From a virus, in the IMG/VR virus record IMGVR_UViG_3300021061_000030, positions 1-42,425 of that record: DNA of 42,425 bases; one strand, 5' to 3'. Of this stretch, positions 1 through 42,425 are shown in pieces; positions within the stretch are counted from its first letter, which is position 1, and each line of letters begins with the position of its first letter. The notes under the pieces are model-generated. The model did no database searches, was not told where the DNA came from, and worked only from the letters and a program-made list of their open reading frames with translations. The translations under genes were made by a program, and so were the position numbers.

Positions 1-152
1 GCCATCGAGCAGGACGCCGACGTCATGCTCCTCATGGCGCGTCCCGCAGCCGCAGGAGATCAGTTCCAGGTAGCGACCGACACGACCGAACTGATCGTCG
101 CCAAGCAGCGCAACGGGCCCGTTGGAACGATTAAGCTGACGTTCCTCCGCGA
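1..152. repeat. Terminal direct repeat, left copy (contig closure)
   Basis: Bases 1-152 match 42274-42425 in the same orientation with one mismatch (A at 25, G at 42298). The repeat sits inside dnaB and restores an intact gene when merged, so it is best read as an assembly overlap of a circular or circularly permuted genome rather than a biological terminal repeat. Confidence 0.9.
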
Positions 153-183
153 TATCACCCGGTTCCAGAATTTCCACAACTGA
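1..183 (+). CDS. dnaB: Replicative DNA helicase DnaB, C-terminal end
   Basis: This is the last 60 codons of the DnaB helicase whose start lies at 41086; reading frame and sequence join exactly across the window ends. The segment carries the end of the RecA-like motor, including the conserved IEQDADV stretch and the AKQRNGP motif near the C-terminus, and stops at TGA 181-183. Joined, the protein is 456 residues, the normal DnaB length. Residue 9 here is Met (ATG at 25-27), whereas the other copy of the same region has Val (GTG at 42298-42300). It is split only because the contig was opened inside the gene. Confidence 0.95.
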   Translation, partial: AIEQDADVMLLMARPAAAGDQFQVATDTTELIVAKQRNGPVGTIKLTFLRDITRFQNFHN

Positions 184-206
184 CACCCCATACGCTCATG
201 AGCTAT

Positions 207-566
207 TCAAGGCCACATCCACGGCCGCCCGTTTTGGGGCGTCGGCGCCTTCTTCGGCGCAGCAAGCTGCTCGGCCAGCCCACGGCGCACCATGCCGAGG
301 AGAATCGTTTCGCCTATCGTCGCGTGGCGCGCGGCAAAGCCGTCCTCGTACAATGCGGCGAGGAACACGGCCTCGTCCCTGAAACTTTCGCTCAGGTAAA
401 CTTCGTTGGCCGTACCGATTTGACTGGCACGAAGCGTCCAGTCGCAGGCGCCGCAGTCGACGTGCCGGAGGAACAGGCGGAATTTAGCGGTGGGAAACTC
501 CACCTCGAGCGGCACGCGTGCGAGCAGCCGAAACCAGACCGGGTCGAGGCGTTGGAGGCGAGGCAT
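207..566 (-). CDS. Hypothetical protein on the minus strand
   Basis: This 119-residue frame lies between dnaB and the first small rightward gene and is the only protein-like frame there. Its middle has a natural mix of hydrophobic and acidic residues, with a DCGACDW segment containing two cysteines, while the overlapping plus-strand frame is Arg/Pro-rich and shadow-like. The chosen start is the ATG at 566; the frame continues upstream only as Arg/Ser-rich sequence. No family is recognised. It would be transcribed against both neighbours. Confidence 0.5.
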   Translation of the reverse strand: MPRLQRLDPVWFRLLARVPLEVEFPTAKFRLFLRHVDCGACDWTLRASQIGTANEVYLSESFRDEAVFLAALYEDGFAARHATIGETILLGMVRRGLAEQLAAPKKAPTPQNGRPWMWP

Positions 567-619
567 CGGGCGGACGCTATTCCCGCCAGGATCGAGAGCA
601 ACTGAGGGGAACGAAGCCC

Positions 620-826
620 GTGAATCCGATCCGCTCCGCAGACCACTACGCCGACGCGATGACGCGCATCGCCGAGCTTGAGCGCAAGCTGCTGCTCGCG
701 CGGAAGGGGCTGTTCTGGATTCAGGTCCGTGCCGCCTGCGATGCGGGCGAGCCACTAGCCGACAAGATCGTGGCCGTGGCGACCGACCACCTCAACGAGA
801 CGGCTGACGCCGCGCTACCCAGCTAA
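620..826 (+). CDS. Small hypothetical protein, paralogue of the gene at 3310
   Basis: This 68-residue protein starts at GTG 620, four bases after a GAACGAA motif at 609-615. An N-terminal stretch leads into a short helical segment (IAELERKLLLARKGL) followed by an Ala/Asp-rich end. From about residue 20 it is nearly identical to the protein at 3310-3510, and the DNA of the two 3' ends is virtually the same, so one is a recent copy of the other. No known family is recognised. The high DNA identity means the 3' region was duplicated or gene-converted recently. Confidence 0.75.
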   Translation: MNPIRSADHYADAMTRIAELERKLLLARKGLFWIQVRAACDAGEPLADKIVAVATDHLNETADAALPS

Positions 827-833
827 GAACGAA
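731..833 (+). repeat. 103-bp direct repeat, copy 1
   Basis: This segment matches 3415-3517 with one mismatch (T805 against C3489). It covers the 3' end of the small gene at 620, its stop codon, and the GAACGAA motif after it. Identity stops right after the motif, so the duplicated unit ends with the inter-gene signal. Confidence 0.9.
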
Positions 834-848
834 AGCGCAGGAGAACCC

Positions 849-1172
849 ATGCCCAAAAACAAATACCTCAAGACCTCCAACAAGCTGCGGCACCAACTGC
901 TGTCCGCAGTCAGCGCGGCCACCATGACCCTCTGCAACGAGCACGTACCCGCGCATCTCGACGGTCCGCCGGAGACGTGGCCCGAGGATCAGAAGAAACT
1001 CTGGGACCTCATCACCGAAGCCGAACACCGGTGCCGCCGGAACATCGAGGCGGTGTTGATCGGTGCCCGCCGGATGGCGTTCGACAGCCACGCCGACGAA
1101 ATGGACCAAACCGCTGCCGCGTTGAAGGAGTCGGCCGACTCGCTTCGCGACGTGGCTCCACCCAACGCCTGA
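849..1172 (+). CDS. Hypothetical protein, helical
   Basis: This 107-residue protein starts at ATG 849, after a GAACGAA motif at 827-833 and an AGGAG stretch, one of the few Shine-Dalgarno-like sequences in this cluster. The sequence is mostly predicted helix with Lys-rich N-terminus and an acidic, Ala-rich second half. I recognise no domain. It belongs to the rightward small-gene run and is followed by another GAACGAA copy at 1178-1184. Confidence 0.75.
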   Translation: MPKNKYLKTSNKLRHQLLSAVSAATMTLCNEHVPAHLDGPPETWPEDQKKLWDLITEAEHRCRRNIEAVLIGARRMAFDSHADEMDQTAAALKESADSLRDVAPPNA

Positions 1173-1199
1173 CCGCGGAACGAAAGGTGGCCAATTTTT

Positions 1200-1406
1200 A
1201 TGCCTACGTTGACATTCAACCACAGCGACGCCGAGGCGAAGGCGCTCGAACAGCTCGCGGCGGAAAAGGACATGAGCAAGACCGCCGTGCTCAAGCAGGC
1301 GTTGCGGCTTTACCAGACGGTCCACGAGCGCGCGAAGCGCGGTTACACCCTCCACCTCGAACCGGACGCGCCTTCAAAGCGGAAGGTCGAACTGATCCCG
1401 CTCTGA
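1200..1406 (+). CDS. Ribbon-helix-helix (CopG/Arc-like) DNA-binding protein
   Basis: This 68-residue protein has the layout of a ribbon-helix-helix regulator: a short N-terminal strand (residues 2-7), a helix rich in Ala/Glu (10-23), the MSKTAVLK turn typical of these proteins (25-32), and a second helix. RHH proteins bind DNA as dimers through the strand, as antitoxins or transcription factors. No toxin gene is visible next to it; the following gene at 1412 is unrecognised. It could regulate the early run, but no operator was identified nearby. Confidence 0.7.
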   Translation: MPTLTFNHSDAEAKALEQLAAEKDMSKTAVLKQALRLYQTVHERAKRGYTLHLEPDAPSKRKVELIPL

Positions 1407-1411
1407 CCCCC

Positions 1412-1681
1412 ATGGAACCACACGACCGGGCTGCGGCCCTTTTCGAGCGATGCAAGCAGGCCGGACTTGTCGGCATCAATGGCGACGGTGCGCCGACCCG
1501 CGACATGGTCGCTGAGGCGATTCTGGACGCCGGGGACTACAGCGCCGAATGCAGCGAACTGGCGACCTACTGTCGCCGGCTCGTGCGCCTCGTGCGCAAG
1601 ACCGATCCGCAAAACAAGGTGGCCGCGGACTGCGTGGAGTTTCTCCGCTGCATCGGCGAAGCGAAGGCAATCAACCGCTGA
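1412..1681 (+). CDS. Hypothetical protein
   Basis: This 89-residue protein starts at ATG 1412, five bases after the stop of the RHH gene, and has no GAACGAA motif before it, unlike most neighbours. It looks alpha-helical and contains four cysteines without a clear metal-binding spacing. No domain is recognised. Close spacing suggests cotranscription with the RHH gene. Confidence 0.7.
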   Translation: MEPHDRAAALFERCKQAGLVGINGDGAPTRDMVAEAILDAGDYSAECSELATYCRRLVRLVRKTDPQNKVAADCVEFLRCIGEAKAINR

Positions 1682-1687
1682 CACCCC

Positions 1688-1852
1688 ATGAAACTCCCGA
1701 TGCGACCCTTCTTCCTCCGCTCGGCCGACCGCTACGGGCGAGCCCTACAAATGGCGCGCGCAGCGCGGGACAACGGCAACCGCACGCTGATGCGGCGGTG
1801 GGCGTTGGAGTTCCGCGAAGAGCGCAAGCTGTTGCTCTCCTACGCTCGATAA
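1688..1852 (+). CDS. Very small basic hypothetical protein
   Basis: This 54-residue frame starts at ATG 1688, six bases after the previous stop, and ends at TAA 1850-1852. It is rich in Arg and Leu (about 13 Arg) and would be a basic helical protein, possibly nucleic-acid binding. The tight fit between neighbours supports it as a gene; composition alone does not identify a function. Confidence 0.6.
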   Translation: MKLPMRPFFLRSADRYGRALQMARAARDNGNRTLMRRWALEFREERKLLLSYAR

Positions 1853-1867
1853 CCCCGAACAACACCT

Positions 1868-2071
1868 ATGCCTAACGACCGCAAAATCGTCATCAATGTC
1901 GTCCCGCAGAGCCCCGCGGCGTGGGAGAACATCTCGCTCGCCGTGTTCTTCGTCGCGTGCGCGGTCGGGGTCCACTCTATCGCGGGTTGCTGTGCCCGCG
2001 TGGACGAGGCGCGCCACCGCGCGGAGTCGGTGAAGATCACCGACAACACCGTCATCACGGCCAAGCCGTAG
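1868..2071 (+). CDS. Small single-pass membrane protein
   Basis: This 67-residue protein has a hydrophobic segment at about residues 20-42 (ISLAVFFVACAVGVHSIAG), followed by a polar, charged tail with two cysteines. It is probably anchored in the inner membrane. It is preceded by the variant motif GAACAAC at 1857-1863. Function is unknown. Confidence 0.7.
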   Translation: MPNDRKIVINVVPQSPAAWENISLAVFFVACAVGVHSIAGCCARVDEARHRAESVKITDNTVITAKP

Positions 2072-2125
2072 GGAACGAAGCCACTGCCGGAAGAGGGGTT
2101 CACCGCCGCGTTAAACTGACCGCGC

Positions 2126-2251
2126 ATGAAGATTACAACTACCCAGCGCCGAGCGCTCTCCCGCCTCATGGCCACGTACCGGAACCGCTACGCGACCGAC
2201 CGCAACATCGCTCAAATTCGCACCGCGATTCGCAGCATCCTCCGCAAATGA
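2126..2251 (+). CDS. Very small basic peptide gene
   Basis: This 41-residue frame starts at ATG 2126 and ends at TGA 2249-2251, overlapping the next gene start in an ATGA arrangement. It is strongly basic (many Arg). A GAACGAA motif lies at 2073-2079, about 47 bases upstream of the start, an unusually long gap. The overlap with the next gene is the main support. Confidence 0.5.
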   Translation: MKITTTQRRALSRLMATYRNRYATDRNIAQIRTAIRSILRK

Positions 2252-2439
2252 AAGCCACCGATAGAATCAACGATGAGGGCGAAGACGCTCTCCAAGAAAT
2301 CAGCCACGAGTTGGAGCAAATCGCCGTCGAAATCCGCAACCGCGGCATGCGCGGCCGGATGGTCGGCGACGTTGCCGGCGCTGCCCGCGTGCTCCGTGAG
2401 CTGACGCAGCGCGTTGAGCTGCTGACCCACTGCGACTGA
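2248..2439 (+). CDS. Small acidic helical hypothetical protein
   Basis: This 63-residue protein begins at ATG 2248, overlapping the previous stop by four bases, which suggests translational coupling. It is rich in Glu/Leu/Arg heptad-like spacing (residues 10-32 and 43-60) and could form short coiled coils. No family is recognised. Its stop TGA overlaps the GAACGAA motif at 2438-2444. Confidence 0.7.
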   Translation: MKATDRINDEGEDALQEISHELEQIAVEIRNRGMRGRMVGDVAGAARVLRELTQRVELLTHCD

Positions 2440-2453
2440 ACGAAGGAGCCTAC

Positions 2454-2786
2454 ATGAAGCCAGCAAATGAACGCGCGTTAGACCTTTCCTCGCTTGTAGG
2501 GGAGGTGTGGCGCTCTGCTTACCGATCGGCGCAGGAGGACGTTGAAAACGGACGCCCCGGAGGCGCGGCTGATGCGTGGAAGGAACACGGCTTCTTTGAC
2601 GACAAGGTGTGTGTCTTGCGTCGAGGAATCATGGCATTCGCGGACGACGTGGCGCGAATCGACTACCTTGCTACGCACCACCCCAACCTCGCTGTGCAGA
2701 TCAGCCGCAATGCGATTTCGACGCCTCCCTTACGCGAGGCGATTGACCGAGAAATCGAGCAGTCTACGGAGCTTCCGCACGCCTGA
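2454..2786 (+). CDS. Hypothetical protein
   Basis: This 110-residue protein starts at ATG 2454, ten bases after a GAACGAA motif and downstream of a GGAG sequence. It is soluble and mixed in composition, with no transmembrane segment. No domain is recognised. It belongs to the rightward small-gene run. Confidence 0.7.
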   Translation: MKPANERALDLSSLVGEVWRSAYRSAQEDVENGRPGGAADAWKEHGFFDDKVCVLRRGIMAFADDVARIDYLATHHPNLAVQISRNAISTPPLREAIDREIEQSTELPHA

Positions 2787-2801
2787 CGCCGAACGAACCC
2801 T

Positions 2802-3038
2802 ATGGACCTCAAAGGCAGATACGTGACCTTCGTGTGTCGGATCACGGACCCGGAGAAATACGCGGGCGAGAACCCGATGAACACTCACCAATTGGCTGGC
2901 GTTGAAGTCGTCGGGATCTCGGTAGGCGACCTGATGGGCTACAGCGACAAGCTAGAGGAGCTGTGCGGAGGCCAAGAAAACGAGGCCGTGCGGGCGGCGT
3001 TCGAGAAACACTGCCTTCCCGGTCAGCAGCGCATCTAA
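2802..3038 (+). CDS. Hypothetical protein
   Basis: This 78-residue protein starts at ATG 2802, four bases after a GAACGAA motif at 2791-2797, with no Shine-Dalgarno sequence. It is acidic in its second half and predicted to be soluble. No family is recognised. Confidence 0.7.
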   Translation: MDLKGRYVTFVCRITDPEKYAGENPMNTHQLAGVEVVGISVGDLMGYSDKLEELCGGQENEAVRAAFEKHCLPGQQRI

Positions 3039-3049
3039 GAACAACTTCA

Positions 3050-3301
3050 ATGAAGAATAATCCTCCGCTTCACCTGAAGCTCGAACCGTCGCCTGGTGCC
3101 GAGATCGGCGATTGCTACGACCACGCGGCGAAAATCGTCCGCAAGGTCGGGTGCGTCGTGAACTTCGACTTCAACGAGGTCTTCTGCGGCGTCCGGCCGT
3201 GCGACATCCGCGGCAAGGGCCGGCGTGCGCGATTCATCGAGGTGTATCACCGCGAAATGACGAAAAAGGCCGGCTGCAAGATCTGCTACGCCAACCCGTA
3301 G
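3050..3301 (+). CDS. Cysteine-containing hypothetical protein
   Basis: This 83-residue protein starts at ATG 3050 after the variant motif GAACAAC at 3039-3045. It has six cysteines spread across the protein (including FCGVRPCD and GCKICY), so metal binding is possible. The first part is helical and the end basic. The function is not recognised. Confidence 0.7.
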   Translation: MKNNPPLHLKLEPSPGAEIGDCYDHAAKIVRKVGCVVNFDFNEVFCGVRPCDIRGKGRRARFIEVYHREMTKKAGCKICYANP

Positions 3302-3309
3302 GGGAACGA

Positions 3310-3510
3310 ATGACTGCGATACCTCATCATCACGCAGGCGACTTAGCCCGCATCCACGAACTAGAGCGAAAGTTGATGCTCGCCCGGAAGGGCCTACTTT
3401 GGATTCAGGTCCGCGCCGCCTGCGATGCGGGCGAGCCACTAGCCGACAAGATCGTGGCCGTGGCGACCGACCACCTCAACGAGACGGCCGACGCCGCGCT
3501 ACCCAGCTAA
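3310..3510 (+). CDS. Small hypothetical protein, paralogue of the gene at 620
   Basis: This 66-residue protein starts at ATG 3310, whose A is the last base of a GAACGAA motif (3304-3310), so motif and start codon overlap. Its last 45 or so residues are nearly identical to the protein at 620-826; the N-terminus differs and is His-rich. No known family is recognised. The pattern suggests that a conserved C-terminal module was copied behind a different N-terminus. Confidence 0.75.
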   Translation: MTAIPHHHAGDLARIHELERKLMLARKGLLWIQVRAACDAGEPLADKIVAVATDHLNETADAALPS

Positions 3511-3517
3511 GAACGAA
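3415..3517 (+). repeat. 103-bp direct repeat, copy 2
   Basis: This segment matches 731-833 with one mismatch and includes the gene's 3' end, stop codon and the following GAACGAA motif. Upstream of 3415 the similarity between the genes decays to protein level only. Confidence 0.9.
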
Positions 3518-3528
3518 CCCAATCTCCG

Positions 3529-3882
3529 ATGAAAATTCAAATAGACGACCTAACAACGCTCGCAAACCACCTCGAAAAGCTAACTGAGGCGGCGAGACGC
3601 GGCCACGGATGGACCTACGATGACGAGGTGAAGATGCTCCGCCAGACGGCGGAGGAATTGAAGCTCCTGCGCGGTCGCGAGGCGACCACGATGAGGCTCG
3701 CGAAGCACATCGAAGAACTGACGAAGGACAAGGAGCGGCTGGACTGGATTGAAGCAAACCGCGTGGACCTCAGCGAAGTCCATGGCGAGTGGTGCGTGTT
3801 CACCTTTCCCGACGCCCAGTCTTATACCTTTTCCAAAACCCCGCGCGAGGCCATCGACAAGGCTCGCGCCATCAAACGCTGA
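3529..3882 (+). CDS. Hypothetical protein with N-terminal coiled coil
   Basis: This 117-residue protein is strongly helical in residues 1-75, with Leu/Glu/Lys heptad-like patterns (for example LRQTAEELKLLRGRE and HIEELTKDKERLDWIE). A shorter mixed domain follows, containing WCVFTFPDAQSYTFSKTPREAIDKA. The C-terminal part resembles small phage proteins of unknown role that follow a coiled coil with a strand-rich tail. The function is unknown. Confidence 0.75.
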   Translation: MKIQIDDLTTLANHLEKLTEAARRGHGWTYDDEVKMLRQTAEELKLLRGREATTMRLAKHIEELTKDKERLDWIEANRVDLSEVHGEWCVFTFPDAQSYTFSKTPREAIDKARAIKR

Positions 3883-3908
3883 GGCCGTCGAACAAAGGGG
3901 ACAAATTT

Positions 3909-4205
3909 ATGGCTACCCACCAAATCGAAACGACCGCGCAGAAATCCGTCCGTGGTGTCTGGCGCGAACACCGCGAAGAGCGCGAACAGATGAATCGCCG
4001 GCACGAGCGCGAAATGGCCGCGGCCGTCGCGGCCGAGTTTCCCGTTGGCTGCAAGGTCAAGTGGAAGCACGGCCATAACATGATTTCCGGGCTCGTGTTC
4101 GAGCACATGCGGTATTCGTGGCACTCCGAGAAGGTCATCGTCCAGAACACGAAATCCGGGGCGAAAAAGGAAATCGAAGCGTGGGAGTTGGAGCACGCCG
4201 ACTGA
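3909..4205 (+). CDS. Hypothetical protein, charged helix plus small beta domain
   Basis: This 98-residue protein starts at ATG 3909, preceded by GAACAAA at 3891-3897. Residues 15-42 form a very charged Glu/Arg helix; residues 43-95 look like a small beta barrel (FPVGCKVKWKHG, KVIVQNTKSGAKKEIEAWELE), a pattern seen in KOW/SH3-like folds. That fold is a guess from pattern. Its first five residues (MATHQ) equal those of the gene at 5051. Confidence 0.7.
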   Translation: MATHQIETTAQKSVRGVWREHREEREQMNRRHEREMAAAVAAEFPVGCKVKWKHGHNMISGLVFEHMRYSWHSEKVIVQNTKSGAKKEIEAWELEHAD

Positions 4206-4224
4206 GCCACCGGGAACGACACCT

Positions 4225-4389
4225 ATGCTCGAATACGCTCTCGCATTCCTGATCGTCGCCATTCTGTGCGGCGTCGTTGGTTTCAGCGGCGCCACAGGCG
4301 TCGTCGTCTTCATCGCCAAGATCGGCTTCATCGTATTCCTCGTCCTTTTCCTACTCGCGTTGGTGTTCGAGTGGCCGCGTCGGCGCTGA
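4225..4389 (+). CDS. DUF1328-like two-helix membrane peptide
   Basis: This 54-residue protein is almost wholly hydrophobic: two transmembrane helices (about 2-22 and 28-49) and a short basic tail ending WPRRR. Start pattern MLEYALAFLIVAI, the GxxGFSGATG turn, and IAKIGFIVFLVLFLLALVF closely follow the bacterial DUF1328 (YtjA-type) family, whose typical length is also 50-60 residues. That family is common in bacterial chromosomes and its role is unknown. It sits in the small-gene run after GAACGAC at 4214-4220. A holin-like role is possible but unsupported. Confidence 0.7.
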   Translation: MLEYALAFLIVAILCGVVGFSGATGVVVFIAKIGFIVFLVLFLLALVFEWPRRR

Positions 4390-4409
4390 GGGGCACGAAA
4401 GCTTTCCCG

Positions 4410-4733
4410 ATGAACGCGACTAATCACCTATTGGCTGTCCTCGCAGAAGAGGGCGGCGAAGTCGGCAAGGAGTGCCACAAGGCCCAGCGGTTCGGCCTCG
4501 ACGACAAGGTCACCCTGGACCCACAAGGTCCACGCGGCACGACCGGCCCAACCAACCGCGAGAAGATCGTTGCCGAACTCAACGACATGCTCGGCGTCGT
4601 GCAAATGCTGGTAGATCGCGGCGTGTTGCCTGCGAACTGGCAGGACAAGGCCGCGCAGGAGCGGAAGGCGATGAAGGTCGCACGCTACATGGACTACGCA
4701 GTGCGCGTTGGCGCTCTCGAGCCCAATACCTAG
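4410..4733 (+). CDS. MazG-like nucleotide pyrophosphohydrolase
   Basis: This 107-residue protein has the all-alpha NTP pyrophosphohydrolase pattern: an early LAEEGGEVGKE segment (Glu13, Glu14, Glu17) and a later EKIVAELNDMLGVV segment (Glu56, Asp59), matching the ExxE and ExxD metal-binding motifs. Family enzymes hydrolyse dNTPs or (p)ppGpp-like nucleotides to monophosphates; in phages they may adjust nucleotide pools or the stringent response. The KAQRFGL stretch is typical of the phage subgroup. A degenerate motif GCACGAA lies upstream at 4393-4399. Confidence 0.75.
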   Translation: MNATNHLLAVLAEEGGEVGKECHKAQRFGLDDKVTLDPQGPRGTTGPTNREKIVAELNDMLGVVQMLVDRGVLPANWQDKAAQERKAMKVARYMDYAVRVGALEPNT

Positions 4734-4754
4734 GCGAACGAACCCAATTTCCCC

Positions 4755-5039
4755 ATGAGCAACCGATTCAGCCCAGCACACGCGCGTCGTGAAAACGAGA
4801 ACGCGCAGCTCGACCGCGACGGCTTCCCGCCGTGCGTGATGACCGTCGCCGAGTTCAAGGAACATCTCGACCGGACGTTTCCCGGAGACGGGTTTCGGAT
4901 CGTCGCATTCCGCGTCCGCGGCTATTGCCCCGGCGGCACGATCACCTCGCGGCGCGGGGAGATGCCTGGCCTCCGCGCCAACAAGGTCCAGGTGGCGGCG
5001 TGCCAAGCGGCGTGGAAGCGCGCCAAGCGGGCGGTGTAG
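4755..5039 (+). CDS. Hypothetical protein
   Basis: This 94-residue protein starts at ATG 4755 after a GAACGAA motif at 4736-4742. It is basic toward the C-terminus (ending AAWKRAKRAV) and contains two cysteines. No domain is recognised. Confidence 0.7.
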   Translation: MSNRFSPAHARRENENAQLDRDGFPPCVMTVAEFKEHLDRTFPGDGFRIVAFRVRGYCPGGTITSRRGEMPGLRANKVQVAACQAAWKRAKRAV

Positions 5040-5050
5040 CGAACGAATCT

Positions 5051-5323
5051 ATGGCCACCCACCAGACAGGCTCACGCGAATATCCGGTAGAGGAGCAAGC
5101 TCCCACCGTGACCGACATCCAGGGCCGCGAAGGCTGGAAGCTGCACCATGAGGCTCCCAGCGGCCCCAGCAAGATCGTGCGCCCCGATGGGGTCTGTGCG
5201 TTCTATCGCTACATGCCGACCACGCAGGAAGAGGCGCGGCTGATCGTTTGGGCCTACACCGAAGGCCACAAGCACGGCGACAGCGAGCGGCGCGAAGCGT
5301 TGAAGAAAACCCTCGGGCTCTGA
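5051..5323 (+). CDS. Hypothetical protein
   Basis: This 90-residue protein starts at ATG 5051, three bases after GAACGAA (5041-5047), and shares its first five residues with the protein at 3909. The remainder is soluble and unrecognised, with a helical C-terminal third rich in Glu, Arg and Lys. Confidence 0.7.
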   Translation: MATHQTGSREYPVEEQAPTVTDIQGREGWKLHHEAPSGPSKIVRPDGVCAFYRYMPTTQEEARLIVWAYTEGHKHGDSERREALKKTLGL

Positions 5324-5345
5324 CCCGAACGAACCAGCTTTCACG

Positions 5346-5606
5346 ATGAAGCCGCTACAAATCTTCTGCGAACGCGAGCCATGGAACATGGGCCGCATCG
5401 CGCTTTACATCCGCGCCGGCCAAGCCGTCGCGTCTCCCATCGTCATGGCGCCGGTAGCGGAGGGGCTTCGCTACGATCCCGCACTGACGCTCGAACCCGA
5501 GCAGGCGCAGGCGTTGATGGACGAGCTTTGGCGCACGGGCTTGCGCCCAACCGAGCGGCACCTGGCGGACATGCGAGCCTTGGTCTTCAAGACCGGCAAA
5601 CCCTGA
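5346..5606 (+). CDS. Hypothetical protein
   Basis: This 86-residue protein starts at ATG 5346 after GAACGAA at 5327-5333. The pattern, with an N-terminal strand pair followed by LTLEPEQAQALMDELWRTGLRP, resembles small phage proteins of unknown function with a beta-strand platform and a helix. It ends at TGA 5604-5606. Confidence 0.7.
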   Translation: MKPLQIFCEREPWNMGRIALYIRAGQAVASPIVMAPVAEGLRYDPALTLEPEQAQALMDELWRTGLRPTERHLADMRALVFKTGKP

Positions 5607-5619
5607 TGGAACAACTCCA

Positions 5620-5832
5620 ATGCCACGATTCACCAAAGCAACCCCGCTGAGCTGGCCCGAGCCCGTGCGCGAAGAGCGCGCCGCGTGTTTCGTGTGCGGC
5701 AAGAACGTCGCGACCTACGTCCCCGCCGGCGGGGACGGGAGCGTGCGGCTTTTCCGCTCCCACAAGCGCACCGGCCCGGCCGGCGTGCCGTTCATCTGCG
5801 CGGGCACGCGTCAGGAAGACCCCAACTGGTAG
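5620..5832 (+). CDS. Small putative zinc-binding protein
   Basis: This 70-residue protein has a CFVC pair (Cys23, Cys26), His48 and Cys60, consistent with a single zinc finger-like site. Its N- and C-termini are polar. It is preceded by GAACAAC at 5609-5615. The metal site is inferred from spacing only. Confidence 0.65.
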   Translation: MPRFTKATPLSWPEPVREERAACFVCGKNVATYVPAGGDGSVRLFRSHKRTGPAGVPFICAGTRQEDPNW

Positions 5833-5845
5833 GGAACGAAAAGGC

Positions 5846-6973
5846 GTGATCTCCTACATCTCAGTTTGCAGCGGAATCGAGGCGGCGACTGTGGCGTGGC
5901 ACCCGCTCGGCTGGCGCGCCGCCGCGTTCTCGGAGATCGAGCAATTCCCTGCGGCGGTGCTGGGCGAACACTACCCGAACGTCCCAAACCGGGGCGACAT
6001 GACCAAATTCAAAACATGGCCCGATGAACCAATCGACCTTCTTGTTGGAGGAACCCCCTGCCAGGCGTTCAGCATCGCCGGCCTGCGCAAAGGACTGGAT
6101 GACCCGCGCGGTAATCTCACCCTCGTCTTTCTTGCTCTGGCTCGAAAGTATCGGACCCGCTGGGTGGTGTGGGAGAACGTCCCCGGAGTGTTATCTGATC
6201 GAGGAAATGCGTTCGGCCAATTCCTCTTTGGCTTGGGGCAACTCGGGTATGGGTGGGCCTACCGGGTGCTTGACGCTCAATACTTCGGAGTTCCCCAGCG
6301 ACGCCGTCGCGTCTTCGTTGTCGGATATCTTGGAGACTGGCGACGTGCCGCAGCGGTTCTTTTTGAGCCCGAAAGCCTGCGCGGGGATTCTGCGCCGCGC
6401 CGCGAACCGGGCCAAAGAGTTGCCGGAACGGTTACGCGTGGCGCTCTCGATGGTAGCAGCCCGTGCGGTGGGGACGGCAGAGACTCCTTCCTCGTGACAC
6501 ACGCGCTTCGCGCCGAAGGATTCGACGCGAGCGAAGACGGAACGGGGCGTGGCACGCCGCTGGTGCCGATTGCCTTTTCGGCGAAAGACTATGGTGCCGA
6601 CGCCGGCGAACTGAGTCCGACGCTGCGCGCTGGCGGCCACACCGGCAGTCACGCCAACGGAGGAGTCATGCCGGCCGTTGCCTTTCAGGAGTGCGTGACT
6701 GGCGTCCGAGAATATCCCGAGGCAGGCACGCTGCGCGCCGGCGGCCCTGGGCATGATCCGGTCGGGACGCGGCTGCGTATCGGGATGTCCGTGCGTCGGG
6801 TCACCCCGCGCGAGTGCGAGCGCCTGCAAGGCTTTCCCGACGACTACACCCGCATCATGTATCGCGGAAAACTCGCGGCTGACGGCCCGCGTTACAAGGC
6901 GCTGGGAAACTCCATGGCGGTCCCCGTCATGCGCTGGATCGGCCAGCGCATCGCGATCGCCGACACCCTCTAG
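5846..6973 (+). CDS. DNA (cytosine-5) methyltransferase
   Basis: This 375-residue enzyme transfers a methyl group from SAM to C5 of cytosine. Motif I is SVCSGIEAA (residues 6-14), the catalytic Cys is in GGTPCQAFS (Cys72), ENVPG is at 110-114 and the QRRRRVF motif at 151-157. A target-recognition region spans about 165-320, and motifs IX (RRVTPRECERLQGFP) and X (KALGNSMAVPV) close the protein. The start is GTG 5846, five bases after GAACGAA (5834-5840). No matching restriction endonuclease is adjacent, so self-protection of phage DNA is the likely role. The target sequence cannot be read from the protein. Confidence 0.93.
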   Translation: MISYISVCSGIEAATVAWHPLGWRAAAFSEIEQFPAAVLGEHYPNVPNRGDMTKFKTWPDEPIDLLVGGTPCQAFSIAGLRKGLDDPRGNLTLVFLALARKYRTRWVVWENVPGVLSDRGNAFGQFLFGLGQLGYGWAYRVLDAQYFGVPQRRRRVFVVGYLGDWRRAAAVLFEPESLRGDSAPRREPGQRVAGTVTRGALDGSSPCGGDGRDSFLVTHALRAEGFDASEDGTGRGTPLVPIAFSAKDYGADAGELSPTLRAGGHTGSHANGGVMPAVAFQECVTGVREYPEAGTLRAGGPGHDPVGTRLRIGMSVRRVTPRECERLQGFPDDYTRIMYRGKLAADGPRYKALGNSMAVPVMRWIGQRIAIADTL

Positions 6974-6993
6974 AACGAACCCTCATTTTCCCC

Positions 6994-7272
6994 ATGGCCA
7001 AAGTCATTCATTCCAAGGTTTCCGCGCAGCTCGCCGTCACGCTCGAATTGAGCGAGGCGGAGGTGCGGGCGCTCGACGGTATTTTCGGCTACGACGTGGA
7101 AATCTTCCTCAAGGTTTTCAAAGAGCGGATGGGCCGCGCCTACGTTGAAAAGCACGAGGACGGCGTGCGCTCGCTGCACGCCACGATCCGCGGACAACTC
7201 GCCAAACCCATCGCGGAAATCGGCCTCGCGCGGCAGCGGATGTGGGAAGCCGCCGCGAGGACCACCGCCTAA
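6994..7272 (+). CDS. Hypothetical protein
   Basis: This 92-residue protein starts at ATG 6994; the preceding GAACGAA (6973-6979) overlaps the stop of the methyltransferase gene. The N-terminal half shows a strand then helix (AVTLELSEAEVRALDGIFGYDVEIF), and the rest is helical. It is similar in general style to small phage proteins of unknown function. Confidence 0.7.
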   Translation: MAKVIHSKVSAQLAVTLELSEAEVRALDGIFGYDVEIFLKVFKERMGRAYVEKHEDGVRSLHATIRGQLAKPIAEIGLARQRMWEAAARTTA

Positions 7273-7286
7273 CGGGGAACGAAGGT

Positions 7287-7652
7287 ATGGAACCCAAACA
7301 CTTCAACGTAGGCGACCGCTTGGCTGCGGAATTTGGCTGCAACGTTCACCGGTGGACCGTGCAAGCCGTCGATGGCGACCGCATGCTTGTGCGCAGCGAT
7401 GGAGGGACTGAGGCCCTGTGGTCAACTCATGAGCTACGCGAACGCAAAGCGGTGAGGCTCCCGACGAAAGCCTCGCGACCGACTTTGCGCGGTTACATCC
7501 GGATGCTTTTTCACGGTCGCTGGATACCTGCTGTCGTCCCTGGCGAGCAGGGATGGCGAGCGATTCACACCCGCACCGGCGCGAGAGTCGGAGGTGAGAA
7601 CACTACTCGCCAGATGGCCGTGGGCTTTTGCCACACCGCTAACTTTTCGTGA
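7287..7652 (+). CDS. Hypothetical protein, beta-rich
   Basis: This 121-residue protein starts at ATG 7287, three bases after GAACGAA (7277-7283). It appears beta-rich in its first 50 residues (FNVGDRLAAEFGCNVHRWTVQAVDGDRMLVRSD broken over strands), which fits an SH3-like fold, and basic in the middle. No family is assigned. Its TGA stop overlaps another GAACGAA copy. Confidence 0.65.
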   Translation: MEPKHFNVGDRLAAEFGCNVHRWTVQAVDGDRMLVRSDGGTEALWSTHELRERKAVRLPTKASRPTLRGYIRMLFHGRWIPAVVPGEQGWRAIHTRTGARVGGENTTRQMAVGFCHTANFS

Positions 7653-7656
7653 ACGA

Positions 7657-7734
7657 ATGCGCGCTCGCCCTCCCGCCCTCCGCCGCGCTCCCCGCGAGCG
7701 AAAGCCGCGCAGAAACCGGCCGCGCGCCAACTGA
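7657..7734 (+). CDS. Possible 25-residue arginine-rich peptide
   Basis: ATG 7657 overlaps the last base of a GAACGAA motif (7651-7657), exactly as at the real gene 3310, and opens a 25-codon frame ending at TGA 7732-7734. The peptide would be almost entirely Arg, Pro and Ala. Only the motif-start placement supports it; GC-rich DNA often encodes such peptides by chance. Confidence 0.25.
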   Translation: MRARPPALRRAPRERKPRRNRPRAN

Positions 7735-7760
7735 CCTTTCCGGCAACCGTCCGACACCCT

Positions 7761-8189
7761 ATGCCGACCGCATCACTTCTAGCTTCCATGGCCATCCAGT
7801 TCGCAATCCCTGCCCCGGCCCAATTCGACCCCGAGCGGATGCTCCACGCCATCCGCCAGGTCGAGCACTCACGCCAGGACTTCACGTCGCGCTCGGGCGC
7901 GAAAGGCGTCTACCAGATAACGCCGGCCGTCTGGTATCGCCATTCCACGAAGCCGCACAGCATGGCCACCAGCGCGAATCCCATCGCCGTACGCGAGACT
8001 GCCCACGTCGCTCGTGCCCACCTGCGAGCGATCCGGCTCGAGCTGCGCGCGGCCGGCTATCCGGAGACGCCGTACTTCTGCGCGCTCGCATGGAAGGCCG
8101 GCGTGGAAGGGGCAAAGGCCAAGCGAGTGCCGCGCGAGGACATTTCATACGCCGAGCGGGCGGCCAATCTCTACGAGGACAAGCCATGA
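7761..8189 (+). CDS. Lysozyme-like (SLT-type) muralytic protein
   Basis: This 142-residue protein has the start of a lysozyme/lytic-transglycosylase fold: LHAIRQVEHSRQDFTSRSGAKGVYQITPAVW, with a candidate catalytic Glu35 and the GAxGVYQITP loop at about 46-55. Such enzymes cleave peptidoglycan and act as endolysin or virion enzyme. The N-terminus (MPTASLLASM) is mildly hydrophobic; an alternative start is ATG 7788. It overlaps the RuvC gene by four bases. Position among early genes rather than late genes makes the role (lysis versus entry) uncertain. Confidence 0.65.
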   Translation: MPTASLLASMAIQFAIPAPAQFDPERMLHAIRQVEHSRQDFTSRSGAKGVYQITPAVWYRHSTKPHSMATSANPIAVRETAHVARAHLRAIRLELRAAGYPETPYFCALAWKAGVEGAKAKRVPREDISYAERAANLYEDKP

Positions 8190-8641
8190 GGTCCGTTCTC
8201 GCCATCGATCCGGGCAAAGCCGGCGGTATTGTCGGCATTCAGACAGACGACCTCAACGGGCATGCCTACAGCATCCACAAGATGCCGGACACTGTCGGCG
8301 ACTTGGTTGATATCCTCCGGACCATGCGCGCCGAAGGTTGGCACACCGCCTACGTCGAGCGCGTGGCCAGTTCGCCCCAAATGGGGGTCGTGTCGGCCTT
8401 CACCTTTGGTCGAGGCGTCGGCAACATCGAAGCCGCGTGCCAGGCGCTCGGGCTCCGCTTGGAGTGGGTTGCCCCAAGCGTATGGCAGAAGGCGATGGGA
8501 TGCCTCACGAAGGGCGACAAGAACATCTCCAAGAGACGGGCGCAGGAGCTATTCCCCGCGGTCAAGGTTACGCACGCAAATGCGGACGCCCTCCTGATCG
8601 CGGAGTACGGGCGCCGCTTAGAAGCCACGCGGACCGCGTAA
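8186..8641 (+). CDS. RuvC-like Holliday junction resolvase
   Basis: This 151-residue protein has an RNase H-like resolvase pattern: AIDPGKAGGI with Asp8, YVERV with Glu59, and THANADALLIAEYG with His130 and Asp134. FTFGRGVGNIEAACQALG and VWQKAMG are typical of phage RuvC proteins. It would resolve branched DNA before packaging or during recombination. Start ATG 8186 overlaps the preceding stop (ATGA). It complements the ERF and exonuclease genes at the other end of the unit. Confidence 0.88.
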   Translation: MRSVLAIDPGKAGGIVGIQTDDLNGHAYSIHKMPDTVGDLVDILRTMRAEGWHTAYVERVASSPQMGVVSAFTFGRGVGNIEAACQALGLRLEWVAPSVWQKAMGCLTKGDKNISKRRAQELFPAVKVTHANADALLIAEYGRRLEATRTA

Positions 8642-8694
8642 CCGGCTGGCCTCGGCCACTTGCGCCCTTGCGGGACCGGTCTCTAGCGAGGAGA

Positions 8695-8910
8695 CTATTT
8701 GGCGGCCGTCACCCACGCGATGGCTGCGTCCACCTTGGCGTCGTGCGCTTCGTAACTCGCCAGAATCTGCGCGCGCGTCCTGCCACTGACCCCGTGTTCT
8801 TCCTGCATTTGCTGAGGGGTCATGCCGCGAAACGCGGCCCGCGCGCGAGCGGTATCGTCGCCCTTCAGGTATGAAAGCGCTTGGATGGCCAACTTTTGAT
8901 GGTCGTTCAT
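8695..8910 (-). CDS. Small helical hypothetical protein
   Basis: This 71-residue protein on the minus strand is soluble and helical, with MTPQQMQEEHGVSGRTRAQILASYEAH resembling a helix-turn-helix (residues about 30-56). It points away from the gene at 9034, so the two share an upstream region. A regulatory role is plausible but only inferred. Confidence 0.65.
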   Translation of the reverse strand: MNDHQKLAIQALSYLKGDDTARARAAFRGMTPQQMQEEHGVSGRTRAQILASYEAHDAKVDAAIAWVTAAK

Positions 8911-9033
8911 ACTCGCTAGAGTTCGTCTCGGGCGGAATTGCCCTTCGACCTACCCATCCTGCCACAATCCAGCCGCCCCTGTCCATTACACAATAGGCTT
9001 GCCCTTCCACAATCCCGCCCTTCCCTGCCCTCC
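8911..9033. promoter_or_regulatory. Divergent upstream region
   Basis: This 123-base non-coding stretch separates divergent genes at 8910 and 9034 and must hold their upstream signals. A pyrimidine-rich segment contains two related runs (CACAATCCAGCCGCCCCTG and CACAATCCCGCCCTTCCCTG). I see no convincing -35/-10 pair and no GAACGAA motif. Confidence 0.4.
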
Positions 9034-9492
9034 ATGGCAGGCAAGCCCGGCATGAAGATGGGCGACAAGCACACTGTCGATCCGCAAGCCCTCATCCCGG
9101 CTGCCGTCTCCGCGGCGCTCGGATCAACCGCCTTCACTGCCACAAAGCAGCTCACGGAAGAGGAAAAGCGTTTCCTATCCCGCGCCCTCACCTGCGACGT
9201 CGACGTCTGGCGCCGCGAGTTCGGTGCCCAACTTCGCACCGCCGCCCAAGACATGCTCCTCCTCATGGCCAAGGAGCTCGAAAAGATCCCGCCCGCCGCC
9301 CGCGCCTACACCCTCGCCGTCCTCGTCGACAAGGCCGCCATCCTCGAAGGGCGCACATCCCTCCAAGGCGCCTCCGTCAACATCCAGGTCAACAACTTCA
9401 ACGGCGCCAGCCCCAAGAACGCCATCCTTGATGCTCTCGAGGGTAAGGGTCGCTCGCTCAACTCAGATGCGCGTGATGCGCTGGCCGTTTGA
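9034..9492 (+). CDS. Hypothetical protein, possible small terminase subunit
   Basis: This 152-residue protein starts at ATG 9034; upstream sequence in frame is Pro/Ser-rich and not protein-like. The body is helical, followed by a LVDKAAILEGRTSLQGASVNIQVNNF segment resembling the C-terminal half of some phage small terminase or HTH-type proteins. The large terminase lies 4.7 kb away, so the assignment is weak. It could instead be a regulator. Confidence 0.55.
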   Translation: MAGKPGMKMGDKHTVDPQALIPAAVSAALGSTAFTATKQLTEEEKRFLSRALTCDVDVWRREFGAQLRTAAQDMLLLMAKELEKIPPAARAYTLAVLVDKAAILEGRTSLQGASVNIQVNNFNGASPKNAILDALEGKGRSLNSDARDALAV

Positions 9493-9507
9493 GACGCATC
9501 GTTGTAT

Positions 9508-9532
9508 CGTGATGGATTGATTCTCCATCGCG
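9508..9532 (+). terminator. Hairpin after the gene at 9034
   Basis: CGTGATGGA (9508-9516) pairs with TCCATCGCG (9524-9532) around a 7-base loop, with one G-T wobble. It lies 16 bases after the stop of the gene at 9034 and 10 bases before the next start, followed by a short T-run (TTTCCC). It could terminate or regulate reading into the gene at 9543. Confidence 0.45.
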
Positions 9533-9542
9533 TTTCCCATTT

Positions 9543-10385
9543 ATGAGTAAAGCCAACCGCACCGCAGGGCGCCGCGCATGGATCGCGCGCCTGTTGCAGG
9601 CCGAAAAACACGTCGAAGCCCGGGCTTACGCCTCCAAGCACGGGCTTGCGGACTGGCTTGCGAGCATTTCGCAGGCGGTGAACGGACAAGCCACTACACC
9701 CATTACGTTAAGTAGCGCAGGGAGCGCCACGTTGTCTCCCTCCCCTACCCTGCCGTCCGAGCCGGAGATCGCGTGCGCGTGCGCCCCAGGGGGGGCGGGG
9801 GTCGACGAACCCCCGGGTGCCCAGAATCAGGATCAATTCCCGCCGCACGGTAAAAATTCGCAGTTGCGAGTTGAGCCGGCGACGGGGCAGCCGGCGGGAG
9901 GCTTGCCAGTGGGGGCGCTGGTAGCCGCCCCCGTCGAAACATGGCCGGACGGCGAGGACGGCGAGGACGGCGAGCCGGAGGTGATCGCGGCGTTGGCCGC
10001 GGTCGGGCAGGATGCTCGGTGCGCGGGTTCCCCGCTTACCGAGAGGGGTCAGAGCTCCGGGGGCGTCGAGCCCCCTCCGCTGCTTGCGCACGCGGATTTT
10101 CCGGAAAAAGGGCGATCTGTCGAGCCAGAAGTTGGCCTAATGGGAGCCGGCGTTACATTACAGTCAAGTATCCCGGCTAATGTGGCGGTGGTTGGGCTGT
10201 GGCCGGAGGAGAGCGAGGCTTGGGTGGTGAGGGAATTGCCCAACCCGCGGCTGTTCATGATCCGGCTGCCGGATGGGAGGCTGGCGAGCTGCTGGAAGGG
10301 TGGAAGAAAGTGGGTGCCGAAGGCTAAGCTGCGGGTGAGGATCGATAAGCGGGAGGGCGATCCGATCTACCAGCCGAGATTCTGA
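9543..10385 (+). CDS. Hypothetical protein with low-complexity centre
   Basis: This 280-residue protein has a basic helical N-terminus (1-50), a long low-complexity Pro/Gly/Ala/Glu-rich middle (about 55-190) and a compact C-terminal domain (about 205-280, WPEESEAWVVRELPNPRLFM onward). The central DNA has dense G-runs, including a possible hairpin GGGGGT/ACCCCC at 9797-9814, and a 9-base repeat encoding GEDGEDGE. The ends look like real protein domains; no family is recognised. Confidence 0.6.
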   Translation: MSKANRTAGRRAWIARLLQAEKHVEARAYASKHGLADWLASISQAVNGQATTPITLSSAGSATLSPSPTLPSEPEIACACAPGGAGVDEPPGAQNQDQFPPHGKNSQLRVEPATGQPAGGLPVGALVAAPVETWPDGEDGEDGEPEVIAALAAVGQDARCAGSPLTERGQSSGGVEPPPLLAHADFPEKGRSVEPEVGLMGAGVTLQSSIPANVAVVGLWPEESEAWVVRELPNPRLFMIRLPDGRLASCWKGGRKWVPKAKLRVRIDKREGDPIYQPRF

Positions 10386-10471
10386 GGTGTGCGACCCTAC
10401 TGGAGGCAGTTGCATTAGGGGTTCACCACGGCGCTTGTGATTCGGTCGGGTTCCAGCTTTAAGCAGCCCCC

Positions 10472-10768
10472 ATGAATCCGAAACCAGACCGCGCCGCATG
10501 CTTTCCCGATTGCAAGATCGCCGTTGCCTCGGGTGCGGAGCGAATTCCGGCGCTCGAGGTCAACCTCCTGGTCCTGTGGGCCGAATATGCGGAGCGATCG
10601 GGCTACGACGTCGACGGGCTCGTGGTGGAGACCGTGAATTGGGCCCATCGGCTGCGGAAGACGCCCGAAGGATGGGTGGTCGAGTTGGGCGCATTTCCGG
10701 GCCTCCCTCGGGTACACTTGGGAGAGGGTTTCTTTGACCAGCAAATCAAGAACCAGAGCAGCGTTTGA
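10472..10768 (+). CDS. Hypothetical protein
   Basis: This 98-residue protein starts at ATG 10472. It is soluble, with a central helix (EVNLLVLWAEYAERSGYDV) and a final acidic segment. It may be a small phage protein; the family is not recognised. The 86 bases upstream hold no clear motif. Confidence 0.6.
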   Translation: MNPKPDRAACFPDCKIAVASGAERIPALEVNLLVLWAEYAERSGYDVDGLVVETVNWAHRLRKTPEGWVVELGAFPGLPRVHLGEGFFDQQIKNQSSV

Positions 10769-10776
10769 ACTTCCCT

Positions 10777-11022
10777 ATGAGCTGGATTGTTTGCGCCATT
10801 GCGGTGTGGGTGCCGGTGGGGATCTACTTCGCCCTCGACATGTGGAAGATGGACGTCGTGTGCGAAGCCACCGGACACTGGCGACGGAGTTGGTACGGCG
10901 TGGTCGCCTTGTTCCTCTGGCGGATCGTGTGGACATTCCCGGTTTGCGTCCTCGTCATTGTGATTGGAGGGCAATCCGTGATTCGGAATTTCCTTCGAAG
11001 GTCGTCTAAGAAGGGGGCATGA
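10777..11022 (+). CDS. Small two-pass membrane protein
   Basis: This 81-residue protein starts at ATG 10777, eight bases after the previous stop. It has two hydrophobic segments (about 2-20 and 42-64) and a basic C-terminus (NFLRRSSKKGA), a layout seen in holins and other small membrane proteins. It overlaps the minus-strand gene ending at 11006 by 17 bases tail to tail. A holin role is possible but unproven. Confidence 0.6.
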   Translation: MSWIVCAIAVWVPVGIYFALDMWKMDVVCEATGHWRRSWYGVVALFLWRIVWTFPVCVLVIVIGGQSVIRNFLRRSSKKGA

Positions 11023-11221
11023 GCCGGCATGGCCAGAACTCGCCGGTAAGCCAGTTTGGCGTCCGATCAACCTCGGCTTCCCCGCTGTAGGGGTTCGCTT
11101 CGCCGGGTTTCCAGAGCCAGCCGTTGCCGCGGTTCCATTCGCAGACAACGGGCGGCGCGGTAGGGCTGTCCCGATACCAGTAGAAGCCGTCCTCGGCGGG
11201 AGGTGTTCGGGTCCAAGTCAC
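11006..11221 (-). CDS. Small Trp-rich hypothetical protein
   Basis: This 71-residue protein begins at GTG 11221, overlapping the stop of the preceding gene (GTGA), and is the last gene of the leftward operon. The GFYWYRDSPTAPPVVCEW...GWLWKPGE pattern, rich in Trp and Tyr, resembles small phage proteins of the DUF551-like type. An upstream ATG at 11257 is possible but would overlap by 40 bases. Function is unknown. Confidence 0.65.
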   Translation of the reverse strand: MTWTRTPPAEDGFYWYRDSPTAPPVVCEWNRGNGWLWKPGEANPYSGEAEVDRTPNWLTGEFWPCRLMPPS

Positions 11222-11394
11222 CGCCTGAGCATCGGATCCTTCTTCTGCCAAGGCCACTCGAAGAGGAGGCGGAGGACACAGCGAACCCGCGGGTCCGAAA
11301 GGGGAATGACCTCCCCGGGCTTGCCCGTGCCGACGAGCTGCGGAACCTCCTTCCAGCAGCCGTCGCGGCGGAGGTGGTAGGGGCCGATTTTCAT
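11218..11394 (-). CDS. Small hypothetical protein
   Basis: This 58-residue frame starts at ATG 11394, overlapping the upstream stop (ATGA), and its stop overlaps the next start (GTGA). These two tight overlaps are strong support for such a short gene. The protein is basic (begins MKIGPYHLRRDGCWKEVP) with no recognised domain. Confidence 0.65.
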   Translation of the reverse strand: MKIGPYHLRRDGCWKEVPQLVGTGKPGEVIPLSDPRVRCVLRLLFEWPWQKKDPMLRR

Positions 11395-11627
11395 GGGGCC
11401 TTACGCTGCATCGCGGCGTCGATCAATTCTAAGGCCGCGATTTCGCGGTGTTCCTTATACTCCGCGTATGCAAGTTCGTGCAGGCGAAAGATTGCATCGT
11501 GCACCTTGGGTGTTAGCAACGTGGCGTTGGGGATGTCCACGGTGAGCAGCGGACTTGAATAGCTCTTCCGCCTGCCATCGTATGCCGTGTGGAAAAAGCC
11601 GTGGTTAACGTGGGCTGTTTGCGCCAT
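11391..11627 (-). CDS. Hypothetical protein
   Basis: This 78-residue protein starts at ATG 11627. The first half is strand-like and the second a charged helix (FRLHELAYAEYKEHREIAALELIDAA). It overlaps the next gene by four bases. The upstream in-frame extension is Arg/Pro-rich and was not used. Confidence 0.65.
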   Translation of the reverse strand: MAQTAHVNHGFFHTAYDGRRKSYSSPLLTVDIPNATLLTPKVHDAIFRLHELAYAEYKEHREIAALELIDAAMQRKAP

Positions 11628-11631
11628 AGAA

Positions 11632-11814
11632 TTAAGGAGAGGTGAACACAACGCCGACCGTGGCCTCACGCATCTCGGCGGCGACGCGTTGAACGGCAGC
11701 GACCGACGCTGGATCGGCCGGCCGCGGTTTGACGCGAATGCGCTTCCACGAGGCACAGCCGGAGAGTGCCAAGGCGATGGCGAGGGCGGGTAACGACAGG
11801 CTTGCGGGTTTCAT
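11632..11814 (-). CDS. Small lipoprotein (possible outer-membrane spanin partner)
   Basis: This 60-residue protein has a lipoprotein signal: hydrophobic stretch at 4-19 and a lipobox LSGC with Cys20, so it would be lipid-anchored. The mature part is only 40 residues, Pro- and Ala-rich, as in Rz1-type spanins. A partner with an N-terminal anchor lies elsewhere (33547-33858), so pairing is speculative. It sits 4 bases upstream of the gene at 11627. Confidence 0.6.
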   Translation of the reverse strand: MKPASLSLPALAIALALSGCASWKRIRVKPRPADPASVAAVQRVAAEMREATVGVVFTSP

Positions 11815-11850
11815 TGGCGCAATCCTGCCGGGTTGTGCGTGGCTTGGCCA

Positions 11851-12033
11851 TTACGATGCGCGCGGTCGTTTCTCACGCAGCATGGAAAGCTCACGCTCAA
11901 TCTGGGCCAACGCGGTGTCCAATTCACGTGTCGGAACCAAGCGGATGTGCTGTGCGTGATTCAATGCGCGAAAGCTCGGCAGTTGGAGCAAATCGGAGAT
12001 AAATTGCATTGCGGCGTGGTCATTATGCTTCAT
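11851..12033 (-). CDS. Small helical hypothetical protein
   Basis: This 60-residue protein starts at ATG 12033, overlapping the stop of the methyltransferase gene (ATGA). An ATG at 12048 in frame would overlap further. The C-terminal half is a charged helix (LDTALAQIERELSMLREKR). The function is not recognised. Confidence 0.65.
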   Translation of the reverse strand: MKHNDHAAMQFISDLLQLPSFRALNHAQHIRLVPTRELDTALAQIERELSMLREKRPRAS

Positions 12034-12668
12034 GGCTTCATCACCCAATGCTTGCCGCTCTCGCGGAACTTCGCCCCGCGCTCGTGGGAAAAGCGAAGGA
12101 CTGCGTGGAACACGCCGGGGAACGTGCGGAAGTCGTCGCCGAACATCTGCCCCACCCCGGGCGTCAACATCGGCCAGTATTGCTCAATGTCGGCGAAGCA
12201 CGGGTAGTAGTCGTGGCAGCCGTCTATGAAGATGAGCTCGGCCGTGACGCTGTGGAATTTGAGAATCTGCGCCCCGTTGTGGCTTGTGTTCAGGATGGGG
12301 ATGATTCGGTCGGCATAACCGGCCGCCTTCACATTCACGAGGAACTGCTCGTAGAGCAGAGGGCGCCCCTGCGCGGAAACCGGGAACTTGTAATCGACGT
12401 TCGCTCGTACGAAGTGCTCCGGCGAGGCGAGCCAGGTGTCGACGCAGTAGATCTTGGTCCCGAGGTGTTCGGTCAGCTCGGCCATTTTGATTGCCGAGCA
12501 GCCTTTCCATGAGCCGACCTCGACGATGGTGCGCGGCTGGGTCTCGGCGATCATCTCGGCGAAGATGGGGGAGTCGGTGGAGTCCCACGTCTGGCGGTCC
12601 ACATCGAGGCCGAGGGATTCGACGCCGGCGTAGACTTCGGGGCCGGGGAGCGGGCGCGGGCCGTTCAT
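12030..12668 (-). CDS. Class I SAM-dependent methyltransferase
   Basis: This 212-residue protein has motif I TIVEVGSWKGCSAIKMAE (about 47-64), an acidic CVDTWLAS post-I strand, and AELIFIDGCHDYYPCFADIEQYWPML, typical of the Methyltransf_24 (sugar or small-molecule O-methyltransferase) group. It lies directly after a glycosyltransferase with a four-base overlap, so both may modify the same surface glycan or virion sugar. Start ATG 12668 is set by this overlap. Confidence 0.75.
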   Translation of the reverse strand: MNGPRPLPGPEVYAGVESLGLDVDRQTWDSTDSPIFAEMIAETQPRTIVEVGSWKGCSAIKMAELTEHLGTKIYCVDTWLASPEHFVRANVDYKFPVSAQGRPLLYEQFLVNVKAAGYADRIIPILNTSHNGAQILKFHSVTAELIFIDGCHDYYPCFADIEQYWPMLTPGVGQMFGDDFRTFPGVFHAVLRFSHERGAKFRESGKHWVMKP

Positions 12669-13471
12669 GCCATCACCTGCTTTTGCGTGATCGGGTAGGG
12701 CGCGCGGCCGACGTGCGACACGACGCATTCGAGGTCGGCGTAAATCTTGTAGCCGCACTGGCGCGCGACGTGGCAAAAATAGTAGTCCTCGCCGAGGAGG
12801 TTGCCGGGCGGGTGATGGTCTGAGACGGCGTCAACTATGGCATTCAACATATCGCAGGTCGTGGCGAGCGGACTCGCGATTTGCTTGGCCTCCGGACATC
12901 CCTTCAAGACGGCGCGAATCTTCGCCAGCCTCTCCTCCGCCGTCCGGGGCCCAACGACCCCCATCGGGAAATACTCGTGCAGAACACGCTCCGGCTTCTC
13001 GTCCGTCGCCGGCACCGCGAAATCCCGCCATGGCTGCGCCTCGCGAATCGTGTCGAACACCTGACACCGAATCCACAGCCAGCCAGTCGCGATGTAGTCG
13101 CACTGGATCAGCCCTCGGTCGTCCTTCACGGCGCCTGGCGTAGTACGCACAAGCCAGTGGGGCTTGCCCGGATGGCGCTTGCAGTAAATGCCTCCGACGA
13201 TGTTGCGGTCCGCGTGCGACGTGATGCGGTCGAGATGACCGAGCGTGCCGCCCATGTCATCGTCTACGAAAACGATCTCCTCGAATTTCTCGTCGAGAGC
13301 ATATTGGGCGAGCTCGTTGCGAGCAAAGTTCACCGACGGGCCGTCGAGGATAGAGAAGCCGAACTCACGCCCCGGCAGGAGCTGCGGGTTGCTCATCACC
13401 GGAAGCAGCCACTGCAAGTAGCCCGACGAGACGCCTTGGCGGATGGGCGTGGCGATCAGAATGCGGCGCAT
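12665..13471 (-). CDS. GT-A-like glycosyltransferase
   Basis: This 268-residue protein begins MRRILIATPIRQGVSSGY and has IVFVDDDMGG (a DxD-type metal and nucleotide-sugar site, about residues 75-84) followed by IVGGIYCKRHPGKPHW, as in phage GT-A-like glycosyltransferases. An in-frame TTG lies 11 codons upstream; the ATG 13471 is used because it directly follows the membrane gene's stop (13474-13476). The donor and acceptor are unknown; host O-antigen change or glycan modification is inferred from the neighbouring methyltransferase. Confidence 0.72.
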   Translation of the reverse strand: MRRILIATPIRQGVSSGYLQWLLPVMSNPQLLPGREFGFSILDGPSVNFARNELAQYALDEKFEEIVFVDDDMGGTLGHLDRITSHADRNIVGGIYCKRHPGKPHWLVRTTPGAVKDDRGLIQCDYIATGWLWIRCQVFDTIREAQPWRDFAVPATDEKPERVLHEYFPMGVVGPRTAEERLAKIRAVLKGCPEAKQIASPLATTCDMLNAIVDAVSDHHPPGNLLGEDYYFCHVARQCGYKIYADLECVVSHVGRAPYPITQKQVMA

Positions 13472-13473
13472 GG

Positions 13474-13656
13474 TCACTTGATCCACAGGAGCAGCGCGCA
13501 CCACACCATGAAGCCCAAGGCCAAAATGGCGGTCGCAACCTCGCCGCCCAGCTTCACCTCCCGAGTCCGCGGGTAGTTGTGGAGGCTCATGTTGAGAGAT
13601 GAAACGACGAACACGAACATGTTTAGCCAGAAAGACGTCAGCACGTAGGTTTCCAT
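13474..13656 (-). CDS. Small two-pass membrane protein
   Basis: This 60-residue protein has two hydrophobic segments (about 5-25 and 40-58) separated by a short basic loop. It is the first gene of the leftward operon and leads the glycosyltransferase gene. It may be a flippase-like or holin-like helper; no family is assigned. A TTG start at 13683 is an alternative. Confidence 0.6.
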   Translation of the reverse strand: METYVLTSFWLNMFVFVVSSLNMSLHNYPRTREVKLGGEVATAILALGFMVWCALLLWIK

Positions 13657-13733
13657 GCGTTCACGCCACGAGTCACGGGACAAACCCGCAAGCCGTCTGT
13701 AACACGCATCGTTACGTATAAGGCCTCCTTCTA

Positions 13734-13804
13734 GGCGACAACCCTAGCGTAACTGTCGCGGTTACATTCTTGCCACTTGCTTTGTAAGCCACCTGGGTTG
13801 CGCC
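13734..13804 (+). promoter_or_regulatory. Inverted-repeat element before the late operon
   Basis: GGCGACAACCC (13734-13744) is nearly complementary to GGGTTGCGCC (13795-13804), with one bulged base, and the right arm directly touches the ATG at 13805. Between them are a GTAAC/GTTAC hairpin (13749-13753 with 13761-13765) and a GCTT-TGT-AAGC palindrome. GGTTACATT at 13760-13768 recurs at 18324. The region also lies between divergent operons. It looks like an operator or RNA structure controlling the start; the role is inferred. Confidence 0.6.
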
Positions 13805-14044
13805 ATGGCGACCGAACAACGCTGCTGCAAAGACTGCAAGTGGTGCTCGGTGGAGCACGGCTTCAGCAGAGACTTCTACTTCTGCGAACACCCTATGGCC
13901 CCGAGGAGTCCCGATAGCGGAAAGCCGGACAAGGCTTCCTATTTTAGGAGCAAATATCCTGAAGCAGCATGCGGCCCGGAGGGGAACCTCTTTGAGCGAG
14001 TCGAGCCGCGCCCGAGCCTGTGGCGGTCCCTCTTGGGCATATGA
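13805..14044 (+). CDS. Small cysteine-rich putative zinc-binding protein
   Basis: This 79-residue protein begins MATEQRCCKDCKWC with cysteines at 7, 8, 11 and 14, then CEHP further on, a pattern fitting a small zinc finger. It is the first gene after the inverted-repeat element and overlaps the Lar-like gene by four bases (ATGA). Confidence 0.7.
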   Translation: MATEQRCCKDCKWCSVEHGFSRDFYFCEHPMAPRSPDSGKPDKASYFRSKYPEAACGPEGNLFERVEPRPSLWRSLLGI

Positions 14045-14238
14045 CCGACGATCCCCTCAAGCCGTGCCCCTACTGCGGCGCCGAGGCCCGCGTCACCTTC
14101 ACCGGCATTCTCCCCGACGTATGGTGGGAGGTCGCCTGCGCCGACGGATGCGCCTCCGTCGGCAAGCAGGGCCACGAGACCCCTACCCGCGCCGTCGTCT
14201 GCGAGCGGTGGAACAGTTGGCAACATGCCTGCCGGTAG
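14041..14238 (+). CDS. Lar-like restriction alleviation protein
   Basis: This 65-residue protein follows the Lar pattern: LKPCPYCGAEARV near the start (Cys9, Cys12), W-V-CADGCASVG in the middle (Cys33, Cys37), and a terminal WNSW. Rac-prophage Lar alleviates type I restriction, and many phages carry relatives; their biochemical activity is poorly defined. It overlaps the terminase start by 14 bases. Confidence 0.7.
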   Translation: MTDDPLKPCPYCGAEARVTFTGILPDVWWEVACADGCASVGKQGHETPTRAVVCERWNSWQHACR

Positions 14239-15862
14239 CGTCCATTACGCCGACCATTTCCACCCGGATTTCGGCGTATTGTGGCGACCGCCAAAGCCCC
14301 GCGCCGAGCTGGAGACGTGGAGCCTTGAGCAGCTCCAAAAGTACAAGGCTGCGCGCGACCTGATCGACTCTCACGGCGCCGGCATAAATCCCGTTCAGGG
14401 GTGGTCACTCCCGATGTGGAAGCGCGTCCAGGAGAATTGGACGAAGTACAATATCCACGTCATGCTCGGCGGGAACCAGAGCGGAAAGACTACATTCGGC
14501 GCCCGCGCGACCGTATGGGCCGCAGCGACAATTCCCGAGGCGGAAACGTACTGCTTTCACGTCACGGACAAGCGGTCTATCGATGACCAGCAGCGGTTCA
14601 TCTACGAGGCGATCCCCGCGGCGATCAAAAACCTTCCGACGAAGAAAGGGACGCATCACAGCATCCAGTATTCGCAGAAGAACGGGTTCACCGACGGCAT
14701 TTGCATCCTTCCGCCCCACCCTGGATGCCGGCGCGGCGGATCGATCAACTTTTTCAACTACGCGCAGTACGCCCAAAACGACCAGATCATCGAGGGCATC
14801 AAGGCGCACTTCATTTGGGCGGATGAAACGATCCCGATGGGCCTCTTCGACACCCTACGGTATCGCCTCTTCACGTACCACGGCCGGATGCTGCTCACGT
14901 TCACCGTGATCGACGGCTGGAACGACACCATCGAGAAAATCCTGTCGCGGCGCCGCACGCTCGAGTCGGCATTCGTCGGAGGACGAATCAATCGCAAGCT
15001 CCCGCTGATCGAGGAAAGCCTCTCCGTAGACTCGTGCTGCATCTACTACGCGTGGACCGAGCACAACCCATGGACCGACTGGAACGAGTTCATGAAGCTG
15101 AACGCGAACATTCCGTTAACGGAACTGCTCGCGCGCGGCTACGGCGTTCCGACCAAAAGCATGTCCGGCGTCTTCACCGGGTTTGACCGCGAGGTCCACG
15201 TCGTCCCGCACGAAAACATTCCGTTCGTCAAGGACACAAAATACGCGGTTACGCGTTACATGGCCATAGACCCGGCCGGCTCGAAAAGCTGGTTCATGGC
15301 GTGGGTGGCGATTGACTCCGGCGGAACGTGGTGGGTCTACCGCGAGTATCCGGACGCCGACGTTTGGGCCGAATCGAGCAACGATCCCGACGGGAAGCCG
15401 GGCCCGGCGCAGAAAGGGTCAAAGTTCGGCATCAAGGATTACGTCGAGCTCATCCGCGACGCAGAGGGAGAGGAGCAAATTTACGAGCGGTACATCGACC
15501 CGCGCATGGGCGCTGCGGAAAAGCAGAGCGAGGAAGGCGCGACTACAATAATTTCCGACCTAGACGACCAGAACATGACCGTCATTCCGGCTCCCGGCGT
15601 GGACGAGGACAACGGCCTCCAGCTACTCAAGGGGCTTATGCGTTGGGACGAGACGAAGGAGCGCGACTCGCTCAACTCGCCGAGGTTCTTCGTCTCAGAT
15701 CGGTGCCAGAACATCATCTTCGCGCTCTCGGAGTACAAAAAGCACAGCCGCAAGGAGGCGACGAAAGACCCAATCGACGCCCTGCGCTACATCGCCGTCA
15801 GCAATCCAGAGTACTATGAGCTAACGGACATGAAGGACGACCACCCGACGGGGTGTTATTAG
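14225..15862 (+). CDS. Terminase large subunit
   Basis: This 545-residue protein is the packaging motor and headful nuclease. Walker A is GGNQSGKT (82-89), Walker B is HFIWADE (195-201), and the RNase H-like nuclease has Asp349 in YMAIDPAG, Asp425 in RYIDPRMGA and Asp518 in KDPIDALRY. Length is normal. It starts at ATG 14225 inside the Lar-like gene and is followed by a strong inverted repeat before the portal gene. Confidence 0.95.
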   Translation: MPAGSVHYADHFHPDFGVLWRPPKPRAELETWSLEQLQKYKAARDLIDSHGAGINPVQGWSLPMWKRVQENWTKYNIHVMLGGNQSGKTTFGARATVWAAATIPEAETYCFHVTDKRSIDDQQRFIYEAIPAAIKNLPTKKGTHHSIQYSQKNGFTDGICILPPHPGCRRGGSINFFNYAQYAQNDQIIEGIKAHFIWADETIPMGLFDTLRYRLFTYHGRMLLTFTVIDGWNDTIEKILSRRRTLESAFVGGRINRKLPLIEESLSVDSCCIYYAWTEHNPWTDWNEFMKLNANIPLTELLARGYGVPTKSMSGVFTGFDREVHVVPHENIPFVKDTKYAVTRYMAIDPAGSKSWFMAWVAIDSGGTWWVYREYPDADVWAESSNDPDGKPGPAQKGSKFGIKDYVELIRDAEGEEQIYERYIDPRMGAAEKQSEEGATTIISDLDDQNMTVIPAPGVDEDNGLQLLKGLMRWDETKERDSLNSPRFFVSDRCQNIIFALSEYKKHSRKEATKDPIDALRYIAVSNPEYYELTDMKDDHPTGCY

Positions 15863-15918
15863 GCGCAACCCTCATTTCGGCTTGTAATAAGCCGGCCTAA
15901 TAGCAACAGGGTTGTGCC
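15862..15918 (+). promoter_or_regulatory. Nested inverted repeat abutting the portal start
   Basis: GGCGCAACCCT (15862-15872) pairs with AGGGTTGTGCC (15908-15918) over 11 positions with one wobble. Inside is a second perfect hairpin, CGGCTT (15878-15883) with AAGCCG (15889-15894), loop GTAAT. The right arm ends immediately before GTG 15919. The outer arm matches the GGGTTGCGCC arm before ATG 13805. It could be a protein-binding site or a structure that gates portal translation. Confidence 0.7.
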
Positions 15919-18024
15919 GTGAGCAGCATCACGGGCGACACTACCCAGCCAGAACCGGCGCTTCAACTCGCGCCGCGTGGCGAAGACGGCCCGGATTTCG
16001 GGTGGCTCAAGAAGGCGTGGGAGGATTGCGTCCGCGACAACCAGCCGTTCGTCAGCCAATGCCAGGTCAACTACAACACTCGCTACGCGCTGTGGTCCGG
16101 GCAATCGGAGGACGGGAAGAAGCACGCTCGCGAGGGCGCAAAAGTCGATCCGACGCCATGGGACGGAGCCTCCGACCTCCGCGTTTTCCTCACCGACGAG
16201 GCGATCAACTCGAAAGTGGCCATGCAGTGCATGGCGTTCCGCAAAGCGAACCTCGTGGCGGTGCCAGTCGAAGGAAACGACCTCAAGCGCGCGAAAACCG
16301 TCTCCAATTTCATGCGCTGGCTTATCCAGACGCAGATCCCGGAGATCGATCGCGAGGTGGAACTGCTCGCAAACATCCTCAACGAGAAGGGAATCGCGGC
16401 GACAGGTCAGTTTTGGGAGCGGTGTCAGGAGAAAACGCTCGCTAGCGTGTCGATTGCCGAGCTCCAGGAGCAGTTCCCGAGCATCGACATCCCGGCGCTT
16501 CTGGAATCCGGCATCGCCGACGACGATTTGGCGGCGCTTTTCGAGGAGCAGTTCGGCTGTTCGGCGCGCAAGGCGAAGAAAATGCTGCGTGAACTGCGGG
16601 AAACCGGCAAAACGACCGTCCCGACGCTCGGGCGCGAGTACTCGAGGCCGATCATCCGCGCGTTTTCACTCGACGAGAACCTTTTCATCCCAAGTTACGC
16701 GACGGACCTCGAAACCGCGCCGGCCATCTACCGCGTGGAGTACTTTACGGCCGAGCAGCTCCGCGGTTTTGTGCTCACGGACGGCTGGGACGAGCAGTGG
16801 GTGGAGAAGGCCATCGAAACGCAGCGCGGAAAATGGCTTTCGGCGACGCCGCCGGAGTATCTGTACCCGGTTTCACGCTCCTTCATCTGGCAGGAGCAGC
16901 GTTTCCACGAGTTGATCGGCGTCGTGTACGCTTACCAGCGGCTTTCGGACGAAGACGGGGTGCCCGGCATCTACCTGACGGTCTTCAACCCGAATCTATC
17001 TCCCGACGACACCACCAAAGGGTATGCAAAGTTTGGCCTCTTGGGCTACGCACACGGGCAATACCCCTTCGTCTTGCATCGCCGGGAGTATCTTTCGCGA
17101 AAACTCCACGATTCGCGCGGCATCCCTGAGCCGGGCAAGCCGTGGCAGGATCAGATCAAGGCGCACCGCGATTCGCGCATCGACGCGGCGTCGCTCGCGA
17201 TCATTCCGCCGATCATGTACCCGATTGGGCGGCCGCCGGCGCGCTGGGGGGCTGGGGCGCGCATTCCGGAGCGGCGTCCGGGCGAATATCACTTCGCGGA
17301 TCGGCCGGCGCCTGACCTTTCCACGGAGGAGAGCGAGAAAATCCTGTCCGACACGTTCAACCGCTACTTCGGCTTCGTCTCGGCGGAGACTGACCCGACG
17401 TTCGCGGGCCTCAAGAACCAGCAGGACGTGGATAAGTTCCTAAGCGGTTGGTGCAAGGCGTACCGACAGGTTTTTTCGCTGTATAAGCAGTTCGGCGACG
17501 AGAAAGTGGCCTTCCGCGTTATCGGATTGCAGCAGGTGGCCCCAGGAATCTTTGAGAAGGGCGATCCGCGCGAATCGATGGACTTCTACCTTCAATTCGA
17601 CGTCCAGAGCATGGATTTCGAGATGATGGGGCAGAAGTTGGAGGCCATCGCGAAGGCGATTGCGACCGGCGACAAGTACGGCCAGGTCGACTACGCGCAG
17701 TGGTTGCAGGTGATGCTTGAGGCGATTGACCCGAACATTGCCGAGCGGATCATCCGGCCGGAGAACGTAGGCACGGCGCAGGCGGTGAAGGAAGAGAAGG
17801 ACGCGCTGTCCAAAATCTTCGCCGGGTTTGACGAGGACATCACGCTCGGCGCGCCGCCTCAGATCGGAATGCAGGTTATCCAGCAGTGGGCGCAGACGCC
17901 GGACATCATGCAACGCTTGCAGCAGGACGAGCCGTTCAAGAAGCGCGTCGAGAAGCGGTACAAGCAGTACGAATTTCAGACTACGCAGCAGGAGAACGCG
18001 AAGATCGGACGTTACGGAGCATGA
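15919..18024 (+). CDS. Portal protein
   Basis: This 701-residue protein follows the terminase and precedes the scaffold and capsid, as portals do, and its size suits the portal of short-tailed phages. The early segment NSKVAMQCMAFRKANLVAVP then NDLKRAKTVSNFMRWL resembles the clip/stem region of P22-like portals. It starts at GTG 15919. It forms the dodecameric channel at one capsid vertex. Confidence 0.85.
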   Translation: MSSITGDTTQPEPALQLAPRGEDGPDFGWLKKAWEDCVRDNQPFVSQCQVNYNTRYALWSGQSEDGKKHAREGAKVDPTPWDGASDLRVFLTDEAINSKVAMQCMAFRKANLVAVPVEGNDLKRAKTVSNFMRWLIQTQIPEIDREVELLANILNEKGIAATGQFWERCQEKTLASVSIAELQEQFPSIDIPALLESGIADDDLAALFEEQFGCSARKAKKMLRELRETGKTTVPTLGREYSRPIIRAFSLDENLFIPSYATDLETAPAIYRVEYFTAEQLRGFVLTDGWDEQWVEKAIETQRGKWLSATPPEYLYPVSRSFIWQEQRFHELIGVVYAYQRLSDEDGVPGIYLTVFNPNLSPDDTTKGYAKFGLLGYAHGQYPFVLHRREYLSRKLHDSRGIPEPGKPWQDQIKAHRDSRIDAASLAIIPPIMYPIGRPPARWGAGARIPERRPGEYHFADRPAPDLSTEESEKILSDTFNRYFGFVSAETDPTFAGLKNQQDVDKFLSGWCKAYRQVFSLYKQFGDEKVAFRVIGLQQVAPGIFEKGDPRESMDFYLQFDVQSMDFEMMGQKLEAIAKAIATGDKYGQVDYAQWLQVMLEAIDPNIAERIIRPENVGTAQAVKEEKDALSKIFAGFDEDITLGAPPQIGMQVIQQWAQTPDIMQRLQQDEPFKKRVEKRYKQYEFQTTQQENAKIGRYGA

Positions 18025-18299
18025 TCCAATCTCAACGCCAGAAGCACTACGAGGAACGCATCCGCGAGAAGATGCTCCCGCTTGTCGGGATGCCGGCGTT
18101 CGAGGCGTTCATGGCCGTCCTGCGCGAGTCGCGCGAGGCATCCATCGCGGATTCGCTGATGGATTCGGTCATCGCCAACCAGCGCAACCACCTCGCGGCC
18201 ATCGGCGAAATTCGGTGCTTCACGTCCATTCTATCGATCTACGACGCGGCCGTTGAGCAGCATCGGACGGCCAAGCCGGAAGAGGTCGAGGGAGACTAG
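18021..18299 (+). CDS. Small helical protein, possible head accessory
   Basis: This 92-residue protein starts at ATG 18021, overlapping the portal stop by four bases. It is helical and acidic at the C-terminus (EQHRTAKPEEVEGD). Position suggests a head-assembly accessory; no family is recognised. Confidence 0.7.
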   Translation: MIQSQRQKHYEERIREKMLPLVGMPAFEAFMAVLRESREASIADSLMDSVIANQRNHLAAIGEIRCFTSILSIYDAAVEQHRTAKPEEVEGD

Positions 18300-18450
18300 C
18301 ACAAGGCAGGCTGTCACCCTCGGGGTTACATTTGTGTTGACGGGAGGATTATTAGTTGTGCTTCTTCGCGTGCCGGGTTAGCAGTTATGCTAATGGCCGC
18401 CCTCGGGGGCGAACAACCCGTGGCAAGGGAATCCGTTCTTGGTCGTAACC
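18300..18450 (+). promoter_or_regulatory. Structured leader upstream of the scaffold gene
   Basis: This 151-base gap contains GGTTACATT (18324-18332, shared with 13760-13768), a TTGACG box (18337-18342), and nested hairpins: outer CGGGTT (18374-18379) with AACCCG (18415-18420), and inner TTAGCA (18378-18383) with TGCTAA (18388-18393) around a 4-base loop. The arms overlap by two bases. A promoter plus leader for capsid genes is plausible. A TTG at 18439 could extend the following gene, but ATG 18451 is preferred. Confidence 0.5.
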
Positions 18451-19557
18451 ATGGCAAGCGAGACACAAGGGGCAGCTTCGCAACCCGGGGAAACCCAAAT
18501 GCGCGATGGCAAGGAGAAGGGCGCTGACAACCTGACCGGAGCGCAAGCCGCTGCGCTGTTCCTGAAAAAGGAGCAAGCCAACTCGGAGAGCGCGCCGACT
18601 GCGGAGCAGGAGGTCGCCGAGAAATCGGAAGGCGCAAACCCAGCCGCAGAAGAGGAGCCGAAGGGCACCTCTGCCGAGACGCAGCCCGAAGCCGAAGCCT
18701 CCGCCGAAATTCAAAACACGGAGTCCGAGACCGAGGAAGCGTCCGACGATCTTTCCCAGTCAACCACTCTCACGCCAGAGCAGAAGGCCGCCTTCCAGAA
18801 GATTGTTAATCGGGAGACGGTGAAACGGAAGGCGCTGGAGGCGCAACTACAAGGGGTACAGGCGCAGCTGGCCGACATGCAGGCCGCGCAGACCCACTCA
18901 CCGCAAGTCGCCGCGCCAGCCATTCCCGACGGTTCACCTCTCGCGAAAGTTGAGGACATCGCGGGGCTGCAAAAGCTCCACGCGGACGCCAAGGAGGCGA
19001 TTCGCTTTGCGGAGGACGCCCTTGAGCGTGCCCGCGACGGCGAGCAGCTTCCCGAAGGCTGGACGAAGGAGTCCCTTCGCCAGATTAGGCGCGAGGCGCA
19101 AGCCCACCTCGACGATTACATCCCGGCCCGCGCGGCGTTCCTGCAACAGCGGCATAACGCCGACCAGAAGGCATTCGAGAAGTTTCCGTTCCTCCGGGAC
19201 CGGACAGCCCCCGAATACCTAACGGCGCAGATGCTTCTTAGGCATCACCCCGAGCTGAACAACAGCCCCTTCAAGAACACGCTTCTTGGGGCGGCAGTCG
19301 TCGGCTTGCAGGCGATGCAGGAGCGCGAGCAAGCCGCGAGCAAGGCGAAGGAAAAGCCCAAGGCGCCGACGCCGAAGCCCGCGAGCGACCAGACCGCCGT
19401 CAGTGCGGGCGCCGCAAGCGCCCCGCGCGCGCCGGCGACGGCCCAGAGGCAGCAGCTAGCGAAGGCAGAGAGTGAGTTGAAGGCGAAAGGTAACGTCAGC
19501 GGCAGCGATGCAGCCAAGTTCCTCGCGCAACGCGAACTCGCTCGAACCTCTCGCTAG
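18451..19557 (+). CDS. Scaffolding protein
   Basis: This 368-residue protein lies just before the capsid gene and has scaffold traits: very charged, Glu/Ala/Lys-rich, few aromatic residues, an acidic region around residues 60-105, and a coiled-coil stretch near 110-140. It would guide capsid assembly and then leave. The start is ATG 18451. Confidence 0.75.
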   Translation: MASETQGAASQPGETQMRDGKEKGADNLTGAQAAALFLKKEQANSESAPTAEQEVAEKSEGANPAAEEEPKGTSAETQPEAEASAEIQNTESETEEASDDLSQSTTLTPEQKAAFQKIVNRETVKRKALEAQLQGVQAQLADMQAAQTHSPQVAAPAIPDGSPLAKVEDIAGLQKLHADAKEAIRFAEDALERARDGEQLPEGWTKESLRQIRREAQAHLDDYIPARAAFLQQRHNADQKAFEKFPFLRDRTAPEYLTAQMLLRHHPELNNSPFKNTLLGAAVVGLQAMQEREQAASKAKEKPKAPTPKPASDQTAVSAGAASAPRAPATAQRQQLAKAESELKAKGNVSGSDAAKFLAQRELARTSR

Positions 19558-19559
19558 TC

Positions 19560-20561
19560 ATGGCTCAAGCCACCACTTACAATCAGCCGTCGAATCGTGA
19601 AGACCTCACGAATTTCCTGACGATTCTCGATCCGGAGGACACGCCAAAGCTGTCCTCCTTCCCCAAGACCCCGCGGCCGTCCAACGTCTACCAGGAATGG
19701 CAGATGGACAGCCTGGCGCCCGTCGACTTCTCGGGCGTCGTTGAGGGTCGCGACGTCCAAGCCTTCAACAACGAGGCCGAGAACCGCGCCCGCATCGGCT
19801 CGTACATCCAGCGCTTCCGCCGCCCGTGGGCGGTCTCGGAGGAGCAGGAGGCGAGCGACCCGGCCGGCATCGCGTCCGAAAAGGCCAACTCGAAGACGAA
19901 GGCCATGCAGGAGGTCAAGCGGTCCATCGAAGCCTGCATTGGCTCCGACAACGACCGCCAGCAGGGCAATGGCTCAGTCCCGAACAAGCTCCGCGCCCTC
20001 GGTGACTGGATCGACTCGGCGGGCCCGGCGGACGTCCCGGCCACCTACCGCACGCCATCGGCCTCCATCGACACCACGGCGACGGCGTCTCTCACCGAGG
20101 CGAACTTCAACGCCGTTTTCCAGAGCATCTTCCAGCGCGTCGGCGGCGCCCGGAAGTACACGCTCTACGCTGGCCCCAACCTCAAGAAGGCGATCAGCAA
20201 CTTCCAGCGCGCCACCGGCTCGAACGGCACCACGAAGACCTACCAAGTCACGCAGGACGCCGAGTCGCATCGAATCGACCTCAATGTCTCCTTCTACGAG
20301 GGCGACTTTCACACGGTCGAAATCATCCCCGACCTGTTCAACGGGCTCCTGGATGGTGCGACGCCCTGGAGCGTCACCGCGCAGCAGCAGGCGCGCGGCT
20401 ACGTCATCAACCGCGAGTTGGTCGGCATCGGCACGATGATCGGCATGTACTCGCGCGAGCTCGAGGATCAGGGCGGCGGCCCGCGTGGGTTCGTTTCCAC
20501 GACGCTGACGCTCATGTGCAAGAACCCGGCGGGCTTGGGCAAGTTCGCCGCCACCTCCTAA
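19560..20561 (+). CDS. Major capsid protein (DUF5309-like)
   Basis: This 333-residue protein has the DUF5309-like capsid pattern: LTNFLTILDPEDTPKLSSFPKT (residues 16-37), VYQEWQMDSL, NYxQ-like SYIQRFRRPWAVSEEQE, and VKRSIEACIGSDN, followed by a beta-rich second half. It would form the HK97-fold icosahedral shell. It starts at ATG 19560, two bases after the scaffold stop. Confidence 0.85.
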   Translation: MAQATTYNQPSNREDLTNFLTILDPEDTPKLSSFPKTPRPSNVYQEWQMDSLAPVDFSGVVEGRDVQAFNNEAENRARIGSYIQRFRRPWAVSEEQEASDPAGIASEKANSKTKAMQEVKRSIEACIGSDNDRQQGNGSVPNKLRALGDWIDSAGPADVPATYRTPSASIDTTATASLTEANFNAVFQSIFQRVGGARKYTLYAGPNLKKAISNFQRATGSNGTTKTYQVTQDAESHRIDLNVSFYEGDFHTVEIIPDLFNGLLDGATPWSVTAQQQARGYVINRELVGIGTMIGMYSRELEDQGGGPRGFVSTTLTLMCKNPAGLGKFAATS

Positions 20562-20581
20562 CCAACAACCCAGCAACAGGA

Positions 20582-20591
20582 GGAACTTACC
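20582..20591 (+). promoter_or_regulatory. Strong Shine-Dalgarno before the gene at 20592
   Basis: AGGAGGAA lies at 20579-20586, six bases before ATG 20592, a canonical ribosome binding site. It shows that this genome also uses Shine-Dalgarno initiation for highly expressed structural genes, in contrast to the GAACGAA-linked early genes. Confidence 0.7.
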
Positions 20592-21053
20592 ATGGCCGAT
20601 ACTGCTGTTACCATCGCGCGCACGCGCACGTCGCCGCTCGACAACATCGAACGCCTGAGCAGCGGAAACCAGAAATACAAGGTTCTGTTTTCCGACATCG
20701 CTTACGGCACGGGCTCGACCGACACGGTTACGATGACGCTCGGCGCGACCCCCGACAAGTGGGTTGCGACGAACGCCCTCGCCAACGTCACGACCGCCTT
20801 CGCGGGCACGACCGCGATGACGATGATCGTTGGCACGACCACGAGCACGAACGCCTTCATCACGGCGCAGTCGATCCTGACTGCGGGCGTGAAGAGTGGC
20901 GCCACGGGCCTGTCGGCGAATGCCGTGTCCGGCACGGCGTCCGCCTCGATGGTCGCGACGTTCACGAACGCGACGGGCGGTTCGCCGTCCGCGCTGACCG
21001 CCGGGGAACTGGACATCTACCTGTCCATCCTCGACACGACCAAGTTGGGCTAA
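20592..21053 (+). CDS. Structural protein, possible head decoration
   Basis: This 153-residue protein is rich in Thr, Ala and Ser, strand-like and low in charge, as in head decoration or fibre proteins. It follows the capsid with a strong ribosome binding site, suggesting many copies. No family is recognised. Confidence 0.65.
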   Translation: MADTAVTIARTRTSPLDNIERLSSGNQKYKVLFSDIAYGTGSTDTVTMTLGATPDKWVATNALANVTTAFAGTTAMTMIVGTTTSTNAFITAQSILTAGVKSGATGLSANAVSGTASASMVATFTNATGGSPSALTAGELDIYLSILDTTKLG

Positions 21054-21129
21054 CGGATCTAGCCCACGCTTAGCACGGGGGAGGGCGGCAATTCATGGGG
21101 AAGCTGGCGCCGCCCTCCCCTTCCACTTT

Positions 21130-21474
21130 ATGAGCGACGAAGCAACCAGCCAGTTCATGCGCGAGGCCATCGACGAGGTCGTGGCCACGTTCCCGGCGGA
21201 AAAGGCCAAGCTCGAGGCGGAGGCGCCGGCATTGGCTGCAAAGCTCCAAGCCGAGGGCCCCTTGGCCCTGAAACAGGGCTTGGGGCAGAAGATGGGCGAA
21301 GTTCCCGGGCGCATCTACCACCGATGGAACCTGCAATACCCGGGCTGCTGGGATGACCCGGCGTTCGTACACGCGTTTTTCACGGACAACCCGCAGTATC
21401 GTTCGCCGGGCTGGCGCCCGAAGCAGCACGCGCTTCGCCACGGGAAGACCTTCCTGAACGGCAAACCCGCCTGA
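21130..21474 (+). CDS. Hypothetical structural-region protein
   Basis: This 114-residue protein has a helical N-terminal half (EAIDEVVATFPAEKAKLEAEAPALAAKL) and a Pro/Arg-rich C-terminal half with several Trp. It ends by overlapping the next start (TGATG). The 76-base gap upstream holds no strong signal. The function is unknown. Confidence 0.6.
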   Translation: MSDEATSQFMREAIDEVVATFPAEKAKLEAEAPALAAKLQAEGPLALKQGLGQKMGEVPGRIYHRWNLQYPGCWDDPAFVHAFFTDNPQYRSPGWRPKQHALRHGKTFLNGKPA

Positions 21475-22778
21475 TGGCCGTCGCCACCAAAGCGTATTCG
21501 GATTTCGTCAACCGCGAGGCTGACCTTTGCGGCATTTCTCGCGACCTGATTCCCACGGACGTTGCGACGCTCTGGAATGGCTCGTTCACCCCCGCGATCA
21601 AGGAGGCGTGGGAACGCGGGCCATGGCTGGACGTCTGCCCCTATGGGGAGGCCCGATTCATCGGGAACCTGCTCACGTCGCCGAACAACCTGACGAACGC
21701 AGCGTGGACGGCGACGAACCTGACCGTCACGGCTAACGCCCTCGCCAACCCGGCGGACAGTCGCGTTACTGCGTCCAAGGCGCTGGAGACTGTCACGAAC
21801 GGCGAGCACAAGACGGCGCAATCCATCGCCTTCTTCCCGACGACCGGCTACCAGGTGTCGTTTTATGCGCGCGCGCTCGGTCGCAGCTACGCGTACCTCT
21901 CCGTTTCCGACGGGACGACGACCTACACGGCGTTTTTCAACGTCTCCACCGGCGTCATCGGCACCGTCTCGAACTTCACGAACACGAGCATTCAGGCGGA
22001 GCCGAACGGGTTCTTTCTCTGCACGGCGACGCTCACCAGCTCGAGCACGGCCGGAAGCGGCTCGGTCGCGCTCCAGGTGTCGACGGACGGGAGCACGATC
22101 AGCTACGCAGGCGATGTCACCAAGGGATTGTATTTCTGGGGGGCCTCGCTCCAGCAGACGACCTACCCCAGCCCGGACAGCATGCTCATCCCGTGGGACC
22201 AGACGGGAGAGAGTGAGATTGAGGCCGTTTTTCAGGTGTGGCGCGACAGTCCCGTATGGCCGAACAACCCGCGGCCGCAGGGATACGAGCTCACGCCGAG
22301 CGGCATCCAGATCATCCCGGAGTTTGGCGGGGGCGGTTTCGTGCAGCCCGTCAACTACGTGGCGCCGATGCCGAACCTGGTGTGGCTCTACTTCCGCAAG
22401 CGGTGCCCGACGTTTGAAGGCGACGACTTCGACGCGACGGATACGTACGCGATCGGCGACCAGATCTACTACACGGCGGCCGACGGGAAATCGAACTACT
22501 ACAAATGCCTCGCCGCCACGTCGGCCGGCCAAGACCCGGACGATACGCCGAGCAAGTGGGAGCTGCTGGAGATCCCGGCGGTGTTCTTCGATTTCATCTG
22601 CTACCGTGTCTACTCCGAGTGGCTGCTTTCGGACGGCCAGATGGACAAGGCGCAAGGCGCCGAACAGGTCGCGAACAACCGGCTCGACCAGGAGTTTGAC
22701 CGGCAGGAGCGGCAGATGGGCTGGGTTCTCCCAATGAAAGTTCAGACCCACGTCACCTCACAGGCCCGAATTTACTAA
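21474..22778 (+). CDS. Head-tail adaptor-like protein with carbohydrate-binding-like insertions
   Basis: This 434-residue protein has a helical N-terminus (1-60) and helical C-terminus (about 370-434, ICYRVYSEWLLSDGQMDKAQGA), the arrangement of adaptor proteins joining the portal. Between them lie a beta-sandwich-like region (about 65-235, SFYARALGRSYAYLSVSDG) resembling carbohydrate-binding domains and a short DTYAIGDQIYYTAADGKSNYYKCL segment (about 320-350) that resembles a chitin-binding CBM5/12 fold. The mix suggests a virion protein displaying sugar-binding modules. The assignment as adaptor is inferred from position and ends. Confidence 0.6.
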   Translation: MAVATKAYSDFVNREADLCGISRDLIPTDVATLWNGSFTPAIKEAWERGPWLDVCPYGEARFIGNLLTSPNNLTNAAWTATNLTVTANALANPADSRVTASKALETVTNGEHKTAQSIAFFPTTGYQVSFYARALGRSYAYLSVSDGTTTYTAFFNVSTGVIGTVSNFTNTSIQAEPNGFFLCTATLTSSSTAGSGSVALQVSTDGSTISYAGDVTKGLYFWGASLQQTTYPSPDSMLIPWDQTGESEIEAVFQVWRDSPVWPNNPRPQGYELTPSGIQIIPEFGGGGFVQPVNYVAPMPNLVWLYFRKRCPTFEGDDFDATDTYAIGDQIYYTAADGKSNYYKCLAATSAGQDPDDTPSKWELLEIPAVFFDFICYRVYSEWLLSDGQMDKAQGAEQVANNRLDQEFDRQERQMGWVLPMKVQTHVTSQARIY

Positions 22779-22792
22779 CCCAAGGAATCACC

Positions 22793-23140
22793 ATGGCAGC
22801 AGGCGCATCCGGCCCTAGTGGCATCGTAAACCTCTACACGCTTCCCGCGCGCGACAATGCGGGCGCACAGATCGCGGACCAGCGCATCACCGTGGACAGT
22901 ACTGCGGGCGGCGTTCAGGGGACGGCCTACACGCAATCCTACGTCGTTACCGTTGAACTCGACGTGCAGGACGCCGACGTGATGGTGACCTTCGACGGGA
23001 GCGCGCCCACGAGCACGAACGGGCACCGGCTCTATGCCGGCCAGATGATGACGTGGAAGAAAGAGCGGTTCAACGCCGCGAAGTTCATCCGCCAAGGGAG
23101 CACTAACGCGGCGATTCAAGTCAGCCCAAGCGCGATCTAA
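22793..23140 (+). CDS. Structural beta-rich protein
   Basis: This 115-residue protein contains DVMVTFDGSAPTSTNGHRLYAG, a pattern seen in small phage head or tail proteins of unknown role, followed by an IRQGSTNAAIQVSP end. It starts at ATG 22793 after CAAGGAATC. It may be a decoration or tail-accessory protein. Confidence 0.6.
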   Translation: MAAGASGPSGIVNLYTLPARDNAGAQIADQRITVDSTAGGVQGTAYTQSYVVTVELDVQDADVMVTFDGSAPTSTNGHRLYAGQMMTWKKERFNAAKFIRQGSTNAAIQVSPSAI

Positions 23141-23144
23141 TCCC

Positions 23145-23834
23145 ATGGCCCTTTCTGGCAATCCCGTTGTCCTAGGAAACAACGCCAACCGTCCGGCCGG
23201 GTCAGTGTCGCCCGTTGGTAGCTCTTCGTCAACGACGACGGACAACGCGATCGTACGCTGGGACGGTACTACCGGCACGTTGATTCAAAACAGCGCCGTC
23301 ACCGTCGCCGACACGACGGGAGCCATGGCGTGGGATTCTGGCCAAAACGCCCTCCTCACTGCCGCCTCGGGACGGTCGCTGATTTTGCAGTCGGGCGGCG
23401 TAACGGCACTCACCTTGGACTCCTCGCAGAACGCGACCTTCGCGGGCGAGGTTCGAGGGGCCGGGAACATTTACATCACAACGGGAAGCACGAGGCTGTC
23501 GGCCGCGGCTGACGGCGTCCTTAGAATTTCAAACGCCGCCGCCACGGACTTTAGCCGCCTTCAGTTCGGCGGGACGTCCGCGAGCTTCCCGGCGCTGAAG
23601 CGTCTGAGCGCTGCACTACAGGTTATCACAGCGGACGACGGAGGCTACGCGGAACTTCACGCGTTGCGGCTACTCCTGAGTGGAACGACGCAGATTCGCG
23701 CGGGAACCGGAACGCCGGAGGGTGCGGTCACAGCTCCTGTTGGTTCACTGTTCCTCCGCACGGACGGCGGTGCGTCGACCACCCTGTACGTCAAGGAGTC
23801 TGGCGCAGGGAATACAGGTTGGATCGCTAAATAG
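23145..23834 (+). CDS. Tail fibre or spike-like protein
   Basis: This 229-residue protein has the NAIVRWDGTTGTLIQNSAVTVADTTGAM signature (about residues 34-60) common in phage tail fibres, and a C-terminal end GSLFLRTDGGASTTLYVKESG typical of fibre tips. Between are beta repeats. It may bind host receptors. It starts at ATG 23145, four bases after the previous stop. Confidence 0.65.
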   Translation: MALSGNPVVLGNNANRPAGSVSPVGSSSSTTTDNAIVRWDGTTGTLIQNSAVTVADTTGAMAWDSGQNALLTAASGRSLILQSGGVTALTLDSSQNATFAGEVRGAGNIYITTGSTRLSAAADGVLRISNAAATDFSRLQFGGTSASFPALKRLSAALQVITADDGGYAELHALRLLLSGTTQIRAGTGTPEGAVTAPVGSLFLRTDGGASTTLYVKESGAGNTGWIAK

Positions 23835-23843
23835 CACACAGCA

Positions 23844-24140
23844 ATGCCCTACTCGCGTTCTACGTATCGCATGGCTGGATTCTCAGCTGTGCCGGTGTAC
23901 CAAAACGGTGGCACCAATCCGGTCAGCGTTACATGCACATCCGCTTTCAAAAGGCGTTACGTCAATGATGCTGACCCAAACGACTCGGAGGAGTCTTCTA
24001 AAGAGTTGGCGGTGTCCTTTGATCTACTTGCGGCGCCCGCCACCCAAACCACCGTTTCGGTCGGAGGCGGTGTAACCGTGACCGATGCGCAGCTCGCGGC
24101 GCTTATTCGCCGTCGTAGTGAAATCGCGGGAGGCTTGTGA
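23844..24140 (+). CDS. Hypothetical structural-region protein
   Basis: This 98-residue protein starts at ATG 23844, nine bases after the fibre-like gene. It has a Ser/Thr-rich strand-like body and a helical end (TDAQLAALIRRRSEIAGG). Its stop overlaps the next start (TGATG). No family is recognised. Confidence 0.6.
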   Translation: MPYSRSTYRMAGFSAVPVYQNGGTNPVSVTCTSAFKRRYVNDADPNDSEESSKELAVSFDLLAAPATQTTVSVGGGVTVTDAQLAALIRRRSEIAGGL

Positions 24141-24307
24141 TGACGCTCGAACATCGGCAGGCGGACATCACGGCCCAGCTGGCGCAGAACAACGTTCGCG
24201 ACTTGATCGCGAACCTCGCGCGAGCGTTTGAGGAGCGGGACGCTTTGCAGGCGAAGATAACGGAGTTGGAGGCTAAACTCGCGGAGGCGACGAAGCCTGT
24301 AATCTGA
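24140..24307 (+). CDS. Small coiled-coil protein
   Basis: This 55-residue protein is fully helical with heptad-like Leu spacing (LARAFEERDALQAKITELEAKLAEA), a likely coiled coil. It overlaps both neighbours by one-base TGATG junctions, which suggests translational coupling. It could be a tail assembly chaperone or fibre accessory. Confidence 0.65.
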   Translation: MTLEHRQADITAQLAQNNVRDLIANLARAFEERDALQAKITELEAKLAEATKPVI

Positions 24308-26838
24308 TGGACCGTTACCGGACATATGGCCCGATGGACGACGTTCCGATTGCGGACGGCGACGACGGCTTTGTCGGGGTCGATCAGTACACGACGCCAG
24401 AGAACCTGGGCCCGCGTCTGGTTCAGGATGCGGTGAACGTCGATTTCAGCACGCAGGATGCGGTCACGCGCGGGGGGTTCGTATGCACGGCTTCTGTGGC
24501 ATTTGGGTGGACATTGAGAACCCAAGCCCAGTCGAACTCGTGGAGTTCGGTTACCTTCGGCGACAACCTTTTTGTTGCTGTGTCCAGGAACGCCGCTCCA
24601 GGTCCCACCACGAATCAAGTGATGACCTCTCCGGATGGTACTGCATGGACAATTCGTTCCAGCTCCATGTTCGGGACGTGGGTGGCTGTCGCATTTGGTT
24701 CGGGCACATATGTCGCCGTGAACAGCGACGGGGTCGCTGCGACGGCGATAATGACTTCCGCGGACGGAATAACATGGACCACCCGATCGGCCTCAGAGGG
24801 GTCCAGTTGGAATTCGGTAACATATGGGAATGGGCTGTTCGTCGCGGTGGCTCAGGCGGTGGCTAGCGACGGCGTGATGACCAGTCCGGATGGGATCACG
24901 TGGACAAGTCGAACATCGGCCGCGAATAACAGGTGGAAGTCGGTAGCGTATGGAAACGGGGTGTTTGTTGCTGTGTCCACGACGGGCACCGGCAACCGCG
25001 TGATGTCGTCTTCCGACGGAATCACGTGGACCGCAAGAGCGTCAGCCGCCGACGATGATTGGACCTCAGTGGCATATGGGAACGGCGTTTTCGTCGCAGT
25101 CGCTTTAGCTGGCAGTGGATCACGCATCATGACATCGCCTGATGGGGTGACATGGACGGCACGAGCCAATCCAGAGTCCGCGCGGGCGTGGGTGTCCGTC
25201 GTCTACGGGGCCGGCAGTGGTATCTTTGTGGCCGTCTCTAACGGCCCACACGTCATTGTGTCATCGGACGGTATAACATGGAGCACCCGCACAATTCCTA
25301 GTAGTTGGTCTGGCTCAGCCATTACCTACGGAAAAGGATTGTTTGTTGGAGTCTCAGGCAACTCGACGATTGCCCAGCAGGTGCTGGTATCTTCGGGTGG
25401 CATCTATGCCTCCTCAAATTTCTCGGACCCCAACGACCCAGGCGCCATTTATGTTGCGTTGGCTGGTGCATACTCAGCGTTCTTCTATGCTCACGGTAGC
25501 ACTCCGCGCGTGGTAGACTACCCGTCCGGTGAGGAGGTGTCCGAACAGTCCACGTTAGTTCAGGCCAATAACAAGGTCTATATATTCCGCGGGCCCAATG
25601 AGACGCCGCTCGTCTGGGATGGGGACTGGTCAACGACATTTACGGTGGCCACCGGCTCGATTCCGGCGAGTGTCCAAGCCTTGTATTGCCAGAATCGTCT
25701 TTGGGCCATTGATGGCAAGGACACGTTATCTGCATCCGACGTGCTGGACTTCACTACTTGGAATAATCTCGACAACTCGTTTAACCTGTCGAAGGGCGAT
25801 TCCAACTACCTAGTCACTACCTACCCCTTTGGCGACACCACGATCCTCGTCTTCAAGAATCGAAGCATTCTGGCAATAAGCGGTGTTGACGGCTCCCTCG
25901 GCGACATTGTCGCCACGGAGATTACGCGACAGGTGGGCGCCATTGGAATCAACGCCGTTGTGTCGGTCGGGCCCGACGTCGTGTACATGAGCGACCGGAA
26001 CATCAACCTAATCACGCTCACGGCGACAAACAACGCGGTCCAGCACAAGACGCTTCCCCTGTCGCGGAACATCCAGCGCCTGTTCAACCGGGTGAACTGG
26101 AATTTCGCGTACAAGGTCTCGATGGGCTACAACGACAACAAGCTCTACGTGGCCATCCCGCTGGACAACTCGACCGTTTGCAACGCGGTAGTCGTCTACA
26201 ATTTCGTTACGGAGAATTGGTACGGGGAATGGAATTTCGCCGATGGCCTCGGCATGTCTATCCAAGGATGGGCAGTCGCGAACTATCTCGGCCTTCAACG
26301 CATGCATGCGATCACGGAGGACGGGCGAATCTTCGTCACGGACGAAGGCTCAAACGACATAACCGGGACAACGGTAGCGGAGATTTCGTCTTCGGTGACA
26401 ACGCGAGCCTACCGCATGACCGACGAGAACCGCGTCAACCGCCGTATGTGGGCGGACATCTCGACGTGGCGGCCGTCCTACTCCGTCACGGCGTACGTGG
26501 ACGGGGCTTCCGAGTCCTCGGCGCTCATCACGAACCAGACCTATTCGCGGTCGCAGTCGTGGATTTTCGGGGATTCGATGTACAATCTCAACAATTCCGG
26601 CGACAACTACAACCGCGCTGGCAGGAAGGATTATGCGGGGCTGCCGAGCGAAAGCATCCAGCCGCAAAGCGGGTTCCTACCGGAGATGCGGCAGGACTAC
26701 CGTATTCCGCTCATCTTCCGGCGCAAGGGCCGGCTGGTCTGGTACAAGGTCGAAAACGCGCAAGGCGTGCTGTCGCTGAACGGCATTGGCGGGGAAGCGC
26801 GTACCGGCGACCGCAACAATTTCACTCAGGTACTCTGA
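24307..26838 (+). CDS. Beta-propeller tail hub or nozzle-like protein
   Basis: This 843-residue protein starts at ATG 24307. Residues about 75-335 contain seven similar blades with a W-SV-YGNG-FVAV core followed by MTSPDGITWT-type turns, about 35-45 residues each, forming a BNR/sialidase-like propeller. The second half (about 360-840) has strand-rich segments such as PLVWDGDWSTTF that fit P22 gp10-type packaged-DNA stabilisation proteins. The blade DNA looks less GC-rich at third codon positions than the surroundings, suggesting acquisition. It probably closes the portal channel; the propeller may bind a surface ligand. Confidence 0.65.
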   Translation: MDRYRTYGPMDDVPIADGDDGFVGVDQYTTPENLGPRLVQDAVNVDFSTQDAVTRGGFVCTASVAFGWTLRTQAQSNSWSSVTFGDNLFVAVSRNAAPGPTTNQVMTSPDGTAWTIRSSSMFGTWVAVAFGSGTYVAVNSDGVAATAIMTSADGITWTTRSASEGSSWNSVTYGNGLFVAVAQAVASDGVMTSPDGITWTSRTSAANNRWKSVAYGNGVFVAVSTTGTGNRVMSSSDGITWTARASAADDDWTSVAYGNGVFVAVALAGSGSRIMTSPDGVTWTARANPESARAWVSVVYGAGSGIFVAVSNGPHVIVSSDGITWSTRTIPSSWSGSAITYGKGLFVGVSGNSTIAQQVLVSSGGIYASSNFSDPNDPGAIYVALAGAYSAFFYAHGSTPRVVDYPSGEEVSEQSTLVQANNKVYIFRGPNETPLVWDGDWSTTFTVATGSIPASVQALYCQNRLWAIDGKDTLSASDVLDFTTWNNLDNSFNLSKGDSNYLVTTYPFGDTTILVFKNRSILAISGVDGSLGDIVATEITRQVGAIGINAVVSVGPDVVYMSDRNINLITLTATNNAVQHKTLPLSRNIQRLFNRVNWNFAYKVSMGYNDNKLYVAIPLDNSTVCNAVVVYNFVTENWYGEWNFADGLGMSIQGWAVANYLGLQRMHAITEDGRIFVTDEGSNDITGTTVAEISSSVTTRAYRMTDENRVNRRMWADISTWRPSYSVTAYVDGASESSALITNQTYSRSQSWIFGDSMYNLNNSGDNYNRAGRKDYAGLPSESIQPQSGFLPEMRQDYRIPLIFRRKGRLVWYKVENAQGVLSLNGIGGEARTGDRNNFTQVL

Positions 26839-27314
26839 TGGCCAACGTCACTCCAGGCTATACCTTCACGTCGGCGTCGGACCCGATCACTTTCACCAAG
26901 CTAAATCTGATTGCACAGCCAACCGTGACGATTGGGACGGCCGAGGTCACCAACACGATGCTGGCGAGCTCAAATGGCATCGGTTACGTATCCGGCACGG
27001 GTGGCGCCGTGACGCAGGCCACAAGCAAGAGTACAGGCGTAACGATCAACAAGCCCTGTGGCACGATCACGATGAACAACGCTGCCCTGAACGCGGGGAC
27101 GAGCGTGGGGTTCACGGTGACGAACAGCGTCGTCGCGGCAACGGACGTCGTCACCGTCAACATCAAGTCCGGCGCCACCGCCGACTCCTACACAGTCACG
27201 GTCGATGCTGTCGCCGCCGGCTCCTTCCGAATCTCCCTCCGAAACTACACGGGCGGCAATCTCTCCGAGGCGGTCGTTCTGTCGTTCGGGCTCATCAAAG
27301 CAGTCGCCGCTTAA
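26838..27314 (+). CDS. Fibre- or tail-tip-like beta protein
   Basis: This 158-residue protein starts at ATG 26838, overlapping the previous stop. Its TGVTINKPCGTITMNNAALNAG followed by an immunoglobulin-like pattern of strands (GFTVTNS, DVVTVNIKSG, YTVTVDAVAAGSF) recurs in phage and metaviromic tail proteins. It is probably part of the tail or capsid surface. Confidence 0.6.
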   Translation: MANVTPGYTFTSASDPITFTKLNLIAQPTVTIGTAEVTNTMLASSNGIGYVSGTGGAVTQATSKSTGVTINKPCGTITMNNAALNAGTSVGFTVTNSVVAATDVVTVNIKSGATADSYTVTVDAVAAGSFRISLRNYTGGNLSEAVVLSFGLIKAVAA

Positions 27315-27317
27315 CCC

Positions 27318-29399
27318 ATGGCCTCAATCAACGACTATATCCGCTTTCGGAGCGTACCGACGAACACGCCAGGGGTTAATCGCCAGATTTTGGAGGTGGA
27401 CCCGGACGCGCCGCCGGAGGTGCAAGAGGCTGTGCGCCTGGCGAATCAGACCAACGCCGGATACGGTGGAAACATCACCGCGGATGGTCTCGTTGGGATG
27501 GTTCAAAGCACCCTCGGTTCCGGCTATTCGGCCACGCCGGGAGCCGAGTCGTACGCGCCCGTCAATTCGGTCACCGCGGCGCAGCAAGCCGAACTGTACG
27601 GAGATCCCGAGCCACCGCCGCCCGTTTCGGCACCTTCCGTTCCAGTCGCACCTCCGCCGGCGCAATTCAATCCGCCGCCCATCGCTCCCTCCGTCCCTTC
27701 GCAGACGCCGGTTCAGACTCCGACGGTTCCTCCGCCTGTTGCGATGGGTATGATGCGAAGCACGGCGTCAACACCCCAGACGGCCTCTCTTCCAACGATG
27801 AACACGCCCGAAGGGATGCGCGACCTCTACTCGGAAGGGGCCAACACCCTCCAGGCGCAGATCGCGTTGGCGCCCGATCAGTGGGCCGCGTACAACGAGT
27901 GGGCGCCGAAGTACGTAAACACGGACTTAAATCTCCTCCGTAATTCCCTGTTCGGCTCGGTGGACGTGGGCCAGTTCTTCGGCTTGAACGCCGAGGGTCA
28001 GCCGACCCGCAACACCGAGTTTTGGCAGGGCTACCAAGATGCCGGCGGCTGGGGCGCGGGCGGCGGCCAACAGTGGCTTGACCAGGCGGTCAACACTTCC
28101 ACCTACCTCGATCAGGCTGCAATCCAACGAGGTGGCGGCCTCATGGGCATCAATCAGGCGCTCACGCAGGCGGCGAGTGAGCAGAGCCAGCGGGCGAACA
28201 CGGCGCAGCGAACGGCCGACCTCAATGACGTGCGCAATTTGGGCGGCATGGCGCAACAGCTCTACCAGGACGCCAACCCGCAGCTTTACGGTTATCGCAA
28301 CGTCATCTCGGATCGGGCACTCCAAGGCGTCGCTCCGACGGCCGCATACAACCAGATGGCGGGGATTGCCCAGCAGGGGTTCGCACCTCTCCAAAGCGGT
28401 CAGATTCGTGATGTCGGGAGCAACTTCGCGATGCCCACGGTGGGGGCGCCCAATTCCTACAACAATGTCCGCGCGGCCACCTCGGACGCCGGCTTGCAGA
28501 GCGCGATGGGGTCTTTGGGCTACACCGGAAGCGACATCCAGCGCACACTCGAGCAACAGGCGTTGCAGGGATTGCAGCTCGGGCGCGGTTTGTCTGCGGA
28601 GGAAACGCGCGACGCGACGCAGGCCGCGCGCGAGGCATTCGCGGCGCGCGGACTCATTAACAGCAACGCGGCCATCGGTCAGGAGGTTTTGAACCGCGAT
28701 GCGGTGGCGCGTCAGCGCGAGGCGGAGCGGCGCGCATTCGCTCAGTCGGTCGACGCGACGGGATTCGGCCAGCGCCAGCAGGGGTTCGCGAACGCACTTG
28801 GCTACTCGAACGCGGCGCAGAACTACGCTGGCATGGGCTTGCAGGCCGACCTCGCCAATCAGGGGATGGGGCTCAATTACGCCCAGCTCGGTCTCAACGC
28901 AGGAATGGCGAACCAGCAGGCGCAGCTCGCGACGAACCAACTCAACCAACAGGGAGCGCTCGCGAACCAGCAGGCAGACATCACCCGCAATAATCAGGCC
29001 CTCCAGTACGGCGATTTCAACCGGCAGGGCTTGCAACAACAGTTCGCGAACCTCGGTTACGTCGATCAGGCGGAGATGCAGCGGCGCCAGTTCGAGGATC
29101 AACGTTTGCAGCAGGCGTTTCAGAACTTCGCCGGCACGTCGTTCGACCCGTATCAGGGCGTGCTCGGCCGCACGTCGGCGAACCAGGGCACGAACGCGGG
29201 TATTTTCGGTACGAGCGGGGCGACGACCGGGCAGTTGGGGAATGTGTACAACCAGACAAACCCGTTCAATTCGTACGCGTCTGACCTCTACAACACGAAT
29301 TTCAACGCGGATCAGGCGAACAAGATTTCCGGAAGGAACAACCGCTCGGCCCTCTGGGGCTCGTTCATGTCCATGCTTGGCGGAATCGTCCCGGGTTAA
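27318..29399 (+). CDS. Large Gln/Ala-rich ejection-type protein
   Basis: This 693-residue protein is rich in Gln, Ala and Asn, with Pro-rich N-terminal segment (about 95-145) and long helical Gln/Ala repeats (about 400-640). It is the first of three similar large genes after the tail proteins, as with P22 gp7/gp20/gp16, whose products are ejected with the DNA. The assignment rests on position and composition, not on sequence identity. Confidence 0.65.
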   Translation: MASINDYIRFRSVPTNTPGVNRQILEVDPDAPPEVQEAVRLANQTNAGYGGNITADGLVGMVQSTLGSGYSATPGAESYAPVNSVTAAQQAELYGDPEPPPPVSAPSVPVAPPPAQFNPPPIAPSVPSQTPVQTPTVPPPVAMGMMRSTASTPQTASLPTMNTPEGMRDLYSEGANTLQAQIALAPDQWAAYNEWAPKYVNTDLNLLRNSLFGSVDVGQFFGLNAEGQPTRNTEFWQGYQDAGGWGAGGGQQWLDQAVNTSTYLDQAAIQRGGGLMGINQALTQAASEQSQRANTAQRTADLNDVRNLGGMAQQLYQDANPQLYGYRNVISDRALQGVAPTAAYNQMAGIAQQGFAPLQSGQIRDVGSNFAMPTVGAPNSYNNVRAATSDAGLQSAMGSLGYTGSDIQRTLEQQALQGLQLGRGLSAEETRDATQAAREAFAARGLINSNAAIGQEVLNRDAVARQREAERRAFAQSVDATGFGQRQQGFANALGYSNAAQNYAGMGLQADLANQGMGLNYAQLGLNAGMANQQAQLATNQLNQQGALANQQADITRNNQALQYGDFNRQGLQQQFANLGYVDQAEMQRRQFEDQRLQQAFQNFAGTSFDPYQGVLGRTSANQGTNAGIFGTSGATTGQLGNVYNQTNPFNSYASDLYNTNFNADQANKISGRNNRSALWGSFMSMLGGIVPG

Positions 29400-29402
29400 A
29401 CC

Positions 29403-30710
29403 ATGCCATACGCACCAGGAGTCCAGGACATCAGCGGTCAGTTGCTCGGGCGCGGGATTAGTGACCTCGGCGCCGGGATCGGCCGTTTCATCGAGGCTAG
29501 GCAGAGGCGCAACGAGCAGAACAACGTTTTCCTCTCTAAGGCGAAGGCCACGGAGAGCTTCATCAAGAACAATCCGGAGAAGTTCGGCGGCGAGGAGTCG
29601 GTTAAACAGTTCCTTTCGGTCGATCCGAAGGAGTCGCCCGAAGCGCGCTACAACCGTCTGCAAGGGGCGCTGGAGAACACGATCCTTCAAACCAAGCTGC
29701 AAGAGCAGCAGCAGCAGGCGCAGATGCGTCAATTGGAGATCCAGCGCGCTCAGCAGCAGCAGGCGCAATTGGAGCGACTGCGGCAGTTCCAGCAGATGAG
29801 CCAGGGTGTCGGCCGCGGCGTCTACGCTCCGCAGGTTCAGGACCGGATGCAGCAGCAGATGGCCCAGAACCCGTTTATGGCGCAGGCGGCACAGCTCGCG
29901 CAGGCTACCGGGCAGGCGCCGGCCCCCGAGACCTTGGCGCAGATTCAAGCGCAGAAGGAGATCGCGGCCGCGAAGCCGAAGGACACGATGGTCCTTGAGC
30001 GCGTTCGCCAGTCCGGACCGAGGGGCGAGCCCATCGAGGTCACGTACGACGCCACGACCGGAAAGAAGTTTGCCGAGGGCCCGGTTTCCCAGACCCCGCG
30101 CCCCTACCCGAGCGCAGAAGAGGCGGCGGAAAAGGCGTACAAGGAGGAGCGGTCGAAGGCCATGGCCGCGATGGTTCAGGAGGTCATTGGGAAGGCCCAG
30201 CAATACCAGGAAACGCTCGACCAGACCTCGCGCGCGCGTGCGTTGCTCGAGCAGGACACGAAGCAGGGCCGTGGCGAAACGACGGTTCGCGCCCTTCAGC
30301 AGGCAATCAACTTCCTCGTTCCGGGCGACAAGCCCGTCTTCGACACGTCGAAGTCGGAGACCTTGCAGACGGCTTATGCCGACATGGCGGTCACGGCGGC
30401 GGCTCGCCTCAAGGGCCAAGGCCAGATCACGCAGCCGGAACGCGAGCTCCTGGCCAACACCGTTGCGAAGTTCACGGACTCGGCCAAAGGCGCAAGCTAC
30501 ATCATGGACTTCATGGACGCGGTTGCCCGGCGCGAGATCGCGAGAGGCGAGTATTTCGCGGACATCGAGGCGAGCGATCGTGCGGTCACCGCGAAGGACA
30601 ATCAGCAGTTCTACCGCGACAACCCGATTTCCAAATTCCTGAAGTCGGACCTGAAACAGACGGGCGAAGAGTCGAAGACGGTTGACGACATTCTCAAGAA
30701 ATACCGCTGA
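29403..30710 (+). CDS. Coiled-coil ejection-type protein
   Basis: This 435-residue protein has a Gln-rich coiled coil at about residues 85-150 and a helical body. It overlaps the next gene (TGATG). Its composition and neighbours fit an internal virion or ejection protein; it has no enzymatic motif. Confidence 0.65.
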   Translation: MPYAPGVQDISGQLLGRGISDLGAGIGRFIEARQRRNEQNNVFLSKAKATESFIKNNPEKFGGEESVKQFLSVDPKESPEARYNRLQGALENTILQTKLQEQQQQAQMRQLEIQRAQQQQAQLERLRQFQQMSQGVGRGVYAPQVQDRMQQQMAQNPFMAQAAQLAQATGQAPAPETLAQIQAQKEIAAAKPKDTMVLERVRQSGPRGEPIEVTYDATTGKKFAEGPVSQTPRPYPSAEEAAEKAYKEERSKAMAAMVQEVIGKAQQYQETLDQTSRARALLEQDTKQGRGETTVRALQQAINFLVPGDKPVFDTSKSETLQTAYADMAVTAAARLKGQGQITQPERELLANTVAKFTDSAKGASYIMDFMDAVARREIARGEYFADIEASDRAVTAKDNQQFYRDNPISKFLKSDLKQTGEESKTVDDILKKYR

Positions 30711-32488
30711 TGGCCACGCTCAAAGAGCTTGAGGCGGCGCTGGTGAAGGCCGATGCCGCCGGCAACACGGAGGACGCGCAGATTTTGGCGACGGAGATTC
30801 GGCGTATGCGCGCGCAGACGGCCGCTCCGGCGGCGCGTCCCGTCGCTGGTCCGCCGGCTGATCCGAAGATCCAGGCACAGCGCCAGCAATGGGCTCAGGG
30901 CGGCGCGGGGGAGCGCGCGGCGATGCTTTTCCGGAACTTCCTCCCCTACTCGAAGGAGCCGGCGAAGCGGATGGCCGGAGCGGTCGTTGACGCGGGGCTG
31001 GAGGGCGGCGGGGCGGCCGTCGGGCAGGCCGTGGGAGCGGCAGGCGGCCCGTTCGCGCCAGTCACGGTGCCGGTGGGTGGGTTCATCGGGGGCGCCGCCG
31101 GGAACGCGGTCGGCCAACTACGGCGCGGGAACCCTTTCAACGTAGGGAAGGCCCTTGGTGCTGGCGTCGCCGGCGCCGTCCCTGGCGGCCCGCTGGCAGC
31201 CGCCTCGGTGCGGCAGGTGGCCAAGGAGGGGGCGAAGCAGGCCGGTGGGAATGTGGCCGCCAAGGCAACGGAGACGCTCGTTTCGGAAGGGCGGATGCCG
31301 ACACTGGCGGAAGGAGCGACAGCCGCGGGTGCAGGAGTCCTTGGGACGGCGGTTGCTTCAAAACTCGACAAGGGCGTCCGTTCGGCCGCGGTTGAGTTTC
31401 GCGAGATGCAAAACGCGGTCGTTGATCGAACGATCCGCGAGGCGCAGGCCGCCGGGTATGTCGTACCTCCGTCGCGGATCGACCCCTCGCGCGTCAACAA
31501 ACTCTTTGAGAGCATTGCCGGAAAGGCGGCGACGGCTCAGGAGGCCGTAGCGCGTAATCAGGAAATCACGAACGCCCTGGCGAAAAAGGAGCTTGGCCTC
31601 CCGGTCACGGCGCAACTCACCGAAGCGACCTTGCGACAGGTGCGTGCGAATGCAGCCAAGCCGTACCAGGAGATTTCCGAAATGGCCACGAAAGCGAAGG
31701 CCGACTTGGACGCGCTTGAGCGGAAAAGCGCCCTCACGGCCACGAACCAGCACGAGCTCGAAATCCTGCGCTCGGACCCGAAATACGTGCAGGAGCAGAG
31801 CGAGCTTGCGATAAAGGCCGCGGCGGATGTGGACGCCCTCAAGAAGGCCCGGCACGACGCGCAACTCTACTACAATTCCCACTTCCGCAACGGGCGCCCA
31901 GAGGATTTGGAAAAGGCGGTCGCGGCGGAGGCGCTTTCGGAGGAATTGGAGGAGAAAATCCAGATTGCGGCGCAGAAAATTGGCCGCGATGACCTGGCGC
32001 GGCAGTTGAAGGAATCTCGCCGAAAGATCGCTAAGGCGTACGAGATCGAGAAGGCGCTGAATCTCGGCGACGCGAACGTGTCAGCACCGCTGCTCGGGCG
32101 TTCGCTGGACAAGGGGCGCCCACTGACGGGAAACTTGCGCACGATTGCGCAGACGCAGCAGAGCGCGCCGTTTCGCTCGAGCATGAGAGACGCGGCGAGC
32201 ACTCCAACGGCCGGCGTGAACCAGCTTTTGCCCTTCGGCACGGCCACGGCGGCGGCGAGCGGCGCCCCGCAGGGAATGGCAGCGGCGGCGATGTTCGCAG
32301 CGACGGGGCCGATGCGGAACATGATCCTGTCGCAGCCGTACCAGCGCTTCATGGCGCAGCCTAATCACGGGCGCCGCATGCCGGATAATCTCGCACAATT
32401 CGCGCGCATGAGCATCGAGGCGGATTCGCGGAACGAGCCGAATGGGTTTTTGCAGTTCCTCCAGACCGAGTTTCCCCGCAAACAATAA
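30710..32488 (+). CDS. Ejection-type protein with glycine-rich hydrophobic segment
   Basis: This 592-residue protein has a Gly/Ala-rich weakly hydrophobic region at about residues 85-175 (for example AAVGQAVGAAGGPF and GAGVAGAVPGGPLAAA) that could insert into membranes. A long charged coiled coil follows (about 225-450), with a short Met-rich hydrophobic stretch (about 520-540) before a polar end. It is the last of the ejection set and could help form a channel across the host envelope. Confidence 0.65.
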   Translation: MATLKELEAALVKADAAGNTEDAQILATEIRRMRAQTAAPAARPVAGPPADPKIQAQRQQWAQGGAGERAAMLFRNFLPYSKEPAKRMAGAVVDAGLEGGGAAVGQAVGAAGGPFAPVTVPVGGFIGGAAGNAVGQLRRGNPFNVGKALGAGVAGAVPGGPLAAASVRQVAKEGAKQAGGNVAAKATETLVSEGRMPTLAEGATAAGAGVLGTAVASKLDKGVRSAAVEFREMQNAVVDRTIREAQAAGYVVPPSRIDPSRVNKLFESIAGKAATAQEAVARNQEITNALAKKELGLPVTAQLTEATLRQVRANAAKPYQEISEMATKAKADLDALERKSALTATNQHELEILRSDPKYVQEQSELAIKAAADVDALKKARHDAQLYYNSHFRNGRPEDLEKAVAAEALSEELEEKIQIAAQKIGRDDLARQLKESRRKIAKAYEIEKALNLGDANVSAPLLGRSLDKGRPLTGNLRTIAQTQQSAPFRSSMRDAASTPTAGVNQLLPFGTATAAASGAPQGMAAAAMFAATGPMRNMILSQPYQRFMAQPNHGRRMPDNLAQFARMSIEADSRNEPNGFLQFLQTEFPRKQ

Positions 32489-32502
32489 CCAAAATTGTAA
32501 TT

Positions 32503-32527
32503 GCCAAGCGAAGGCTTGTCCCTTGGC
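32503..32527 (+). terminator. Alternative hairpins after the ejection genes
   Basis: CAAGC (32505-32509) can pair with GCTTG (32514-32518) around a 4-base loop, or GCCAAG (32503-32508) can pair with CTTGGC (32522-32527). The two structures exclude each other. There is no clear T-tract, so this may be an attenuator-like structure before the lipoprotein gene rather than a simple terminator. Confidence 0.4.
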
Positions 32528-32542
32528 TTGTCTCACAACCCG

Positions 32543-32821
32543 ATGAAGTCAGGAACGATTGCCGTCGTGAATCTGCTGGGGGCGCTGTGCGCGGTCGGCT
32601 GCGTGAGGCGGCTTCCAAACCTGAAGGATTCTGAAATCCACTCCCGGACGGCCAGCATGGGGGTCGTGGTGGAGGCGACGGCCACGGGGGTTAAGGTCAC
32701 GGAAACCACGCTGAATGCCGAGGCGGCCGAGTGGAAGGTCAGCTTTCCGGGTTTTTCCCACGAAACGCGAGTCAAGGACTACACCCAGAAGCGGCCGCGG
32801 GAGAAAGACGACAAGCCGTGA
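32543..32821 (+). CDS. Small lipoprotein
   Basis: This 92-residue protein starts at ATG 32543 with a signal-like N-terminus (hydrophobic 6-19) and Cys20 in AVGC, a lipobox-like ending, so it may be lipidated. The mature part is polar and strand-like. It overlaps the next gene (GTGA). A lysis or superinfection role is possible. Confidence 0.6.
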   Translation: MKSGTIAVVNLLGALCAVGCVRRLPNLKDSEIHSRTASMGVVVEATATGVKVTETTLNAEAAEWKVSFPGFSHETRVKDYTQKRPREKDDKP

Positions 32822-33090
32822 GCGATCGCCTCATCCTATTCATCGCGCAAATCCCCGAGCCGGTATGGACGGGCATGGCGCAGGCCGGTATCTTGGCCCC
32901 CGTGCTCATCTGGTTCATGTGGCGGGACGGGAAGCGGGACGAGAAGCTGGAGAACATCGCGACGTCGTTGAACCATCTGGCGCGCGGACTCGCGCTGGAA
33001 GTGCTTTCCCGGCCGTCTGCTCACGAGAGGGCCAAGGTGGAGGCTAACGACATCCTTTCCCAAATCGCGCTAGACAAGCCCACGAAATAG
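32818..33090 (+). CDS. Small single-pass membrane protein, holin-like
   Basis: This 90-residue protein starts at GTG 32818, overlapping the lipoprotein stop. It has one hydrophobic segment (about 15-35, MAQAGILAPVLIWFMW) and a charged helical tail. Position at the end of the late operon fits a holin or membrane-anchored lysis helper; the evidence is weak. Confidence 0.55.
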   Translation: MSDRLILFIAQIPEPVWTGMAQAGILAPVLIWFMWRDGKRDEKLENIATSLNHLARGLALEVLSRPSAHERAKVEANDILSQIALDKPTK

Positions 33091-33091
33091 C

Positions 33092-33107
33092 CGTTACGGC
33101 CCTAACG
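33092..33107. terminator. Short palindrome between convergent genes
   Basis: CGTTA (33092-33096) pairs with TAACG (33103-33107) around CGGCCC in the 34-base gap between convergent genes. It could serve as a bidirectional terminator, but the stem is short and no T-run follows. Confidence 0.3.
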
Positions 33108-33124
33108 CGAAACCGGCGTCGCAC

Positions 33125-33550
33125 TCAGGGCTTGTGAACGTAGGTCGTGAACTGGTGCCTGCCCTCGCGCTTTAAAAACCGTTCTTTTGTGAGCTGCTTT
33201 AGCACTGGGCTCACGTTCTGCGCGTCGAGCCGGTACGGAAAGCCGCCATCAGCAACCAAGCGGCGCACCTCGTTATTCGACAGCTTCTTTCCGGGGTTCT
33301 TCGTGAACACGGCGCGAACGGCGGCCTCCAGGGCGCCTCGAGGCGCCAGCGGGCGCGGAGCATAGATGACCGGCGCGTCTGCGGACCTAGCTGCGACCGG
33401 GAGCGCAGGGGCTACGACTGGCGCCGCTCCGTTCGGTGCGGCCAGCGCCCGGAGCTCGCTTAGGCGAATGCGCACGTCGCGCAGCTCGGTTTCCAGTTGT
33501 TGCTCGCGCTGCGACAGGGCGGCGAGGCGTTGCTCGATGGCGTTGCTCAT
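33125..33550 (-). CDS. Coiled-coil protein with C-terminal winged-helix-like domain
   Basis: This 141-residue protein starts with a heptad-rich helix (2-38, EQRLAALSQREQQLETELRDVRIRLSEL), a Pro/Ala linker, and a C-terminal domain (about 70-141) with NNEVRRLVADGGFPYRLDAQNVSPVLKQL and basic end, consistent with a winged helix. It may be a DNA-binding regulator of the lysogeny region. Its ATG overlaps the stop of the gene at 33547. Confidence 0.6.
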   Translation of the reverse strand: MSNAIEQRLAALSQREQQLETELRDVRIRLSELRALAAPNGAAPVVAPALPVAARSADAPVIYAPRPLAPRGALEAAVRAVFTKNPGKKLSNNEVRRLVADGGFPYRLDAQNVSPVLKQLTKERFLKREGRHQFTTYVHKP

Positions 33551-33858
33551 GGGGAAGTGGCTTCCTGCGGCGCGCGCGGGCGCTGATGCGGACGCCCAAG
33601 TGGCTCAGGTGCGAATCGCATCTCATGTTCGGCATTCACGGCTTTCAGAATCTTCGACGATGCGTCCTCGACTGCCCGCCGTACGTCATCCCCGGCGGCC
33701 CAAGAAGCGTTCTCAGCCTGCTCCAGCTTTGCCCGAAGCGCGCGCAGTTCCGCAGCGATAGCGAGCAACCCCTGTTCATGGGCGACATGAACAGCCCCAA
33801 GTCTTACCCAAATTCCGATCAGAACCAGCGCCAGAACGATCAAAGCGGCGGTGAACAT
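33547..33858 (-). CDS. Membrane-anchored coiled-coil protein, spanin-like
   Basis: This 103-residue protein has an N-terminal hydrophobic helix (2-24, FTAALIVLALVLIGIWVRLG) and a helical Glu/Arg-rich periplasmic-type coil (about 30-75), then a Pro-rich end. This is the layout of inner-membrane spanins (Rz). No overlapping Rz1 reading frame is evident; lipoproteins at 11632 or 32543 could be partners. Alternatively it is a membrane sensor. Confidence 0.55.
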   Translation of the reverse strand: MFTAALIVLALVLIGIWVRLGAVHVAHEQGLLAIAAELRALRAKLEQAENASWAAGDDVRRAVEDASSKILKAVNAEHEMRFAPEPLGRPHQRPRAPQEATSP

Positions 33859-34097
33859 GGGGCGAAGTTATTCACAAAATGACCCGATGCGTGTTAACGC
33901 GTCGTAGTAAATTCTCCCTACCGTGTTTTTCCTCGCCTCCCCATCGGGAAAAGCCTGACGGTCGGACATGGGTTCCAAAACCTCGTCTGCGCCCCAGCCC
34001 CAGGGCGCACGCTTCCTGAGAAGCGGTTTGGCTAGGTTCGTAAAACAGCATATCAGTCCCTCCGACGCGCTTCGCTTGGTTCGACGGTATCGCGCTT
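33859..34097 (-). promoter_or_regulatory. Upstream region of the leftward genes
   Basis: This 239-base gap carries TAACACGCATCG (33885-33896, minus strand), an exact match to 13700-13711 on the plus strand. A weak minus-strand reading frame starting at GTG 34105 and ending at 33872 (77 residues, low-complexity Arg/Gly-rich) is probably not a gene. I see no clear promoter boxes. Confidence 0.4.
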
Positions 34098-34439
34098 CTA
34101 ATCACGGTCGCGGCCTTCGCGCTTCCGACCGCGTCCCGTTCTTGCTCGAACTTCTGCGTAGAGCATGTCGACGATCTCTTTCAACTTCTCCGCGTCGGGC
34201 GCGGAGGGTGGATTCGAGTTAGATCCGTTAAGCCCCTCAGTGGGCACAATCGCCATGTGGCCGACGCGGAGGGCAACCCCCATCGTCACCGCTTTGACGA
34301 AAGAGTTTATCAGATCACGAAGGACTAGTGGCTCGGTACTCCCGATCCTCTGAACTGCGGCGATAAACTCCGCGCGCTGCGCCTTGGTGATTTTGACGCT
34401 GATGCTGTCATCGTAGACCGTGTCGCCTCGGCGTGGCAT
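34098..34439 (-). CDS. Ribbon-helix-helix-like putative regulator
   Basis: This 113-residue protein has an early strand (SISVKI, residues 12-17), a helix (TKAQRAEFIAAVQRI) and a second helix (PLVLRDLINSFVKAV), the RHH layout, followed by a tail with a charged end (RGRKREGRDRD). It reads away from the RHH-like gene at 34525, with the CCTAGT-rich region between them. It may repress itself and its neighbour. Confidence 0.6.
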   Translation of the reverse strand: MPRRGDTVYDDSISVKITKAQRAEFIAAVQRIGSTEPLVLRDLINSFVKAVTMGVALRVGHMAIVPTEGLNGSNSNPPSAPDAEKLKEIVDMLYAEVRARTGRGRKREGRDRD

Positions 34440-34524
34440 TTGCGCATCAGAAAACGCGCGATCCGTATACTAGGGAAACTTTTTTATTGACTACTAAAGA
34501 TTCCTAGTATTCCTAGTGGACCCG
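34440..34524. promoter_or_regulatory. Divergent operator region with ACTAGG/CCTAGT sites
   Basis: The 85 bases between divergent RHH-like genes hold ACTAGG at 34469-34474 and the inverted CCTAGT at 34503-34508 and 34512-34517, the last two being tandem TTCCTAGT copies nine bases apart. TTGACT at 34487-34492 fits a rightward -35 box, with a TATTCC candidate -10 (34509-34514); on the minus strand TAGTAT near 34467-34472 is a candidate -10. Half-sites overlap both. RHH proteins typically bind tandem or inverted sites like these. Confidence 0.6.
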
Positions 34525-34785
34525 ATGAACGACGACTCGGGGTTTACGGTGCCTGTGAGCGCCAAAATTACGCCTAACTCGAAGGGGTTATTGGAGGAGG
34601 CTTACAAGCGGTTCGGGGTGCGGGAAGGGGCGCTTGTTCGGATGGCCGTCGAGGACTACGTCCCCCGCTATCTTGCCAACCACGGCAGGCCCGACGGACA
34701 GGTCATGGAAGTTGTCCGGGAGGCCCAATCCAAGGGCGTCGACGTTGTCGCCACCCTCACCCGCGCCGCGCGCCGGGCGCGGTGA
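34525..34785 (+). CDS. Ribbon-helix-helix-like putative regulator
   Basis: This 86-residue protein starts at ATG 34525 (a GTG at 34516 is possible). It begins with an RHH-like strand (TVPVSAKITP, residues 8-17) and two helices (LEEAYKRFG, EGALVRMAVEDYVPRYLA), then an Arg-rich tail. It reads away from the gene at 34439, with shared CCTAGT half-sites between them, so the pair may form a lysogeny switch. Confidence 0.6.
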   Translation: MNDDSGFTVPVSAKITPNSKGLLEEAYKRFGVREGALVRMAVEDYVPRYLANHGRPDGQVMEVVREAQSKGVDVVATLTRAARRAR

Positions 34786-34805
34786 ACACCTAACCCAGCT
34801 TCCCC

Positions 34806-35510
34806 ATGTGCCAATTCAAAAGCGCCATCGTCCTCAAGGACGAGTCAGCCAAAGGCGGTTTCAAGCTCCTCATGTCTCCGTGGACCGAGAGCCATTCCGA
34901 GCTTTGCGTCATCCACAAGCTGAACGACACCGCCAAGGCGCGCCTCTACTTCGCCCGCGTCGAGTTCACGCCCTCGTCCATGGACAAGGCCCACTTGGTC
35001 GACGAATACAAGCTCCGGATCGACGAAGAACGGACGCCCGAGTGGTTCGACGACGACATGAAGGTCGCGGTGACCGACAAGCTCCGCGCCTACATCAAGT
35101 CCATCATCGTCGAAGGCGACGTGCAGTTGCTCATCGGCGGTCAGTTCATCATCGCGCCCGGCGCGAAGGTTGAATCGGCGCATTCGATGGTTATCAACGC
35201 GATTTGTGGCGGCACCGTGAGCGCGATTCGTGGCGGCACCGTGAGCGAGATTTGTGGCGGCACCGTGAGCGCGATTTGTGGCGGCACCGTGAGCGAGATT
35301 TGGGGCGGCACCGTGAGCGCGATTCGTGGCGGCACCGTGAGCGCGATTTGTGGCGGCACCGTGAGCGAGATTTGTGGCGGCACCGTGAGCGCGATTCGTG
35401 GCGGCACCGTGAGCGCGATTTGGAAATATTTCTCGGGACTCATTGGTGCCGTAGGATCGAACGCGAAAATCCTTTCGGATGAACGCGAGAAAAAGGACGC
35501 GGACAAATGA
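34806..35510 (+). CDS. Octapeptide repeat protein
   Basis: This 234-residue protein has an N-terminal domain (1-125, MCQFKSAIVLKDESAKGGFK onward) that resembles phage and bacterial proteins of unknown role that carry tandem GGTV-like repeats. Residues about 131-205 are nine octapeptides of consensus S-A/E-I-C/R/W-G-G-T-V plus a partial tenth. The DNA copies are almost identical. The repeat would form a beta-solenoid-like rod. The C-terminal tail is Lys/Asp-rich. Variation is limited to two codons per repeat. Its function is unknown. Confidence 0.75.
   Translation: MCQFKSAIVLKDESAKGGFKLLMSPWTESHSELCVIHKLNDTAKARLYFARVEFTPSSMDKAHLVDEYKLRIDEERTPEWFDDDMKVAVTDKLRAYIKSIIVEGDVQLLIGGQFIIAPGAKVESAHSMVINAICGGTVSAIRGGTVSEICGGTVSAICGGTVSEIWGGTVSAIRGGTVSAICGGTVSEICGGTVSAIRGGTVSAIWKYFSGLIGAVGSNAKILSDEREKKDADK
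35196..35423 (+). repeat. 24-bp tandem repeat array in the octapeptide gene
   Basis: Nine 24-bp units (35196-35411) and a partial tenth (35412-35423) follow without gaps. The variable codons are GCG or GAG (Ala/Glu) and TGT, CGT or TGG (Cys/Arg/Trp); other positions are constant except for the first codon of unit one. The order of variants (A-C, A-R, E-C, A-C, E-W, A-R, A-C, E-C, A-R, A-W) suggests expansion by unequal duplication. Confidence 0.9.
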
Positions 35511-35863
35511 TCGAAGACCCCAAATCCACCGTCGGCGGCTACGCTGCCGAACTGTCGGCGAAGCTCGCGAGCGTGGCCGAGCGCGCGCGTGCGGCGGGAT
35601 GGTGGGGCGCGCATTTCTGGTGCGGCGTGCTGCGGATCATCCTGGACGACCTGATCGCGGCGCTGACGGAGCTGCGGGACGCGATGTACGGCGCGGAGCA
35701 GCGGCAGAGGGAGGCGTTGTCGCGGATCGCGGCGGCGCAGTGCCCGACCTCGGAGGGCGGAACGGCGATCACGCCGGCCGAGGCGCGGACGTTCGTGCCG
35801 CTGATCGCGAACAGCGCGGAGCGGCTGAGCGAGATTAGCGACGGGGTGAAGGTCGCAAGTTAA
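35507..35863 (+). CDS. Helical hypothetical protein
   Basis: This 118-residue protein starts at ATG 35507, overlapping the octapeptide gene stop (ATGA), so the pair may be coupled. It is helical with amphipathic segments and a Trp-rich patch (WWGAHFWCGVLRIIL). No family is recognised; membrane association through the patch is possible. Confidence 0.65.
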   Translation: MIEDPKSTVGGYAAELSAKLASVAERARAAGWWGAHFWCGVLRIILDDLIAALTELRDAMYGAEQRQREALSRIAAAQCPTSEGGTAITPAEARTFVPLIANSAERLSEISDGVKVAS

Positions 35864-35872
35864 ACAACGCCT

Positions 35873-36091
35873 ATGAAGATCGTCGTTCGTTTTCTCTACC
35901 GCCTCCGCTACGGCGTGCGCGGCGCGATCAAGCCTCCCATCAACTGGAACCGTGCTAACTCGCGCTGGTATCGCTGGCGCTACCGCGTGTGGCGCCTTGA
36001 CGCTTCGATCTACGAGTGGACCGGGCTTCCCGAACTGTGGTGGAAGTCGGTTCGCGGGGAGAAGAACGGCAAAATGCCGCGGGTGGCCTGA
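35873..36091 (+). CDS. Small basic Trp/Tyr-rich protein
   Basis: This 72-residue protein starts at ATG 35873, after AACAACG, a weak relative of the GAACGAA motif. It is rich in Arg, Trp and Tyr (for example RWYRWRYRVWRL) and may bind nucleic acid or membrane. Its stop is followed by an exact GAACGAA motif at 36090-36096. Confidence 0.65.
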   Translation: MKIVVRFLYRLRYGVRGAIKPPINWNRANSRWYRWRYRVWRLDASIYEWTGLPELWWKSVRGEKNGKMPRVA

Positions 36092-36098
36092 ACGAACC

Positions 36099-36308
36099 AT
36101 AGACGCGGACCTCAAAGAAGCCCTCGACGGATGGATCGACGATCTGCGCCAGAAGCAGCACCCCGCCATACTCACGCTCATGCGCGCGCGGACCACGCTA
36201 AACGCCCAGGAGGCCGAGAACGCCAGGCTGCGCGAGGCATTGGAGCGGATTTCTAAACTCCGCGGCACCACTTCTTCGGCCATCGCCAAGACCGCGCTGA
36301 ACCCCTGA
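36099..36308 (+). CDS. Small helical protein with apparent ATA start
   Basis: This 69-residue protein is helical with coiled-coil spacing (TTLNAQEAENARLREALERISKL). The frame has no ATG, GTG or TTG near the GAACGAA motif (36090-36096); an ATA codon stands at 36099, where every other motif-linked gene has its start. The first in-frame ATG is at 36180, inside the coiled coil. Either ATA is the start, or the start was ATG and mutated. Confidence 0.55.
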   Translation: MDADLKEALDGWIDDLRQKQHPAILTLMRARTTLNAQEAENARLREALERISKLRGTTSSAIAKTALNP

Positions 36309-36322
36309 CAGGGGAACAACAC

Positions 36323-36571
36323 ATGACGCAAAACGGAGTCATCATCACCCCCGAGCAAGAAGCCGCGATCCTCGAGGCAATGGTCGGGGTTTTCACGTTC
36401 AACGATGTTCGCGCCGCTGCAACGCGAGCGGGGATTGGCGCGTTTGGTATGGGCGTCCGCTACGCGTCCCCCTCACGCGTTGCCGACCGGCTTTTGCAGC
36501 GTGAACGCCGCGCCGGCCGCGTGCGCTTCCTGGGCCAGCGCGAGGGCTGGGTGAAAATCGAGAAGCCTTAG
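36323..36571 (+). CDS. Putative winged-helix protein
   Basis: This 82-residue protein follows GAACAAC at 36314-36320. FTFNDVRAAATRAGI, SRVADRLLQRERRAGRVRFLGQREGWVKI gives a helix-turn-helix plus beta-wing pattern typical of small winged-helix DNA-binding proteins. It may regulate the lysogeny genes. Confidence 0.6.
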   Translation: MTQNGVIITPEQEAAILEAMVGVFTFNDVRAAATRAGIGAFGMGVRYASPSRVADRLLQRERRAGRVRFLGQREGWVKIEKP

Positions 36572-36581
36572 CGAACGAATC

Positions 36582-37007
36582 ATGAACGCCGCGCCCACAG
36601 TCGCCCCCGGTCACTACTCCGTCACCACGACGACGCGTGCGCCCGACGACTCCACCCCGCTCCGCGGCTACGACCGGCAATCCGACGCCACCGGCCTATC
36701 CCCTTCCTACCTCAAGGCGATGCACCGCGCCTCCCGCAACACTCCAGAATGCCCCTGGCGCGGCCAGTTCGCCACGCGCCGCGGCATCCTCAAGTGGTGG
36801 GAGAACCACCCGGAGTTTGTTGCGCGCCGGGCGTGGGCTCTGGAGCCGGGGCAAACTTCACCTTGTTCAGATGCGCCGCAAGTTCGCCCGTCTGCTCGCG
36901 CTGGTAAATCCGGTGAACCGTCGGGTTCTTGTGCCCCGCAATCCTCATTGCAAACGACTCGGGCACGCCTGCGCGCCGCGCGCGACTTATGCCTGAAACC
37001 CGCGTAG
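36582..37007 (+). CDS. Excisionase-like protein, antisense to the integrase 3' end
   Basis: This 141-residue frame starts at ATG 36582, two bases after GAACGAA (36573-36579). Residues about 35-85 (LSPSYLKAMHRASRNTPECPWRGQFATRRGILKWWENHPEF, split) resemble a MerR/Xis-type DNA-binding domain. The rest (about 70 residues) is Ser/Arg/Ala-rich and overlaps the integrase C-terminal coding sequence on the other strand (36790-37007). The N-terminal half is probably the working part; the end may be a shadow extension. Confidence 0.55.
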   Translation: MNAAPTVAPGHYSVTTTTRAPDDSTPLRGYDRQSDATGLSPSYLKAMHRASRNTPECPWRGQFATRRGILKWWENHPEFVARRAWALEPGQTSPCSDAPQVRPSARAGKSGEPSGSCAPQSSLQTTRARLRAARDLCLKPA

Positions 37008-37917
37008 AATGAAAGCACGTGTGGCCAATTCCGATCTTCTGGCGCAGCGCCCACCACTCCTTTGCCGCGAGCCTCGGCAGGACGCAGGTGAATGGTGCCT
37101 TGGCCGCCCTGAGCGCACGCAGCCGCGGGACCAAATTCTCGTGAATCGGAATCGCCTGCATCTTGCCTCCCTTGGCGCGCACGGTGAGTTCGCCCCTTTC
37201 GAGATCCACCAGATGCATTGGAATCTGCGTGCTGGAGAGGCGGCACCACGTATGCAGGGCGATTTCAAACGAGGTGGTCATCCATTGCGCCGCAATCGGC
37301 AGATGCGCCTCGCGGCGCGCGCATTCGGCGCGAATCAGCGCAATCTCCTCGTCCGTCAGCTCGGGCTTCTCTTTCGGGGGGTCTCGCCGCAGCCGAAGCC
37401 GCGCGCACGGATTGCGCAGGCAGTAATCGCGCCGCACGGCTTCGTCCATGATGACGCCGAAAATCTTCAACTCGGTGATGGCCGTATTCCGCGAGTACGC
37501 CTTTCCGCAATGGCGGGTATGGCCGAGACGCCACGGGATGTAGTTCATGACGTGCTCGTGGGTGACGGTCGCCGGCACGTGCATGGACTTCTCGACCAGG
37601 TACAGGTTCAGCCACGCCCAGGCGTTCGCGGCCCGCTTGAGACTGAGCGGGCTCGAGCGGTAGCGATCATTGACGTAGCGCGGCACCCAAGCGTTCCAGA
37701 TTTCGCGCTTGGCGGCACCGCGGAACGCGATTGCTGCCTCGCTCTTGGCCGCGGCGAAGGCGTGGGCCTTTCGCTTTCCCGTCGGGTCGTCGACCCGGAA
37801 GGGGGTCGCCTCATGAACGCGTTTCAGGCGGCGCGTGCAGAAGTACGCGACGAAGTAGTGGGGGCGATCATCGCGCGTGTAGACGTTGGCGTCGCGGGGC
37901 ACGGCAACAACCGGCAA
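36790..37917 (-). CDS. int: Tyrosine recombinase / phage integrase
   Basis: This 375-residue integrase carries the catalytic set: Arg226 in TWCRLSS, Lys252 in AKGGK, His303-x-x-Arg306 in FHSTRVS, His329 in GHKN and Tyr338 in HRIYQRE. The N-terminal two thirds give an arm-type and core-binding layout. The start is probably TTG 37917 (or an upstream CTG); no ATG fits. It sits next to a tRNA-end attachment site, and its C-terminal coding sequence overlaps the xis-like gene antisense. It catalyses integration and excision. Confidence 0.9.
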   Translation of the reverse strand: MPVVAVPRDANVYTRDDRPHYFVAYFCTRRLKRVHEATPFRVDDPTGKRKAHAFAAAKSEAAIAFRGAAKREIWNAWVPRYVNDRYRSSPLSLKRAANAWAWLNLYLVEKSMHVPATVTHEHVMNYIPWRLGHTRHCGKAYSRNTAITELKIFGVIMDEAVRRDYCLRNPCARLRLRRDPPKEKPELTDEEIALIRAECARREAHLPIAAQWMTTSFEIALHTWCRLSSTQIPMHLVDLERGELTVRAKGGKMQAIPIHENLVPRLRALRAAKAPFTCVLPRLAAKEWWALRQKIGIGHTCFHSTRVSGISRARRAGVPESFAMRIAGHKNPTVHRIYQREQTGELAAHLNKVKFAPAPEPTPGAQQTPGGSPTT

Positions 37918-37919
37918 CA
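37903..37919 (+). repeat. Possible integrase arm sites, left of attP
   Basis: GGCAACA occurs at 37903-37909 and 37913-37919, and again at 38043-38049 on the far side of the tRNA fragment. Short repeats flanking the attachment core may be arm-type integrase binding sites. The copies lie at the start of the integrase coding sequence. Confidence 0.3.
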
Positions 37920-37964
37920 GCAGAACACACCCGACGCAACTTTTCTCCTGCTGGATGCAACCAC

Positions 37965-38045
37965 TTTTAGACGGCTTTCACCGGGGGTCTTGAATCACCG
38001 GTTCGATTCCGGTCTGAGCCACCACTCTAAACCAGAGTGGTTGGC
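37965..38045 (+). other. Probable attP: tRNA 3'-end fragment with hairpin
   Basis: Positions 37997-38024 contain a full T-arm (ACCGG, TTCGATT, CCGGT), the 3' strand of an acceptor stem (CTGAGCC), discriminator A and CCA, but no upstream half of a tRNA pairs with it. It lies next to the integrase, so it is the part copied from a host tRNA gene on integration. From 38021 an 8-bp perfect hairpin (ACCACTCT, loop AAACC, AGAGTGGT to 38041) overlaps the CCA, resembling a host tRNA terminator. The tRNA type cannot be set from this fragment. Confidence 0.7.
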
Positions 38046-38067
38046 AACAAAACGGGAACAAAACGAG
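38046..38067 (+). repeat. Tandem 11-mer next to attP
   Basis: AACAAAACGGG (38046-38056) and AACAAAACGAG (38057-38067) are adjacent copies with one mismatch, just right of the tRNA fragment. They are candidate arm-type or accessory-factor sites. After them, GGCCC/GGGCC forms a short hairpin before the gene at 38106. Confidence 0.5.
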
Positions 38068-38105
38068 GGGTATAAGGCCCCCGAATTGGGCCGGGAAGGG
38101 GCGCT

Positions 38106-38378
38106 ATGACCAGCGGCCTCCTCCGACCCCAGGACCGCGACGCGGCGCTGCGCGAGACCGCCGAATACATCGGGTCTTCCGACTTCGGCGAGTTCGGCGG
38201 CGTGATCGAGCACTGGAACCTGACGCAGCCGATTCCCGGCTTTCCGCGGCTAATCGCGGGTAGCACGTACTGCCGGCGGACGCTGGAGGAGGCGCTGTTT
38301 CCTGCCGACTACGGCCGGACCGAGGTGCGCCAGCACGAAGACCGGAGCGCGGTGGAGTCGCCGGAGGTTAGACTATGA
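38106..38378 (+). CDS. Hypothetical protein
   Basis: This 90-residue protein is the first gene of the replication module. It is acidic and soluble with no recognised domain, and it overlaps the next gene by four bases (ATGA). Confidence 0.65.
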   Translation: MTSGLLRPQDRDAALRETAEYIGSSDFGEFGGVIEHWNLTQPIPGFPRLIAGSTYCRRTLEEALFPADYGRTEVRQHEDRSAVESPEVRL

Positions 38379-38584
38379 ATGACGACCTCGACCCGCAGGG
38401 CGCTCCCGAAAACGAGGCCCTATCCATCCGAATCGTGCCGTTCAACAGCCTGTTCGCCGTCGAGATCAAGTGGCCCTGTGGCGACCGCTCCGACGCCTTC
38501 GGCAACCCCGATTTCCTCTTCAGCCACACGCGCGACGTTCTCGCCAACTACATCGCTCAAGCCACGAAGCAACCCGCCCCATGA
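38375..38584 (+). CDS. Hypothetical protein
   Basis: This 69-residue protein overlaps both neighbours (ATGA at each side), supporting translational coupling. It has a SIRIVPFNSLFAVEIKW strand pattern followed by helix. The family is not recognised. Confidence 0.65.
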   Translation: MNDDLDPQGAPENEALSIRIVPFNSLFAVEIKWPCGDRSDAFGNPDFLFSHTRDVLANYIAQATKQPAP

Positions 38585-38790
38585 TCGGCCAACTACCCGA
38601 CCCGACCTTTTCCGACCAATTGGCCGCGGTCCGCCGCGAGCGCCACGAAGACCTAATGCGCGCCCTTTGGGCCATCGGGGCCTCCCCTTTTCAGACTCGG
38701 TTTTTGGCGGGAGGGCCAATGACCGCACCGACTACGAACACGACTGCAACCAAGCTGAATCCGCACCATGACCAAGACTGCAACCGTTGA
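38581..38790 (+). CDS. Hypothetical protein
   Basis: This 69-residue protein starts at ATG 38581. A charged helical stretch (QLAAVRRERHEDLMRALWAIG) is followed by a Thr-rich tail. Its end overlaps the ERF gene by 23 bases. The function is unknown. Confidence 0.6.
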   Translation: MIGQLPDPTFSDQLAAVRRERHEDLMRALWAIGASPFQTRFLAGGPMTAPTTNTTATKLNPHHDQDCNR

Positions 38791-39526
38791 CACCGAGCTT
38801 CCGTTGGCCACCGCGCCGGCCGCACAACTCGCCCCCGCGCCCACGCGCTCCGGCCCTTCCGTCGGTGAAATGCTCGGCGCCGTCATCGAAAAGGGCGTAA
38901 CCCAAGAGAACGTCGCCGCCATCGAGAAGCTGGTGGGGCTCTACGAGCGGATGGAGGAAAAGGCTGCTGAGCGCCAGTTCAATGCCGCCTTCGTCGCGCT
39001 CCAGGCCGATCTTCCCGTCATCGTCGCTTCCACGGTCATACCGAATCGCGGCAAGTACGAGCGGTACGAGGATGTCATGCGCGTGGTTGCGCCCCTGCTC
39101 GTGAAGCACGGCTTCACGGTATCCTTCACGATGGGCTTCCGCGAGGGTCGCGTGCTCGAGACATGCCACCTGCGCCACGTTGGCGGTCACTCGCAGTCCA
39201 ATTCCTTCGCCGTCCGTACCGGCCGCGCCGACTCCGAGACCCAAGCCGACTGCAAGGCGGCGACGACCGCCAAGCGGAATGCCCTGCTCAACGCGCTCAA
39301 CATCGTCATCCGGCAGGACGCCTACCAAGACGAAGACGGCGACGCGTCACTCGACGGCGCTTTCATTGCGCCGGACAAGGCGCTGTATCTGCGCGAACTG
39401 GTGAGGGAGACGAAGGCGGACGAGGCGAAGTTCCTGCGGTACGCTGGCGCCGACAAGTATGAGGAGATTCCTGCGTCCCGCTACGACGTGCTCGTGGCAG
39501 AGCTGCACCGGAGGAAGCGGTCGTGA
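38768..39526 (+). CDS. erf: ERF-family single-strand annealing protein
   Basis: This 252-residue protein matches the ERF recombinase family: a helical LVGLYERMEEKAAERQFNAAF lead, PVIVASTVIPNRGKYERYEDVMRVVAPLLVKHGFTVSF, and later RTGRADSETQADCKAATTAKRNALLNALNI. ERF proteins anneal homologous single strands, circularising and recombining phage DNA, working with an exonuclease as seen in the next gene. The first 30 residues are Pro/Ala-rich and probably flexible. Confidence 0.8.
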   Translation: MTKTATVDTELPLATAPAAQLAPAPTRSGPSVGEMLGAVIEKGVTQENVAAIEKLVGLYERMEEKAAERQFNAAFVALQADLPVIVASTVIPNRGKYERYEDVMRVVAPLLVKHGFTVSFTMGFREGRVLETCHLRHVGGHSQSNSFAVRTGRADSETQADCKAATTAKRNALLNALNIVIRQDAYQDEDGDASLDGAFIAPDKALYLRELVRETKADEAKFLRYAGADKYEEIPASRYDVLVAELHRRKRS

Positions 39527-40227
39527 AGATCCACGATCACAAGCAGGGCTCTTCCGCTTGGCTAATGGCCCGCGCCGGCATCTTCACGGCGTCCGAGCTC
39601 GACAACCTCATCACGCCCGAGTGGAAGCCGCGCACCGGCCAGACCCCCGACACGTACATTTACCGCAAGGTAGCCGAACATCTCTGCTGCTTCCCATTGG
39701 ACACCGGCTCCTCGTGGGCGATGGAGCAGGGCGTTATCCTCGAGACCGAGGCACTCCCGTGGTTCGAGTTCTCCCAAGGCGTCACGGTGCGGCGCGTCGG
39801 CTTCATCACGAACGACGATGGCACGTTTGGCTGCTCGCCGGACGGGCTGATCGACGGCGACGAAGATAGCGATGATTTCGGCGGCATCGAGATCAAGTGC
39901 CCACAGCCGGCGACCCACGTCCGCTACCTCGACAACGGCGAGCTGCCCAAGGAGTACGCCGCCCAAGTCCACGGCTCCATGTACGTCACCGGCCGCTCAT
40001 GGTGGAAGTTCCTCTCCTACTCGCGCCAGCTCCCGCCGCTGCTCCTCACGATCCACCGCGACGAGCGCATCATCGCCGCAATTCGCGCCGCTCTTTCCTC
40101 CGCACAGCAAACCTACAACTCCCGCCTCTCGAAACTGCAATCGCTCAAATCCGCCCACGAAGCCCCGCTCAAGGCCGCATACGAGGCCAAAATCCGCGAG
40201 TGGGAACTGACGGGCAAGATCCCCTAA
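39523..40227 (+). CDS. YqaJ/lambda-exonuclease-like recombinase exonuclease
   Basis: This 234-residue protein starts at GTG 39523, overlapping the ERF gene (GTGA). It has the PD-(D/E)XK core: EQGVILETEA (Glu74), GCSPDGLID (Asp107) and GIEIKCP (Glu123, Lys125), with a following QVHGSMYVT helix (Gln148). It would resect 5' strands to give the ERF protein single strands to anneal. The C-terminus is a long helical tail. Confidence 0.88.
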   Translation: MKIHDHKQGSSAWLMARAGIFTASELDNLITPEWKPRTGQTPDTYIYRKVAEHLCCFPLDTGSSWAMEQGVILETEALPWFEFSQGVTVRRVGFITNDDGTFGCSPDGLIDGDEDSDDFGGIEIKCPQPATHVRYLDNGELPKEYAAQVHGSMYVTGRSWWKFLSYSRQLPPLLLTIHRDERIIAAIRAALSSAQQTYNSRLSKLQSLKSAHEAPLKAAYEAKIREWELTGKIP

Positions 40228-40261
40228 CCGCGCTGCGTTTCTCCCCTTCCCGCCCCACCGG

Positions 40262-41089
40262 ATGAATAAAAGTCCCGCCCTCATGATCTACCCCGGCGAC
40301 TACCTCCGCGATCCTGTGGCGGCCTGCTCCATTTCTGCTCAAGGACTCTGGTTTCGGATGCTGCTAATGATGCACGACTCGGACCGCTACGGCTACCTCT
40401 CCGTGAACGGCTCGCCTATTCCTCCAGCGATCATTGCCCGCCATTGCGGGTGTGAGACCCTGGCGCAATACGAGACCCTTCTGGCTGAGCTAGACAGCGT
40501 AGGCGCCCCGAGCCGTACTGCCAACGGCACCATCTTCAACCGGCGCATGGTTCGCAACGCTAAGGAGCGTGCGCAAGAGGCGGAACGAAAGCGACGTACA
40601 CGAATGTCCGGTGCTTGTCCGGGAAATGTCCGGCATTTGTCCGCCCACACGGAAGATGAAAGTGAAACTGAAAATGAAACAGAAACAAACCTCGGAATAG
40701 AGCCAGTTCCCGAGGTGCCGATGCCCAATTGCCTTCTCACCGAGGCGTTCAAGGCGAAGTGGGCCGAGTATGTCGCCCACCGTCGGGCTTCCCACTTCAA
40801 GCCCCTCAAGCCGGCCTCCGTCGCCAAGCAGTGGGCCAAGCTCGCCGAATGGGGGCACGACCGCGCCATCGAGGCCATCGACCAGACGATCCGCAACGGC
40901 TGGCAGGGGCTTTTCGAGCCCAAGGCCGTTTCTGGCCACGCTACAGCGCCCGCGCCCCGCCCCGACATCTACACCGAGCCGGCCGACTGGCGCCTCAAGG
41001 CCGCCGCCAAGTGGCCCGGAATCACCATCCCCGCGCGCTGGGCCGACCTCTCCGCCACGATGCGCAACGACCTAGTCGCCGCCCCATGA
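40262..41089 (+). CDS. Replication initiation or helicase-loader-like protein
   Basis: This 275-residue protein lies immediately before dnaB. Residues 1-100 (MNKSPALMIYPGDYLRDPVAACSISAQGLWFRMLLMMHDSDRYGYL, split in text) form a winged-helix-like pattern; a Glu/Thr-rich linker (about 125-145) leads to a helical C-terminal domain (about 155-275) that may contact DnaB. This is the two-domain arrangement of phage initiators. Overlap with dnaB by four bases supports coupled expression. Confidence 0.65.
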   Translation: MNKSPALMIYPGDYLRDPVAACSISAQGLWFRMLLMMHDSDRYGYLSVNGSPIPPAIIARHCGCETLAQYETLLAELDSVGAPSRTANGTIFNRRMVRNAKERAQEAERKRRTRMSGACPGNVRHLSAHTEDESETENETETNLGIEPVPEVPMPNCLLTEAFKAKWAEYVAHRRASHFKPLKPASVAKQWAKLAEWGHDRAIEAIDQTIRNGWQGLFEPKAVSGHATAPAPRPDIYTEPADWRLKAAAKWPGITIPARWADLSATMRNDLVAAP

Positions 41090-42425
41090 CGACCACCCAC
41101 CACACTCTCGGCGCGGCCGCGCTTGGGCGCACATTGCCCAATTCGATTGAGGCCGAGGAGAACTTGCTCTCGTGCTGCCTGCTCGACGGGGCCGACGTCA
41201 TTTCGCGCTGCCTGGAGGCCCGCATCTCCACGGAGTCATTTTACGAGCAGAAGCACGGCACCATTTTCGAGAAGATGGTTGAGCTCTACAACCGCCAGGC
41301 ACCTATCGAGGTGTCGGTGGTCGCGGAGGAGCTGAAGACCGAGCGGCGCCTCGACGCTATCGGGGGGTACTCGTTCCTGACCAAGGTGTCTGCTCGCATC
41401 CCGACAACCGCACAAGCCTCGTACTTCATCGAGAAGGTGCGCGAACAAGCCCTCTTGCGCGAGATCATACGCACGGCGACCAAGGCCGTTGAGGGTTGTT
41501 ACAACTTCTCGGGCGGCATCGACGAGTTTGTTGACGACATCGAGCGCCAGATGTTCGCCGTAACCCAGACCCGCATCTCGGACCGAATGCAGCGCGCCGC
41601 GCAGATTGTCCCAGACGCGCTCGCTGTGATCGACAGCATGGTTCAACGCAAGGGCGAGAAGACCGGCGTGTGCTCCGGGTTCACGGATCTGGACCAACTC
41701 ACGTGGGGATTCCAGCGCGCCGACCTCATCATCCTTGCCGCGCGCCCCAGCATGGGAAAGACGGCCTTGGCCCTCAATATCGCCGAGAACATCTCGGCGC
41801 CGACCAAGGGTGCAGGCTCGCCGGTTCTCGTCTTCTCGCTCGAGATGACGGCTACGCAACTCGTCCAGCGGATGCTGTGTAGCCGGAGCCGCGTGAACAT
41901 GAAGCTGCTGCGCGACGGATTCCTGAGCAGGGGCGGCGACGAACAACTGCGCCTCGTAAATGCTGCCGACGAAATGAAGCGCGCGCCGCTTTTCATTGAC
42001 GACTCCAGCACCATCACGGTCTCGACCATCCGCGCCCGCGCCCGCCGCGTGCATGCGCGCCATCCGCTGGCGTTCATCGTCGTTGATTACCTTCAGCTAA
42101 TGGCACCGTCCAAGTCTGACGTGCCGCGCGAGCAGCAGGTGGCCGAAGCCTCCCGCGGCCTCAAGGCACTTGCGAAGGAGCTCAACGTCCCGGTCATGGT
42201 GTTGTCGCAGCTCAATCGCGCCGCCGACAAGGAGAGTCGGCCGCCGCGCCTCTCCGATCTGCGCGAGTCCGGCGCCATCGAGCAGGACGCCGACGTCGTG
42301 CTCCTCATGGCGCGTCCCGCAGCCGCAGGAGATCAGTTCCAGGTAGCGACCGACACGACCGAACTGATCGTCGCCAAGCAGCGCAACGGGCCCGTTGGAA
42401 CGATTAAGCTGACGTTCCTCCGCGA
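41086..42425 (+). CDS. dnaB: Replicative DNA helicase DnaB, N-terminal to end of window
   Basis: This frame runs off the right end and continues at 1-183, giving 456 residues. The N-terminal domain (about 18-120) has the DnaB PNSIEAEENLLSC start; TGVCSGFTDLDQLTWGFQ leads into Walker A AARPSMGKT (217-225), and Walker B is FIVVDYLQLM (329-338), with RLSDLRESGAIEQDADV before the closure. It unwinds the fork as a hexamer. The start ATG 41086 overlaps the preceding stop. Confidence 0.95.
   Translation, partial: MTTTHHTLGAAALGRTLPNSIEAEENLLSCCLLDGADVISRCLEARISTESFYEQKHGTIFEKMVELYNRQAPIEVSVVAEELKTERRLDAIGGYSFLTKVSARIPTTAQASYFIEKVREQALLREIIRTATKAVEGCYNFSGGIDEFVDDIERQMFAVTQTRISDRMQRAAQIVPDALAVIDSMVQRKGEKTGVCSGFTDLDQLTWGFQRADLIILAARPSMGKTALALNIAENISAPTKGAGSPVLVFSLEMTATQLVQRMLCSRSRVNMKLLRDGFLSRGGDEQLRLVNAADEMKRAPLFIDDSSTITVSTIRARARRVHARHPLAFIVVDYLQLMAPSKSDVPREQQVAEASRGLKALAKELNVPVMVLSQLNRAADKESRPPRLSDLRESGAIEQDADVVLLMARPAAAGDQFQVATDTTELIVAKQRNGPVGTIKLTFLR
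42274..42425. repeat. Terminal direct repeat, right copy (contig closure)
   Basis: This is the second copy of the 1-152 repeat, differing at 42298. When the copies are merged the genome is a circle of about 42,273 bp. Confidence 0.9.

Follow-up and report, generated by a model that had tools for sequence, protein, structure and literature searches.

An octapeptide-array protein of a probably temperate phage: a conserved N-terminal domain joined to a predicted solenoid, a candidate recognition surface diversified by recombination

Hypervariable repeats in phage proteins, such as VR2 and Tweety gp54, were noted in 2004-2007 and since then have stayed unexplained in the literature searched. Bbp36 (VR2) of phage BPP-1 contains an array of 24-bp units encoding the octapeptide GTATAG[YR/ES/NY]. 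Two codons of the unit vary, and the copy number is labile: the arrays of four Bordetella phage isolates consist of 14, 20, 20 and 7 units, and their flanks are nearly identical. The gene occupies the early region, ahead of exonuclease and ssDNA-annealing genes, and was reported to be non-essential in PMC2884959, which cites Liu 2004. Tetra/octapeptide arrays (AA[W/G/K..]S) with invariant third codon positions are present in Tweety gp54, Che8 gp57 and PMC gp51 (48, 26 and 15 copies, respectively), and selection for variation in such arrays was proposed earlier by the authors of that description (PMC2884959). In gp59 of AlpineSix, a Tweety-related phage, seven nonsynonymous and no synonymous differences were counted within the array, the gene being located near the excise and antirepressor genes. 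As for diversity-generating retroelements (DGRs), proteins carrying DUF6273 and a variable region at the C-terminus are established targets, as in the Faecalibacterium prophages Roos, Pioen, Lelie and CP11 (PMC11792537), and phage DGR targets lying outside structural genes have been linked to defence/counter-defence islands (Quimbyviridae, PMC8008677).

The DNA analyzed here, referred to as the window, is the whole IMG/VR virus record IMGVR_UViG_3300021061_000030 (42,425 bp). Its ends carry a 152-bp direct terminal repeat, 99% identical (positions 1-152 and 42274-42425), so it probably represents an entire phage genome, and the integrase gene indicates that the phage is probably temperate. The features of the array locus and its surroundings are as follows.

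34516..34785, + strand: 89-aa gene, candidate ribbon-helix-helix regulator (VapB-like match with E=0.02, below the cut-off)
34806..35510, + strand: array-protein gene, 234 aa (ORF list and homologues in viral contigs)
34806..35162, + strand: N-terminal 'MCxFKS' domain, about 119 aa, non-repetitive (alignments, AlphaFold2)
35193..35425, + strand: octapeptide array, nine GGTV-S-[A/E]-I-[C/R/W] units of 24 bp and a tenth strand
35426..35507, + strand: C-terminal cap KYFSGLIGAVGSNAKILSDEREKKDADK, common to the homologous loci L001, L004 and L027
35507..35863, + strand: 118-aa gene with no assigned function, its start overlapping the stop of the array gene (ATGA)
36790..37917, - strand: tyrosine recombinase (phage integrase; PF00589, E=3.9e-7)
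38768..39526, + strand: ERF single-strand annealing recombinase, an early landmark (PF04404, E=5e-8)
39523..40227, + strand: YqaJ-type exonuclease/recombinase, an early landmark (PF09588, E=5.4e-21)

Tandem Repeats Finder detected the array at 35198-35422 with a period of 24, 9.4 copies, 93% matches and a score of 401; the second-highest score elsewhere in the window was 59, which argues that the array did not arise by chance. The nine near-identical octapeptide units reported in a preliminary description of this DNA were reproduced by the open reading frame, its translation and the repeat search alike. The regular units differ at only three nucleotides, all of them nonsynonymous, and are otherwise identical: the second codon (position X1) is GCG or GAG and the fourth (X2) is TGT, CGT or TGG. 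Confinement of the variation to these two codons, as described previously, holds for all units but the first, a junction unit that begins with I-N and not with V-S. Besides the nine GGTV units there is a tenth strand segment, SAIW, which continues into the C-terminal cap. The net charge of the array is zero. Neither an RVT_1 (RT) gene nor a second copy of the array or a template repeat was found in the window, and the protein was therefore rejected as a DGR target. Profile matches of the protein to HTH, tape-measure and zinc-finger families were dismissed, being weak and falling within the repeats.

The likeness to Bbp36 thus includes the 24-bp octapeptide unit, the two variable codons, the labile copy number and the early position ahead of recombination genes. 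The N-terminal domain of Bbp36 is, in contrast, DUF7666 (PF24703, E=1.7e-10), to which the window protein showed no match, and the constant residues of the repeats differ too. Likewise, the proteins of the Tweety gp54 group share with the window protein the array organization, while their N- and C-terminal regions are unrelated to it and the repeat composition is different. The window protein would act like Bbp36/VR2 and Tweety gp54, belonging by its N-terminal domain to neither.

The N-terminal domain had been described as having no assigned function, and this was borne out: searches against Pfam, PHROG, NCBIfam and PDB sequences revealed no family match, and the whole protein matched none of the PADLOC anti-phage defence profiles. 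Despite the high confidence of its AlphaFold2 model (pLDDT 91.5), Foldseek revealed no PDB fold matching the domain at E<=0.001, so neither fold nor function can be transferred to it; a single BFVD structure matching the window protein belongs to an uncharacterised protein. The search in other genomes advised in the preliminary description was productive, as viral loci encoding the domain numbered 10 by direct search and 63 after profile search. Plasmids yielded no match, and bacterial genomes contributed one locus in a metagenome-assembled genome (L015). We name this family, undescribed in the databases searched, the MCxFKS domain, since nearly all of its members start with M-C-x-[FL]-K-S. 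Over about 100 residues it displays the motifs M-C-x-F-K-S, S/D-S-H, V-E-x-x-P and D-[E/Q]-x-x-x-P-x-W, all present in the window protein, and in the alignments C2, K5, S6, H30, E53, P56, D73, P78 and W80 are near-invariant. The near-invariant C2, H30, E53 and D73 provide a lead, and only that, towards an N-terminal Cys nucleophile; with such conserved Cys, His, Glu and Asp residues the domain might be an enzyme and the array merely its handle. In L052 (6001-6774, +), the sole member seen with Cys2 changed (to Gly), His30 is changed as well (to Tyr), and this joint loss suggests that the two residues may act together.

Downstream of the MCxFKS domain the tail of the protein varies. The majority of the members carry arrays of 8- or 9-residue units that share one grammar: the unit opens with [T/S/K]-[V/I], in some cases followed by a small residue, and continues with X1 (usually A/E, K/E, V/E or R/E), a core residue (A, V, I or M), X2 (C, R, W, Y, L or F), often X3 (D/G or E/G), and a turn of small residues. 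Elsewhere in the family the tail consists of pentapeptide repeats (L039; PF00805, E=6.5e-27), of LRR-like repeats (L064), or of a domain with a hypervariable end. The last type is represented by L078-L081, whose otherwise near-identical proteins diverge in the last ~30 residues. In this clade a template repeat (TR) lies 460-560 bp downstream of the variable-tailed gene, 170 of the 176 core mismatches (12 loci) fall at TR adenines, and the TR is followed by an RVT_1 gene (E=1e-13); the tail locus is a textbook diversity-generating retroelement. The tail of L040 resembles DUF6273 with E=6.6e-4, below the cut-off of that family. A tail resembling that of the Faecalibacterium prophage targets is found here on MCxFKS proteins with adjacent TR and RT, whereas the diversity of the window protein resides in an array with neither RT nor template.

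The N-terminal domains of the array-type and DGR-type proteins are homologous, as judged from a BLASTP match between the window protein and L078 (E=3e-8) and from a comparison of the two clade profiles (hhalign 98.9%, E=4e-17). The window protein thus has its N-terminal domain in common with DGR targets, not being one itself. On the tree, whose resolution is limited by its 90 columns, the DGR-type sequences form one clade (SH-aLRT 99) nested within the clade of 9-aa arrays (98). The replacement thus appears to be a single event, and interchangeability of arrays with DGR targets is supported by this one clade. As a DGR target fills the array slot in it, the job of the slot would be variable ligand recognition.

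AlphaFold2 modelling of the window protein with 35 homologues resulted in a structure with one strand per octapeptide, pLDDT of 92.7 and pTM of 0.87, although the program is sometimes over-confident for perfect repeats. The repeats are accordingly predicted to form a beta-solenoid of stacked strands, as the preliminary description had supposed. In the strand T-V-S-X1-I-X2 the two variable residues are two positions apart and hence on the same face, with Ile on the opposite one; the E, R and W residues of the variable face indicate that it is presumably the outer face of the solenoid. Pentapeptide repeat proteins (PF00805) are likewise solenoids of short repeats, and L039 carries true pentapeptides on an MCxFKS domain; the window protein differs from them in its 8-residue period and in lacking the A(D/N)LXX motif, and it did not match PF00805 at the Pfam cut-off. 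DNA mimicry of the pentapeptide type (Qnr/MfpA) is not suggested, because the arrays are near neutral and not strongly acidic.

Unit number across the family ranges from 1 to about 20; among the relatives of the window there is one unit in L004, two in L002, six in L021, 10 in L001, 13 in L027 and ~19 in L003 and L035. L053 and L054 are near-identical phages, with downstream flanks 99.97% identical over 2,832 bp, and their arrays differ by exactly six 27-bp units; unit numbers taken from short-read metagenome assemblies may, however, be in error. Many contigs of the family (L022, L023, L028, L069 and L076) end inside the array; assemblies evidently break there and unit numbers are under-reported. 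The expectation that copy number varies between phages thus agrees with the data. Every length change seen comprises whole units of 24 or 27 bp and keeps the frame, and phase variation was rejected for this reason. In the clade of the window the constant codons are fixed within each phage and differ between phages (Ser is AGC or TCA), the X1 codons differ as well (GCG/GAG versus GCA/GAA), and nevertheless both the A/E and the C/R/W polymorphisms coexist in each of the window, L001, L027 and L031. The arrays therefore undergo concerted evolution with maintained polymorphism. When every codon variant was scored once in each array, with related arrays being partly non-independent, we found 157 nonsynonymous and 14 synonymous within-array differences in 36 arrays; with one array per unit type (23 types) the counts were 120 and 11, against an expected nonsynonymous share of 72% (p=2e-8, ratio ~4.3).

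Considering these data, we favour, with somewhat better than even confidence, the reading that the window encodes an early, non-virion phage protein in which a conserved N-terminal module bears a ligand-binding solenoid diversified by recombination. The C-terminal beta-solenoid would be a fast-diversifying recognition surface on the MCxFKS module, each octapeptide supplying one strand in which X1 (A/E) and X2 (C/R/W) flank the constant core Ile. Recombination within the array (slippage, unequal crossing-over, gene conversion) would alter the unit number in frame, homogenise the constant codons and reshuffle a small stock of unit variants, while selection would favour arrays differing at X1 and X2 (in other families also at X3). 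A DUF6273-like, DGR-diversified domain has taken the place of the array in one clade. A diversifying recognition surface on a conserved module, produced by repeat recombination and not by a mutagenic RT, is the simplest account of four findings: the replacement by a DGR target, the excess of nonsynonymous differences, the retention of the residue alphabets and the lability of copy number. The tunable binding surface imagined in the preliminary description is strengthened by both the nonsynonymous excess and the occurrence of a DGR-mutated domain at the site of the array in homologues. The solenoid of the window protein would bind a ligand, and the protein would probably help to take over the host or to counter its defences, or else act in superinfection control.

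The same data bear on the supposition that the array serves passively as a spacer or scaffold, expanding by slippage and accumulating variants by neutral drift. Such a spacer would be compatible with the very labile copy number, with the random order of the units (see below) and with the non-essentiality of Bbp36 and Tweety gp54, reported or presumed in PMC2884959. Neutral drift, however, predicts about 28% synonymous differences, and about 8% were seen; moreover, the A/E and C/R/W alphabets persist while adjacent constant codons have been replaced in every unit, and in one clade the slot is occupied by a DGR target. We regard this explanation as already disfavoured and unlikely.

It may also be supposed that variation is structural, i.e., that stacks of identical charged or bulky residues are unfavourable and that solubility and register of the solenoid depend on mixed rungs. 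Different charges (K/E, A/E, D/G) and stacking residues (R/W/Y/C) are indeed frequently combined in the variable sets, and the arrays are near neutral overall. This requirement predicts a deficit of identical neighbours, whereas 321 identical neighbours were observed against 322.8 expected (Stouffer z = 0.15, 69 array columns pooled). Accordingly, the order of X2 residues in the window (C R C C W R C C R W), described previously as an alternation, is indistinguishable from random, and a charge-alternation ladder was rejected, as units show no neighbour preference. Furthermore, long identical runs do occur, such as ten consecutive YR units in BPP-1 Bbp36, and the DGR replacement would be left unexplained. 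A purely structural cause is hence quite improbable in our estimation.

The C-terminus of T4 gp5 contains octapeptide repeats. Its beta-helix (PF22178) has the same periodicity as the window array, and the window protein might by analogy be a tail spike or needle of the virion with a trimeric beta-helix. The repeats of L008 match PF22178 Gp5_trimer_C (E=1.3e-6, below the cut-off) and a baseplate PHROG, and phage DGR targets are frequently tail proteins. On the other hand, the window protein itself did not match PF22178, its matches to tail PHROGs are weak and driven by the repeats, and the monomer alone is predicted as a confident solenoid. Whereas T4 gp5 is a virion spike, the array gene lies outside the structural block, in the early/lysogeny region: it is the second gene of a rightward operon, the 89-aa gene ending 20 bp upstream of it and the ATGA overlap placing the 118-aa gene in the same operon, and genes for ERF, YqaJ and DnaB follow downstream. 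In L053 and L060 the array genes are similarly located between lysogeny and replication genes, as in Dulem virus 35. A virion component seems doubtful, in view of these facts. Position in an early operon is no proof of early expression or of a counter-defence role. Finally, a function of the repeats as DNA (a recombination site or iterons), with the protein being incidental, would fit the near-perfect 24-bp direct repeats, but is already disfavoured and highly improbable, as the repeat DNA is wholly different between homologues that keep the protein grammar, nearly all differences are nonsynonymous, and the array has no further copies in the genome.

Returning to the recognition-surface reading, the MCxFKS family ties hypervariable arrays to DGR targets via a common N-terminal domain and displays a measurable excess of protein-level diversity. 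Tentatively, and with the balance of our judgement slightly against it, this may be extended to a general RT-independent diversification by tandem-array recombination in early phage proteins, filling the slot of DGRs. In this extension the MCxFKS domain would be an effector module bearing either a solenoid, its outer residues reshuffled by repeat recombination under diversifying selection, or a DGR-mutated domain, and would thereby keep up with a variable intracellular target (host defence or competing phages). The repeats themselves look like a second, reverse-transcriptase-free route to a changing binding surface. The question raised here is testable: does repeat recombination diversify an intracellular binding protein in parallel to mutagenic reverse transcription, and against which target?

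Several further observations concern repeat proteins in related loci. In addition to an MCxFKS array protein, the L060 phage encodes a DUF7666-like protein (10769-11779, +) with five-residue repeats NTG[D/N][W/R/G/L/C], variable at set positions. In L019 (4818-5732, +) the order is reversed, an N-terminal octapeptide array being followed by a C-terminal DUF7666 (E=2.2e-6). The microvirus of L013, bajarodmic virus 919 (5.4 kb), encodes a degenerate octapeptide-repeat protein; its gene (2815-3369, +) is located between those of the replication initiator and the DNA pilot protein.

In the window itself, two small ribbon-helix-helix-like genes diverge upstream of the array gene (34098-34439, -, and 34516-34785, +); neither had a profile match above the cut-off, and the pair is possibly a regulatory switch. 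A 186-bp direct repeat, 88% identical (648-833 and 3332-3517), includes the terminal parts of a pair of short paralogous ORFs (..RKLxLARKGLxWIQVRAACDAGEPLADKIVAVATDHLNETADAALPS). A C5 cytosine DNA methylase, a possible anti-restriction gene, is encoded at 5846-6970 (+; PF00145, E=2.3e-50).
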